In this document: positions 1 through 49,196 of the stretch, one piece after another
Numbering within the stretch: position 1 is the stretch's first letter
How the letters are laid out: the number at the start of each line of letters is the position of its first letter
Source: Bacteriovorax sp.
Lineage (GTDB): Bacteria > Bdellovibrionota > Bacteriovoracia > Bacteriovoracales > Bacteriovoracaceae
Direction of reading: 5' to 3'
DNA: 49,196 nucleotides
Assembly (NCBI GenBank): GCA_028710485.1
Contig: JAQTTZ010000018.1
Coordinates: 1-49,196, forward strand
Program-made: the position numbers and the translations under genes
Notes under the pieces: model-generated
Databases searched by the model: none
The model's input: only the letters and a program-made list of their open reading frames with translations
Told to the model about the DNA's origin: nothing

Positions 1-2
1 AT

Positions 3-521
3 TCTATAACTGAATTTTATTTTTTAGGCACCTCCCTTAAGCCTCGGACTGTTAATCCATCTTTCCTGGTCACGATCGAGCTGGTAACGAAGGCGCTTTT
101 TCACTTCTTAGATCCTGATGCTTGCATCGATCTTACTTTCAAAAAAATGAAAGGCCAATATCACTCAAAAGAAAAAGTATCATTTGATTTTGATGAACTA
201 GATATTGTTCTTAGAGAATTAAATTCTTTTAAAAAATATCGTTATGAAAATCAAATTGATTTTTCTATTAATCTTCAAAATCCTACTGAACGAAATCCTT
301 TTGTCCGTAGTGAACTTAAAAGATCAACCATTGATTTAAGTACCAAGATCATCTTTAAGGACTTTAAAAGTTTTCTAAATGAAGAAGCGAAAGTTGAGCT
401 ATTTACTGAGCCTTTATTTTTGGCCTTAAGAGGTGGTAAGCGAGTCCTTTTAATCGAAAATTTCACCGAAATTTGGTATCATCAAGATCAGATTTTCTCT
501 CTTTCTCATATCCCCGAATAA
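3..521 (+). CDS. C-terminal part of an unknown protein (5' truncated)
   Basis: The reading frame is open from the first bases of the window to the TAA at 519-521, giving at least 172 residues without the N-terminus. An internal ATG at 147 exists, but the frame continues upstream with protein-like composition, so the true start lies outside. The visible part is mixed alpha/beta, moderately charged, with no membrane segment and no motif I recognise. It ends only 17 bases before the tldD start, so it is probably the upstream member of the tldD-tldE-rib transcription unit. No function is proposed. Confidence 0.6.
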   Translation, partial: SITEFYFLGTSLKPRTVNPSFLVTIELVTKALFHFLDPDACIDLTFKKMKGQYHSKEKVSFDFDELDIVLRELNSFKKYRYENQIDFSINLQNPTERNPFVRSELKRSTIDLSTKIIFKDFKSFLNEEAKVELFTEPLFLALRGGKRVLLIENFTEIWYHQDQIFSLSHIPE

Positions 522-538
522 TAGTCAGGAGACTAACC

Positions 539-1903
539 ATGAATATTAAAGAAATTTTAGATCAGTTAGATTTAAAAAAGTTTAACTGCCATTTTGTTGA
601 TGTACGAATTGAGCGCACGCAATCAAGTCACTTTATGTTTCAAAATGGAGAGCTGACTTCCGCTGGTGAAAAACCAGTCTTAGGTGCCTTTATCCGTCTT
701 TATCAAAATGGATCTTGGTTTTATTCGTCTACTACAGCGGTGACAGAATTAGAGACCGAAATTAAAAAGCTTCTGGTTTTGGCCAATGAAAACAAGCCGA
801 AGGCCAGTTCTTATATCGTCCCAAGCAATAATGGAATTCATCATCTGATCAATAAAGCAGAAGATGCTTTTTCAAAAATTCCGTTGAATGAAAAAGTTAA
901 ATTAGGTGAGTCGTACTTACCACTTCTTGCTAAAATTAAAAATGTTCAAGACTCAAGGATTTCCTATACTGATCTTTATAAAGAAAAATTTTATAAGTCC
1001 TCAGTTGGAACAGAGTTTTCATATGACTTTAATCAAGCGGGATTTGGTTTTTCATGCACTTTAAAAAGCGGTGAAGAACTCTTCAGTGATGGCTTTAGAA
1101 GCTATGTCACAAAAATTTCAGAACTTAAAAATTTGGAAAAACAAATTTTAGATTATTTTGATGAAGCTCAAAAATTTCTTACGGCAGAAACCATCACTCC
1201 CGGAAAATATAAAGTTGTTATGTCTCCTGAGATCACCGGAGTCTTTACTCACGAATCTTTTGGGCATAAATCAGAAGCTGATTTTATGATGGGCGATCCT
1301 GAGGCCACTAAAGAATGGAAAATGGGAAGTTTGATTGGTTCAACTTGTTTATCAATTGTAGATTATGGAGCTTTAGATGGAAATTCCGGCTATTGCCCCA
1401 TTGATGATGAAGGAACACTTGCTCAAAAAAATTATCTCATTAAAGACGGAATCCTTACCGGAAGACTTCATTCAACTCATACTGCAAATGTATTGGAAGA
1501 AAAACCGACGGGAAATGCCCGTGCTATCAATTTTGAATATGAACCTATCGTGCGCATGACTTCGACTTATATTGAAGGCGGTAAAACTCCTTTTAACGAA
1601 CTTTTGAAACTGGCAGATGGAGGAATTTATTTTTATAATTTCAAACATGGATCTGGTGGGAGCACTTTCACTATTGCTCCAGTGCGAGCGTATAGAATAA
1701 AGGACGGAAAATTAGCAGGGCCTGTTCGCGTCTCAGTAATGTCGGGATCAGTTTTTGAAACATTGAAAAAAATTGAAGCCTGTGGAGATGATTTTCATCT
1801 GGTAAGTTCTGCTTTTGGTGGATGTGGAAAAATGGAGCAGTCTCCACTTCCAGTTGCCGATGGTGGACCTTCAATACTTGTATCAGAAATGCAAATAAGC
1901 TAA
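539..1903 (+). CDS. tldD: TldD-family metalloprotease subunit
   Basis: This is the catalytic subunit of the TldD/TldE heterodimeric zinc protease, a cytosolic enzyme that degrades unfolded peptides and matures some peptide products. The family HExxxH zinc motif is present as HESFGH (His238, Glu239, His243), and the C-terminal GxCGK zinc cysteine is Cys429. At 454 residues it is close to the usual TldD length. I chose the ATG at 539 because AGGAG lies at 527-531 and because the further upstream in-frame start at 473 would overlap the preceding gene. The tldE partner begins 12 bases after the stop, so the pair is translationally coupled. The metal ligands all appear intact, so it should be active. 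Confidence 0.93.
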   Translation: MNIKEILDQLDLKKFNCHFVDVRIERTQSSHFMFQNGELTSAGEKPVLGAFIRLYQNGSWFYSSTTAVTELETEIKKLLVLANENKPKASSYIVPSNNGIHHLINKAEDAFSKIPLNEKVKLGESYLPLLAKIKNVQDSRISYTDLYKEKFYKSSVGTEFSYDFNQAGFGFSCTLKSGEELFSDGFRSYVTKISELKNLEKQILDYFDEAQKFLTAETITPGKYKVVMSPEITGVFTHESFGHKSEADFMMGDPEATKEWKMGSLIGSTCLSIVDYGALDGNSGYCPIDDEGTLAQKNYLIKDGILTGRLHSTHTANVLEEKPTGNARAINFEYEPIVRMTSTYIEGGKTPFNELLKLADGGIYFYNFKHGSGGSTFTIAPVRAYRIKDGKLAGPVRVSVMSGSVFETLKKIEACGDDFHLVSSAFGGCGKMEQSPLPVADGGPSILVSEMQIS

Positions 1904-1915
1904 TAAGGGGATTTT

Positions 1916-3148
1916 ATGAAACACGATATTTTAACTTTAAATGAAGAGTCTCTGTCGATTGAAGTGATCGCTGGGAAAATTAACTCTTATAGGAATAAAA
2001 ATATTATCAAAAAAGGAATTCGTCTTTTTGAAAATAATAAAATTTATTCAACTTCTTTTGTGGGCCAAATAACTGATGCTGATTTGCTTAAAAAAGCATC
2101 GGCCGCTAAAAGTGTAGGTATTCCTTTTGATTATACGCTGGCAACGAATCCTCAATTAAAAACTTTTGACGAAGAAAGTATGAAAGCGCCCTTATCTGCG
2201 ATCAATGAGGCCATTGAATTGTCTCAAGAGCGCCTGGCAAAATACTCAAAAGATTTTGTCTTTAACGGAAAATTTGAACGATCGATTCACACCCGCACGA
2301 TGACCAATGCGGATGGAATGAAATTAGAGCGAAAATTTGCATACAATGAATGGCATTATCTTTTCAAGCGAGTTGGATCTCCAAATTTAATGGATGGTTA
2401 TTTTGAAGAGAGTGGAAAAACTCTAGATATCAAAGATGTCTTTGATAAAAATCTTCCTTATCTAGAAGCTTATAAAAATGAAATCACTTTTAAAGATGGA
2501 AAGTATCCTGTGCTTTTCATTGAAGGTGGACAATTTGGAAAACTTGCTGAATCTTTAATCGCCGAAAAATACTGTGAAGGCTCTGCCTTGTTCAGCGGAA
2601 AATTAAACACCAAAATTTTTAGCCCGGAATTTTCCTTATACGACGTGAATTACTCGCCGGCCCACGGAATTTATAAAAAATTTGACGGAGAAGGGACGAT
2701 TAGAGAATTGTCTCATTTGCCATTGATTGAAAAAGGCGTGATGAAAAATATTATAGCAGATTTAAGAACTTCTAAAAAATATGGAATCGAAGCAACGGGT
2801 AATGGTCAACGTAGTTCTGATTCCGCTGTATCGACTGGATTTAATGCTTTAGTGCTCGGTGCAGGAAAACGAAGCACTCAGGACATCCTAAATGGTCTTG
2901 AAGAGTGCGTCGTAGTTTTTATGGGGCATGGAGGCGATTTCACTGATAAAGGTGACTTTTCGACACCACTTCAGCTTTCTTACCTGGTTAAGAAGGGAGA
3001 AATTATTGGTCGCTTGCCACAACTCACTGTGAAATCGACCACTCAAGACATGTTTGGTTCAAGGCTTCTGGAAATTGCTTCTAACGGCTTCCAAAAAAGT
3101 AACTTGCAGCCTTCACTTTTTAGTGAAATGGATGTCTATGTAAACTAG
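1916..3148 (+). CDS. tldE: TldE/PmbA-family non-catalytic protease subunit
   Basis: The 410-residue protein belongs to the PmbA/TldE half of the U62 peptidase family and would form a heterodimer with the TldD encoded immediately upstream. It has the family architecture (N-terminal domain followed by a C-terminal beta-rich half with a Gly-rich GHGGDFTDKGDFS stretch) but lacks HExxxH, as expected for the subunit that shapes the chamber instead of binding zinc. A GGGG ribosome-binding site lies 6-9 bases before the ATG. It is somewhat shorter than E. coli PmbA (about 450). It is followed after 37 bases by ribD, an association I do not know from model organisms. Confidence 0.88.
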   Translation: MKHDILTLNEESLSIEVIAGKINSYRNKNIIKKGIRLFENNKIYSTSFVGQITDADLLKKASAAKSVGIPFDYTLATNPQLKTFDEESMKAPLSAINEAIELSQERLAKYSKDFVFNGKFERSIHTRTMTNADGMKLERKFAYNEWHYLFKRVGSPNLMDGYFEESGKTLDIKDVFDKNLPYLEAYKNEITFKDGKYPVLFIEGGQFGKLAESLIAEKYCEGSALFSGKLNTKIFSPEFSLYDVNYSPAHGIYKKFDGEGTIRELSHLPLIEKGVMKNIIADLRTSKKYGIEATGNGQRSSDSAVSTGFNALVLGAGKRSTQDILNGLEECVVVFMGHGGDFTDKGDFSTPLQLSYLVKKGEIIGRLPQLTVKSTTQDMFGSRLLEIASNGFQKSNLQPSLFSEMDVYVN

Positions 3149-3185
3149 CTTTTAAAGCACCATCTTTAGTGTTAAGTTGTGGGTC

Positions 3186-4310
3186 ATGAATCATGAAATC
3201 TATATGAGAATGGCCTTTGATTTAGCATTAAAGGGATTGGGGCATACTAGTCCAAATCCACTGGTTGGTGCAGTCTTGGTTCGAGACAGCATTGTTCTTG
3301 GAATTGGTTTTCACCAAAAATATGGAAGCGCTCACGCTGAAGTCAATGCCATCTTAGACGCCAAAGCAAAGGGACATGAGATTTCCGGCGCCATACTTTA
3401 TTGCAATCTAGAACCGTGTTCTCACACTCAAAAAAATACACCTCCATGCGCTCCGATGATTGTTTTTGAAAAAATTTCTTGTGTAGTTATTTCTAATATC
3501 GATCCTAATCCAAAAGTCTCCGGTGCCGGAGTGAATCTTCTACGTGATCATGGTGTTGAAGTAATTACGGGTGTGCTGGAGCGTGAAGGACTGCAATTAA
3601 ATGAAGTATTTTTTAAATTCATCACCAGTAATACTCCCTTTGTTCATTTGAAATTAGCGCAGTCACTCGATGGCAGAGTCGCCACTAAAAATGGTGAATC
3701 AAAATATATTACTGGATCTGAATCATTGGCACGAGTTCATGCACTCAGACAGAAGTACGACTGTATTATGGTAGGCAGAAAAACTATTGAGTTTGATAAT
3801 CCAAGTCTGACAACCAGAACAGATGAATTTGAAAAAATTTCTCATCCACTTAGAATTGTCGTTGGTAAGCTTCAAGGTCTGAACCACGATTGGAAAATTC
3901 TTCAAGATGAATTTAAAAGAAATACCATGATTGTGGCCACTGATGATGAGGTGAGAAGCAATCCAGAGGTTGTGCGCTTTTTAGAATTACAAGGAGTCGC
4001 TCTTTTGGCAGTAAAGCCTCAGGCCGATGGTCTGGTTGATTTGAAATCAATGCTCAAAAGTCTAGCCAGTTTAAAGCTAACTTCTATTTTAGTTGAAGGC
4101 GGCCCCATGCTTGCGACTGAATTTTTAAAGGCTTCGTTGGTTGATAAGGTTAGTTTTTTCGTTGCCCCCGTCATCATTGGAGAAGGGAAAAACTCAATTG
4201 AGGATTTAGGAATTAATAATCTATTACAAAAACTAGAATTGCAGTCTCGCAAAACAGAAGTTTTAGGAAATGATATTTTGATAGAAGGATATTTATGTTC
4301 ACTGGTCTAA
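3186..4310 (+). CDS. ribD: Bifunctional riboflavin biosynthesis deaminase/reductase RibD
   Basis: RibD catalyses the second and third steps of riboflavin synthesis: deamination of the diaminopyrimidinone phosphate and NADPH-dependent ribosyl side-chain reduction. The N-terminal deaminase has the zinc signature HAE (about residue 51) followed by PCSH...TPPC. The C-terminal reductase domain spans roughly residues 145-374 (LKLAQSLDGRVAT...; EGGPMLATEFL). The ATG at 3186 gives 374 residues starting MNHEIYMRMA, matching the family N-terminus; a TTG nine bases upstream is possible and the ribosome-binding site is weak. The 3' end overlaps ribE by 16 bases, indicating coupling. No FMN riboswitch can fit in the 37-base gap upstream. 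Confidence 0.95.
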   Translation: MNHEIYMRMAFDLALKGLGHTSPNPLVGAVLVRDSIVLGIGFHQKYGSAHAEVNAILDAKAKGHEISGAILYCNLEPCSHTQKNTPPCAPMIVFEKISCVVISNIDPNPKVSGAGVNLLRDHGVEVITGVLEREGLQLNEVFFKFITSNTPFVHLKLAQSLDGRVATKNGESKYITGSESLARVHALRQKYDCIMVGRKTIEFDNPSLTTRTDEFEKISHPLRIVVGKLQGLNHDWKILQDEFKRNTMIVATDDEVRSNPEVVRFLELQGVALLAVKPQADGLVDLKSMLKSLASLKLTSILVEGGPMLATEFLKASLVDKVSFFVAPVIIGEGKNSIEDLGINNLLQKLELQSRKTEVLGNDILIEGYLCSLV

Positions 4311-4912
4311 TTAAAGATAAAGGTAAAGTTGTCTTAATCGAAGATAATCTTGAAGGGAAAATCTTTGAGATCGAAACGGAGCTGACTCCTCATATCGCGA
4401 TTGATGATTCAATTGCGGTGAATGGTGTTTGTTTAACGGCAACTAAAGTGAGTGATAATAAATTTAGGATGCAGGCGGTGCACGTCACCCTTCAAAAAAC
4501 CAATCTTGGGTATCTTCAACTTGGTTCATTGGTTAATTTAGAACTTGCTCTTAAGTACTCTGAGCGTTTGGGGGGCCACTTGGTTCAAGGGCATGTCAAC
4601 GCTGTCGGCACAGTTGTTGAGATCTCCAATCGCGGCGAAAATTTTAATATCTGGTGTGAAATTCCTCAAGATCTTATGAAGTATATTATAAATGAAGGAT
4701 CTATTGCAATCGATGGAATTAGTCTAACCGTTGCAGATATCAAAGAAAATTGGGTGATGGTAACAATTATTCCTCACACTTGGGAGCAAACACAAGTTCA
4801 TCTTTTAAAAATTGGAACGAAAGTAAATATTGAAGTTGATTCCAACGCCGTGATGATGGCGAAATACTTAGACAGCTTATTTGAAAATTATCTAAAACAG
4901 AGAAATATATAA
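4295..4912 (+). CDS. ribE: Riboflavin synthase alpha chain
   Basis: This enzyme dismutates two molecules of 6,7-dimethyl-8-ribityllumazine to riboflavin. The 205-residue protein starts with the hallmark MFTGLI and contains the two tandem lumazine-binding repeats, each with its VNGVCLT / IDGISLTV signature (about residues 47-53 and 145-151) and GGHLVQGHVN between them. Length is typical for the family (about 200-215). It overlaps ribD upstream by 16 bases and its stop shares one base with the ribBA ATG (TAATG), so expression is coupled within the operon. Named ribE by the Bacillus convention (ribC in E. coli). Confidence 0.95.
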   Translation: MFTGLIKDKGKVVLIEDNLEGKIFEIETELTPHIAIDDSIAVNGVCLTATKVSDNKFRMQAVHVTLQKTNLGYLQLGSLVNLELALKYSERLGGHLVQGHVNAVGTVVEISNRGENFNIWCEIPQDLMKYIINEGSIAIDGISLTVADIKENWVMVTIIPHTWEQTQVHLLKIGTKVNIEVDSNAVMMAKYLDSLFENYLKQRNI

Positions 4913-6129
4913 TGCAAAATTTTAATACAATTCCTGAAGTTCTCGAGGATATTCGTCTCGGAAAAATGGTGATCATGCTGGACGATTACGACCGTGAAAA
5001 TGAAGGTGATTTTGTGATGGCAGCAGAAGCAGTCACACCTGAGTCCATTAATTTTATGGCGCTTTACGGACGAGGATTGATTTGTGCTCCGGTAAGCCTG
5101 GAAATTGCAGACAAATTGAATTTACATCCAATGGTGCAATCAAATACGGCAACTCATGAAACTGCTTTCACTGTTTCAATTGATGCCAAAGAAGGAATTT
5201 CAACAGGAATTTCTGCTCGCGATCGCGCTCATACTGTAAAATTACTAGTGAATGATAATTCAGTAGGGAATGATTTTTCTCGTCCCGGACATATATTTCC
5301 GTTAATTGCAAAAGAGGGTGGAGTTATTAAACGCCGAGGCCATACTGAAGCGGCAATTGATCTCGCAGAACTTGCTGGATTTAAATCAGCAGGTGTCATT
5401 TGCGAAATCCTTAGAGAAGATGGCGAACAAGCAAGAGGCCCCGAGCTTTTTGAAGTGGCCAAAAGATTTAATTTAAAAATTGGAACCATACATGACCTGG
5501 CCTTATTCTTGGAAAATAATCAAAAAGTTATTTTAAAAAAAGAGATCATCACAGAAGTGTCAAGAGTCGATTTTCCTAATAAGTATGGAAATTTCAAACT
5601 TTCCCTTTTTCGTTCATCGCAATTTCCAGGTGAAGAACATTTGGCGATTCATTTAGGTGATTTTAAAAAGCAACAAAAAACCCTAGTGCGTTTGCATTCA
5701 GAATGTTTTACCGGCGACGTGCTTGGATCCCTTCGTTGTGATTGTGGAGAGCAGCTTGAGCAGGCAATGAAAAAGATTGCAGAACGAGGGCACGGCATTT
5801 TAGTTTATTTAAAACAAGAAGGGCGTGGAATTGGGCTCTCAGAGAAACTTCGCGCCTATGAATTACAAGAAAAAGGACTTGATACAGTTGAGGCCAATCT
5901 TGAACTTGGACATCTAGCAGATGCTAGAAGTTACGAGTTCGCAGGTCTTATTTTAAATTTCTTTGGCATTAGTGAAATGGAATTGTTAACCAATAATCCC
6001 GCCAAACTTTACGCGTTGGATGAACTAGGCTTTCAGGTTTCTAGAAGCCCGTTAATTATTGATCCAAACCAATTCAATCTTCGCTATCACAATACTAAAA
6101 AAGAAAAGATGGGACATTTGTTTGTTTAA
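4912..6129 (+). CDS. ribBA: Bifunctional DHBP synthase / GTP cyclohydrolase II (RibBA)
   Basis: This fusion supplies both precursors of lumazine: the N-terminal half (about residues 1-205) makes 3,4-dihydroxy-2-butanone 4-phosphate from ribulose 5-phosphate, and the C-terminal half opens GTP. The synthase half shows DRENEGDFVMAAE, RPGHIFPL and a GHTEAAIDLA segment. The cyclohydrolase II half carries the zinc cysteines in ECFTGDVLGSLRCDCGEQL, then QEGRGIGL and a TNNPAK substrate motif. Both halves look intact. Its ATG shares one base with the ribE stop, and ribH follows after 12 bases. Confidence 0.95.
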   Translation: MQNFNTIPEVLEDIRLGKMVIMLDDYDRENEGDFVMAAEAVTPESINFMALYGRGLICAPVSLEIADKLNLHPMVQSNTATHETAFTVSIDAKEGISTGISARDRAHTVKLLVNDNSVGNDFSRPGHIFPLIAKEGGVIKRRGHTEAAIDLAELAGFKSAGVICEILREDGEQARGPELFEVAKRFNLKIGTIHDLALFLENNQKVILKKEIITEVSRVDFPNKYGNFKLSLFRSSQFPGEEHLAIHLGDFKKQQKTLVRLHSECFTGDVLGSLRCDCGEQLEQAMKKIAERGHGILVYLKQEGRGIGLSEKLRAYELQEKGLDTVEANLELGHLADARSYEFAGLILNFFGISEMELLTNNPAKLYALDELGFQVSRSPLIIDPNQFNLRYHNTKKEKMGHLFV

Positions 6130-6141
6130 TATGGAGTCTAT

Positions 6142-6606
6142 ATGAAAATCGAAGGTAACTTGAACGCTGAAGGAAAAAAATTCGCAATCGTTGCGAGTCG
6201 CTTTAATGATTTAATTGTCGAGAAATTATCAGCAGGAGCTCACGATGCTTTGGTTCGACATGGGGCCAATGCTAACGACGTTGACACTGTTTATGTTCCA
6301 GGAGCTTTTGAAATACCTCTTGCGGCCCTAGCATTAGCTAAGTCTGGAAAGTACGACGGGATCGTTTGTGTCGGAGCAGTTATTCGCGGAGCTACAACTC
6401 ATTACGATTATGTTTGCAATGAAACAGCTAAAGGAATTTCTCATGTGTCTTTGACTACTGGAGTGCCATGCGCTTTCGGAGTTCTCACTACCGAAAATCT
6501 TGAACAAGCATTTGAGCGCGCAGGCAGTAAGGGCGGTAATAAAGGTTATGAGTCGGCCGTAGCGATGATTGAGATGGTAAATCTTTTGAATAAACTTAAT
6601 AAATAA
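6142..6606 (+). CDS. ribH: 6,7-dimethyl-8-ribityllumazine synthase
   Basis: Lumazine synthase condenses the RibD-derived pyrimidine with DHBP, and forms icosahedral or pentameric assemblies. The 154-residue protein has the family SRFN near residue 20, [23 protein letters not shown] (substrate loop) and the C-terminal NKGYESA segment. GGAG at 6132-6135 precedes the ATG. It completes a full ribD-ribE-ribBA-ribH set in the same order as the Bacillus rib operon, and is followed by an inverted repeat that ends the unit. Confidence 0.95.
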
Positions 6607-6607
6607 A

Positions 6608-6630
6608 AATAAGGTTCCAGGAACCTTATT
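6608..6630. terminator. Bidirectional hairpin between convergent ribH and htrA-like genes
   Basis: A perfect 11-bp inverted repeat, AATAAGGTTCC / GGAACCTTATT, is separated by a single A and starts two bases after the ribH stop. In the plus direction it is not followed by a T-run (GGGGAAT). In the minus direction the following bases are T-rich (complement of the AAATAAAAA stretch at 6601-6609). It sits between two converging genes, so it most likely serves both. Confidence 0.7.
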
Positions 6631-6652
6631 GGGGAATATTATTGGAGCTGTG

Positions 6653-8068
6653 TTAATTGTATAGATCTTGAATTTGATCAAGAGGTGTTAGGATTTTAAT
6701 TTTATTATTCCCTTTAAATACCCCAAGGGCACCTGATTCAAAATCAATAATGATATCTTCACCCTTTTCGATTTTCTCGTTGAAAATGCTCTCGACTTCT
6801 AGAAGGCTATAAATACTAATGCCATTAATCTTGGAAATAATATCGCCCAGATCGATATCAATATCTTCAGCAAAAGAGTTTAACGATACAAAAGTGACAG
6901 CTAATTTTCTTTTATCTTTGGCCAGAAGCTCGATAAAACGATCAAATTTTCCTGGAGAAAATTCAGCAAGGGCCTGAACAATAAGGAAATTTATTTCCTG
7001 AATAATCATTCCCTTAAAAGAAATAAATTTTCTTTTAAGCAGGTTGTTTGTTGTTCGCAAGTTTTGCTCAGGAAAGGGGAGCGCCTCTGCGGTTTTTTTA
7101 ATTCTTTGCCCACCTCGAATAATTTCTAAATCTATATTCGAATGTAGTGGAATAAGCCTTACAACATCATAAATGTTTTTGTGACGAAAAATATTTTTGG
7201 TTTTAACGATTCCGTGGGAATCAAATTCAAATTCATTGATTTTAAAAACAATATCTCGAGGCTCAAGACCTGCTTTTGCCATAAGGCCATTGGGGAACAT
7301 TGTCGTTATGATAACGCCGTCGCTAGTTGGTGATCTTAAATAAGCTGCGCTATTTTTAGAGTTTTTTTGAAAACGTCCCCCAAGATCAGTGAGGGCAGTT
7401 TCTTTTCCTTCAGTTAAATTGTGTAGAACAATTCTCACAAAACTAGCAGGAGTGATAAATCCAATATTGTTGGCATCTAATACAATGGAAGTATTGATAC
7501 CTATGATTTTTCCATCTTCGGTAACGGCAGGTCCTCCTGAATTTCCAGGATTAATGGCAGCGTCAGTAACGATTCTTTCGCATTCATCTTCTGATCCAAA
7601 AATAAAATTGGTCACTTTACCGGTGGAAATATTTGGCTCTTCCATACCAAGTGGATAACCAATGGCCTTGATGCTGAGATCTCTTTTAATTAAATCATCT
7701 CTTTCAAGTTCAAGGTAGGGGATTTCTCCGATCATCTTTTTCATGCGCAATAGTTCATGGGTGGGAAGTTTTAAAAGAGCGACATCTGGCTCGAGAGTTT
7801 CGATCATTCCGATGAGTATTACCTCAAAGTTTTCTTCACTGGTTAGCATTGTCCGGATTCTGTATTTCAATCCATTCTTCACCACATGGGCATTGGTAAG
7901 AATAAAGCCTTCTTCATTTTTTATTCGAATGAAGGACCCTGAGCCACTCCAATTACCGGTCCTTATGGTGCGTGGATCGAGAACTTCAAACAATTCTCCC
8001 TCATTAAGTCCTTCGACATAGATTTGGACTACGGCGCTGATGGCCTGCTCTAATTTTTTAGTTTTCAT
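6653..8068 (-). CDS. HtrA/Deg-family serine protease with PDZ domains, no signal peptide
   Basis: This 471-residue S1C-family protease has a trypsin-fold N-terminal domain with the triad His61 (TNAHVV), Asp95 (EPDVALL) and Ser177 (GNSGGP). A first PDZ-like domain follows at about residues 235-335 and a second, more divergent one at about 345-455. The N-terminus (MKTKKLEQAISAVVQIYVEG) carries no signal peptide or membrane anchor, unlike periplasmic DegP/DegS, so the sequence suggests a cytosolic location. The gene begins 7 bases after the yebC stop and probably forms a two-gene operon with it. The organisation with a weak second PDZ resembles the plant DEG9-type proteases, which is a family-level impression only. 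Confidence 0.85.
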   Translation of the reverse strand: MKTKKLEQAISAVVQIYVEGLNEGELFEVLDPRTIRTGNWSGSGSFIRIKNEEGFILTNAHVVKNGLKYRIRTMLTSEENFEVILIGMIETLEPDVALLKLPTHELLRMKKMIGEIPYLELERDDLIKRDLSIKAIGYPLGMEEPNISTGKVTNFIFGSEDECERIVTDAAINPGNSGGPAVTEDGKIIGINTSIVLDANNIGFITPASFVRIVLHNLTEGKETALTDLGGRFQKNSKNSAAYLRSPTSDGVIITTMFPNGLMAKAGLEPRDIVFKINEFEFDSHGIVKTKNIFRHKNIYDVVRLIPLHSNIDLEIIRGGQRIKKTAEALPFPEQNLRTTNNLLKRKFISFKGMIIQEINFLIVQALAEFSPGKFDRFIELLAKDKRKLAVTFVSLNSFAEDIDIDLGDIISKINGISIYSLLEVESIFNEKIEKGEDIIIDFESGALGVFKGNNKIKILTPLDQIQDLYN

Positions 8069-8075
8069 GCTTTAT

Positions 8076-8807
8076 TTAAGCATCGGCGAATGAATCGTCG
8101 TATTTGATGTTGTGATAAACTTTGGTCACATCGTCATCACTTTCTAGAAGATCGACTAATTTCATAACTGTTTTAAAGGTCTCTTTGTCGATTTCTTTAT
8201 AAGTGAGAGGAAGACGCTCAAGGCCCGCTTCTTCCGCTGTGATTTTTAATTGGTCGAGTTTACTTTGGATGACCCCAAAAGCTTCCATGGGTGCAGTTAC
8301 TGTGAAGTATCCGTCTTCTAAGATAACATCATCAGCTCCAACGTCGATCATATCGAGAGTGAAGTCGTCTTCAACTAGTTTTCCTTGTGGGATTTCAAAT
8401 ACAGCTTTGCGCTCGAATACGAATTGTAGGCAACCTGTTGTTCCAAGGGAACCACTGCACTTGTTGAAAAAGTTTCTGATGTTAGCGACAGTTCTTGTTC
8501 CATTATTAGTAGAGGCCTCAACGAAAATTGCGACACCGTTAGGTCCGTAACCCTCGTAAGCGATATCAGCGTATCCTTCATCTTCGTTTCCTAAACCTTT
8601 TTTGATCGCGCGATCAATATTGTCTTTTGGAACGTTATACTTGCGACTTTTTTCTAGAGCAATTCTTAGAAGAAAGTTACTTTCCACTGCTTCGCCGCCG
8701 TTTTTTACAGCTTTCGTGACTTCGCGAAGACATTTTGTGTACATCAAAGAGCGAATTTTATCTTGATCGCCTTTTTTTTCTTTAATATTATTCCACTTAC
8801 GTCCCAT
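8076..8807 (-). CDS. yebC: YebC/PmpR/TACO1-family protein
   Basis: The 243-residue protein has the YebC signature from its start (MGRKWNNIKEKKGDQDK..., normally MAGHSKWANIKHRK), then NVPKDNIDRAIKKG and YEGYGPNGVAIFVE, and a typical three-domain length. The family was described as transcriptional regulators and more recently as ribosome-associated factors that help translation of proline-rich or otherwise stalling sequences. The N-terminus departs from the usual GHSKW consensus (GRKWNN), as in a subset of YebC paralogues. It is the promoter-proximal gene of a pair with the downstream HtrA-like protease. Confidence 0.92.
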   Translation of the reverse strand: MGRKWNNIKEKKGDQDKIRSLMYTKCLREVTKAVKNGGEAVESNFLLRIALEKSRKYNVPKDNIDRAIKKGLGNEDEGYADIAYEGYGPNGVAIFVEASTNNGTRTVANIRNFFNKCSGSLGTTGCLQFVFERKAVFEIPQGKLVEDDFTLDMIDVGADDVILEDGYFTVTAPMEAFGVIQSKLDQLKITAEEAGLERLPLTYKEIDKETFKTVMKLVDLLESDDDVTKVYHNIKYDDSFADA

Positions 8808-8877
8808 ACAATCATCCTTATATTTGATTCAATATTTTTATGAGTTTAATGAATTTAGCACTTTTTACTGAATATGA

Positions 8878-9000
8878 CTAGTTAGGTGAGCGCCATTTCT
8901 CCAGAAGCTTAAGCATTTTGGTATTACTAGTGTGGAAATCGCCATAGAGGTGAGTTATTTTTTGCTTAATGGCGGCCTTCGCCTTGCGATTGGTCGACAA
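8878..9000 (-). CDS. Possible 40-aa basic small protein (TTG start)
   Basis: On the minus strand a TTG at 9000 opens a 40-codon frame ending with TAG at 8878-8880. The product would begin MSTNRKAKAAIKQK and end LLEKWRSPN, is strongly basic, and has soluble-protein composition. The stretch is visibly more GC-rich than the surrounding intergenic DNA. A CAGGG on the minus strand lies about 9 bases upstream of the TTG. It sits alone between an ABC-F gene and yebC on the same strand. There is no ATG, so this may equally be a gene remnant or chance. Confidence 0.3.
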   Translation of the reverse strand: MSTNRKAKAAIKQKITHLYGDFHTSNTKMLKLLEKWRSPN

Positions 9001-9042
9001 TGGTGATGGCCCTGATTATAAATTAATTTTTATTCAGTGTTT

Positions 9043-10626
9043 TTAATTTAATTCTAAGTATTCATCAAAAGATTTTTCAACATCAATAATAGATCCATCG
9101 GGTTGAATATCAATAATTCGATTGGCCACCGTTTGCACAAACTCATGATCGTGACATGAAAAAATTAAAGCTGAATCATATTTTTTTAAGCCTTCGTTCA
9201 CCGAAGTAATACTTTCAAGATCCAAATGGTTAGTTGGACCATCCATAAGGAGTACGTTTGGTGCTTCCAACATCATCTTCGAGAGCATCATACGAACCTT
9301 TTCTCCTCCGGAGAGGACATTGGTTTTTTTAAGAGCTTCTTCACCTGAAAAAAGCATGCGCCCTAAAAAACCTCTGACAAAAGATTCATCTTTGTCTTCA
9401 GAAAAATCTCTAAGCCAATCGACAAGATTATATTTTCCCTCAACAAAATATTGAGAGTTATCAGATGGGAAGTATGAACGTTGTGCAGTAACTCCCCAGT
9501 TAATGACACCTGAATCAGCTTTTGTAACTCCGGCCAAGATATCCATCAAGACACCTTTAGCGAGATCGTCTCCAAGAAGAACAATCTTATCTGACTTTCT
9601 TAACTGGAAAGAGATATTTTTAAAGAGAACTTTTCCATCAACAGTCTTTGTTAGTTTTTCGACATTGAGTACATCTTTTCCAATTTCTTTTTTAGGTTTA
9701 AAAATAATAAAAGGATATTTTCGAGTAGAAGGCTTGATATCTTCGAGAGTAATTTTATCAAGAGTTTTCTGTCTTGAAGTTGCTTGTTTAGATTTCGAAG
9801 CATTGGCGCTGAATCTTGCGATGAAGTCCTTTAAGTCCTTCATTTTTTCTTCTGTCTTTTTATTTTGATTTGATTTTAAAGTCATTGCCAATTGAGAAGA
9901 CTGGTACCAGAAATCGTAATTACCAGAGAAAATTTGAATTTTCCCGAAATCAATATCGGCCATATGAGTACATACTTTATTTAAAAAATGTCTATCGTGG
10001 GAAACGACGATAACTGTATTGAGAAAATTGGCCAAAAAGTTTTCCAACCAATGAATTGCTTTGATATCTAAATGGTTGGTGGGTTCATCTAGTAAGAGAA
10101 TATCTGGTTTTCCAAAAAGGGCCTGAGCAAGAAGGACTTTTACTTTATCTCCGCCGTTTAGTTCATTCATTTTCCTTGAAAGAAGTTCTTCTTTTATTCC
10201 AAGGCCAGATAGAAGTGTGGCAGCTTCTGATTCTGCTTCCCATCCGTTCATTTCAGCGAACGCCGCCTCTAAATCAGCAGCGCGAAGACCGTCTTCATCA
10301 GAGAAATCTTCTTTGGCGTATAGAGCGTCTTTTTCATCCATGATTTCTAAAAGTTTTTTGTTACCCATGATAACAACTTTTAAAACTTCAATATCATCAA
10401 ATAAAAAGTGATCCTGTTTAAGAACAGAAAGTCTTTGTCCTGGAGTGATGAAAACAGTTCCAGTTGATGAAGGGATTTCACCGGCAAGTATCTTTATAAA
10501 AGTAGATTTACCTGCGCCGTTAGCACCTATGAGTCCGTAACAGTTCCCAGGTGTGAACTTAATGTCTACATCTTCAAAAAGTTTACGTGCACCATAACGA
10601 AGGCCTACATTTTGGCAAATAATCAT
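9043..10626 (-). CDS. ABC-F ATPase, YkpA/YbiT-like, with degenerate second ATP site
   Basis: This soluble 527-residue twin-ABC protein lacks membrane segments and belongs to the ABC-F group of ribosome-associated factors. Site 1 parts are intact: Walker A GANGAGKST (about residues 34-42), signature LNGGDKVKV and Walker B LLLDEPTNHLD. The inter-domain linker contains the family RFSANASKSKQATSR segment. In the second domain the Walker A is GDDLAKGVL instead of GxxGxGKS/T, and the Walker B glutamate is glycine (LLMDGPTNHLD), although LSGGEKVRM and the H-loop HDHEF remain. Loss of the second P-loop is typical of the YkpA clade as I recall it; the Glu-to-Gly change further weakens hydrolysis there. 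AAGGA precedes the ATG. Confidence 0.9.
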   Translation of the reverse strand: MIICQNVGLRYGARKLFEDVDIKFTPGNCYGLIGANGAGKSTFIKILAGEIPSSTGTVFITPGQRLSVLKQDHFLFDDIEVLKVVIMGNKKLLEIMDEKDALYAKEDFSDEDGLRAADLEAAFAEMNGWEAESEAATLLSGLGIKEELLSRKMNELNGGDKVKVLLAQALFGKPDILLLDEPTNHLDIKAIHWLENFLANFLNTVIVVSHDRHFLNKVCTHMADIDFGKIQIFSGNYDFWYQSSQLAMTLKSNQNKKTEEKMKDLKDFIARFSANASKSKQATSRQKTLDKITLEDIKPSTRKYPFIIFKPKKEIGKDVLNVEKLTKTVDGKVLFKNISFQLRKSDKIVLLGDDLAKGVLMDILAGVTKADSGVINWGVTAQRSYFPSDNSQYFVEGKYNLVDWLRDFSEDKDESFVRGFLGRMLFSGEEALKKTNVLSGGEKVRMMLSKMMLEAPNVLLMDGPTNHLDLESITSVNEGLKKYDSALIFSCHDHEFVQTVANRIIDIQPDGSIIDVEKSFDEYLELN

Positions 10627-10779
10627 AATTATCCTTTAAAGTTCGCAGTTTTCTTATTCTTCCTTTTTAGCCTGAAAGAGAGAAAATGTCAGGGTTTTTT
10701 CGGGTGGATTTACACTAGCTTTTCGCATTGAATGATATTCTTGGATGGACGTATGGCCTTCCAAAAGGTTAAATCTATA

Positions 10780-10785
10780 TATAAT
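10780..10785 (+). promoter_or_regulatory. Possible -10 box for the 85-aa gene
   Basis: A perfect TATAAT lies 33 bases before the ATG at 10819, in an AT-rich stretch. No convincing -35 hexamer is present at 16-18 bases upstream (CCTTCC region), so recognition is uncertain. Confidence 0.3.
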
Positions 10786-10818
10786 ACTTAATTATTTACG
10801 ACTCAGGGAGTAACACCT

Positions 10819-11076
10819 ATGAGAAATGAGATGGATTTTGTTCCAAAGAATGATATGGCCAGATTGGCAGTGGAAAAAGCACGCAGAATTGTGAAAGAAA
10901 ATAACGAAATGATCATAAAACTCAAAGAAGACTCCAATATTGCATTAGTTGAGGTGGATACTTTTAGCGAAGCCTCAAATTTTTCTTGCGAAGACTCTTA
11001 TGCTTTCGATCTTTATAAAATAAAATCAAGTAACGGATTTAGTGATTTTTTTAAAGATATTTTTGGGGCCTTCTAG
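10819..11076 (+). CDS. Hypothetical 85-aa acidic protein
   Basis: The gene has a good start: GGGAG at 10806-10810 and ATG at 10819. The product begins MRNEMDFVPKND, contains a charged helical first half rich in Lys, Glu and Asn, and ends with an aromatic tail, GFSDFFKDIFGAF. There is no signal peptide, membrane segment or known motif. It is the first gene of what looks like a three-gene unit with a small membrane protein and rapA. A GC-rich imperfect hairpin (GGGGC...GCCCC, 11065-11084) spans the stop codon and could reduce read-through into the next gene. Function unknown. Confidence 0.65.
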   Translation: MRNEMDFVPKNDMARLAVEKARRIVKENNEMIIKLKEDSNIALVEVDTFSEASNFSCEDSYAFDLYKIKSSNGFSDFFKDIFGAF

Positions 11077-11105
11077 AAAGCCCCCTTATTATTAGGAGCA
11101 TTTTT

Positions 11106-11243
11106 GTGTCTAAATTAAAAAACAATAAAAAACTTAAAAGTCATCTTACTGTCGAAGAAAAAAAGATGGGTAAAACACATGTCTATATTCTATTAGGCAT
11201 GATCGTGATTGGAATCGCCATTGGTCTCTATCGTATGCAATAA
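11106..11243 (+). CDS. 45-aa small single-pass membrane protein (GTG start)
   Basis: AGGAG at 11094-11098 sits 7 bases before a GTG that opens a 45-codon frame ending TAA. The product has a Lys/Asn-rich cytoplasmic head (MSKLKNNKKLKSHLTVEEKK) and one hydrophobic helix at about residues 27-41 (YILLGMIVIGIAIGLY), ending RMQ. By positive-inside reasoning the head stays in the cytoplasm. It lies between the 85-aa gene and rapA, 31 bases before the latter, and is too short for routine gene calling. No family recognised; the strong ribosome-binding site and coherent topology argue that it is real. Confidence 0.7.
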   Translation: MSKLKNNKKLKSHLTVEEKKMGKTHVYILLGMIVIGIAIGLYRMQ

Positions 11244-11274
11244 TAAAAAAAACATTTTCACGAAGGACATTTAA

Positions 11275-13986
11275 GTGAGTTTAATGAAAGTTGGCCAGCG
11301 CTATATGAGTGAAACTGAGCCTGAACTCGGTCTTGGCATCATTACAATGGTTGAATCTAAAACCGTTAAGATCGCTTTTTCTGCCAGCAAAACAGAAAGG
11401 ACCTACGGTTCTAGTGGTGCACCTATCAAGCGAGTGATCTTTTCAGCGGGAGATGAAATCTCTCTGCGTGGAGGAGATAAATACACTGTTGATTCTATCG
11501 TTGATAGCGACGGTCTTGTCACTTATGTGATCAACGACACGATAAAATGTGAAGAGGCTGAGCTTTCGGACGCCATCAGTTTTAATAAACCAGAAGAGCG
11601 TTTATTTAATGGCACTATAGATACTGCTACTCTTTTTGATTTGCGTTTTAAAACACAAATGAATAAAAATCGTCTCACACAAAGTCCAGCTCGCGGCTTT
11701 GTCGGTGGAAGAATGGCACTTCTTCCACATCAGTTTTATGTGGCCAACCAAATTGCCGATAGAGCAATACCAAGAGTGCTTTTAGCTGATGAAGTGGGCC
11801 TTGGAAAAACAATTGAAGCAGGTCTTGCTCTTCACCATTTAATTTTAAGCGAACGAGTCAAGCGCGCACTTATTTTAGTTCCAGACTCACTTGTATATCA
11901 GTGGTTTGTGGAGATGTTCAGAAAATTTAATTTGTCTTTTACTACTCTCAATCAGGAAACTCATCTTGAGCCAGGGACCAATCCATTTTTAGACAATGAT
12001 TTTGTCATTGTGAATATCGGTTTGTTAAAAGGGGCCGCCATGGCCCGTGATATGATGGATCAGGCCACATGGGATATAATGATAGTGGATGAAGCCCATC
12101 AATTAAAATGGTCCCAGGAAAAAGTTTCAATTGAATACCAAATCGTCGAGCGCATCGCTAAAAAAACAAAAGGTCTTTTACTGCTAACGGCTACGCCCGA
12201 GCAATTGGGTCTAGAAGGGCATTTCGCTCGCTTGAAGCTCCTAGATCCGGATCGTTTTTTTAATTATCATGAATTTTTAGCAGAGATGAGCCACTATGAT
12301 GTCGTGGCAAAGCAAGCTCGTGAATTAGTGGCTAAAAAAACTCCTGCAGCTGATCTGGAAATTCAAAAACTACAGGACTTGCACGGAACTGGGCGTATTT
12401 TTTTTAGAAACACCAGGTCGCGCATGGGGCAGCATTTTTCCTTTTTCCCAAAGAGAGTTCTGCATGCTTATCCATTAGAAAGTAAAAAAACAAAAAATCT
12501 AAGCTTGCTTGGATTAGATGAAGAAGAAGTTATTGGACCCAGTTTTGATTTAAAACTAGATTGGCTTAGCGATTTTTTAACTAAAAATAGAACAGAAAAA
12601 ATTCTTCTAATCACTAAATCAAAAACCAAAGTTTTAGCTTTAGAGAAACTTTTAAAAGACCGCATCGCCAGTTTAAATATTGGTGTTTTTCATTCGGGAC
12701 TAGCACTAATTGCACGCGATCGCCAGGCCGCTTATTTTTCGGATCCGGAAGGGGCGCAAATATTGTTGTGTACTGAGATTGGGAGTGAAGGGCGTAATTT
12801 TGAATTTGCTCATCACTTAGTTTTGTTTGATCTTCCTCTTTATCCAGATTTGCTGGAACAGCGTATTGGTCGTCTGGATCGTATTGGTCAGACCAGTGAT
12901 ATTAATATTCACATGCCTTATGTTATGAGTTCTTATGAAGAAATTCTTTTTAGTTGGTATCACGAAGGACTAAACGCTTTTGAGCATTCCGCCAAGGGGG
13001 CCAGCATAGTCCATCAACAACTCCAAGGGCTATTGGAAGAATACTTAAAAAAACCAGAAATCTGCTTGGATAAACCAGATATCCTACAGCAGTTTTTAGC
13101 GACAACTAAAAAAGAATACGCTGAGGTTGTAAAAAAACTGGAAGAAGGTAGAGATATCTTGATTGAACTTAATTCTTTTAATGAAGAGAAAGCTGAAGTT
13201 CTATTGAGAGAGATTAGAAAATTTGATGAAGAATCAAATCTTCCCAATTATATGAGCGAAGTATTTCAAGAATTAGGGGTTGATATCGAAGACCTCGATG
13301 ACAATATTTATTTTATCAAGCCTAGTGACAATATGTATGTTCCGCATTTTCCAGGGCTCGATAGCGAGGGAGTACGAATTACTTATGACCGCAAGACGGC
13401 AAGAAGAAGAGAAGACGTAGAGTTTCTCACTTGGGATCACCCGATGGTCGTGAGTGTTATGGATTTAATCGTCAGCAATACTTTTGGAAACGTTACGGTG
13501 ATGATGAGAAAAAAAGCAGGGCAGGCCAAAACATTTATTGAAGCCTATTTTAAACTTTACGCCATCGCCCCAAAGAATTTATCACCAGAGAGATACTTCC
13601 CACCAACTCCGATAAGAATTTTAGTCGATAGCACCGGAGAGGATTTTTCGGATAAGTGGAGCAAAGATGATATCGATGATCGCGCCGTAATGGCCGATGG
13701 CGACACCGTAAAAAAGGCCCGCACTCTTCCGAAGGCAGCGATACAGAAAATCTTAAAACAAGCTCATCAACACGCCCTGGTCCGGGCAGAAGTGTTAAAG
13801 GTCGCTTATAAAAAAGCAATGATGGATAAACTGATGGGCGAAAAAGAACGATTATTAAAACTTAAAGAAGTAAACCCTATCGTGCGCACAGAAGAAATCG
13901 ATGCCCTTACCATTCAGATGCTGATGCTTAATAAAAGTTATAATAATGCTGACGTCATACTAGATTCAATTCGAGTTATTTTTTAA
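11275..13986 (+). CDS. rapA: RapA-like SWI2/SNF2 ATPase, RNA polymerase recycling factor
   Basis: RapA is an ATP-dependent translocase that binds RNA polymerase and promotes its recycling. The 903-residue protein has an N-terminal SH3/Tudor-like region (about 1-105), then helicase lobe 1 with Walker A DEVGLGKT (172-179) and DEAH (272-275), and lobe 2 with LLCTEIGSEGRNFEFAHHL and QRIGRLDRIGQ. A long C-terminal domain follows. The length is somewhat below E. coli RapA (968). Start is GTG at 11275 with AAGGA at 11263-11267, an ATG nine bases downstream is a weaker alternative. It is the last gene of its transcription unit and ends in a strong intrinsic terminator. Confidence 0.9.
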   Translation: MSLMKVGQRYMSETEPELGLGIITMVESKTVKIAFSASKTERTYGSSGAPIKRVIFSAGDEISLRGGDKYTVDSIVDSDGLVTYVINDTIKCEEAELSDAISFNKPEERLFNGTIDTATLFDLRFKTQMNKNRLTQSPARGFVGGRMALLPHQFYVANQIADRAIPRVLLADEVGLGKTIEAGLALHHLILSERVKRALILVPDSLVYQWFVEMFRKFNLSFTTLNQETHLEPGTNPFLDNDFVIVNIGLLKGAAMARDMMDQATWDIMIVDEAHQLKWSQEKVSIEYQIVERIAKKTKGLLLLTATPEQLGLEGHFARLKLLDPDRFFNYHEFLAEMSHYDVVAKQARELVAKKTPAADLEIQKLQDLHGTGRIFFRNTRSRMGQHFSFFPKRVLHAYPLESKKTKNLSLLGLDEEEVIGPSFDLKLDWLSDFLTKNRTEKILLITKSKTKVLALEKLLKDRIASLNIGVFHSGLALIARDRQAAYFSDPEGAQILLCTEIGSEGRNFEFAHHLVLFDLPLYPDLLEQRIGRLDRIGQTSDINIHMPYVMSSYEEILFSWYHEGLNAFEHSAKGASIVHQQLQGLLEEYLKKPEICLDKPDILQQFLATTKKEYAEVVKKLEEGRDILIELNSFNEEKAEVLLREIRKFDEESNLPNYMSEVFQELGVDIEDLDDNIYFIKPSDNMYVPHFPGLDSEGVRITYDRKTARRREDVEFLTWDHPMVVSVMDLIVSNTFGNVTVMMRKKAGQAKTFIEAYFKLYAIAPKNLSPERYFPPTPIRILVDSTGEDFSDKWSKDDIDDRAVMADGDTVKKARTLPKAAIQKILKQAHQHALVRAEVLKVAYKKAMMDKLMGEKERLLKLKEVNPIVRTEEIDALTIQMLMLNKSYNNADVILDSIRVIF

Positions 13987-13991
13987 GAATA

Positions 13992-14933
13992 TTATTCGAG
14001 AAGTCCTTCAGAGTGGAGGACTTTTTTGAATTCATTTAAAAGATCGAGACTATAATTTCCCATTTCATCTATCATCATATCTTTCAGCGTTTGCATTGGT
14101 GTAGTTTTATTAGTGATGGTTCTTTTGTCGTAGTTATTAACCATCGATAATATCTCTTCCAACTTAGTAAGTTTTTTCTTTTTATTAGGACCTTGTCCGC
14201 TTAAAACTTCTTCGTGGTTGGCCACTAGTTCCAAGATGGTCTTATTTACATAAGGTTTTTCCTGGAGAAGAGTTTTGGCATCTTTTGTGTGCAAATAATA
14301 AACACGCTTATCATCGCTACTTAAAAGTTTACGAGGCTTGTAAAAAAGCTGAATATCATCTTTATTCATTTGGGTGATGGCAATATCATGGATGAGAGCG
14401 GCAGTCCCCAAGTCATCAAGCTCTTGTTCTGTACAGTGAAGAATTTCCGCCAGTTTTACAGCGAGCGCGCAAACATTAAGAGAGTGCTTGATAAGCTCTT
14501 CATTTTTTTCAACTTTTTTACCAAAGATTTTTTTCAAAGCTTCAGGATTGCTTTTAATAATTTGACGTAAACTTTTTGCAGCTGTTTCAGTCATGTAGTA
14601 AGCACTTTCACTTCCCGGATTTGTCTGCATTCTCTCGATTGCAGAAGACGCCGCACCTTCAACCATATGAACTTTATCATCAATACTTATTTGAGTATTT
14701 TTCAGCGTTTCAGAAAGAAGTGAATCCAAAAACTTTTGATAACTCAACTCATCCGATTCGGTGATAAAAAATTTTGCAATTTTTTGAACTTTAAGTTTTG
14801 TGTATTTATCTTCAGTTAATTGTTCACCTTTTTTAACGTAGCAGAGGTACTGATCTTTAAAAAAAATATACAGATCAAAAGTTAAACTTTTGAGAGGTTT
14901 GACAGTCGAAATGCGCAATGGAGTATAGTCCAT
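13992..14933 (-). CDS. HD-GYP-like signalling domain protein (degenerate GYP)
   Basis: The 313-residue protein has an N-terminal unknown domain (about 1-140) and a C-terminal HD domain resembling HD-GYP cyclic-di-GMP phosphodiesterases. Candidate metal ligands are His150, His182-Asp183 (LIHDIA), His215 and His240-Glu241. Where typical proteins read HHE...DGSGYP, this one has NHEE and SGQGP (Asn239, Gly246-Pro249), so one metal histidine and the tyrosine of GYP are missing. AGGA lies about 5 bases before the ATG. It could be a weak enzyme, a different hydrolase or only a c-di-GMP-binding or signalling protein. It converges on rapA with 5 bases between the stops. Confidence 0.75.
   Translation of the reverse strand: MDYTPLRISTVKPLKSLTFDLYIFFKDQYLCYVKKGEQLTEDKYTKLKVQKIAKFFITESDELSYQKFLDSLLSETLKNTQISIDDKVHMVEGAASSAIERMQTNPGSESAYYMTETAAKSLRQIIKSNPEALKKIFGKKVEKNEELIKHSLNVCALAVKLAEILHCTEQELDDLGTAALIHDIAITQMNKDDIQLFYKPRKLLSSDDKRVYYLHTKDAKTLLQEKPYVNKTILELVANHEEVLSGQGPNKKKKLTKLEEILSMVNNYDKRTITNKTTPMQTLKDMMIDEMGNYSLDLLNEFKKVLHSEGLLE
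14001..14027 (+). terminator. Intrinsic terminator of rapA inside the converging HD gene
   Basis: Stem AAGTCCT (14001-14007) and AGGACTT (14017-14023) with a 9-base loop is followed by a run of six T (14022-14027). It starts 15 bases after the rapA stop. It lies within the last codons of the opposite-strand HD-domain gene, so the two genes share these bases. Confidence 0.8.
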
Positions 14934-15034
14934 GAATATCCTATAAGTGAGGGTTCTGTGATAATGATAAGGGAATTACTGAATAATTCAATTTGAGAAT
15001 AAATAAAAGATTTTGCGATACTAGAGTAATCTAG

Positions 15035-16909
15035 TTAAACAGACATTGGGAAAATAAGCGTGACACTAGTTCCCGAAATCTCGTGATCTAAATCTTTAAG
15101 TGAGGATTTAACTTTTATGCTTCCACCAAAGAGCTCTACATATTCACGCATCAAGATCGTGCCGAAGCCATGACCGGCCTCCGCTCTAGTTCCCTCTGTG
15201 GAGATAATCAGATTGCTATAAAAAATATCGTGAATTTGCAAGGGATCAATACCCCTGCCATAATCTTTGAAAGTAATAGCGATTTTGTCAGATGTTACCT
15301 CAGAGGAGATTTCAATCCTTGAGTTTTCATAAGAAAATTTTATGGAGTTCGAAATGATATTGTTGACTATATTGTTAAGAAAACAGGTTTTATTGGCCAT
15401 AATTTCAATATTGACGGGAACATCGATAATCAGTTCCAACATTTTATGTCTTAGCTGATCTTCAAATATTACCGAGGCGTTCAACAATATTTCATATATA
15501 TTGATTGGATGAAGTTCCATTCTTTTTTTTCTTTCTACCAATAACTCTTCTTCACGAACATTTTTTAATATATTTTTTATATTTTCCCCAGCGAAATAAA
15601 CTTTTTCTAAAGCTCTCTGATGGTGGGGTTCAAGATCTCGAGGTTTAATTAATTTATTGGAATAGTAATTAATGACTGTTAGTGAGTTGGCGATATCATG
15701 AGATAAAACTCTGACTAAACGGTGATATTTTTCTTTTTGTAGAGCTCTTTCTTCTGCTGCTAATTTTTCTTCCGTTACCTTGTGGATACGAGAAGCAAGT
15801 GCCAAGGAAATGGCCAGCATCTGGCCTAAGTTTGCGAAGAGAAGAGAATGCTGGGTAAAAAAATTGTTGGGCAGAAAGCCAAAGGTCATGGCAAACCACG
15901 TCAGGAGCGATATCCCTACAATTGCCCATGAAAACAAATAAAAGCGCGCCGTACTGCTTATTTTTATCAGTAAAAAAGCACAGATAATAAATGACAGGTT
16001 TGTTGTAATTAAAAGGAAATCAATAAGCCTTCCAAAAAATGCGGGTGCCAGATCTTCTAGCGGAGTTAAGCCAATTAAAAAGATTCCTAAACAAATGGCA
16101 AACACGATTTGAAAATATTTAGAAAGCTTATTTAAAAGTTTAGGAATTTCTAAAAAATGATAGGTGAAAAGAACGGCAAATATCAAAGACAAAGCCGAAA
16201 AGCATATCAAGTAATGAGAAAAACTAAAGGATTTAGTGATAAAAAATTTATCAAGCAATCCGTGAATATCCAGGATTGCCAGCATGAATGCGAGCGAAAA
16301 AAAGCAATAATAGAGATAGTTTTTATCCTTTAATAATAAAAAAATAAAAAAATTGTAAAAAATTAAACATAAAATTCCGCCAGCATAAAAATCAAGGAAA
16401 GAGAGCTTATCTAATTGCCGACTGCTCATCGTCTCGAGATTTCCGATAAAGACCTTAGAATTAAAATTGTGCCGGGAAACGACATTTAAGAAAAAAGTTT
16501 TCTCTGAGTGTGCAGGAAGAGAGATTTTAAATGTTGCGAAAATCGCTTTAAACTCTCTTTTCCTAAAAGGGATAGAGCTTCCTGACGAGCCAATAAAGTT
16601 CAACCGAATTTTTGGAGCAACTTGTTCGTAAAGATCTATCTTGCCTGTCAGAGTGTCGAAATATAGGAGCTTGTCGATCTGATTCGGACTGTTATTGGCC
16701 AACGTGACGCGGGCCCATTTTTTGCCGTTAAAATAGCCAAATCGGAGTGAAGCTTTTTCGTTTTTTTGATCAGTCCCCTGGCCTATGAAAAAATCTTTGC
16801 TGATATCTTGTTCTATAGGTTCAGAAGTAATAATTGTTGATGCCAAAACCTTTGAATAGGGGGTAAGGTATAGGCTAAAAAAAAGAAGCATTAATTGAAT
16901 TGCGGTCAT
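15035..16909 (-). CDS. 7TMR-DISM sensor histidine kinase
   Basis: This 624-residue membrane sensor has a signal-like hydrophobic N-terminus, an extracytoplasmic beta-rich 7TMR-DISMED2-like region (about 30-160), seven transmembrane helices (about 172-375) and a cytoplasmic kinase. The H-box is VLSHDIANSLT with phospho-acceptor His404. The ATPase part has an N-box (NNIISNSIKF), G1 (DYGRGID) and G2 (GHGFG). There is no receiver or output domain and no adjacent response regulator gene, so it is an orphan. The ATG has no Shine-Dalgarno sequence, and a TAGTAT lies only 5 bases upstream, so it may be translated from a leaderless mRNA. A 6-bp hairpin ACTAGA-GTAA-TCTAGT overlaps its stop. Confidence 0.88.
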   Translation of the reverse strand: MTAIQLMLLFFSLYLTPYSKVLASTIITSEPIEQDISKDFFIGQGTDQKNEKASLRFGYFNGKKWARVTLANNSPNQIDKLLYFDTLTGKIDLYEQVAPKIRLNFIGSSGSSIPFRKREFKAIFATFKISLPAHSEKTFFLNVVSRHNFNSKVFIGNLETMSSRQLDKLSFLDFYAGGILCLIFYNFFIFLLLKDKNYLYYCFFSLAFMLAILDIHGLLDKFFITKSFSFSHYLICFSALSLIFAVLFTYHFLEIPKLLNKLSKYFQIVFAICLGIFLIGLTPLEDLAPAFFGRLIDFLLITTNLSFIICAFLLIKISSTARFYLFSWAIVGISLLTWFAMTFGFLPNNFFTQHSLLFANLGQMLAISLALASRIHKVTEEKLAAEERALQKEKYHRLVRVLSHDIANSLTVINYYSNKLIKPRDLEPHHQRALEKVYFAGENIKNILKNVREEELLVERKKRMELHPINIYEILLNASVIFEDQLRHKMLELIIDVPVNIEIMANKTCFLNNIVNNIISNSIKFSYENSRIEISSEVTSDKIAITFKDYGRGIDPLQIHDIFYSNLIISTEGTRAEAGHGFGTILMREYVELFGGSIKVKSSLKDLDHEISGTSVTLIFPMSV

Positions 16910-16962
16910 GGAAAATACTAGCGTGATTTACTTAAATTTTAAAGGGTACTAAGGTTTTATTT

Positions 16963-18591
16963 ATGATCAGTTTTAATAATGTTTCCAAAAACTACGGTGG
17001 ACAAATTATTTATGAGAATTCCTCATTTATCTTACGTCCTGGTGATAAGGCCGGTCTTGTTGGCCCAAATGGTGCTGGAAAAACCACTGTTTTTCGAGTT
17101 CTAATGAAAGAAGAAGGCTTCGATGGAGGCTCAATTACTGTTCCCGAAAAAATCCGGGTAGCCTATTTTTCCCAAAATATTGGTGAGATGAAAGGGCGGA
17201 CTGTTATTGAAGAAGTTATGAGCGGAAGTGCTAAAGCTTCGGAACTAGCAGTTGAAATCAGAAAAATTGAAAAAATGTTGGATGGAGAAATCCCATTATC
17301 AGACACGGAGATGGAAAAAGTTCTTTATAAACTAGGGGACTATCAGACAGATTTTGAAAAGCTTGGTGGATACGATCTTGATATTCGTGCCAAAGAAATC
17401 ATTACTGGCCTTGGGGTTATGCCTTACGATCACGACCGCGATGTCAGTCTTTTTTCGGGTGGATGGAGAATGAGAATTGCTTTGGCTAAAATTCTTATTC
17501 AAGTTCCCGATGTTATCTTGCTCGATGAACCTACCAACTATCTCGACCTCGAAAGTATTGTTTGGCTTGAAGAGTGGCTCAAAAGTTTTAAGGGCGCCGT
17601 ACTAATGACCAGCCATGATCGCGATTTTATGAACGGAATAGTTAATCGTATTATTGAAGTCAATAACAAAACTATCACAACCTATACAGGTGATTACGAT
17701 TATTACGAAAAAGAAAAAGAAATTAGAAAAGATCAGCAGCAAGCACAATTCGAACGACAGCAAGATATGCTTGCAAAGGAAGAAGAATTTATCGCAAAGT
17801 TTGCAGCTCGTGCCAGTCATGCAGCTCAAGTGCAATCGCGAGTAAAGAAATTAGATAAGATTGAGCGGGTAGAAATGCCACCTGAAGACATCGTGATGGA
17901 CTTTAGTTTTCCAGTACCTCCTCGTGGAAGCAATGATATCGTTGTCATGAAGGACTTGGGGAAAAATTGGAATCGAGATGACGGAGCTCTTCATAAAGTT
18001 TTCTCCGGATTGACGGCAACAGTTAACCGTCTTGATAAGATTGCTGTTGTTGGAGTTAACGGTGCAGGTAAATCAACTCTTTTAAAAGTTATTTGTGGTT
18101 TAACGGAAGCAAGTTCTGGAGAGTCGAGTTTAGGACCTAGTATTAACGCAGGTTACTTTTCTCAGTTTTCACTCGATTTACTAAATCCCGAAAATACGGT
18201 GTTGGAAGAAATCACACAGCGCCTGCCTCTCGCTTCAAATGGTTATATTAGAAACCTTCTTGCTGCTTTTTTATTCCGTGGTGATGATGTTGATAAAAAA
18301 ATTAAAATATTATCAGGTGGAGAAAAAAGTAGAGTTGTTCTTGCGACTTTAATGTCTAATAATAACAATCTTTTGATTCTCGATGAGCCTACTAACCATC
18401 TTGATTTAAAATCGAGAGAAGTTCTACTGAATGCCCTTAAAGAATTCGAAGGAACGGTTATGTACGTATCCCATGATCGACACTTTTTGCACGGGTTATC
18501 TAATCGTGTATTTGAAGTGGATAAAGGAGGCATCAGAGTGTTTGAAAGTAATTTTCAATATTATATCGATAAAAAGAAAGCTGAAATTTAG
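16963..18591 (+). CDS. ABC-F ATPase (YheS/Uup-like), both sites intact
   Basis: The 542-residue twin-ABC protein has no transmembrane segments. Domain 1 shows GPNGAGKTT, FSGGWRMRIALAK and LLDEPTNYLDLES; domain 2 shows GVNGAGKST, LSGGEKSRV and LILDEPTNHLDL, with H-loops SHDRDF and SHDRHF. The linker (about residues 240-300) is long, charged and helical (KEKEIRKDQQQAQFERQQDM...), as in ABC-F proteins that reach into the ribosomal P/E-site region. In contrast to the other ABC-F in the window, both ATP sites look competent. AAGG stands about 10 bases before the ATG. The next gene starts one base after its stop. Confidence 0.9.
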   Translation: MISFNNVSKNYGGQIIYENSSFILRPGDKAGLVGPNGAGKTTVFRVLMKEEGFDGGSITVPEKIRVAYFSQNIGEMKGRTVIEEVMSGSAKASELAVEIRKIEKMLDGEIPLSDTEMEKVLYKLGDYQTDFEKLGGYDLDIRAKEIITGLGVMPYDHDRDVSLFSGGWRMRIALAKILIQVPDVILLDEPTNYLDLESIVWLEEWLKSFKGAVLMTSHDRDFMNGIVNRIIEVNNKTITTYTGDYDYYEKEKEIRKDQQQAQFERQQDMLAKEEEFIAKFAARASHAAQVQSRVKKLDKIERVEMPPEDIVMDFSFPVPPRGSNDIVVMKDLGKNWNRDDGALHKVFSGLTATVNRLDKIAVVGVNGAGKSTLLKVICGLTEASSGESSLGPSINAGYFSQFSLDLLNPENTVLEEITQRLPLASNGYIRNLLAAFLFRGDDVDKKIKILSGGEKSRVVLATLMSNNNNLLILDEPTNHLDLKSREVLLNALKEFEGTVMYVSHDRHFLHGLSNRVFEVDKGGIRVFESNFQYYIDKKKAEI

Positions 18592-18592
18592 G

Positions 18593-19234
18593 ATGGATGA
18601 ACTTGTGAAAAAGAAAATAGATTTCTATTTTGATTTTCTGTCTCCTTACTCTTATGTTGCCTGGACTTGGGTTAGATCACAATCTTATGATTTTGAGTAC
18701 TATCCAATAAGTATTCCTAGTATCGTTTCTCATTATGAAACTAAAGGCCCCGCTCAAATTAAGCCGAAAAGAAATTATCTTTTCAAAGATCTTCTTCGCT
18801 ACACAAGTTTAAATCAAATTCCCTTTACCACTCCCAAGAATTTACCTTTTAATTCTCTCTATGCTTTAAGGCTCTCGCTTAAAACTGTCGCGGGAGGATT
18901 GCAAAAAGAGGTGATTGACGCCATTTTTCGCGCTGGCTGGGAAGAAGGATTAGATATCGGCAGCGACGACGTATTAAGAGAGATTTTAGAACATAAGAAT
19001 CTTCCAGTTGATGAACTCTTTTCTAAAATGGAAGATAAGGCCTCTCGCGTGCAATTAAAAAGCGCTATTGAAGATGCCTTAAAAAAAGAAGTTTTTGGAG
19101 TTCCAACATTTTTTGTAGACGAAGAAATGTTTTGGGGAAATGATTCTATAAAGTATTTAGAAATGTATCTGGCGGGTAACGATCCTCTTGATCATGACAA
19201 GTATAAATTATTTTTAAGCAAGCACCAGTTTTAA
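18593..19234 (+). CDS. DsbA-fold oxidoreductase, HCCA-isomerase/kappa-GST-like
   Basis: The 213-residue protein belongs to the DsbA-like thioredoxin-fold group that includes 2-hydroxychromene-2-carboxylate isomerase and kappa glutathione transferases. The N-terminus has the family [14 protein letters not shown] segment (first strand and Ser-containing active loop, no CxxC), then a helical insertion, and the C-terminal [18 protein letters not shown] (cis-Pro loop and last strand). I chose the ATG at 18593, one base after the ABC-F stop, because upstream in-frame sequence only duplicates coding of that gene. The family is glutathione-dependent; the substrate cannot be told from sequence. Confidence 0.85.
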
Positions 19235-19251
19235 ACTTAAGAGGTAAAGCA

Positions 19252-19833
19252 ATGATTACATCGAAAAAACTTTCAGTTTCCTTTCTATCACTTATCCTAT
19301 CACTTATCATCAGCGGGACAGTTCTGGCCGCTAACCCAAAAATCGTTATTAAAACGAATATGGGAGAAATTGAAGCAGAATTATACGAAGACAAGGCGCC
19401 AATTAGTGTTAAAAATTTCATGGAATATGTTAAAAAAGGACAATACAAAGACACTATTTTTCACAGAGTAATTAATAATTTCATGATCCAGGGTGGTGGC
19501 TTTGATAAAAATCTTAAAGAAAAAAGCTCCGGTGCTCCGATCAAAAATGAAGCTGGTAACGGCTTAAAAAATGAAACGGGAACACTTGCCATGGCACGCA
19601 CAAGCGAAGTTGATAGTGCAACTGCCCAGTTTTTTATCAATATTGCAGACAACGGATTTCTTGATCACCGCGATAATTCTTCAGCTGGTTTTGGTTATGC
19701 TGTATTTGGAAAAGTCACTTCCGGGATGCCGGTTGTTAATAAAATCAAAGCTGTAAAAACTGGAACTCGCGGACCTCTTGAAGATGTTCCATTAGAATCA
19801 GTAGTAATTTTAGACATCATAAAAAAGAAATGA
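19252..19833 (+). CDS. ppiA: Secreted cyclophilin-type peptidyl-prolyl isomerase
   Basis: The 193-residue protein carries a signal peptide (lysines, then a long Leu/Ser/Ile core, cleavage likely after VLA at about residue 25) followed by a single cyclophilin domain. Family landmarks are [13 protein letters not shown] with the catalytic Arg, [17 protein letters not shown] and VFGKV. It should act in the periplasm as a proline isomerase and folding helper, like E. coli PpiA. GAGG lies 8 bases before the ATG. It is followed after 34 bases by a second, unrelated proline isomerase of the FKBP class, so two folding helpers are encoded together. Confidence 0.92.
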
Positions 19834-19867
19834 TAATAATTTGATTCAAACAGTTACGGAGTAAATA

Positions 19868-20350
19868 ATGCAAGTTGAAAAAAACAAAGTCGTCGGTATC
19901 GACTATAAACTAACTGATGGCTCTGGAAAATTGCTCGATTCTTCAAAGGACCATGGATTACTGTACTATATCCAAGGCACAGGAAGTTTGATTCCTGGTT
20001 TAGAATCTGCTCTTGAAGGAAAAAAAGCTGGCGACAGTCTTCAAGTAACAATTGCTGCAAAAGATGCTTACGGAGAAAGAAACGATGCTCTTTGTCAGAC
20101 TGTTCCTAAGGCCCAATTTGAATCAACTGAAGCTCTAGAAATCGGAATGCAATTTGAAGTTGAAACTGAACAAGGTGAACTTGTTGTTTCAGTTACAAAT
20201 ATCGAAGGAGACTCAGTAACTGTAGATGGGAACCACCCACTTGCAGGAATGGAACTTCACTTTGATGTGGACGTAAAAGAAGTTCGTGAGGCAACTCAAG
20301 AAGAACTTGCTCATGGCCACGTTCATGGTGAGCACGGACACCATCACTAA
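19868..20350 (+). CDS. slyD: SlyD-like FKBP peptidyl-prolyl isomerase
   Basis: The 160-residue cytosolic protein has a split FKBP domain with an inserted-in-flap (IF) chaperone domain (about residues 70-130; AYGERNDALCQTV... through VDGNHPLAGM), the layout of SlyD. The C-terminus is a short His-rich tail with seven histidines (GHVHGEHGHHH), a nickel/metal-binding feature of SlyD, although shorter than in E. coli. Landmarks are GTGSLIPGLESALEG and GDSLQVTI. GGAG precedes the ATG. It may help metal delivery or protein folding; which one cannot be said from sequence. Confidence 0.92.
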   Translation: MQVEKNKVVGIDYKLTDGSGKLLDSSKDHGLLYYIQGTGSLIPGLESALEGKKAGDSLQVTIAAKDAYGERNDALCQTVPKAQFESTEALEIGMQFEVETEQGELVVSVTNIEGDSVTVDGNHPLAGMELHFDVDVKEVREATQEELAHGHVHGEHGHHH

Positions 20351-20358
20351 GTATTAAA

Positions 20359-21345
20359 ATGATGAATTATCTAAAGACTTTTCTGCCCTATTTATTTGGG
20401 AATAAAAAAGGAAAGTCTTTAGATACTCCTCTTCCTGATCCTATTCCTTGGTCGGATCTCGGTTTTGAAGAAGTTTTAATGTTCCAGACTCTTCAAAATA
20501 CAATTAATCAATATGTTCATTCCATTGATTTAAAATCTTTATCTCGAAAAGATATTTTTCATCTTTTTAATTTTCTTGATTATCTCAATCGCGATTTAAA
20601 AAAACAATTAGTCCCTTTTTTCACAGAAGATTTAATTCTCTATTATCAATCGACAACTGCTGTTCCACTTAGAGCAAGGGAACTTCAAGAGCTATTGGAT
20701 TTTAAAAACCAAAAACTAACAGTGTTTGCTCTATTAAAGGCCGATCGCACCAAGCCTGGTGTCCTGCTGGTGCGAGCGCCTGATGGCCATTTTATGACAA
20801 ATGAGTCCCAGAACGTATGGTCCATTCCCATCTTAGGATTATCGAGAAGAGGGCTAGCATTTAATCATTCTAATGGCTGCACTCCAACGGGTGTTTATAG
20901 TCTTGATGCTGTCATGCCCTTGGCCGACAAGAATTTTGAGTTTGGTGAATTTAAAAGATTGATCGTTAATTTCATCAAGGCAAGCCCAGATGAAGTTGAG
21001 GCCAAGAAGCTACTGCCTAAAACTCATCATCAACTCAATTGGTGGAAACCTTCGGTGGTAGGACGCGAATTGGGCCGAAACCTGCTTCGGATCCATGGAA
21101 CGGGCCGACGAAATCTTAATCCTTTGACCACTTATTATCCATTCGTTCCCACTTCGGGATGCCTTGCTACTAATGAATCTGCTTTTTTCGGCCTTAAAAA
21201 AGCCCGAGATCAACGTCTTTTATTGGATACTTTGATGAGGGCCCTGAATATCCCCCCAATAGATGAAAATGAGTCTAAAATTCATGGTCTATTGTATGTC
21301 GTAGAGTTAGATGATAATTTAAGCGCGCTTAGCTTTTTGTCCTAA
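20359..21345 (+). CDS. YkuD/L,D-transpeptidase-like protein (variant active site)
   Basis: The 328-residue protein has no clear signal peptide. Its C-terminal half resembles the YkuD L,D-transpeptidase domain: RIHGTG (His246) followed 22 residues later by TSGC (Cys268). In typical enzymes the second motif is SHGC, so the histidine is replaced by Ser266 here. The nucleophile Cys268 is present. The N-terminal 130 residues are helical and unmatched. The start is ATG 20359 or the adjacent ATG 20362; the ribosome-binding site is weak. It could be an active peptidoglycan cross-linker or a divergent relative. It follows slyD by 8 bases. Confidence 0.6.
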   Translation: MMNYLKTFLPYLFGNKKGKSLDTPLPDPIPWSDLGFEEVLMFQTLQNTINQYVHSIDLKSLSRKDIFHLFNFLDYLNRDLKKQLVPFFTEDLILYYQSTTAVPLRARELQELLDFKNQKLTVFALLKADRTKPGVLLVRAPDGHFMTNESQNVWSIPILGLSRRGLAFNHSNGCTPTGVYSLDAVMPLADKNFEFGEFKRLIVNFIKASPDEVEAKKLLPKTHHQLNWWKPSVVGRELGRNLLRIHGTGRRNLNPLTTYYPFVPTSGCLATNESAFFGLKKARDQRLLLDTLMRALNIPPIDENESKIHGLLYVVELDDNLSALSFLS

Positions 21346-21399
21346 TTTACGTAAAATTTCTTAGGAAATTTACTTGGTAAGTTTTACTTGGGGATTAAT

Positions 21400-21852
21400 A
21401 TGTTTATCTCAACCAAAAAATTTATTGGCTTTCCTTGTGCTCATAGACAGTGGCGCGATACGGGTCATTGTAAATTTATTCATGGCTATTCCCGTGAGTT
21501 TACCTTTTGGTTTAAGGCCTTCGCTCTCGATGATAAATCTTGGGTTATGGATTTTGGCGGCTTCAAGGAATTTAAAATTTTTCTCGATGATACCTTTGAT
21601 CATAGCTGTCTAATCAATAGTGATGATCCGGAGCTTGACCTTTTCCACGATATGGATAAGAAAGGAATCATTAAACTTAGAATTTTAGATAATGTTGGCA
21701 TGGAGGGAACATCTCAGTTTCTCCATAAAAAAATGAATGAGTTTTTAACTCAAAAAACAAATGGTCGCGTATGGTGCTTTAGAGTTGAGACTAGAGAGAA
21801 TGAAAAAAATTCTGGTATCTATGAAGAAGATCACAAAGGTAATGCAGTATGA
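21400..21852 (+). CDS. 6-pyruvoyl-tetrahydropterin synthase/QueD family protein (HGY variant)
   Basis: The 150-residue protein has the T-fold family signature: CAH (His15), then CxxxHG (Cys24, His28) and a later DHxxLI (Asp67-His68). Canonical members read HGH, giving a third zinc histidine, but here the residue is Tyr30 (HGYS). Homologues with HGY exist as I recall, but what they make is unclear to me. GGGG at 21390-21393 supports the ATG at 21400; an in-frame TTG at 21388 is an alternative. Its end overlaps folE by 4 bases (ATGA), so the two are coupled: folE makes dihydroneopterin triphosphate, the substrate of this family. The pathway (queuosine or biopterin) is open. Confidence 0.8.
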   Translation: MFISTKKFIGFPCAHRQWRDTGHCKFIHGYSREFTFWFKAFALDDKSWVMDFGGFKEFKIFLDDTFDHSCLINSDDPELDLFHDMDKKGIIKLRILDNVGMEGTSQFLHKKMNEFLTQKTNGRVWCFRVETRENEKNSGIYEEDHKGNAV

Positions 21853-22514
21853 AAGATCCTACGATAGTTCCTCTAAGACATATGTTCGATAAAATTTCAC
21901 CAACTCCGATGTTGGAGAATGACCTCACTGATATTGAAAAAAAGAATATCATCGAAGAGCATTTTAAAATCATCATGGAAACATTGGGACTTGATCTCAC
22001 TGATGATTCACTTAAAGACACGCCCAAGCGTGTAGCTAAGATGTTCGTCGAAGAAATTTTCTACGGTCTTGATGAGAAAAAATTTCCTAAGATGACGGTT
22101 GTCGAAAATAAATTTAAATATGACCATCCCTTAATTGAAACTAATATCATCAGCAATTCTTGTTGTGAGCACCATTTTGTACCCATCCTCGGCAAATGCC
22201 ATGTGGCCTATAGGCCAGGAGAGAAAGTCATTGGGCTTTCAAAACTTAATCGCATTGTCGATTATTTTTCTCGCCGACCTCAAGTACAAGAGCGCCTGAC
22301 CATTCAAATTCACGAGGCCCTTTGCCATATTCTTGATACTCGAGATGTCGCGGTAGTTTTAGATGGAATGCATTCTTGCGTGAAAACTCGCGGGATTAAA
22401 GATGTTTCATCGATGACTCGGACTTCAAAACTAAGTGGAATCTTTGCAGAAGATTCAATGTTTAGACAAGAGTTTATGCAGGCAATTCCTCGTCCGAACG
22501 AAATCCATATTTAA
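21849..22514 (+). CDS. folE: GTP cyclohydrolase I (FolE)
   Basis: The 221-residue protein converts GTP to 7,8-dihydroneopterin triphosphate, the entry to folate, queuosine and biopterin. Family landmarks are DTPKRVAKM, CCEHHFVP with the zinc/active-site Cys and His, PGEKVIGLSKLNRIV, RRPQVQERLT and the second zinc cysteine in HSCVKTRG. All catalytic residues appear present. It overlaps the upstream PTPS/QueD-like gene by 4 bases, and an SDR reductase begins 46 bases after its stop. Confidence 0.95.
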   Translation: MKDPTIVPLRHMFDKISPTPMLENDLTDIEKKNIIEEHFKIIMETLGLDLTDDSLKDTPKRVAKMFVEEIFYGLDEKKFPKMTVVENKFKYDHPLIETNIISNSCCEHHFVPILGKCHVAYRPGEKVIGLSKLNRIVDYFSRRPQVQERLTIQIHEALCHILDTRDVAVVLDGMHSCVKTRGIKDVSSMTRTSKLSGIFAEDSMFRQEFMQAIPRPNEIHI

Positions 22515-22560
22515 TACCGCGCCGTTAACCATTCTTCCTTACCAATGATAGGAGTTCGTT

Positions 22561-23307
22561 ATGATTATCTTTATTACGGGGGCCACTTCTGGTTTCGGAT
22601 TCGCAATGGCCACACGTTTTTTAAATCACGGTCATCAGGTAATTGCCACAGGTAGAAGAGGAGAAAACTTAGCTGAATTAAAAATAAAATTTCCCAAAAA
22701 TCTTCACACCATTAAACTGGATATTCGAAACCGTGAGGAAGTAAAAAAAACAATTGCACATTTGCCAGAAGATTTTAAAAAGATTGATGTCTTGATCAAC
22801 AACGCGGGCCTTGCATTGGGAATCAATGCTGCTCAAAAAGCCTCTCTTGATGATTGGGAAGTGATGGTCGACACTAATATCAATGGAATTTTAAACTGCA
22901 CTCATTATATACTGCCGGGAATGGTCGAAAGAAATTTCGGGCATATTGTAAATCTTGGTTCAATCGCTGGAGAATTTCCTTATCCCGGCGGAAATGTTTA
23001 CGGAGCAACTAAAGCATTTGCTCACCAGTTTACTCTCAATTTAAAAGCTGATCTGTTAGGTACTAAAGTTCGCGTAACCAGCATTGAGCCTGGGATGTGT
23101 CAGACTGAATTTTCAGAAGTGCGCTTTAGAGGCGATAAAGAAAAAGCTGATTCAGTTTATAAAGGCATGACAGCACTCACTGCTGACGATATTGCCGAGA
23201 CAATTGATTGGGTTATTTCAAGACCTGCTCATATCAATATTAACGTGATTTCACTCATGCCCACACAGCAAGCTTTTGGAGCATTTACCACTTCTAGAAA
23301 TAATTAA
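22561..23307 (+). CDS. Short-chain dehydrogenase/reductase (YdfG-like or sepiapterin-reductase-like)
   Basis: The 248-residue classical SDR has the cofactor motif TGATSGFG (residues 6-13), NNAG (80-83) and the catalytic Ser134, Tyr147, Lys151 (SxxG... YGATK). Arg residues after beta-2 (TGRRGENL) suggest NADP(H) preference. The closest familiar family is YdfG, the 3-hydroxy-acid/allo-threonine dehydrogenase. Its location right after folE and a PTPS-like gene also allows a pteridine reductase or sepiapterin-reductase role. AGGAG lies 7 bases before the ATG. It overlaps the converging srkA gene by 4 bases. Confidence 0.85.
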   Translation: MIIFITGATSGFGFAMATRFLNHGHQVIATGRRGENLAELKIKFPKNLHTIKLDIRNREEVKKTIAHLPEDFKKIDVLINNAGLALGINAAQKASLDDWEVMVDTNINGILNCTHYILPGMVERNFGHIVNLGSIAGEFPYPGGNVYGATKAFAHQFTLNLKADLLGTKVRVTSIEPGMCQTEFSEVRFRGDKEKADSVYKGMTALTADDIAETIDWVISRPAHININVISLMPTQQAFGAFTTSRNN

Positions 23308-24317
23308 AGTTCTTGTAAGTAATAAATTTGATCGCGAAGGTCATTAATTTGGCCTTCCCAATAACTAGGGGACTCAAAGAAAGGAAATGCATTTTTAAAG
23401 GCCGGATCCTCAAATCTTTTAGCAATCCAAGCAGAGTAATTAATCATTCGAAGTGTTCTTAAAACTTCTGTTAAACGAACTTCTTCGAAATTAAAATCAC
23501 GCATAGTCGAATAAGCATCGAGCATATGGTTTCGTAAATTATCAACGTATTCGTCTCGCCCTGGAAGCATAAGCCACATGTCCTGAACTGCAGGACCCAT
23601 AACCATGTCATCAAAGTCGATGAGATGAAAAACATCTCCACGTTTTAAAATATTTCCCAGATGGCAGTCGCCGTGAATGCGTTGGAAATGAATATTATTA
23701 AAACTATTCTTAGTCAGGTCATAGATCCCTTCTAAAACACCCTTAAAACTCGCTTCAAGGTGACTGGGGATAATCTTCTGATCAAGTAAGAAGTCTAAAT
23801 TAGATTTTAAGTAAACGTCGGGTGTTAGCCTTAGACGATGAGGAGCTGTTCTCATATCGCCGACATTATGAAGGCGGGCAAGTAGTCTTCCTACTTGTTC
23901 AATTTCTTCGTTAGTGAATTCATCAGGAGCTCGTCCACCTTGTTTGTTGAACACTGTGTAATAAAGCTCAGGATCATTCAAGGTGAACAATGTCTGGCCA
24001 TCGAATTGAGGAAAAGCGATTGGAGCAATCACTGGAACTTCGTATTCGACTAGATCAGCGAGAAAGTCGTGCTCTTCTTGAATTTGTATTTTAGTCCATC
24101 TACCTGGCCGGTAGAATTTTATGATTTTAAAATGATCGCTCGGATTGTCTGAGTCCGATTCAATTTCCACTTCATAAACTCTATTTTCCATAGAGTTCAT
24201 CGTCATCACTCGGCCAGTGGTTTTAAAACCCAAATGGTCTAGCGTTTCGAGAACTAAATCGGGATTGAGTTCGTAGAAAAATTGAGTTTTTGAAGAGCCC
24301 CAAAGGTTCGAGCTCAT
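23304..24317 (-). CDS. srkA: SrkA/YihE-like stress response kinase
   Basis: The 337-residue protein has a choline-kinase/APH-like protein kinase fold. Landmarks are the Lys-containing FKIIKFYRPGRW motif, catalytic loop HGDCHLGNIL and metal-binding IDFDD. Length and order match SrkA (YihE) of E. coli, a Ser/Thr kinase implicated in envelope stress tolerance and in limiting programmed cell death. The ATG shares one base with the speD stop (TAATG-type overlap), so it is translated from the speD mRNA. The linkage to polyamine synthesis is not one I know from model organisms. Confidence 0.9.
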   Translation of the reverse strand: MSSNLWGSSKTQFFYELNPDLVLETLDHLGFKTTGRVMTMNSMENRVYEVEIESDSDNPSDHFKIIKFYRPGRWTKIQIQEEHDFLADLVEYEVPVIAPIAFPQFDGQTLFTLNDPELYYTVFNKQGGRAPDEFTNEEIEQVGRLLARLHNVGDMRTAPHRLRLTPDVYLKSNLDFLLDQKIIPSHLEASFKGVLEGIYDLTKNSFNNIHFQRIHGDCHLGNILKRGDVFHLIDFDDMVMGPAVQDMWLMLPGRDEYVDNLRNHMLDAYSTMRDFNFEEVRLTEVLRTLRMINYSAWIAKRFEDPAFKNAFPFFESPSYWEGQINDLRDQIYYLQEL

Positions 24318-25096
24318 TAATGGATCATGTTGTAGACTTCTTTCATCTCTTTTTTCAGAAGTTCCATTTTCATTGAAACATCCGGATGGTTTACATCATT
24401 TGGATTAAGAAGATAATTCTCAGGTCCCATTTCTTTAACCATCATTTTTGTCTGCCAGATATTATCTTGTGGCATATTGATGTCGGCCATATATAAAAAT
24501 TTGCTTTTAATTTCAGGTTTAATGAAATCCTGGATCGAGTTGAAGTGATGATCGTTGTAGATTTTTTTACCATTTTCAAGACGTGTATAACCGCGAACAA
24601 CGTAATCGACGTAAACAACATCGCATTCAAAAGCTTCAAATAAATAATTGATGGCGTTTAAAGGAATAATCTCTCCACAAGTAGCAATGTCGAAATCCAC
24701 TCTGAAAGAGCAAATTCCGTCTGGATCAGAAGCATCTGGATAAGTGTGGGCTGTAATATGTGATTTATCTAAATGAGCATTCACTTGAACTGAAGGAATT
24801 GGTTCACCGCCGCCTTTGATATCGCTCATGAGTACCATTGCAGAGGCCCCAACTGGATCATAGTCTTGAGCAGAGACTGCAAGAATATTGGCCTCAATGA
24901 TTTCGACGATTTTCTTTGAGATATCAATGATACGAGTCGCATTGTATTTATCATTAATAAAATTAACGTACTGACCTTTCTGCTCCTCATTTAGAGTGAT
25001 GCAAAAGTCATACATATTAAAACTTAAAACCTTTGTAAGATTATTAAATCCAGAGATCTTAATTTTATCATTCGGGCTGAGTTTTGATTCAAACAT
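24317..25096 (-). CDS. speD: S-adenosylmethionine decarboxylase proenzyme
   Basis: The 259-residue proenzyme matches the E. coli-type (long, class 1A) SpeD along its length: GFNNLTKVLSFNMYD near the N-terminus, QDYDPVGAS, and AHLDKSHITAHTYP with self-cleavage between Lys111 and Ser112, creating the pyruvoyl cofactor. It makes decarboxylated AdoMet, the aminopropyl donor for spermidine. AGGAA precedes the ATG. speE is transcribed divergently from the other side of a 146-base gap, so the two polyamine genes share a control region. Confidence 0.95.
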   Translation of the reverse strand: MFESKLSPNDKIKISGFNNLTKVLSFNMYDFCITLNEEQKGQYVNFINDKYNATRIIDISKKIVEIIEANILAVSAQDYDPVGASAMVLMSDIKGGGEPIPSVQVNAHLDKSHITAHTYPDASDPDGICSFRVDFDIATCGEIIPLNAINYLFEAFECDVVYVDYVVRGYTRLENGKKIYNDHHFNSIQDFIKPEIKSKFLYMADINMPQDNIWQTKMMVKEMGPENYLLNPNDVNHPDVSMKMELLKKEMKEVYNMIH

Positions 25097-25242
25097 TTGG
25101 GTCTTTCCTAAGTCATTACCATACTAAAATAATAAAATTTAAAAAGTCATTGCGTATTTAAATTTCAAGTTCTATCTATGTGTCATAAAACGAATAAGGT
25201 GACAAATTGTTTATTGGGCAATTTTGTAAAAATTGGAGAGTT

Positions 25243-26109
25243 ATGACTGAGAATATTTTAGGTAACGAGTGGTATTCAGAACGCTACTTCCATCAGAATG
25301 TTGCGACATCTTTTAAAATAAAATCCGTTTTGCACTCAGAGCAGTCCGAGTACCAAAAGATTGATGTATTGGATACTTATGGTGTCGGTCGGCTGCTTCT
25401 GCTAGATGGAAAAACAATGGTCTCTGATAAAGACGAATTTGTTTACCATGAAGTTATGGGCCATATTCCTACAATGATTCACCCAAAAATTAAAAATGTT
25501 CTCATCATTGGTGGCGGAGATGGCGGGATTGTCCGCGAATTCGTTAAACACCCAGAGATCGAACGGATTGACCTGGTGGAAATCGATGTCCGAGTTATTG
25601 AAGTTTCAAAACAATTCTTTCCTGACTGCACTTCAGGTCTATCAGATAAGAGAGTTAATGTTCTCACTGAAGACGGTGTTGAATATATTAAAAAACATAA
25701 AAACTTTTTTGATGTCATCATCATTGATTCTACTGATCCAGAAGATTTCGCCGCCGGATTATTCACTCAGGAATTTTATAAACATGTGAGTGATGCACTG
25801 ACTGAAAATGGAATTATGATGGCACAGACTGAAAATCCGCTTTATGATGAGTATGGAATTAAATCTTTCTATGATAATCTTCGAAATGTTTATCCTGTAG
25901 TTAAGTCTTTTACTGGACCGATGTTGATTTACCCTGGAGTCTTCTGGACTTTTGCCTACGCTTCAAAAGGATTGATTCCTACGCAATTGAACGAATCAAA
26001 AATTTCTTTTATGACAGGTCTTCAGCAAAATCTTAAGTGGTATAATATGGATTGGCATAAAGGTGCATTTAATATCTCTAATATTCATAAATTAGTTACT
26101 GGTTGTTAA
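25243..26109 (+). CDS. speE: Spermidine synthase
   Basis: The 288-residue aminopropyltransferase joins decarboxylated AdoMet to putrescine. Landmarks are the N-terminal beta-rich domain, GGGDGG (residues 90-95) of the AdoMet-binding fold, DSTDP (162-166) with the catalytic Asp, and the C-terminal PGVFWTFAY. GGAGAG at 25235-25240 supports the ATG at 25243, although the frame is open back to 25207. It lies divergent to speD. A strong hairpin follows its stop. Confidence 0.95.
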   Translation: MTENILGNEWYSERYFHQNVATSFKIKSVLHSEQSEYQKIDVLDTYGVGRLLLLDGKTMVSDKDEFVYHEVMGHIPTMIHPKIKNVLIIGGGDGGIVREFVKHPEIERIDLVEIDVRVIEVSKQFFPDCTSGLSDKRVNVLTEDGVEYIKKHKNFFDVIIIDSTDPEDFAAGLFTQEFYKHVSDALTENGIMMAQTENPLYDEYGIKSFYDNLRNVYPVVKSFTGPMLIYPGVFWTFAYASKGLIPTQLNESKISFMTGLQQNLKWYNMDWHKGAFNISNIHKLVTGC

Positions 26110-26122
26110 GCAAAAATAATCG

Positions 26123-26151
26123 TTGCCTGAAATGCACAATATTTCAGGCAA
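26123..26151. terminator. Bidirectional terminator after speE
   Basis: A perfect 11-bp stem, TTGCCTGAAAT / ATTTCAGGCAA, has a 7-base loop. In the plus direction it is followed by TGTTTTC; in the minus direction by a T-rich ATTATTTTTG. It lies 13 bases after the speE stop and 7 bases before the stop of the converging DUF1003 gene, so it likely serves both. Confidence 0.8.
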
Positions 26152-26158
26152 TGTTTTC

Positions 26159-26701
26159 TCAAGATTTCGGATTCAATATTTTCTGATGTAATTCAATGGT
26201 CAGGGTCTCGATTCTCTTGCTTAATTGCTGAGTGATCTCGGTTAATTTTGTGTTTTGAGCTAGTAACTCAACTAACTGAGCCGTCTGAGTAGCTGCAAGC
26301 ATTTCACGTTCTTCACTTGCCTGAGCAATGGCCTCTCTGTGTTGAGCATCCGCTTCTGCATGAACTTTATCTCGATCGGCCTGTCTGGTTTGCGCTAGTA
26401 AAATAAGAGGGGCCGCATAGGCCGCTTGTAAACTAAAAGCTAAGTTGAGAAGAATGAAAGGATAAATATCAAATTTGGCGAAGCCCAAAACGTTGATCAA
26501 TATCCAAATAGCAACAAGCAATGTTTGAGCGATTAAGAAGAGAGGTGTTCCAAAGAAACGTGCAAAGGCTTCTGCCTTTAAAGCAAACCAATCATCTCCA
26601 AATACTGAATTAAGATGTATGTGAGGTATGTGGAATCGAAAGAAATCGTCGTCACTAGCAATAGATACAGGCGTATTTAGGGGGGACTTTTTATTTTCCA
26701 T
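26159..26701 (-). CDS. DUF1003 membrane protein
   Basis: The 180-residue protein has two hydrophobic segments (about residues 50-72 and 82-104, the latter PFILLNLAFSLQAAYAAPL) typical of DUF1003, with a soluble head and a long helical, Gln/Glu/Ala-rich coiled-coil tail from about residue 108. GGAG lies 8 bases before the ATG. The function of DUF1003 is not known to me. A second DUF1003 protein, of the longer CxxC-containing type, is encoded 8 kb downstream. Confidence 0.85.
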   Translation of the reverse strand: MENKKSPLNTPVSIASDDDFFRFHIPHIHLNSVFGDDWFALKAEAFARFFGTPLFLIAQTLLVAIWILINVLGFAKFDIYPFILLNLAFSLQAAYAAPLILLAQTRQADRDKVHAEADAQHREAIAQASEEREMLAATQTAQLVELLAQNTKLTEITQQLSKRIETLTIELHQKILNPKS

Positions 26702-26828
26702 ACTTAAACTCCAGATTAAATGTTTTCATTAAATTCATTACAAAAGTATTGCAAGAAAATAAGTGCAAATTAGATAAGATTATATATCTCAAAATAATAA
26801 GCTACTCTGAGAATTGTTGCACTAATAT

Positions 26829-28967
26829 TTAATTTGATTTCGTAACGGGAAGTTCCACAGTGAAAGTAGCACCTTCGCCCGCATTGCTTTCAAAACTGAT
26901 ATTTCCACCAAGAGCAGAAATAATATTATGAGAAATAAAAAGTCCGAGGCCCAGACCTTCAAAATGTTTAACTGAGGCCGTGCGCTCAAAGCGACCAAAA
27001 AGTTTTGGTTGATCTTCTTTCGAGATACCAATACCGAAGTCACGAATGATAATGAATGCCTGATTTCCACTGAGGGAGACAGTTATATAAATAGGTTTTC
27101 CCTCTCCGTATTTCATGGCATTGGTTAACAGATTCGAAATGACCTGATCTATACGTGCTCGATCCCAATTACCTATGATCGGAGTCTGGGATTTTAATTT
27201 TACCTGACATCCGACCTTAGAGAATTGTGGCGTGAAACGTTCTACTACTTCAGTCACCAATTCGCTCAAATCAAACTCTTCATATTCAAGGATCAGTCTG
27301 TCAGCGGAAATTCTGGAAACATCCAATAAATTTTCAACCAACATCAGAAAGCGATCGAATTGTTTATCGGCATTTTCCAACGCTTTAAAAAGAACTTCTG
27401 ATTTGACGTCACCAGGTGACATTGTATATATATGTCGCTTTAGTAATTGAAGGCAAATACGAATTGGAGTTAGTGGTATTCTCAATTCGTGTGAGGCAAT
27501 CGAAATGAAGTCGTCTCGAAGTTGAATAGATTTCTCGATTCCGCGGCGTGCTTCTCTTTCTTGTTCTAAGATATTTTCTCTTTCCTGTGCGACACGGCTT
27601 TTCTCGGTCACATCTCGAAAGCTCCACACTCGGCCGACGCTTTTACCGTCGATTGACTGAGGCTGCGAGAAGCGCTCAATTCTTTTACCATCTTTGAAAT
27701 CAATAACGTCAGTGCTTTCCATTTCAGGGGATTCATAAATTTCTTTAATTTTTTCAAGAAACTGGTCGGGATTTTTGATTTGCCCTAAGATATATTGAAT
27801 GGTTAAAGAGTCATCCTTTTTATCTAAAATTTTTTCAGGTATCTGCCAAAGTTTTACAAACTTTTGATTATATCTCATAATATTGCCATTCAGATCGACA
27901 ACCATTAAACCATCGGCCGTGGATTCAATGATGGCATTAAGTAGAGACAGTGACCTCTCAAGTTCAAAAGTTGTATTTTTATAAGCAGTGATATCGACCA
28001 TAATTCCTCGAAGCCCTATAAATTTATTATTTTTAGTGACTACTGTAACTATATCTCGAACCCAAATAGTTCCTCCAGCGGCGGTGTACATTCGGTATTC
28101 CAAATCGTGGGGAAGCATTTTTTTACTTTGAGCGAGGCAAGTTTTGATGGTCGAGTCCCGGTCTTCAATATGAATATGATCGGCCCAAAAAGTGGGAGAA
28201 TCTAACCAGGCTTCTTTTGGATATCCCAAGAGCCGTTCCGCTTGTTTACTGACAAAGGTAAAGCGCAAATCGGAAGTAGCTTCCCAAACAATACCGTCGA
28301 TGGTGTCCAATAAAATATGATATTTCTGTAAAGACTCTTGTAATAGTTTTTCGGAATTTCGTTGAGAGGTAATATCAAAGAAAGACGCAATTCCACCGAT
28401 TAATTTTTTTTGCGTATCAAAAAGAGGTGCTGAGTTTGTAAGCATCAGGCAATGAGTTCCATCCTTGCGTAGGATTTCAATTTCTTCGTTGGATATAAAT
28501 TCTTCAGAAAAAAGAGATCTCGCTAGTGGCCATTCGCTAGGTTTGTATAAACTTCCATCGGGGTGAATACCTTTAATAGAACTAATGTAGTCATCAAGTG
28601 TTAAAGCAGCTTCGGTCGTTATTTTGAGAATTTCATTAGATGCTTTGTTGCTTATAAAAATTTTACCAGAAGGCTCTGCTGCCAAAACGACTCCGGAAGG
28701 TATTTGCTGAAGAATGGCCTCTAGCCACTGCTTTTCTTTTAAAAGTTGGAAGGATTTGAGTTCGATTTCTGCATATGAGCGTCGAAGCAATCCATAGAAA
28801 AAAGCAGTGGAAATGATAATTAAAAGACTAAGACTTATACTTTGCAGATGTGGGGCATTTGTTAAATTTAAAACGAGGACATCAGTCAGGATGAGCCAAA
28901 AAATACCGATCATAAAATAGCCTAAAGCGACGCGCATCGCGGCTGCCTTAGGTGGGGACAAGTACAT
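26829..28967 (-). CDS. Membrane sensor histidine kinase with three PAS domains
   Basis: The 712-residue sensor starts with two transmembrane helices (about 14-36 and 43-61) and has three PAS/PAC domains (about 76-205, 215-330 and 340-455), then a HisKA domain with SIASHELRIPLTP (His493) and a HATPase domain with NLLTNAMKYG, DFGIGIS and GLGLGLF. The short extracytoplasmic loop means the signal is probably read by the PAS domains. There is no receiver domain and no response regulator next to it. I set the start at the ATG at 28967 because a perfect GGAGGT lies 6 bases upstream; a TTG at 29069 would add 34 residues but has no ribosome-binding site. Confidence 0.85.
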   Translation of the reverse strand: MYLSPPKAAAMRVALGYFMIGIFWLILTDVLVLNLTNAPHLQSISLSLLIIISTAFFYGLLRRSYAEIELKSFQLLKEKQWLEAILQQIPSGVVLAAEPSGKIFISNKASNEILKITTEAALTLDDYISSIKGIHPDGSLYKPSEWPLARSLFSEEFISNEEIEILRKDGTHCLMLTNSAPLFDTQKKLIGGIASFFDITSQRNSEKLLQESLQKYHILLDTIDGIVWEATSDLRFTFVSKQAERLLGYPKEAWLDSPTFWADHIHIEDRDSTIKTCLAQSKKMLPHDLEYRMYTAAGGTIWVRDIVTVVTKNNKFIGLRGIMVDITAYKNTTFELERSLSLLNAIIESTADGLMVVDLNGNIMRYNQKFVKLWQIPEKILDKKDDSLTIQYILGQIKNPDQFLEKIKEIYESPEMESTDVIDFKDGKRIERFSQPQSIDGKSVGRVWSFRDVTEKSRVAQERENILEQEREARRGIEKSIQLRDDFISIASHELRIPLTPIRICLQLLKRHIYTMSPGDVKSEVLFKALENADKQFDRFLMLVENLLDVSRISADRLILEYEEFDLSELVTEVVERFTPQFSKVGCQVKLKSQTPIIGNWDRARIDQVISNLLTNAMKYGEGKPIYITVSLSGNQAFIIIRDFGIGISKEDQPKLFGRFERTASVKHFEGLGLGLFISHNIISALGGNISFESNAGEGATFTVELPVTKSN

Positions 28968-28973
28968 TTGGTG

Positions 28974-28979
28974 ACCTCC
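28974..28979 (-). promoter_or_regulatory. Consensus ribosome-binding site GGAGGT for the PAS kinase
   Basis: The minus strand reads GGAGGT, then six bases, then ATG at 28967. This is the strongest Shine-Dalgarno in the window and decides the start of the sensor kinase against the TTG-started frame further upstream. Confidence 0.75.
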
Positions 28980-29153
28980 GACCGCACTTCTAATCGTCTT
29001 GGTGCGGCCGATAATTAAAGATGCAAAAGATCCGCCGAATATCAAGGTTATGAAAAGTTTGTATACCAATTGTTTATTGTTATGAAATAGTTTTGATTTC
29101 CAACTAGCTTCTTAAGGTGAATAATTAGCTACCTCTTTCTCTTGGAAATTTGA

Positions 29154-29753
29154 ATGAAATATTTTTTAATTATCACCCTTAATTTTTTTTTACTTTCATC
29201 TGTTCATGCCACAACCAATATTCTTTTTTTGGGAGATTCGTTATCTGAGGGGCTGGGAGTTGATGAAGAGCAATCATTTCCCAGACTGGTAGAAAGAAAT
29301 TTACGGGCAAAAAAACTTGATGTCACCGTTACCAACGGTGGTGTCAGTGGAGCGACTTCGGCCAGTGGTGAAAGTCGCTTGAAGTGGCACTTAAAAAAGA
29401 AAACGGATATTGTTGTCTTAGAACTTGGCGCCAATGATGGTTTGCGAGGGGTGAAAATATCAGAAACAGAAAAAAACTTGAGAAAAATTATCAAACTGGC
29501 CAAAGATAAAAAAGTAAAAGTTTTATTGCTAGGTTTATTGATGCCGCCAAACTATGGGGAAAAATACACTGCGGAGTTTGAAGTGATGTATAAAAATATT
29601 AGTAAAGTTGAAAAAATTCCATTTATGCCTTTTATTCTAAAGGATGTCGCAGGCATTGCGGAATACAACCAGGCCGACGGAATTCATCCCAATGCTCGTG
29701 GGCACGAACTCGTTGCAAAGGGTGTCACCGATTTTGTGGAGAAGAATTTATGA
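29154..29753 (+). CDS. tesA: TesA-like periplasmic GDSL esterase/lysophospholipase
   Basis: The 199-residue SGNH hydrolase has a signal peptide (MKYFLIITLNFFLLSSVHA) and GDSLSEG (block I, catalytic Ser), block III GAND, and the C-terminal DGIHPN with catalytic Asp and His. Length is typical for TesA (about 200). It cleaves acyl esters/thioesters and lysophospholipids in the periplasm. The start overlaps nothing upstream; the end overlaps ybbA by 4 bases (ATGA). The tesA-ybbA-ybbP trio is conserved in Proteobacteria, but in E. coli tesA is divergent from ybbAP; here the three form one operon. Confidence 0.93.
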   Translation: MKYFLIITLNFFLLSSVHATTNILFLGDSLSEGLGVDEEQSFPRLVERNLRAKKLDVTVTNGGVSGATSASGESRLKWHLKKKTDIVVLELGANDGLRGVKISETEKNLRKIIKLAKDKKVKVLLLGLLMPPNYGEKYTAEFEVMYKNISKVEKIPFMPFILKDVAGIAEYNQADGIHPNARGHELVAKGVTDFVEKNL

Positions 29754-30409
29754 AAATTAGCGTTCGAAATATAAAAAAAAATTTTCTTCAAGGGAAAAAT
29801 ATTATCAATGTTTTAGATGATGTTTCCTTGGATATTCAGAGCGGTGAAATGATCGCACTTTTGGGAAAATCGGGGAGTGGAAAATCGACACTGCTCTCTT
29901 TGCTCGCAGGTCTTGAAAAACCAGATTTTGGTTCTATTCTTTTTGATCATACTGATTTAACAAAACTTTCAGAAGAAGCTCTCTGTGATTGGAGGGCAAA
30001 AAATTTAGGAATTGTTTTTCAACAATTTAACTTGATTCCTCACTTAACTGCTCTCGAAAATGTAATGTTGCCGTTGGAGATTAACGGTTTAGATGATAAG
30101 AAAAAAGCACTCGATTGGCTTTCCTTGGTAGGTCTCGACGATAGAGTTAATCACTTTCCTTCAATGCTCTCAGGAGGTGAACAACAAAGAGTTGCTATTG
30201 CAAGGGCATTGGTATTTGGTCCTCCTCTTTTATTAGCAGATGAGCCAACAGGAAACCTGGATAGTGAAACTGGAAAAAAGGTTATTGAGACTCTTTTTAA
30301 TATTGTTCGTGAAAAGAAAACCACGATGATCATAGTCACTCATGATGAGGAATTGGCCTTGAAAGCAGATCGCATCGTTAGACTAACAGGTGGAAAATGC
30401 CATTCATAA
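29750..30409 (+). CDS. ybbA: ABC transporter ATPase, YbbA/LolD-type
   Basis: The 219-residue ATPase belongs to the MacB/LolD group. Walker A is GKSGSGKST, signature [15 protein letters not shown], and Walker [14 protein letters not shown]. It is coupled by overlaps to tesA upstream (4 bases) and to the FtsX-like permease downstream (13 bases), which should be its partner. The group drives mechanotransmission rather than transport through a channel, so the likely job is extraction of lipid-like compounds from the inner membrane in conjunction with TesA. Confidence 0.92.
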
Positions 30410-32940
30410 AATTCTTTTGGCGCGATTTTAAATCTGATCGTGCATTCAATTGGTTCTATATTCTTTGTGCTTCGTTAGGAATTGTTGGTCTTTTACTGGT
30501 GGAGTCTTTCAAAGGTGGAATAGAAGATAAAGTTTCTAAAAATGCCAAAAATTTTATTGCATCCGATCTCTCAATTTCTAGTCGCAGGGCCATGGGGCCC
30601 AAAGAGGTTGAAGCAATTGAAGATTATATGGCCAAAAATAAATTAAGCTTTGCCAGATGGATAGAAACTTACTCTTTAGTTTCGAGAGCTGGTGGAACTG
30701 AACCACTTTCAAAATTGGGCGATTTAAATTTTGTCTCGGAAGAATTTCCTTATTTTGGAGGTGTTGTTCTTGAGAATAGTGGATTTAAAGGAGCTGGAAA
30801 ATGGGCAGCATTGCATCTTGCTCCTCATGCATGGATTAGCCGCGATCTTTCTTGGGAGTTGGGAGTAAAACTTGGTGATAAATTAAAGATTGGAGAAATG
30901 AACTTTATAATTGATGGGGTCATTACTGAAGATAAGTTTTCTTCCTTTCGTGGATTTAACTTAGCTCCAAAAATCTTTCTGTCTTATAATTTTTTGAAAA
31001 AAACTCAACTCATTAAATTTGGTTCTACGGCAACTTATGCCTATGCCATTAAGCTTTTACCAAATAATGATTTGAAAAAGATTCAGAAGGAATTGCGTGC
31101 ATTACTTCCAGATAAAAGTATTAAGATTGTGGGTCCCGAAGAATCAAGCCAACAAATCGCTCGATCGTTAAATCTTCTTAGTGATTATTTGGCGCTAATT
31201 ACTTTAATGACTTATTTATTAAGTTTAGTTGGGCTTTATTATTTTACTCAGCATTTTCTTTCTAAAAAATTAAAGACTTTTTCAATTTATAAATCGTTGG
31301 GACTAAAAACAACATTTCTATTCAGAGTGAGTTTTGTTCATTTAATTGTTCTAACTATTACTGCTGTCATCATTTCTACCACTATAGTTATTCTCTCCTT
31401 GCCGTTGCTAGAAGTATTTTTCACTAATTTAGTTGGAGAGGTGCTTATCTTTCGACTTGGAATTTTGGCGCTCGGGCGAATCTTTCTTCTTTCTTTTGGC
31501 GGAAGTTTGCTAGCTCTTGGGCCTCTCTTTTGGGGAGCACTTCAAACTCCAGTAGCGACTATTTTTCAAGACCTCCCGGCAGAACTTAAACGAATTAAAT
31601 TTTATTATTTCATGCCTCTTGTCTTTTATATCATAATATTGACCATCATCTTGGCCAATTCCTATAAAGTAGGAGGTTATTTTTTAGGTTCTTTGACTGT
31701 TATTATTATTTTGGCAGGCCTTTGTTTTAAGTTTTTTACAATCGCTTTGGAAAACTTTGCGGAGCATTTCAGCTTTATAAATCGTCACGCGGCCAAAACA
31801 ATGGGCCGATATTTTACCTCATCATTTACTATTTTTATCTGCTTATTGATTGGAATGACTCTTACGACTTTTATTTTTCAATTAGACAGCTCTCTTCGCC
31901 ATGAATTCACTCAAACTTACGGTGACAGACGTCCTGATCTTTTTATGTTTGATCTTCAAGACTCTCAAACTGAAAAATATGATCAAGTTGTGCGCGCTCA
32001 AAAATGGCATCAAACTCTGTTTGCTCCCATGATCAGGGGACGTTTAATTAAAATCAACCAGGAACTAACCCAAAAAAGGGTAGGGCCAGGCGAAGGTGAG
32101 TTTTCAACTCGTGAAGATCAGACTTCAGAACAAATGAGAAATAGAGGCGTGAACCTGAGTTATCGCCCAAAACTTTCTTGGTCTGAAAAAGTAGTAGAGG
32201 GAAGCTATAACGGAGAGAGATGCAATCCTGAAAAAGCTCCTTGCGAAATTTCTCTAGAACAGGCCTATGCTAAAAGATTAGGTGTAAAATTAGGAGATAA
32301 ATTAATTTTTGATATTAGTGGAATAGAAGTTGAGGGTGTTGTTACCAGTATGCGTAAAGTGAAGTGGATTAGTTTTGAGCCAAATTTTTTCATTCTTTTT
32401 CAACCAGGAGTTTTAGAAGAAGCGCCTAAAACTTTTTTATCATCTTTTAAGGTAAAAACACTTGGCGAAAAAAGAGAGATCTTTGCTAAAATTGCCGAGC
32501 ATTTTCCCAATGTGTCTTTGCTTGATATTTCTGAAGTTATTAGGAAAATTACCACCGTTTTTGACCTGATGGCCCTGGCCATTAAATTCATTTCGCTCCT
32601 GTCTTTATTTGTAGCACTCGTTGTGTTGGTGGCAGTGAGTTTTAATCACCTGGATCATCGAACAAGAGAGATGACTTTATATTATATGTTGGGCTTAAAA
32701 TTAAATAGCATTAAGAAAATCTATACAAGAGAATTTAGTTTTTTAATTCTGTTGTGCATTCTTTTATCATTGATTTTTGGATCGGCCTTAACAATGGTAT
32801 TGATGAGATATATATTTGATTCGGAAGCAATCTTAAGATTTTCATTTGTAGCATCAGTCATGACGGTGCTTGGATTACTTCTTTATATTATTGTGGGCCT
32901 TCGAGTTCACCATTTGGTGAAGAGAAAAAGTCTTTTTTAA
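30397..32940 (+). CDS. ybbP: FtsX/YbbP-type ABC permease
   Basis: The 847-residue protein has an N-terminal transmembrane helix, a large periplasmic domain (about 40-265), then membrane clusters near residues 268-425 (with FtsX-like core), a second periplasmic domain (about 495-720) and terminal membrane helices. That layout, with two FtsX-type domains and about ten helices, is that of YbbP. It starts within the 3' end of ybbA and is its transmembrane partner. Its stop overlaps the converging MsbA-like gene by 4 bases. Confidence 0.88.
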   Translation: MPFIKFFWRDFKSDRAFNWFYILCASLGIVGLLLVESFKGGIEDKVSKNAKNFIASDLSISSRRAMGPKEVEAIEDYMAKNKLSFARWIETYSLVSRAGGTEPLSKLGDLNFVSEEFPYFGGVVLENSGFKGAGKWAALHLAPHAWISRDLSWELGVKLGDKLKIGEMNFIIDGVITEDKFSSFRGFNLAPKIFLSYNFLKKTQLIKFGSTATYAYAIKLLPNNDLKKIQKELRALLPDKSIKIVGPEESSQQIARSLNLLSDYLALITLMTYLLSLVGLYYFTQHFLSKKLKTFSIYKSLGLKTTFLFRVSFVHLIVLTITAVIISTTIVILSLPLLEVFFTNLVGEVLIFRLGILALGRIFLLSFGGSLLALGPLFWGALQTPVATIFQDLPAELKRIKFYYFMPLVFYIIILTIILANSYKVGGYFLGSLTVIIILAGLCFKFFTIALENFAEHFSFINRHAAKTMGRYFTSSFTIFICLLIGMTLTTFIFQLDSSLRHEFTQTYGDRRPDLFMFDLQDSQTEKYDQVVRAQKWHQTLFAPMIRGRLIKINQELTQKRVGPGEGEFSTREDQTSEQMRNRGVNLSYRPKLSWSEKVVEGSYNGERCNPEKAPCEISLEQAYAKRLGVKLGDKLIFDISGIEVEGVVTSMRKVKWISFEPNFFILFQPGVLEEAPKTFLSSFKVKTLGEKREIFAKIAEHFPNVSLLDISEVIRKITTVFDLMALAIKFISLLSLFVALVVLVAVSFNHLDHRTREMTLYYMLGLKLNSIKKIYTREFSFLILLCILLSLIFGSALTMVLMRYIFDSEAILRFSFVASVMTVLGLLLYIIVGLRVHHLVKRKSLF

Positions 32941-34664
32941 CTAAATTGTCTTTGGAGTAAATGGTAGTAAAGACCCAGATGATCGAGAATTAATTCATCA
33001 TGGGTGCCAGTTTGAATAATCTCACCTTTATCTAAAACAAAAATTTTGTTGGCTTCTTTAATGGTAGATAATCTATGAGCAATGACCAAAGTTGTTCTTC
33101 CCTTCATCAAGCGATTGAGGGCCTCTTGAACAAGGCTCTCGCTGGCCGTATCTAGATTACTGGTGGCTTCGTCTAAGATAAGAATTTTAGGAGATTTTAA
33201 AAGAGCTCTGGCAATTGCTACTCGTTGTTTTTGTCCACCAGAAAGCTGAATTCCTTTTTCACCAACCAGTGTGTTGAACCCTTCCGGAAATGCTTCGATA
33301 AAATCGAGAGCATTAGCGTCTCTTGCAGCAGTTCTGACTTCTTGCTCGGTTGCATTTGGTCTAGAATAACGTATATTATCTTTAATAGTAGAAGAAATAA
33401 GAATGGGTTCCTGTGAAACAATTCCAATATGCTCTCTCAAGGAATAAGGATTAAAATTTCTATAGTCTTCGTTATCGATTAGAATTTCACCTGAGTTCAG
33501 CTCATAAAAGCGTGGGATCAGACTTCCAATGGTGGTTTTTCCACTCCCAGAAGGGCCTACTAAGGCAATCATCTCACCAGTATTAATTTTAAAATTAATT
33601 TTTTTTAAAACCTCAACATTGGCCCTCATGGGGTAACAGAAGCTCACATCTTTAAATTCTATAGTCCCGGCCAAAGTTGTAATTTTTTTTCCGGAATCAT
33701 TTAAGAAAGGTTCAAGTTCTATAATATCAAAAACCCTTTTGCTCGCTCCGATTCCTGCCATGATATCACCCCAGAGACCTCCGAGGCTTCCTACGCCAAT
33801 GGCCACGATCATTAGGTATAAAAGAAATTGGGTTAGGTCTCCGATTGATAATACACCGGTTACGACCTGATGACCTCCATACCAAAGGACAAATGAGATG
33901 GCACCAAATCCTACGACCATGGCAACAGTCATGAAGAGGGCGATGGTCTTAACCCTTTTTTTCGCTCTATCTAAAGCAATTTCCAAACGGGAATTGTAAC
34001 GAATGACTTCAGCTTCTTCCTGCACAAAAGATTTCACTGTGCGGATTCCCGAAATAGTTTCGTCGGCAACGATACTGGCCTCGGCCAGGGTCCCTTGGAA
34101 ATCGTGGGAGAGTTTGCGAATCTTTTTACCAAAAAATACAGTTGAGAGGGCGATAGGAGGGATCATTAAAAGCATCAAAGATGATAGTTTCCATGATGTA
34201 TAAAACATAAAACTAAATCCACCCAATACTTGTGCAAGATTTCGGAGTCCCATGGACACGTTTACACTCACTGTGTTTTGCAATGTCGTGCAGTCACTCG
34301 ATAAGCGACTCATAAGATCACCCGTGCGATTGGCATCAAAGAATGCAACATCTTGGGCCAGAATCTTTTTATAAAGTTGGCGGCGAAGATGAAGCACCAT
34401 GCGCTCTCCGCTTAACGTGAAAAAATAATAGCGCAAGCTGCCGGCAAAACCCATAATGACAAATGCACAAAAGATTCCGGCCACGGCAGGCGCAAGTAGA
34501 TCATATTTTTTAGGAGTGAGGACAAAATCAATAAGCCATCTGGTGAGTTGAGGGAAAATTAAAGTGCTTCCGCTGGAAAGAATGAGAAAAAACATACCCC
34601 AATACAGAAAAATCTTTTCAGTTTTGATGAGAGTAAAAAGTCTTTTCCAGGTTTGTTTATTCAT
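32937..34664 (-). CDS. MsbA-like ABC exporter (half transporter)
   Basis: The 575-residue half transporter has six membrane helices in the first 320 residues, including family motifs FFDANRTGDLMSRLSSD and TISGIRTVKSF, and a nucleotide-binding domain with [25 protein letters not shown] and LILDEATSNLD. Length and sequence are typical of MsbA/LmrA-type homodimeric exporters of lipid or drug substrates. Its ATG shares one base with the stop of the DUF1003 gene upstream (34664), so both are coupled. I cannot tell lipid A flippase from multidrug exporter. Confidence 0.88.
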   Translation of the reverse strand: MNKQTWKRLFTLIKTEKIFLYWGMFFLILSSGSTLIFPQLTRWLIDFVLTPKKYDLLAPAVAGIFCAFVIMGFAGSLRYYFFTLSGERMVLHLRRQLYKKILAQDVAFFDANRTGDLMSRLSSDCTTLQNTVSVNVSMGLRNLAQVLGGFSFMFYTSWKLSSLMLLMIPPIALSTVFFGKKIRKLSHDFQGTLAEASIVADETISGIRTVKSFVQEEAEVIRYNSRLEIALDRAKKRVKTIALFMTVAMVVGFGAISFVLWYGGHQVVTGVLSIGDLTQFLLYLMIVAIGVGSLGGLWGDIMAGIGASKRVFDIIELEPFLNDSGKKITTLAGTIEFKDVSFCYPMRANVEVLKKINFKINTGEMIALVGPSGSGKTTIGSLIPRFYELNSGEILIDNEDYRNFNPYSLREHIGIVSQEPILISSTIKDNIRYSRPNATEQEVRTAARDANALDFIEAFPEGFNTLVGEKGIQLSGGQKQRVAIARALLKSPKILILDEATSNLDTASESLVQEALNRLMKGRTTLVIAHRLSTIKEANKIFVLDKGEIIQTGTHDELILDHLGLYYHLLQRQFS

Positions 34665-35377
34665 TATTTATGCTTTTTATTAGTTAACTGCTCCATGAAG
34701 TCCATTTGCATTTCCTGGATTTCAAGAAGTCGTTGCCACTGGTGAGAAATAAGCTTGTCAATTTTTTCATTGAGCACGCGAATCTCAACTTCAGATTTTA
34801 GATTGACCTTGAAATCCTGTTCTTGGCTTAGGCGATCATAAACTTGCAAGCGATTCTGACTCATCATAATGATCGGAGCTTGAAGGGAAGCCAGGCAAGA
34901 AAGAAAAAGATTAAGAAGAATATAGGGGTAGGGATCAAAGCGAACTTGAGCAGCTGAATTCCAAATGACCCAAATTGAAAGCGATATAGCAAAAAGTATA
35001 ATAAAGGTCCACGAACCACCAAATCTAGCAATTTTATCCGAAAGGCGTTCGCCAAATGTTCCAGCTTTTGGATCGAACTGATTTAAATTTTTTGAAACGA
35101 CATCGTGCTCTTCCAGTGCATTTACGACTGAATTTTCAACCTCAGTCAAGTCACCCTTTTCTTCCCTGATGAGTTGTTTGAAGTATTCTCTGCGAACTTT
35201 GTTCAAATCATTAAAACAGATGTATCCATTTTCAATATCGACATTGGGATTATTTTTTAAAACAAAATTTAAAAGTGAATCGCGAATGGTTGCCAACGGA
35301 ACTATTTGCTTTAAAGAATATTTTTTTTCACAGACACTGCATTGATTCTGTTTTTTTTCTTTTAAATTTTCAGGCAT
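34664..35377 (-). CDS. DUF1003 membrane protein with N-terminal CxxC
   Basis: The 237-residue protein has an N-terminal Cys-x-x-Cys region (about residues 13-16) and helical linker, two membrane helices (about 123-142 and 150-178), and a helical C-terminal tail. This longer form with the cysteine motif is the common DUF1003 architecture. It overlaps the downstream exporter gene by one base, implying co-expression. A link to exporter function is inferred only from that coupling. Confidence 0.85.
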   Translation of the reverse strand: MPENLKEKKQNQCSVCEKKYSLKQIVPLATIRDSLLNFVLKNNPNVDIENGYICFNDLNKVRREYFKQLIREEKGDLTEVENSVVNALEEHDVVSKNLNQFDPKAGTFGERLSDKIARFGGSWTFIILFAISLSIWVIWNSAAQVRFDPYPYILLNLFLSCLASLQAPIIMMSQNRLQVYDRLSQEQDFKVNLKSEVEIRVLNEKIDKLISHQWQRLLEIQEMQMDFMEQLTNKKHK

Positions 35378-35413
35378 ATTGATCTCCAGAGAAAAATGCT
35401 TTCTAATTAGATT

Positions 35414-35663
35414 ATGTTTTTTGAAGGACTTCTGGCCATTATTATCTTTGCCAATGTTCCATTGGCGATCACTATTGCTATACTCAGTTTTCTCTGGCGA
35501 AAAAAAATCCAGTTTAAAAGTTTTTATTTTTTTCAGACTGAGCGCTGGAAGTATTTTTTCTTTCTCATTTTTTATTAGGCGAGGGTTTTACTCTACTATG
35601 AATGGGGAAGCGCTTGTGGTTATCTTTGCCGCAATGATTAATATCATTTCTATAAAAGTTTAA
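35414..35663 (+). pseudogene. Frameshifted small membrane protein (about 82 aa if corrected)
   Basis: This gap of 335 bases holds two hydrophobic frames. The first runs from ATG 35414 to TAG 35578 (54 aa, MFFEGLLAIIIFANVPLA..., ends LIFY). The second, in another frame, carries STMNGEALVVIFAAMINI to TAA at 35663. Removing one T from the six-T run at about 35568-35573 joins them to one 82-residue protein with two hydrophobic helices and a basic linker. No clear ribosome-binding site precedes the first ATG. It may be a pseudogene, a sequencing error or a slippery shift. Confidence 0.35.
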
Positions 35664-35712
35664 ATTATCTCAAGTAAATTCCGGTTAGTCCGAAATTGTT
35701 TATGGAGATTCT

Positions 35713-37023
35713 ATGACTCAAACTAAGACTAAAACAAATTCTTCTGGCAAAAAAGCTCTTACATCTTATGTAGAGATAAAAAATATAATAAGCCAGATCC
35801 TTTTTGGGGAAGAGTTAAAAAGTATTCTCAATGTGATACTTACTCACGCCGAGGGAAAACTACCTCAGACCCAAGCTTTAATATTGCTATATAATGAAAA
35901 TAGTAAATGTCTACTTTTTGGTGCAGCTCCAAGTCTGCCTGAGAGTTTTGTTCAAAAAGTTCACGGCATACAAATTGGACCAACCGCTGGATGCTGTGGA
36001 TCGGCAGCATATTTCAAAAGCACCACAGTCGTTCGAGATACTCTAAGTGATCCTCTTTGGGCCTCATATATAGGATTAGCGAAGGAGTACGGCCTGAGAG
36101 CTTGCTGGTCAGTGCCTATTCTTAATATGAAAGGAGAGCTGCTCGGAACATTTGCGCTCTATTATAAAAAGACTCATAAGCCAACTCAGAAGGAAACAAT
36201 TCTGGTGAAAGAATTGATCGATATAGCTTGTCTCGCCATTGAGAGGGAGCGATCCGCCATTCTAAAAAAAGAAAGTGAAAAAGAGATACAAATTCAGAGA
36301 ACAAATGCACTTAATTCTCTTAAGCATGCTTCAGTCGGTGAGATGGCAAAAAATATATCACACGAAGTTAATAGTCCACTTGCCATCATCCGAGGTAGTG
36401 TTCATCAAATGAATCGAATAATTGATCAGCCTGGCGATAATAAAGTAACATTAAGAATGCACACCGCGAGACTTGAGCGATCTGTTGTAAGAATTGAAAA
36501 AATTGTAAAGGGACTAAGTTCACTAACAAGAGAGGCTTCAAATGATCCATTCCTTAAAACTGATGCCCGAACTCTGATTGATGATGCGCTTTCAATCTTT
36601 CAGGAACGATTTTTAACTAGCAATGTTAGAAGTATTGTCATCGGTGAATTAGATGTTCTTTTTGAATGCCGCTCGGTTCAAATATTTCAAGTTTTAATCA
36701 GTTTATTAGATAACTCATATGAAGCAATTTCAAAATCAGAAAACCCATGGATTCTGATTCATGTTATGCAATATGATCAAAAGATTAGATTAGAAATTAC
36801 CGATAGTGGTAATGGAATCCCCACGTCAATCGTTGAAAAAATAATGGTTCCTTTGTTTACGACTAAAGTTCACTCTAGGGCCACAGGTCTTGGGCTCTCA
36901 GTCTCTCAAGCACTTATTCAGGAGCATTCGGGAAAAATCTGGTACGATAAATCATGCCATCGCACTCGATTTGTTATAGAATTGCCACTAGAACAAGTGT
37001 CATCACTAAAACAAGCAGCATAA
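35713..37023 (+). CDS. Soluble GAF-domain histidine kinase
   Basis: The 436-residue protein has an N-terminal GAF domain (about 22-178, with the typical GxxxGCCGSAAY and DPLWASY motifs), a HisKA domain with NISHEVNSPLA (His217), and a HATPase with LLDNSYEAI, DSGNGIP and GLGLSVS. There are no membrane segments, so it is cytosolic and senses a small ligand or redox signal through GAF. GGAG at 35704-35707 precedes the ATG. No response regulator is adjacent. The methyltransferase gene starts 3 bases after its stop. Confidence 0.88.
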   Translation: MTQTKTKTNSSGKKALTSYVEIKNIISQILFGEELKSILNVILTHAEGKLPQTQALILLYNENSKCLLFGAAPSLPESFVQKVHGIQIGPTAGCCGSAAYFKSTTVVRDTLSDPLWASYIGLAKEYGLRACWSVPILNMKGELLGTFALYYKKTHKPTQKETILVKELIDIACLAIERERSAILKKESEKEIQIQRTNALNSLKHASVGEMAKNISHEVNSPLAIIRGSVHQMNRIIDQPGDNKVTLRMHTARLERSVVRIEKIVKGLSSLTREASNDPFLKTDARTLIDDALSIFQERFLTSNVRSIVIGELDVLFECRSVQIFQVLISLLDNSYEAISKSENPWILIHVMQYDQKIRLEITDSGNGIPTSIVEKIMVPLFTTKVHSRATGLGLSVSQALIQEHSGKIWYDKSCHRTRFVIELPLEQVSSLKQAA

Positions 37024-37026
37024 AAA

Positions 37027-38253
37027 ATGACCGAGACAACTTCCTTAATTCATTTTCCCGATGGAAAAATTCCTGAGATTAATCTGATACGTGATGTGAG
37101 CAAGCATTTAAAGCGCGGCCATCGCTGGATCTTTGCGGATTGCTTTGATCAGAAAGAGCGCCATCAGGAAGGACTTTCAATCTTAAAATCTAGAAACGAA
37201 GTTTTGGGTTTTGGGATCGTTCAGCCAGACACCCAATTGCGCTTTAGAGTTTTATGTTTAGCTGAAGAGCCTTATGTCAGAAATAATAATCTTTTCCACA
37301 CAATGACTGTCTGGAGCGAGCTGCAATGGAAAAAAGCAGTCGAAATAAGAAAACATTTTAGTAGCGATCTTACTAATAGTTTTCGCTTGATCAATGGAGA
37401 AGGGGATGGAATGCCTGGACTTATTGTCGATATTTATGATGATACTGCTGTTATTAAGCATGACCACGAAGCGGTTGAAAAATTTTGGAATCATCAAGGA
37501 ATTGCAGCAAAGCTTATTCAAGATTTTCCCAACCTCAAAACGGTTTATTATAAAAGAAGAAATGATGATGAGGTCAAAGGGATCGAAATTTACGGGCACT
37601 TAAAAGAAGAAGTTATCTTTAAAGAAAACGGAAGTCTTTTTGCAACCAATATTCGCGATGCCGCGAAAACTGGATTTTTTCTAGATCAAAGAGATAACCG
37701 CAAATTAATTGGACAATTCTCTCACCAAAAAAGTGTACTGAATCTTTTTAGCTATACTGCCGGCTTTTCTGTCTTTGCCGCAAAGGGTGGAGCGCGCGAA
37801 GTGACCAGTGTTGATATTTCCAAAGCTGCGACTCTTGCGGCCGGAAGAAATTTTGAAGTGAATGGACTCAAGACAAAGCATGAAGCTATTGCTCAGGATG
37901 CATTTCTATTTATCGATGAACGAATTAAAGAAAAAGCTAAATGGGATATGGTTATTACCGATCCCCCAAGCTTTGCACCCAATCAAAAATCTGTCGAAAC
38001 GGCAATTGAAGCTTATGTGAAAATATTTTCTCAATCTCTGAAATTGGTTAACCCCAACGGATTATTTGCAGCGAGCTCTTGTTCAAGTCATATCAGTACA
38101 GATAAGTTTTTAGAAATTTGCCGCGAATCTTTTTCAAAAAATAGAAAGAAAGGAACAATCGTTTATTTTGGAGGTCAGCCGTTTGATCATCCGTATCCAA
38201 TGGCGATGGACGAATTGCGCTATCTGAAATTTGCCCTTTTTAGAGTTGACTAA
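37027..38253 (+). CDS. rlmI: RlmI-like SAM-dependent rRNA (cytosine-C5) methyltransferase
   Basis: The 408-residue protein has an N-terminal PUA-like region, a middle EEHD-type domain and a C-terminal Rossmann methyltransferase. Landmarks are TGFFLDQRDNR, LNLFSYTAGFSVFAAKGGA (AdoMet-binding), the catalytic DPPSFA (Asp312), and SCSSH with Cys352, the expected nucleophile of m5C enzymes. This matches the RlmI family that methylates C1962 of 23S rRNA in E. coli. It follows the GAF kinase by 3 bases and precedes the oligopeptidase by 3 bases. Confidence 0.9.
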   Translation: MTETTSLIHFPDGKIPEINLIRDVSKHLKRGHRWIFADCFDQKERHQEGLSILKSRNEVLGFGIVQPDTQLRFRVLCLAEEPYVRNNNLFHTMTVWSELQWKKAVEIRKHFSSDLTNSFRLINGEGDGMPGLIVDIYDDTAVIKHDHEAVEKFWNHQGIAAKLIQDFPNLKTVYYKRRNDDEVKGIEIYGHLKEEVIFKENGSLFATNIRDAAKTGFFLDQRDNRKLIGQFSHQKSVLNLFSYTAGFSVFAAKGGAREVTSVDISKAATLAAGRNFEVNGLKTKHEAIAQDAFLFIDERIKEKAKWDMVITDPPSFAPNQKSVETAIEAYVKIFSQSLKLVNPNGLFAASSCSSHISTDKFLEICRESFSKNRKKGTIVYFGGQPFDHPYPMAMDELRYLKFALFRVD

Positions 38254-38256
38254 AAT

Positions 38257-40281
38257 ATGACTGATAGAAAGCTTGAAAGACTATTATATCTCGAAGATGT
38301 TGAAGGTGAGAAAGCACTTGAATGGGCAGCCCATCAAACCCAGCAAGCAACTGATCATTTAAAACAAGATCCTCGTTTTGCTTCGGTATTTGAAGACATC
38401 CTTACGGGATATCAAGACAAGAATCGTTTAAAGATGGGTATTATTCATCATTTTTATTATTACAATTTTTGGCAAGATGAAATCAATCCCAAAGGACTGT
38501 GGAGAAGAATTAAACTTTCCGAATTTAATTCAGGCAATTGGGACAACTTGTTTGATTTTGATAAGTGGTTCAAGGATACGGAAGAAAATTTAACTTACAG
38601 TAGTTTTGAGCCCCACCCTGATCCTAAGAACGATCATCTCGTGATGCTCTCTCTTTCTGTTGGCGGAAAAGATGCGAATGTAATCAGAGAATTTGATCTT
38701 ATACAAAAAATATTTGTCAATGATGGATTCAATCTTTCAGAAGCCAAGCAAACATTTGCCTGGAGATCTCACGATGAAATTTTGATTGCAGTTGGAAAGT
38801 TAACTAACTCTGGTTATCCTGGACAGCTTCTTCTTTTAAAGCGCCATCAAAAAATAGAAAATGCTAAAGTTCTTTTTAAAACTTCAAAAGAGAATATGGG
38901 GTTGTGGGTAACTCATTATGAATACACTTCTGATGGTTTAGAAAAAAAAATGATAGCGCTCGATGAACGTGTAGGATTTTATACGGGATTCAGTCATATT
39001 ATTGATGAGGACCAGGTTAAAAAACTCAATATACCTGAAGACGCAGAGCTTTTATGCTACTACGAAAATTCTTTTGTCTTTCGTTTAAAATCCCTGTGGA
39101 ATTCATTTTTGGCGGATTCAGTTTTAATAAGCACTATCTCTTCATTAACGGAAGCAGACTCGGTCGAAGTGGAATGTCTATGGTCTCCCAAAAATAGAAT
39201 TTCTTTTCAATCTTTTTTTGTCAATAGCGGTAAATTTTTTATTAGGCTTAGTGAAAATGTTCTTTCTTCAATATTTGAACTAAAAAAGAAAGATAATTCA
39301 TGGGGACTTGAGAGAATCACTCCTGATAATAAATCGACTTTTAGTATGGTGGCATTCGACCAGCAATCTGAACTTGCCATTATCGCCGAAAACAGTTTTT
39401 TAATACCAACAACTCTACACCTCTATAATTCCAAATCTGCAGAATTGACACTTTTTCAGCAAGGCAGTTCACGTTTTTCGTCAGTTGATTTTGAAGTTGA
39501 GCAGTGGTGGAGCACCAGTCTTGATGGAGAAAAAATTCCCTATTTTATTATCAAGAAAAAAAATCTTAAATTCGATGGTCAAAATCCAGTATGGCTTTAT
39601 GGCTACGGTGGATTTGAAATTTCACTTGAGCCATTTTATCTTGGGATGAGAGGAAAGCTCTGGTTGGAAAAAGGCGGAGTTTTTGTCTGGTCAAATATCC
39701 GTGGTGGAGGGGAGTTTGGACCTTCATGGCATCAAGCTGCGCTTAAAATGAATCGCCATCTCTGTTATCAGGATTTTTCTTCAATTGCAGAAGACCTGAT
39801 CCAGAGAAAACTAACAAATGAAAAAAAGATTTTAATTGCAGGGGGAAGTAATGGCGGATTACTGGTAGGAACTTCTTTTACTAAAAGACCAGAACTTTTT
39901 AAAGCAGTCATTTGCGCAGTACCTCTGCTCGATATGATTAGATCCCACCTATTGCATGCAGGAGCAAGTTGGGTTGCAGAATACGGAAGTCCGGAAGAAG
40001 GCCCTGAAATGAAAGCTTATCTTGAGAGCTATTCTCCACTTCAAAATGTTAAGCCGGGGGTCCAATATCCAGCGACCTTTTTTCATACTTCAACTTATGA
40101 TGACCGTGTTCATCCAGGCCACGCCAGAAAAATGGCGGCTCGAATGATCGAAGAAAATCAAAAAGTTTATTTTCATGAAGAAAGAGAAGGTGGTCATCAG
40201 GGAAGGACATCTCCTGCAAAAAATGCTGAGAACGAGGCCCTACATATGATTTTTGCCTATCAGGAACTGGGCATTAGTTAG
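38257..40281 (+). CDS. Prolyl oligopeptidase family (S9) serine peptidase
   Basis: The 674-residue protein has an N-terminal beta-propeller (about 60-425) and a C-terminal alpha/beta-hydrolase domain. The triad is Ser531 (GGSNGG), Asp615/616 (YDDRVHPGH) and His647 (EGGHQGR). The NIRGGGEFG loop near residue 480 is a standard POP motif. There is no signal peptide, so it is probably cytosolic and cleaves short Pro-containing peptides. Length (674) is slightly shorter than the usual 700. It converges on the DUF2799 lipoprotein gene with an 8-base overlap. Confidence 0.92.
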   Translation: MTDRKLERLLYLEDVEGEKALEWAAHQTQQATDHLKQDPRFASVFEDILTGYQDKNRLKMGIIHHFYYYNFWQDEINPKGLWRRIKLSEFNSGNWDNLFDFDKWFKDTEENLTYSSFEPHPDPKNDHLVMLSLSVGGKDANVIREFDLIQKIFVNDGFNLSEAKQTFAWRSHDEILIAVGKLTNSGYPGQLLLLKRHQKIENAKVLFKTSKENMGLWVTHYEYTSDGLEKKMIALDERVGFYTGFSHIIDEDQVKKLNIPEDAELLCYYENSFVFRLKSLWNSFLADSVLISTISSLTEADSVEVECLWSPKNRISFQSFFVNSGKFFIRLSENVLSSIFELKKKDNSWGLERITPDNKSTFSMVAFDQQSELAIIAENSFLIPTTLHLYNSKSAELTLFQQGSSRFSSVDFEVEQWWSTSLDGEKIPYFIIKKKNLKFDGQNPVWLYGYGGFEISLEPFYLGMRGKLWLEKGGVFVWSNIRGGGEFGPSWHQAALKMNRHLCYQDFSSIAEDLIQRKLTNEKKILIAGGSNGGLLVGTSFTKRPELFKAVICAVPLLDMIRSHLLHAGASWVAEYGSPEEGPEMKAYLESYSPLQNVKPGVQYPATFFHTSTYDDRVHPGHARKMAARMIEENQKVYFHEEREGGHQGRTSPAKNAENEALHMIFAYQELGIS

Positions 40282-40813
40282 TGTGAATTAAACTCATCCC
40301 TTGTTGTTCTAGTGCCTGAATCTCACGCTTCAGAGAAAGCATATAGTCTTGAGTTCTTTTTAAGTCATCTTTTAAGGCCTGCGAAGCTGGATTTTTTTCA
40401 GAAGCGGCCTTCAGCTCTTTGATTTTTTCTTCAACTTCAATCACCTGATCTTTTTTGTCGTATACTTTTTTCCCAATTAAAAATTTTTCACGAAAGAGTT
40501 CTTCTTTTTCTAGCGGACAAAAACTTTTATAGAGATCGCCCTTTTTGCCCATTTCAAAACCTTGAAAAGGTGTGCAAAAATTACTCCAACCCATATTAAA
40601 GCCCATTTGATAAGCTTCAAGGTTCACAGCTTCATCACTGGTCACACAAACTCTTCTAAGCTCTTCTGAGAGGTTAGATAGGCCTCGTTTGCCATGATCA
40701 AGCCCTAAGTACTTCATGTCTTTCTTACAATCATCTTTGCTGATTAATGAGGAGCAAGAGGTGGCAAGCAGGAGAGTTGTGAGTGTCAGTGGGATCAGTA
40801 AGATTTTTTTCAT
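40274..40813 (-). CDS. DUF2799 lipoprotein
   Basis: The 179-residue protein has a signal peptide with lipobox (LLATSC, lipidated Cys20) and a DUF2799-like body with GFNMGWSNFCTPFQGFEMGKKG and further cysteines, then a helical coiled tail (about 120-175). It is an outer or inner membrane lipoprotein of unknown function. The start is unusual: TATAAT ends 7 bases before the ATG and there is no Shine-Dalgarno, so the mRNA may be leaderless. It overlaps the 3' end of the oligopeptidase gene by 8 bases. Confidence 0.8.
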   Translation of the reverse strand: MKKILLIPLTLTTLLLATSCSSLISKDDCKKDMKYLGLDHGKRGLSNLSEELRRVCVTSDEAVNLEAYQMGFNMGWSNFCTPFQGFEMGKKGDLYKSFCPLEKEELFREKFLIGKKVYDKKDQVIEVEEKIKELKAASEKNPASQALKDDLKRTQDYMLSLKREIQALEQQGMSLIHTN

Positions 40814-40820
40814 GGTCTAA

Positions 40821-40850
40821 ATTATAACCCCAAGTTCCCAAGATCGGCAA
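40821..40850 (-). promoter_or_regulatory. Sigma-70-like promoter for the DUF2799 lipoprotein gene
   Basis: On the minus strand TTGCCG (40850-40845) and TATAAT (40826-40821) are separated by 18 bases. The start ATG (40813) is only 7 bases downstream of the -10 box, which puts the likely transcription start on the ATG itself. Confidence 0.55.
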
Positions 40851-40890
40851 AAACTGCTATGAAAGTTTTGCCTCTTTAAATTTTATTTGA

Positions 40891-42768
40891 ATGCTTGAAA
40901 ATAGAGTAATGGGAAATACAAAATTCAAAGAGTCAAGACCATCAAAAGAAACCAACAAAGAAAATTCCGGTTATCCAAAATTTAAAGAGATTGATGGTAG
41001 TCATCCTCTGAAAATCGCAGTTCCCGAAGCTGTCGTGGAGTACCAAGTACGCACAAGGCATGGGGGACAAGTTGCATTCTTTAACTTTGAACTGGCCATA
41101 GAGCTTGGCCTCATTCCAGAAAATCATTCCTACGAACTCACGAAAGAGTTAAAGGAAGAAATTCTTCAGACATTCAGTATCGTAATTATCAACGAGTACG
41201 ATATGATGAATAATTTCAATTATCCCAAAGAGGAAATTAGACCCAAGACATACATGGCCACTCGATATTTGCAACTTCAGCATCCTTGCAAGAAAGGAAC
41301 AACTTCTGGAGACGGGCGGAGTGTCTGGAATGGCCAGATTAATAACAAGGGAAAATCTTATGATGTCTCAAGTTGTGGAACAGGTGCTACAAAATTGAGT
41401 CCAGCTTGTAATATTAATAAAAAATTCTACCAAACCGGAGATCCAACTGTTTCTTATGGTTGTGGATATTCTGAAAAAGATGAAGGCCTGAGCTCTCTTT
41501 TTTTTAGTGAAGTCTTGGCAAAAAATGGACTAGAGACAGAAAGAGTTTTGGCAATCATTGAATTTCCAAAAGGCTTAGCGATTAATGTGCGCGTTCATGA
41601 AAATCTTTTGCGCCCTTCACATATGTTTAATCATCTAAAACAAAACAACCTACCAACTTTAAAAAGAGTGGTGGACTATTATATCGAACGCCAAATTAAA
41701 AATAAAATTTGGAAAAATGTTCCAACTGATCCTAAATCTCATTACGATTTTTTCTTAATGAAAATGGTAGAAACATTTGCTCAAATGTCTGCTAATTTTG
41801 AAGACCAATATATCTTCTGCTGGTTGGATTGGGATGGAGACAATATTTTAATGGATGGGGGAATCATTGATTATGGTTCTGTCAGACAATTTGGTCTTTA
41901 CCACCACGAATACCGTTACGATGATGTTCAAAGATGGTCGACATCGATAAAAGAGCAAAAACAAAAGGCCCGTTATATTGTTCAAACTTTTGCCCAAATT
42001 GTCGATTATATAAAAAATGAAAGAAAGAAGACAATTGATGATTTCAAAAATCACCATGCTATGCAAACTTTTGACAAGCAATTTTTTGATTTCAAAAATC
42101 ATAATATCCTGACAAAAATGGGATTTAATGCCAAGTACACAGAAACGCTTCTAGAGCATTACCGTAAAGAAGTTGAAGATTTTAGAAATGACTTCACCTA
42201 TTTTGAAATGGCAAAATCAGTAAAAGGTCTTCAAAAAGTTCCAGATGGAATTAATTGGAATGCTATTTTCTGTATGCGCGATATTCTCAGAGAGCTGCCC
42301 CAAGTCTATCTTTCGCGCGGAATAAGTGGCGTAGTAAGTGAAACGGAATTTATCGATATTATTAAGTCGAGTTATGCGACAAAAACAGATCTCAAAAGAT
42401 CTATAAGACGAAGCCTCAAAATTAGAAGTTTTCAAAAGAATTATATTAAACTAATTAATTTAGTCTCTAAAAAATTAAAAGAAACTCCAGAGAAAGTTCT
42501 TTTAGATGTTTCAATGAGATCATCGGTCATCAATAAATATGACCGCGTAACAGGGGATTCAATTTCCACCATTGTCGAAAAAGTGATGGCACGAAAACCA
42601 AAACTTTCGGCAGAGGATATTTCATTGATCTTAAAAGAGTTCACAGAATACCAAAATCTCAATCCCGATAAAGAGCGGAGACCTTCAAATTTTGAATCTG
42701 AAAAAGAGCAATCTCGAATGGTAAAAGGCATGCTTCAAATCGTTAGAGAGTATAGAGACGGGATATGA
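40891..42768 (+). CDS. SelO-related pseudokinase with Lys-to-Cys change
   Basis: The 625-residue protein aligns by eye with SelO/YdiU AMPylase pseudokinases over residues 120-345. Matches are GDGR (140-143), the glycine-rich loop CGTG (SelO KGAG), Glu198 in KDEGLSS (SelO IRESL), DGDN with Asn318 (SelO NTDN) and Asp327 in IDYG (SelO DYGPF). The residue that should be the ATP-binding lysine is Cys162. SelO's C-terminal redox Cys is absent and a C-terminal 250-residue extension is novel. Nucleotide binding may be altered. Two ATGs (40891 and 40909) are possible; neither has a strong ribosome site. Its end overlaps the peptidase gene by 4 bases. Confidence 0.6.
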   Translation: MLENRVMGNTKFKESRPSKETNKENSGYPKFKEIDGSHPLKIAVPEAVVEYQVRTRHGGQVAFFNFELAIELGLIPENHSYELTKELKEEILQTFSIVIINEYDMMNNFNYPKEEIRPKTYMATRYLQLQHPCKKGTTSGDGRSVWNGQINNKGKSYDVSSCGTGATKLSPACNINKKFYQTGDPTVSYGCGYSEKDEGLSSLFFSEVLAKNGLETERVLAIIEFPKGLAINVRVHENLLRPSHMFNHLKQNNLPTLKRVVDYYIERQIKNKIWKNVPTDPKSHYDFFLMKMVETFAQMSANFEDQYIFCWLDWDGDNILMDGGIIDYGSVRQFGLYHHEYRYDDVQRWSTSIKEQKQKARYIVQTFAQIVDYIKNERKKTIDDFKNHHAMQTFDKQFFDFKNHNILTKMGFNAKYTETLLEHYRKEVEDFRNDFTYFEMAKSVKGLQKVPDGINWNAIFCMRDILRELPQVYLSRGISGVVSETEFIDIIKSSYATKTDLKRSIRRSLKIRSFQKNYIKLINLVSKKLKETPEKVLLDVSMRSSVINKYDRVTGDSISTIVEKVMARKPKLSAEDISLILKEFTEYQNLNPDKERRPSNFESEKEQSRMVKGMLQIVREYRDGI

Positions 42769-43463
42769 AACTAGTTCTATATTCCGGAGGGACTGAAGAT
42801 GAAAATCGTTTTCTCAATTTGCGTGCATTAGAATTAACTCACGTTAAATCTCCTAAACTAACACTCATACCTTCAAGCTCTTATGATGCGGAAAATGACT
42901 TCAAGTTTTTTGTTCAAGAGTTTTCTGAGTTTGGTGTTCAGCGCTTTATGCTATTTTGTGTGGATACCCCCTATACTAAAACATTATTACAAGAAGTTCT
43001 TAAAAGTGACCTGATTTTCTTAGGTGGTGGAAATACCTTTTACTTTTTAAAGCATTTGAAAAAAGCGGGGATGTTTGCACATTTCGATAAGTTTTTAAAA
43101 CGCGGTGGAGTTCTATGTGGTCTTTCTGCTGGGGCAATCATCTTAACTCCACATGTACATACCGCCAGTTTTCCTCATTTTGATCGCGATGAAAATCCTT
43201 GGGATATGAAAAATCTTTCAGCAATGAGGTTGGTTAAATTTGAATTTTTCCCCCATTATAAAAATTCAAAACGATATGATGCTGAACTTCTCCATCATTC
43301 TAAAAAATCAAAGATCCCACTATATGGATGTTCAGACGGAGGAGGGATCATTATTGATGGAGATCAGATTTCATTTGTCGGAAAGTGTTTTCAGTTTTAT
43401 AGCGGAAAAAAATTATCTCTTGTTATAAATAAGCTGACTTTAAGAACAGAGGCCCATTCATGA
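42765..43463 (+). CDS. S51 family peptidase (peptidase E / cyanophycinase-like)
   Basis: The 232-residue protein has the S51 fold with GLSAGA (Ser121 nucleophile), GGGNT near residue 88, and FFPHY (His164), the layout of peptidase E (aspartyl dipeptidase), which is cytosolic. No signal peptide is present. The third triad member is not clear, perhaps Asp after His or the Glu/Asp near 145. It starts within the stop of the SelO-like gene and its end overlaps the protein-glutaminase gene by 4 bases, so it is made together with both. Peptidase E and cyanophycinase are hard to separate by eye; length suggests the former. Confidence 0.82.
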   Translation: MKLVLYSGGTEDENRFLNLRALELTHVKSPKLTLIPSSSYDAENDFKFFVQEFSEFGVQRFMLFCVDTPYTKTLLQEVLKSDLIFLGGGNTFYFLKHLKKAGMFAHFDKFLKRGGVLCGLSAGAIILTPHVHTASFPHFDRDENPWDMKNLSAMRLVKFEFFPHYKNSKRYDAELLHHSKKSKIPLYGCSDGGGIIIDGDQISFVGKCFQFYSGKKLSLVINKLTLRTEAHS

Positions 43464-45193
43464 AAAATTCGTTCTTGTTTTTACTTGTTTTCATGTCGTT
43501 GAATGCGAAAGCTTCTACAACTATTGAAATGGAAGGCAAAAGTTTAGATTGTGAAAAAAAATCTGAACAGATCTTTCACTGTAAAAACGCAAGTAGCAAA
43601 GTTTTAGTTGTTAAGAATTTTATGGGTTATATGGCCGTGGAAAAAAATGGCGACGAACTACCGAAGTCGAAGTGGCTCTCTAAAGTTGTTGATGACGATA
43701 AATTGCTATATGAGACTCCTAAGTTTCCTGGTTCTGGAGGAGGATATTCTGACAATCGTGAAAGCTCGGAGATGGAAGGTGAGATGCCCGGAGGGGATGG
43801 AGGGTATGGAGGAGGGATGGGAACTTACAAAATTCCCGATGATAAATCGAGACGTTTGTCCGAAGCCAATACAATTGTTGTTAATTTAAAAGATATCAAA
43901 GACAGCTGGGCCAGTGATTTTGTCGATGTTTCACAAAAATATATTACAGTACAATCTGTGAAAAGATCGCAACTTCAAATTAAAGATTACAACGGCGAAA
44001 TTTTTAATTGCAAAGAAGGGCATACAAGGAAATTAACAGTAGAAGAAGTTGCTTTTCAAGAACGTTATAATACAAAGATAGTGTGCAATTATTATTCTTG
44101 CTCTAATAAAGCAGGTGAAAAATCCCTCGCTTTTATCCCATCTCCCGCTTCAATGTCCGGTGGAGTAAGTTTTCTAAAGTTAAAGGCAGATAAAAGTGAA
44201 GTTCGTTATGATGGTTTTAAAGTTGTTGATACTGATGTTACACAGGTTGTCCCAATTTACGATATTCCCGCTTACCCCAAATACGATTTACCTGGTGGAT
44301 TCAAACCTGATTTCGATCAAAAATTATTGACTCCTAAAAAGTATCAAAATAATGAAAGTACATTTGATTATTTAACTAATCCAATGAATACTGCTAGCAC
44401 GGAGGAAGAAGAGAATTATTGTTATGGAGATAATGAAGTAAGAAAACTGATTGAAGAAAAACATCGTGTCGCAGATAAAATGAAAGAAGACTTGGCCAAT
44501 ACTGATCTTGCTCATTATTTGACGATGACCGACGGACAAATGGTATCACTCTTAGTTGATGTGGCCAAAAGTCATGACCTTGGTTGTCGCTACGAAAACA
44601 TGATTCTTTCTCCCTCGGCAGAGGCCCATTTAGATTATTTAAGAAAAGTAAAACCAAGGCCTGTTGAAAAATATTTATCTATTACTGAAGTGCAAAAACT
44701 TTTTAAGAAAGCAAAAAATATGTCAGACATACCATTTGGTTATAAAGACGATGGTTGTTATGCAAGAGCGCATGTCATGGCCAGAAGGTTTGAAGAGATG
44801 GGGATACCTACAGAGAAGGCCTGGATTAAAGGTTCTCTTTTTGTTCCAGGAACTGATATTAAATGGAACTACCATGTTGCCCCAGTGATTAATGTCAAAG
44901 ATAAAAAAGGTAAAATAAAAAAATATGTTATCGATCCTTCTCTTGCTGATAACGCCGTCACACTTGATGAGTGGGTTGAATCCATGGGAAAAAATGTTAA
45001 AGGGGGAGTGATGAAAACGCGTTATCCCTTTCCGGTTAATGCAGCTAATTTTCAGCGAACAGCAGTCGCCCTATCGTCTTCAGATGTCTACGTTCCAGAC
45101 AATGATGAAGTGAAAACGGAAGAGCAAAATATGGCGATGGCCATACAAACAATGAAAGAATACACTGCCGTTTTAAATGAAGGTAATAAATGA
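43460..45193 (+). CDS. Secreted protein with C-terminal protein-glutaminase domain
   Basis: The 577-residue protein has a signal peptide (about 1-19, MKNSFLFLLVFMSLNAKAS), a first 400 residues unlike anything I know including a Gly-rich stretch (about 93-120), and a C-terminal domain (about 405-545) matching the protein-glutaminase (protein deamidase) of Chryseobacterium. The triad is Cys433 (DGCYARAH), His472 (NYHVAP) and Asp492 (VIDPSL). Spacings of 39 and 20 residues resemble Cys156-His197-Asp217 of that enzyme. Such enzymes turn protein glutamine into glutamate and are made as pro-enzymes. The N-terminal region may be a pro-region or targeting part. It overlaps its neighbours by 4 bases each side. 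Confidence 0.8.
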   Translation: MKNSFLFLLVFMSLNAKASTTIEMEGKSLDCEKKSEQIFHCKNASSKVLVVKNFMGYMAVEKNGDELPKSKWLSKVVDDDKLLYETPKFPGSGGGYSDNRESSEMEGEMPGGDGGYGGGMGTYKIPDDKSRRLSEANTIVVNLKDIKDSWASDFVDVSQKYITVQSVKRSQLQIKDYNGEIFNCKEGHTRKLTVEEVAFQERYNTKIVCNYYSCSNKAGEKSLAFIPSPASMSGGVSFLKLKADKSEVRYDGFKVVDTDVTQVVPIYDIPAYPKYDLPGGFKPDFDQKLLTPKKYQNNESTFDYLTNPMNTASTEEEENYCYGDNEVRKLIEEKHRVADKMKEDLANTDLAHYLTMTDGQMVSLLVDVAKSHDLGCRYENMILSPSAEAHLDYLRKVKPRPVEKYLSITEVQKLFKKAKNMSDIPFGYKDDGCYARAHVMARRFEEMGIPTEKAWIKGSLFVPGTDIKWNYHVAPVINVKDKKGKIKKYVIDPSLADNAVTLDEWVESMGKNVKGGVMKTRYPFPVNAANFQRTAVALSSSDVYVPDNDEVKTEEQNMAMAIQTMKEYTAVLNEGNK

Positions 45194-45468
45194 AAAAATT
45201 ATTAGGATTGATTTTACTTTTAAATTTCCAAACGCTTAGTGCGGCCATGACAAAAGATTTTGTCGTTACAAAACTTAATTACAATTCAGAACAAAAATAT
45301 TACCAAGTTGATTTTAAAAATCAGGCAGGCGTCTATAAGGCCAGTGAAACACTTATTGATTGTTTGCGCGAGTTGCGTGAATCACTCAAAGAAAAAAAAC
45401 CAGTCAGAGTTATTTTTAAACCAATGGGATTAGCAATTACTTCATGCTCGAAGGTCTCGACCAAATAA
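45190..45468 (+). CDS. Small secreted protein of unknown function (92 aa)
   Basis: The 92-residue protein has a signal peptide (MKKLLGLILLLNFQTLSAA, cleavage about residue 19) and a mature part of about 73 residues with two cysteines (in DCLRELR and TSCSK) that could form a disulfide. No family is recognised. Its ATG overlaps the protein-glutaminase stop by 4 bases, so it is made in step with that exported enzyme and may be an inhibitor, chaperone or partner; this is inference. Its last 32 bases overlap the converging DUF454 gene. Confidence 0.75.
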   Translation: MKKLLGLILLLNFQTLSAAMTKDFVVTKLNYNSEQKYYQVDFKNQAGVYKASETLIDCLRELRESLKEKKPVRVIFKPMGLAITSCSKVSTK

Positions 45469-45802
45469 ATACTAAAACAAGAATTAAAATCACAGTCCCA
45501 GTTATTCTCAAGGCAAGAGTGACTTTCAAATAGGGTATTCGAAAAACAATAACCAGGCTCAACATGATGGTTGCAACTAGTTTTGCTTTTAATCCGATCA
45601 CTCCATTTTTTTCCCAGTCTCTAAGCGGTGGCCCTAGGTGTTTTTGATTGAGAATCCATAAGTGGAGTTTATTGCTTGATTTAGAATAACAAAAAGCTGC
45701 CAATAATAAAAATGGCGTTGTTGGAAGTACTGGAAGAACAGCTCCAATAACTCCCAAAACCAAACAAAGATGACCAGCAATCAGCAATAAAGTTTTTTTC
45801 AT
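45437..45802 (-). CDS. DUF454/YbaN-like membrane protein
   Basis: The 121-residue protein matches DUF454: an N-terminal hydrophobic segment with GVIGAVLPVLPTTPFLLLAAFCYSKSS signature positions, a short amphipathic middle (LRDWEKNGVI), and two further hydrophobic helices at about 72-90 and 95-113. It is an inner-membrane protein of unknown function. It sits 3 bases after the LysR-family gene on the same strand and its end overlaps the small secreted protein gene by 32 bases. Confidence 0.85.
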   Translation of the reverse strand: MKKTLLLIAGHLCLVLGVIGAVLPVLPTTPFLLLAAFCYSKSSNKLHLWILNQKHLGPPLRDWEKNGVIGLKAKLVATIMLSLVIVFRIPYLKVTLALRITGTVILILVLVFIWSRPSSMK

Positions 45803-45805
45803 ATA

Positions 45806-46660
45806 TTAATTTTCAAAATAAACTTCAATATTATGTTTCAGTTCTTTGTAGAAAGGTTCAAAGAAATCCAGTTGAGCAACTGTCTTTCTAGTGACTAAAG
45901 AAATAGTTCTCGTTACTTTTAATTTTTTGTAGGCTTCTTTTTTGAGGTGAAATTCTTTTGTTAATCCTAGGGGAATAAGTCCATTACCTAAGCCAACCTT
46001 GGTCATCTGGTAGACGGCCATAAACGATTCAACATAGATAACATTATTAGAAAAAAGTTGGGCGTAATCTTTTTTTAAAACACTTCCAACATTTTTCCAT
46101 GTGGCCGAGTTTTCTTCAATGGTGATCAAAGGGAGATTCTTGCTGGGTCTATTCCTAAATTCGGAATGCAAAAGAACCAGCGGTTCATCAATTAAATGAG
46201 CAGAGTAGAGATCTTTTCGGTTTTCATCAAAAGTGCATATCCCAAGCTGATATTTTCCCAGGGAAATATTTTCTAAAAGCATAAGACTTCTGTGCACATG
46301 AAAATCCAGCTCCAACGTTGTTAGCATTTTCAGGGTTTCACTCACCACGTAAGGGCCAAAAGATCCCGCAATAGAATCGGATAACCCGAGAGCAAAATGG
46401 GAGAGATTGGATTTGTCTGAGTTCAGTGTAAGATTTTTGAGTTCGATAATAAGTGGACGCGCCTTGCTTAAAAACTGGTAGCCATCCTGGGTCAAGCGAA
46501 GTTTTCGTCCATCTGGCTCTACAAGCTTAACTTTAAGTTCTAGTTGGAGTCCCTGAATTCTTTTACTTACGGCAGATTGAGTGAGTCGCAGACGAATAGC
46601 AGCTTCGCTAACGGTACCGTATTTCTCTAAGGCAATAAGGGCTTCAATTCCATTTAACAT
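45806..46660 (-). CDS. LysR-family transcriptional regulator
   Basis: The 284-residue protein has an N-terminal winged helix-turn-helix (about 1-60, VSEAAIRLRLTQSAVSKRIQGLQ) and a C-terminal substrate-binding domain. It lies divergent from acnA with a 202-base gap, the usual arrangement for LysR regulators and their targets, although DUF454 is co-transcribed with it. The ATG has no Shine-Dalgarno; TAGTAT lies 7 bases upstream, as in a leaderless mRNA. Ligand unknown. Confidence 0.88.
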   Translation of the reverse strand: MLNGIEALIALEKYGTVSEAAIRLRLTQSAVSKRIQGLQLELKVKLVEPDGRKLRLTQDGYQFLSKARPLIIELKNLTLNSDKSNLSHFALGLSDSIAGSFGPYVVSETLKMLTTLELDFHVHRSLMLLENISLGKYQLGICTFDENRKDLYSAHLIDEPLVLLHSEFRNRPSKNLPLITIEENSATWKNVGSVLKKDYAQLFSNNVIYVESFMAVYQMTKVGLGNGLIPLGLTKEFHLKKEAYKKLKVTRTISLVTRKTVAQLDFFEPFYKELKHNIEVYFEN

Positions 46661-46667
46661 ATTCTAA

Positions 46668-46697
46668 ATACTACTTTATTTTATTCAATTTATTCAA
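46668..46697 (-). promoter_or_regulatory. Predicted lysR promoter with TTGAAT repeats
   Basis: On the minus strand TTGAAT (46697-46692) and TAGTAT (46673-46668) are separated by 18 bases, with the LysR ATG 7 bases downstream of the -10 box. The -35 box lies in a 9-base tandem repeat, and a second copy of TTGAAT lies 9 bases further downstream. Confidence 0.4.
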
Positions 46698-46704
46698 TTT
46701 ATTC
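46681..46704. repeat. 9-bp tandem repeat in lysR-acnA gap
   Basis: TTATTCAAT occurs twice in tandem, followed by a partial third copy (TTATTC). It sits in the divergent lysR/acnA control region and covers the likely lysR -35 box, so it may be a regulator binding site or simply AT-rich sequence. Confidence 0.6.
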
Positions 46705-46780
46705 TTTAATATAGAACGGCGATAATTAAACAGGGTAAAGCAGCATAGTGAATTAATCGGAGATAACCCAAAAACCCACA

Positions 46781-46809
46781 GTGACGTATATTTTTAATAG
46801 TCTTATAAT
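46781..46809 (+). promoter_or_regulatory. Sigma-70 promoter of acnA
   Basis: GTGACG (46781-46786) and a perfect TATAAT (46804-46809) are separated by 17 bases. The GTG start of acnA is 53 bases downstream, leaving a leader of about 45 bases with AAGGAG at its end. Confidence 0.65.
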
Positions 46810-46862
46810 TAAGTGAATCTTTTTTTAACATTTATCAACCCGATATAAGCAAGGAGCCCTTC

Positions 46863-49196
46863 GTGAGCAAGGTAAAAAAAACACTAGTAGTTGGAAATAA
46901 AAATTACAGCTACTACAGCTTGAAAGAAGCTAAGAATTTAGGTCTTACTGAAATCGACAAACTTCCAAAATCACTCAAAGTCTTATTGGAAAACTTACTA
47001 CGTCACGAAAACGGTAAAGACGTAACATTTGAAGATGCAAAAGCGATTAACGAGTGGACCAAAACTCAAAAATCAGACAGAGAAATTGCTTATTATCCGG
47101 CTCGCGTTCTTATGCAAGATTTCACAGGTGTTCCGGCAGTTGTAGATTTAGCAGCGATGAGAGAAGCGATGAAAAAAATTGGTGGAGATCCAAAAAAAAT
47201 TAATCCGCTTATACCAGTTGATCTAGTCATTGATCATTCGGTCGCAGTTGATTTTTTTGGTAAGGCCGATTCTTTTGAAAAAAACGTGGCCCTAGAATAC
47301 GAAAGAAATAAAGAGCGCTATACATTTCTTAAATGGGGACAAAAAGCATTTAAGAATTTTAGAGTTGTTCCTCCAGGAACAGGTATTTGTCACCAAGTTA
47401 ACCTAGAGTATTTAGCACAAACAGTTTGGACTAAAACTGAAAATGGTGAAACAACTGCTTACCCTGATACTTGTGTAGGTACAGATTCTCATACTACAAT
47501 GATTAACGGTCTCTCTGTACTTGGCTGGGGCGTTGGTGGTATTGAAGCTGAAGCCGCTATGCTTGGTCAATCGGTAACGATGACTGTGCCTGAAGTTGTC
47601 GGTTTTAAATTAACAGGACTTGTTCCCGAAGGAATTACTGCAACAGATATTGTTTTAACAGTAACTCAAATGTTACGTAAACATGGTGTTGTGGAAAAAT
47701 TCGTTGAGTTCTATGGTTCTGGTGTAAAAGTTTTATCTTTAGCTGATAGAGCAACTATTGCTAATATGGCACCAGAATACGGAGCAACTTGTGGCTTTTT
47801 TCCTGTAGATGAAAAAACAATTGATTATTTAAGATTCACGGGAAGAAGCGATGAACAAGTCGCACTTGTTGAAGCCTACTCAAAAGAGCAGGGTCTGTGG
47901 TTAAATGCAGGGGATACTGATCCTGTCTTTACCTCAACGCTTGAACTTGATTTATCAACAGTTGTTCCATGTATTTCAGGACCAAAACGGCCACAGGATA
48001 GAATTGAGTTAACTGCAGCAGCTGATGCTTTCAAAAAAGAACTTGCTGCCACTTTCAAGATAAATCCAGAAACGGCGAGCAATGAATATGATGTAGCGGG
48101 TGCCGATTTCAAGCTTAAGCATGGAGCTGTCGCGATAGCAACGATCACTTCTTGTACTAATACTTCCAACCCATCTGTTATGATTGCTGCCGGACTAGTT
48201 GCCAAAAAAGCACGCGAACTGGGATTACAATCTAAGCCTTGGGTAAAAACAGCACTTTCACCAGGGTCTAAAGTTGTTACAGATTATCTAGTCGAGTCGG
48301 GTCTTCAGCATTCACTTGATGAACTAGGGTTCACTCTTACTGGCTATGGATGCATGTCTTGTATTGGAAACTCAGGTCCACTTCCTGAAAACATTTCCAA
48401 ATCAGTTAATGCTAATAATTTGGTTGTAACTTCTGTGCTATCAGGAAATAGAAATTTCGAAGGAAGAATTAATCCAGATATTAAAGCAAACTATTTAGCT
48501 TCACCTCCTCTGGTCATTGCTTACGCATTGGCCGGAAATATTAATGTTGATATTGCTAAAGATCCAATTGGGAAATCCAAAGACGGTAAAGATGTTTTCC
48601 TTAAAGATATCTGGCCGACTCATGAAGAAATCAATGCTGTGCTGATGAGCAAACTTACGAGTGCGATGTTTAAAAAACGTTATGAAAATGTTTTTGATGG
48701 AGATGTTCACTGGCAAGCTATTAAGACAAGCGTTGGTGAATCCTTTGATTGGGAGCCAGATTCGACTTATATTAGAAACCCAACATTTTTTGAAAATATA
48801 ACTGGCGGAACTATCAACACTATTGAAGTTAAAGACGCACGTATTCTAGCTCTTTTCGGTGACTCGATTACCACCGATCATATTTCTCCTGCAGGATCAA
48901 TTAAGAAGTCTTCTCCAGCAGGTGTTTATCTTCAGACAAAAGGTGTTAAGGCGGACGACTTCAACTCTTACGGATCTCGTCGTGGTAATCATGAAATTAT
49001 GATGAGAGGAACTTTTGCTAACATAAGAATTAAAAATGAAGTAGCTCCTGGAACTGAAGGTGGAGTAACGAAATTTATTCCTACTGGTGAAGTAATGCCA
49101 ATCTACGATGCGGCCATGAAGTATATTGAAAATAAAACTCCGTTAGTGGTAATTGCAGGTAAAGAATACGGAACAGGATCTTCAAGAGACTGGGCG
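46863..49196 (+). CDS. acnA: Aconitate hydratase AcnA, 3' truncated by the window
   Basis: This monomeric aconitase converts citrate to isocitrate in the TCA cycle. The first 778 residues are present of an expected roughly 890. The 4Fe-4S ligands are Cys431 ([10 protein letters not shown]), Cys497 and Cys500 (GYGCMSCIG). Other landmarks are [20 protein letters not shown] and [15 protein letters not shown] at the start of domain 4. Start is a GTG with AAGGAG at 46851-46856; the absence of an ATG explains why this gene is easily missed. The frame is open to the last base of the window. AcnA-type rather than AcnB. Confidence 0.95.

Follow-up and report, generated by a model that had tools for sequence, protein, structure and literature searches.

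In the window, a 49,196-nucleotide stretch of a Bacteriovorax sp. contig (JAQTTZ010000018.1, assembly GCA_028710485.1), four genes on the forward strand overlap in succession. The locus raises the question of whether these genes constitute a single coupled system, as an earlier note on this DNA had proposed, and what a small exported protein does beside a protein-glutaminase. The genes, which we divide into modules (pairs) A and B, and their overlaps are as follows.

40891-42768, + strand: gene for the SelO-fold protein, module A (ORF of 625 aa)
42765-43463, + strand: gene for the S51 peptidase, module A (ORF of 232 aa)
43460-45193, + strand: gene for the protein-glutaminase, module B (ORF of 577 aa)
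45190-45468, + strand: gene for the small exported protein, module B (ORF of 92 aa)
42765-42768, + strand: ATGA overlap of the SelO-like and S51 genes, read from the sequence
43460-43463, + strand: ATGA overlap of the S51 and glutaminase genes, the A-B junction, read from the sequence
45190-45193, + strand: ATGA overlap of the glutaminase and small-protein genes, read from the sequence
40891-43463, + strand: span of module A (SelO-like and S51)
43460-45468, + strand: span of module B (glutaminase and 92-aa protein)

The arrangement itself, four genes with ATGA overlaps at 42765, 43460 and 45190, was borne out by the ORF calls and by reading the sequence. The gene identities given previously also held, those of the S51 peptidase and the glutaminase through Pfam and that of the SelO fold through profile comparison and structure. 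A single ATGA overlap is ordinary, since 91 of the 544 pairs of neighbouring genes that run in one direction at other loci (both genes at least 100 aa, longest ORFs, SelO-S51 pairs counted in) overlapped by 4 bp. The overlap between the SelO-like and S51 genes is exactly -4 in 36 of 44 co-directional pairs, a conservation that exceeds chance. Concerning the junction between the modules, the gap between the S51 and glutaminase genes is not conserved: the four genomes with this junction had values of -4, +15, -8 and +20, with starts taken from the longest ORFs.

The gene-neighbourhood check that had been named beforehand was run in related genomes, in a survey that covered Bdellovibrionota. As a result, the four genes split into two pairs with separate distributions. 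SelO-like and S51 genes were adjacent at 39 of 40 other loci examined in the host's family. A complete A pair occurred without B at 36 of these 40 loci; three had B, and one was without the S51 gene. Twenty other loci, one of them truncated, carried module B with no A among the neighbours shown. The A-B junction was confined to this genus, where it is intact in 4 of 14 genomes, cut by a contig end in one and reduced to a remnant in another, in which only a leftover of module B is kept. The junction genomes are scattered across the genus tree. The block thus consists of two independent gene pairs, unrelated to each other, that have come to lie side by side in this genus, and the proposal of one coupled four-gene system was rejected. 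A single system, in which the SelO-like and S51 proteins would act on the exported glutaminase or on its targets by modification or processing, would account for the tight overlaps in the window and for the identical gene order in three further genomes of the genus (L050, L051 and L052). Taking into account the separate occurrence of A and B, the scattered junctions, the remnant, the variable gap and the different compartments predicted for the two pairs, we consider it very improbable.

What the junction does bring about may be simultaneous expression. Module B could have been placed behind the promoter of A so that both are expressed together, for example during attack, with no biochemical interaction between them. 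The intergenic space is zero, the junction lies at the same position in four genomes, and the block has no excess of promoter-like sites (12, against 15.8±4.1 in shuffled sequences) or terminator-like sites (2, against 3.7±1.7). On the other hand, promoter-like sites do occur within the block, and little can be concluded for or against from a pattern scan. We give such hitch-hiking within an operon slightly less than an even chance. It is compatible with an inhibitory role of the small protein in pair B; the two are not competitors.

The SelO-like protein of pair A was then considered. Its match to the NCBIfam YdiU model (E 9.7e-10, 38 bits) lies below the cut-off of 431, and a PDB sequence search with the protein or its profile gave a sole match at E 0.95, as expected by chance. 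Comparison with canonical SelO by hhalign gave E 4.5e-12. A Foldseek search of the PDB with the AlphaFold model returned nine matches at E≤0.001, eight of which are titled SelO or YdiU; the first-ranked, 6iii, is titled just 'uncharacterized protein'. Judged from profile comparison and the predicted structure, the 625-aa protein is a divergent SelO fold. Of 324 Bdellovibrionota genomes, 199 gave a match to this family. In SelO, Lys113 and Glu136 hold the gamma-phosphate, according to PMC8097203. Equivalents of both were absent at the aligned columns in all 72 homologues, these columns being aligned through region 164-191, where the model is of low confidence. Both phosphate arginines (Arg176/Arg183), the metal-binding Asn and the DFG-type Asp were kept in 72/72. 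Compared with the SelO/YdiU AMPylase (PDB 6eac and 6lna), the protein thus has the fold and these residues in common, and differs in being longer, in the missing Lys and Glu and in its pairing with an S51 peptidase.

The locus had been described as encoding an AMPylation-type pseudokinase. The SelO fold stands, whereas the absence of both Lys and Glu from all 72 homologues makes canonical AMPylation doubtful. The protein might still be an active AMPylase if other residues replaced the two in space, as the fold and the retained phosphate- and metal-binding residues would allow. The missing pair speaks against this, as does a canonical SelO encoded elsewhere in the same genome (C159), which argues that the SelO-like protein belongs to a separate family; we lean against activity of this kind. 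Our literature search found no paper joining SelO with Bdellovibrio.

The second protein of pair A, of 232 aa, is a Peptidase_S51 member (PF03575, E 1.2e-27) with PDB profile matches to 3l4e, 7c9b and 1fy2, and is PepE/cyanophycinase-like. Ser121, His164 and Asp191, which we take to be its catalytic residues, were invariant in 32 of 32 aligned sequences. By eye, neither protein of pair A has an evident signal peptide. Pair A would then comprise a cytoplasmic SelO-fold protein that has kept its ATP- and metal-binding residues, lacks the Lys-Glu pair and may act together with the S51 peptidase. S51 enzymes cleave small Asp-containing peptides. In addition, at 12 loci outside the host's family the SelO-like gene has an ATP-grasp-like gene next to it or close by; of three members tested, two matched TTL and YheC/D models, weakly and short of the cut-off. 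These two points led us to speculate that module A is a peptide or amino-acid modification pathway.

In module B, the 577-aa protein contains Gln_deamidase_2 (PF18626) at residues 411-509 (E 1.6e-29; 102.7 bits, cut-off 25) and aligns with PDB 3a54 at E 9.8e-12. The catalytic residues Cys433, His472 and Asp492 were invariant in 23 of 23 aligned rows. Both this protein and the 92-aa protein start with a signal peptide, as read by eye. The larger one therefore looks like an exported protein-glutaminase, predicted from its sequence to deamidate protein-bound glutamine. Its N-terminal region of about 380 residues has conserved cysteines and belongs to no recognised family. A pro-domain in cis was not recognisable in any of 23 long glutaminases, the best pro-domain-like profile score being 3.5 bits. 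The host genome carries two further glutaminases, both with an adjoining homologue of the small protein. The single paper in which glutaminase, Bdellovibrio and deamidation came up together is about a tRNA synthetase.

The small protein resembles the pro-domain that the long glutaminases seem to lack. It had no Pfam match above cut-off, and a Pfam search with its family gave no result. Homology to part of the N-terminal region of its own glutaminase was considered and rejected. When its AlphaFold model (pLDDT 82, built on four aligned sequences) was compared with 350,542 PDB chains by Foldseek, ranks 1 to 3 were the Chryseobacterium proteolyticum pro-protein-glutaminase structures 3a54/3a56 (probability 1.00, rmsd 1.8-1.9 over 76 columns), and rank 5 was 8z3i, another glutaminase. 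Of five models, two were confident and three were low (pLDDT 44-51). At the sequence level, the small-family profile scored 14.9 bits against residues 1-114 of the pro-protein-glutaminase, the best of 20,000 shuffles reaching 10.7. With the profile of the long partners alone, one of 20,000 shuffles scored above the real pro-domain match. In a single comparison, hhalign aligned the small family with the pro-domain at E 6e-4. PDB-wide sequence searches with the family did not list 3a54/3a56, and plasmid records searched with the pro-domain sequence gave one match, to the catalytic end only.

Ala46 of the 92-aa protein aligns with Ala47 of the pro-protein-glutaminase, the residue that the 3a54 mutant replaces by Gln, and the Ala47 and Tyr50 positions of the pro-domain are both matched. 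An Ala at this substrate position was present in 35 of 40 paired copies, five being without it, and in 4 of 11 unpaired copies (Fisher p 0.0015, kinship ignored). The 92-aa protein is most likely a glutaminase propeptide encoded as its own gene, which would hold the enzyme inactive before release. Among the open-licence PMC papers listed by our searches, at most 15 for each, none was seen to describe a protein-glutaminase propeptide with a gene of its own.

We examined how regularly the two genes of pair B occur together. Of 24 long glutaminase genes examined, 23 were followed immediately by the small homologue, the 24th pair being truncated. It was beside six of ten short or other glutaminases fetched, the two further enzymes of the host genome among these six, and absent at four. 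Judged by coordinates in the host's family, the small homologue was downstream at 37 of the 47 places whose glutaminase is closest to the query, and 41 of 51 small-protein places adjoined a listed glutaminase. Among more distant glutaminases, just 2 of 81 weaker family places had a downstream small homologue at this sensitivity. Small copies with no adjacent glutaminase were found at 10 of 20 loci fetched. For three of these (L212, L215 and L216), the enzyme is present at the corresponding site in relatives (L185, L192 and L194). Of the three genomes with these unpaired copies, two (G004 and G011) encode other glutaminases elsewhere, and the third (G013) has no glutaminase match at all in its assembly.

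These unpaired copies bear on the suggestion that the small protein is an inhibitor or a chaperone: since they persist without an adjacent enzyme, an inhibitor is favoured. As a foldase or secretion helper, the protein would aid periplasmic folding of the glutaminase and then dissociate, with no inhibition. A gene directly downstream suits such a helper, the overlap would match its supply to that of the enzyme, and propeptides commonly promote folding, as stated for proteases in PMC3462683. Besides the unpaired copies, the inhibitory action of the matching pro-domain on the Chryseobacterium enzyme (PMC13139226) speaks against this, and we judge a helper role unlikely. As a prediction, the inhibitor half of the suggestion is well supported by homology. 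PMC13139226 also describes the Chryseobacterium enzyme as made in the form of an inactive pro-protein, reports that propeptide cleavage raises the activity of a Bacteroides glutaminase 17-fold and states that a cut propeptide can remain bound. Even before removal of the propeptide, the Bacteroides pro-protein shows some activity (PMC13139226), which counts against an inhibitor.

Taken together, our preferred reading, with a probability of roughly 0.68, is that pair B is a secreted glutaminase with a separately encoded inhibitor of the pro-domain type, and that A and B are unrelated pairs. What was observed are the gene pairs with their distribution, the predicted folds and the conserved residues; we infer the inhibition, its place of action, the role towards prey and any activity of pair A. 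Both proteins would be exported by Sec. The small protein would fold as an OB-like domain whose strand with Ala46 enters the substrate cleft in place of glutamine, so that the enzyme would be inactive in the periplasm of the producer. Activation would follow once the glutaminase is released away from the inhibitor, or once the inhibitor is broken down. If the organism is a predator, as the names of its relatives suggest, proteins of the cell itself would be spared and those of the prey deamidated.

The Chryseobacterium enzyme (PDB 3a56; A47Q mutant, 3a54) shares the Cys-His-Asp catalytic domain, and its pro-domain fold and Ala47/Tyr50 positions appear, in the model, to be matched by the stand-alone small protein. 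In that enzyme the pro-domain is part of the same chain and is cleaved away once the protein has been secreted (PMC13139226), whereas here its homologue has a downstream gene and a signal peptide of its own, and the glutaminase carries a different, long N-terminal region. In Bdellovibrio Bd3459/Bd3460, the gene of an exported inhibitor likewise lies directly downstream of that of an exported prey-modifying enzyme, and by analogy the periplasmic self-protection logic would be that proposed for pair B. Bd3460 is an ankyrin protein that inhibits DD-endopeptidases, and the families differ from those of pair B (PMC4686830). As in SpeB/Spi, the gene of a small candidate inhibitor here adjoins that of a cysteine enzyme. 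SpeB and staphopain keep their propeptides in cis, and Spi probably resembles the propeptide of SpeB. According to PMC3462683, SpeB/Spi, staphopain/staphostatin and the Bacteroides C10 pairs each combine, on a common transcript, a cysteine enzyme and a small inhibitor specific to it. A cytoplasmic site of action is assumed for Spi and the staphostatins, and the C10 proteases keep a propeptide in cis (PMC3462683), whereas the candidate inhibitor here is exported and is itself a pro-domain homologue.

With regard to function, a further possibility, to which we give clearly less than an even chance, is that Bdellovibrionota use a family of exported glutaminases on prey or rivals, each with a detached propeptide as a periplasmic immunity protein, and that unpaired propeptides shield the cell from glutaminases of kin or of competing predators. 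If true, the built-in inhibitor of a zymogen, once split off, would have become a separately evolving immunity gene. For module A, a SelO-fold family without the Lys-Glu pair is defined, linked to S51 in part of the Bdellovibrionota. If our reading of pair B is right, a zymogen pro-domain freed from its enzyme can act in trans as a secreted inhibitor, the predator lineage would have a second candidate self-protection system beside Bd3459/Bd3460, and protein deamidation would be a possible prey-handling activity.

ORF calling and sequence reading reproduced the four open reading frames on the + strand exactly as the earlier note had described them, in the same order and joined by the same three ATGA overlaps.

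40891-42768, + strand, SelO-like protein
42765-43463, + strand, S51 peptidase
43460-45193, + strand, long glutaminase, predicted to be exported (PF18626)
45190-45468, + strand, small protein of 92 aa, predicted to be exported
45437-45802, - strand, convergent DUF454 gene

Pfam and NCBIfam searches assigned the second protein to Peptidase_S51 and the third to Gln_deamidase_2, gave the first a sub-threshold YdiU/SelO match only, and left the fourth without any match above the cut-off. The small gene shares the last 32 bp of its 3' end (45437-45468) with the DUF454 gene, and an overlap of equal length is present at locus L051. Among relatives that carry a name, those nearest to the SelO-like gene came from MAGs assigned to Bacteriovorax sp. 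or Bacteriovoracaceae bacterium (10 of 17 loci, at 82-90% identity), which places the window in this family; the organism is presumably a predator. The proposal that the four genes share one function, perhaps acting on host or prey proteins, was not supported, as the SelO-like/S51 genes (module A) and the glutaminase/small-protein genes (module B) distribute as two separate pairs.

Concerning module A, profile comparison aligned the SelO-like protein with canonical SelO (eight proteins of the phylum, seven of them from this genus) at an E-value of 4.5e-12 over 330 columns. Its predicted structure (pLDDT 66.7, with low-confidence stretches) matched nine PDB entries at E<=0.001; eight of these bear SelO or YdiU in their titles, and the remaining one, 6iii, is titled only as uncharacterized. 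Residue roles were taken from the account of SelO in PMC8097203. We aligned 72 SelO-like homologues, taken from selected loci throughout the phylum. None departed from the metal Asn, the DFG-type Asp or either of the phosphate arginines; the equivalents of Lys113 and Glu136 were never Lys or Glu, in columns that rest on alignment where the model is poor. A canonical SelO is also encoded elsewhere in the same genome (C159), indicating that the SelO-like protein is a separate family. Of 324 Bdellovibrionota genomes, 199 gave a match to it at E<=0.001, several matches being weak and possibly canonical SelO. In the S51 peptidase, Ser121, His164 and Asp191 were invariant (32/32).

Within the family, the SelO-like protein was matched in 105 of 129 genomes. 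A close S51 relative (E below 1e-30, our own cut in the match table) occurred in 98 genomes, all of which also have the SelO-like match; the 24 genomes lacking that match yielded none. S51 was the next downstream gene in 39 of 40 other family loci, hand-chosen across genera, and 36 of 44 co-directional neighbours overlapped by 4 bp (a set including the window, a second copy in genome G025 and three loci from two other family groups). Outside the family, S51 followed the SelO-like gene co-directionally at L166, L167 and L174, lay next door but divergent at L171 and L172, and was two genes away at L173; it was not adjacent in the remaining outside-family loci shown, and the S51 profile had no match at E<=0.001 in 11 of 12 genomes tested from family groups f2-f10. 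Beside or near the SelO-like gene at twelve loci (L154:5595-6791, L160:8909-10051, L164:8889-10079 and nine more), in families where the S51 partner is mostly missing, we observed a conserved ATP-grasp-like protein of 368-434 aa with weak TTL and YheC/D matches. The SelO-like match at L045 (Bacteriovorax sp. DB6_IX, about 7001-8829) cannot be read through in one frame, as the named frame holds 31 stops; either the match joins two frames, or there may be a break in the gene or in the assembly.

The long glutaminase and small protein were also retrieved as a pair from 20 further loci of the family, of which L105 is truncated and the other 19 are full length; the neighbours shown there, four upstream and five downstream, include neither a SelO-like nor an S51 gene. 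The modules were joined only in the window's genus (14 genomes: G000, G004-G016), and intact in four of these (the window, L050, L051 and L052). In G009 a contig ends inside the glutaminase, with downstream genes as in the joined genomes, and G008 retains N-terminal and middle pieces of a long glutaminase directly after the S51 gene (L054 and L038:6411-6725). The other eight gave no module B at this place at significant E. A 22-residue match just after S51 in G004 (E 0.63) may be a trace of module B or have arisen by chance; G011 has its SelO-like and S51 genes merged into one frame. No two of the four joined genomes have the same distance between S51 and the glutaminase. Junction-bearing genomes are scattered in the SelO-like protein tree (12 of the 14 genomes; several forks only moderately supported). 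These scattered positions, taken together with the common location and the G008 remnant, suggest that module B was inserted long ago and then lost several times, although it may instead have been gained repeatedly.

A small homologue lay directly downstream of 23 of 24 long glutaminases; of the 10 short or other glutaminases fetched, 6 had one alongside. When glutaminase places were ranked by similarity to the query, the top 47 (E down to about 2e-12) included 37 with a small homologue within 900 bp downstream, but the 81 weaker ones only 2, so that the partnership is confined to the closer glutaminase subfamilies rather than extending to all PF18626 proteins. Conversely, 41 of 51 small-protein places in the family adjoin a listed glutaminase. 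By profile search, 65 of the 324 genomes of the phylum carry small homologues; at 20 further loci, hand-picked from this phylum-wide match table, a glutaminase was beside the small gene in 10 and absent beside it in 10. L212:3958-4278, L215:3989-4285 and L216:3958-4254 keep the small gene among the same kinds of neighbours as L185, L192 and L194 while the short glutaminase is missing; two of these genomes have other glutaminases elsewhere, and G013 has no match. Four f3 loci (L198, L200, L201 and L213) carry small homologues in mutually similar neighbourhoods without an adjacent glutaminase, and tandem pairs of small pro-domain-like genes occur behind one glutaminase at L106 and L217, and without one at L211.

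The Chryseobacterium protein-glutaminase is described as being produced with a 114-residue pro-sequence (PMC6132073), and we compared the small family with this pro-sequence, which is identical to that in PDB 3a56. The full-family profile scored 14.9 bits (best of 20,000 shuffles, 10.7), the six-member short-partner profile 14.9 (best shuffle, 13.6), and the long-partner profile alone 8.7, exceeded by a single shuffle at 10.3; hhalign gave E 6e-4. Two cysteines are invariant in the 23 homologues that partner long glutaminases, and an Ala46...Tyr49 motif is nearly so; the six short-glutaminase partners keep the motif without the cysteines. In these alignments Ala46 is paired with Ala47, which is replaced by Gln in 3a54 ('A47Q1 mutant of pro-protein-glutaminase'). 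Structure prediction gave an independent line of evidence: an AlphaFold model of the small protein, built on four sequences, reached pLDDT 82 (of the five models, two were confident and three were not), and in a search of 350,542 PDB chains it placed 3a54 and 3a56 at ranks 1-3 (76 columns, rmsd 1.8-1.9, E 6.8e-4 to 1.5e-3). Rank 4 was SilF (rmsd 3.9, E 0.018) and rank 5 a further protein-glutaminase, 8z3i (rmsd 3.0, E 0.023), above many OB-type folds with weaker scores. PDB-wide sequence searches with the family did not list 3a54 or 3a56, so the sequence signal alone is weak; the predicted fold, the aligned Ala and the gene neighbourhood together make the case that the small protein is a detached pro-domain. 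In the 23 long glutaminases no pro-domain was found in cis (best score, 3.5 bits). Their exported N-terminal region (residues 20-400 of the protein at 43460-45193), predicted from sequence, belongs to no recognised family and carries seven cysteines (31, 41, 184, 209, 214, 321, 376) invariant in 23/23.

According to PMC13139226, the Chryseobacterium pro-protein has no activity until it is cleaved, and cleavage raises the activity of a Bacteroides enzyme 17-fold, which implies that the Bacteroides pro-form is not fully inactive. The same source notes that the cut propeptide can stay attached, 4 M urea being needed in one report; a pro-domain can thus act without a covalent link. Of the 40 paired copies, 35 carry Ala at position 46, against 4 of the 11 unpaired ones (Fisher p 0.0015, uncorrected for relatedness, some unpaired copies aligning poorly), as expected if this Ala matters when a glutaminase is present. 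The small protein could alternatively serve as a foldase for the glutaminase. Our best reading is a protein-glutaminase with a trans-encoded, propeptide-type candidate inhibitor, situated behind an unrelated, conserved SelO-like/S51 pair.

Similar arrangements have been described. Bdellovibrio Bd3460 is reported to be exported, like the endopeptidase encoded upstream of it; it binds and inhibits this enzyme and protects the predator's own wall (PMC4686830). Spi and the staphostatins are described as small inhibitors co-transcribed with cysteine proteases (PMC3462683). By analogy, module B would follow the same enzyme-inhibitor logic, but its candidate inhibitor, unlike these, is propeptide-derived.
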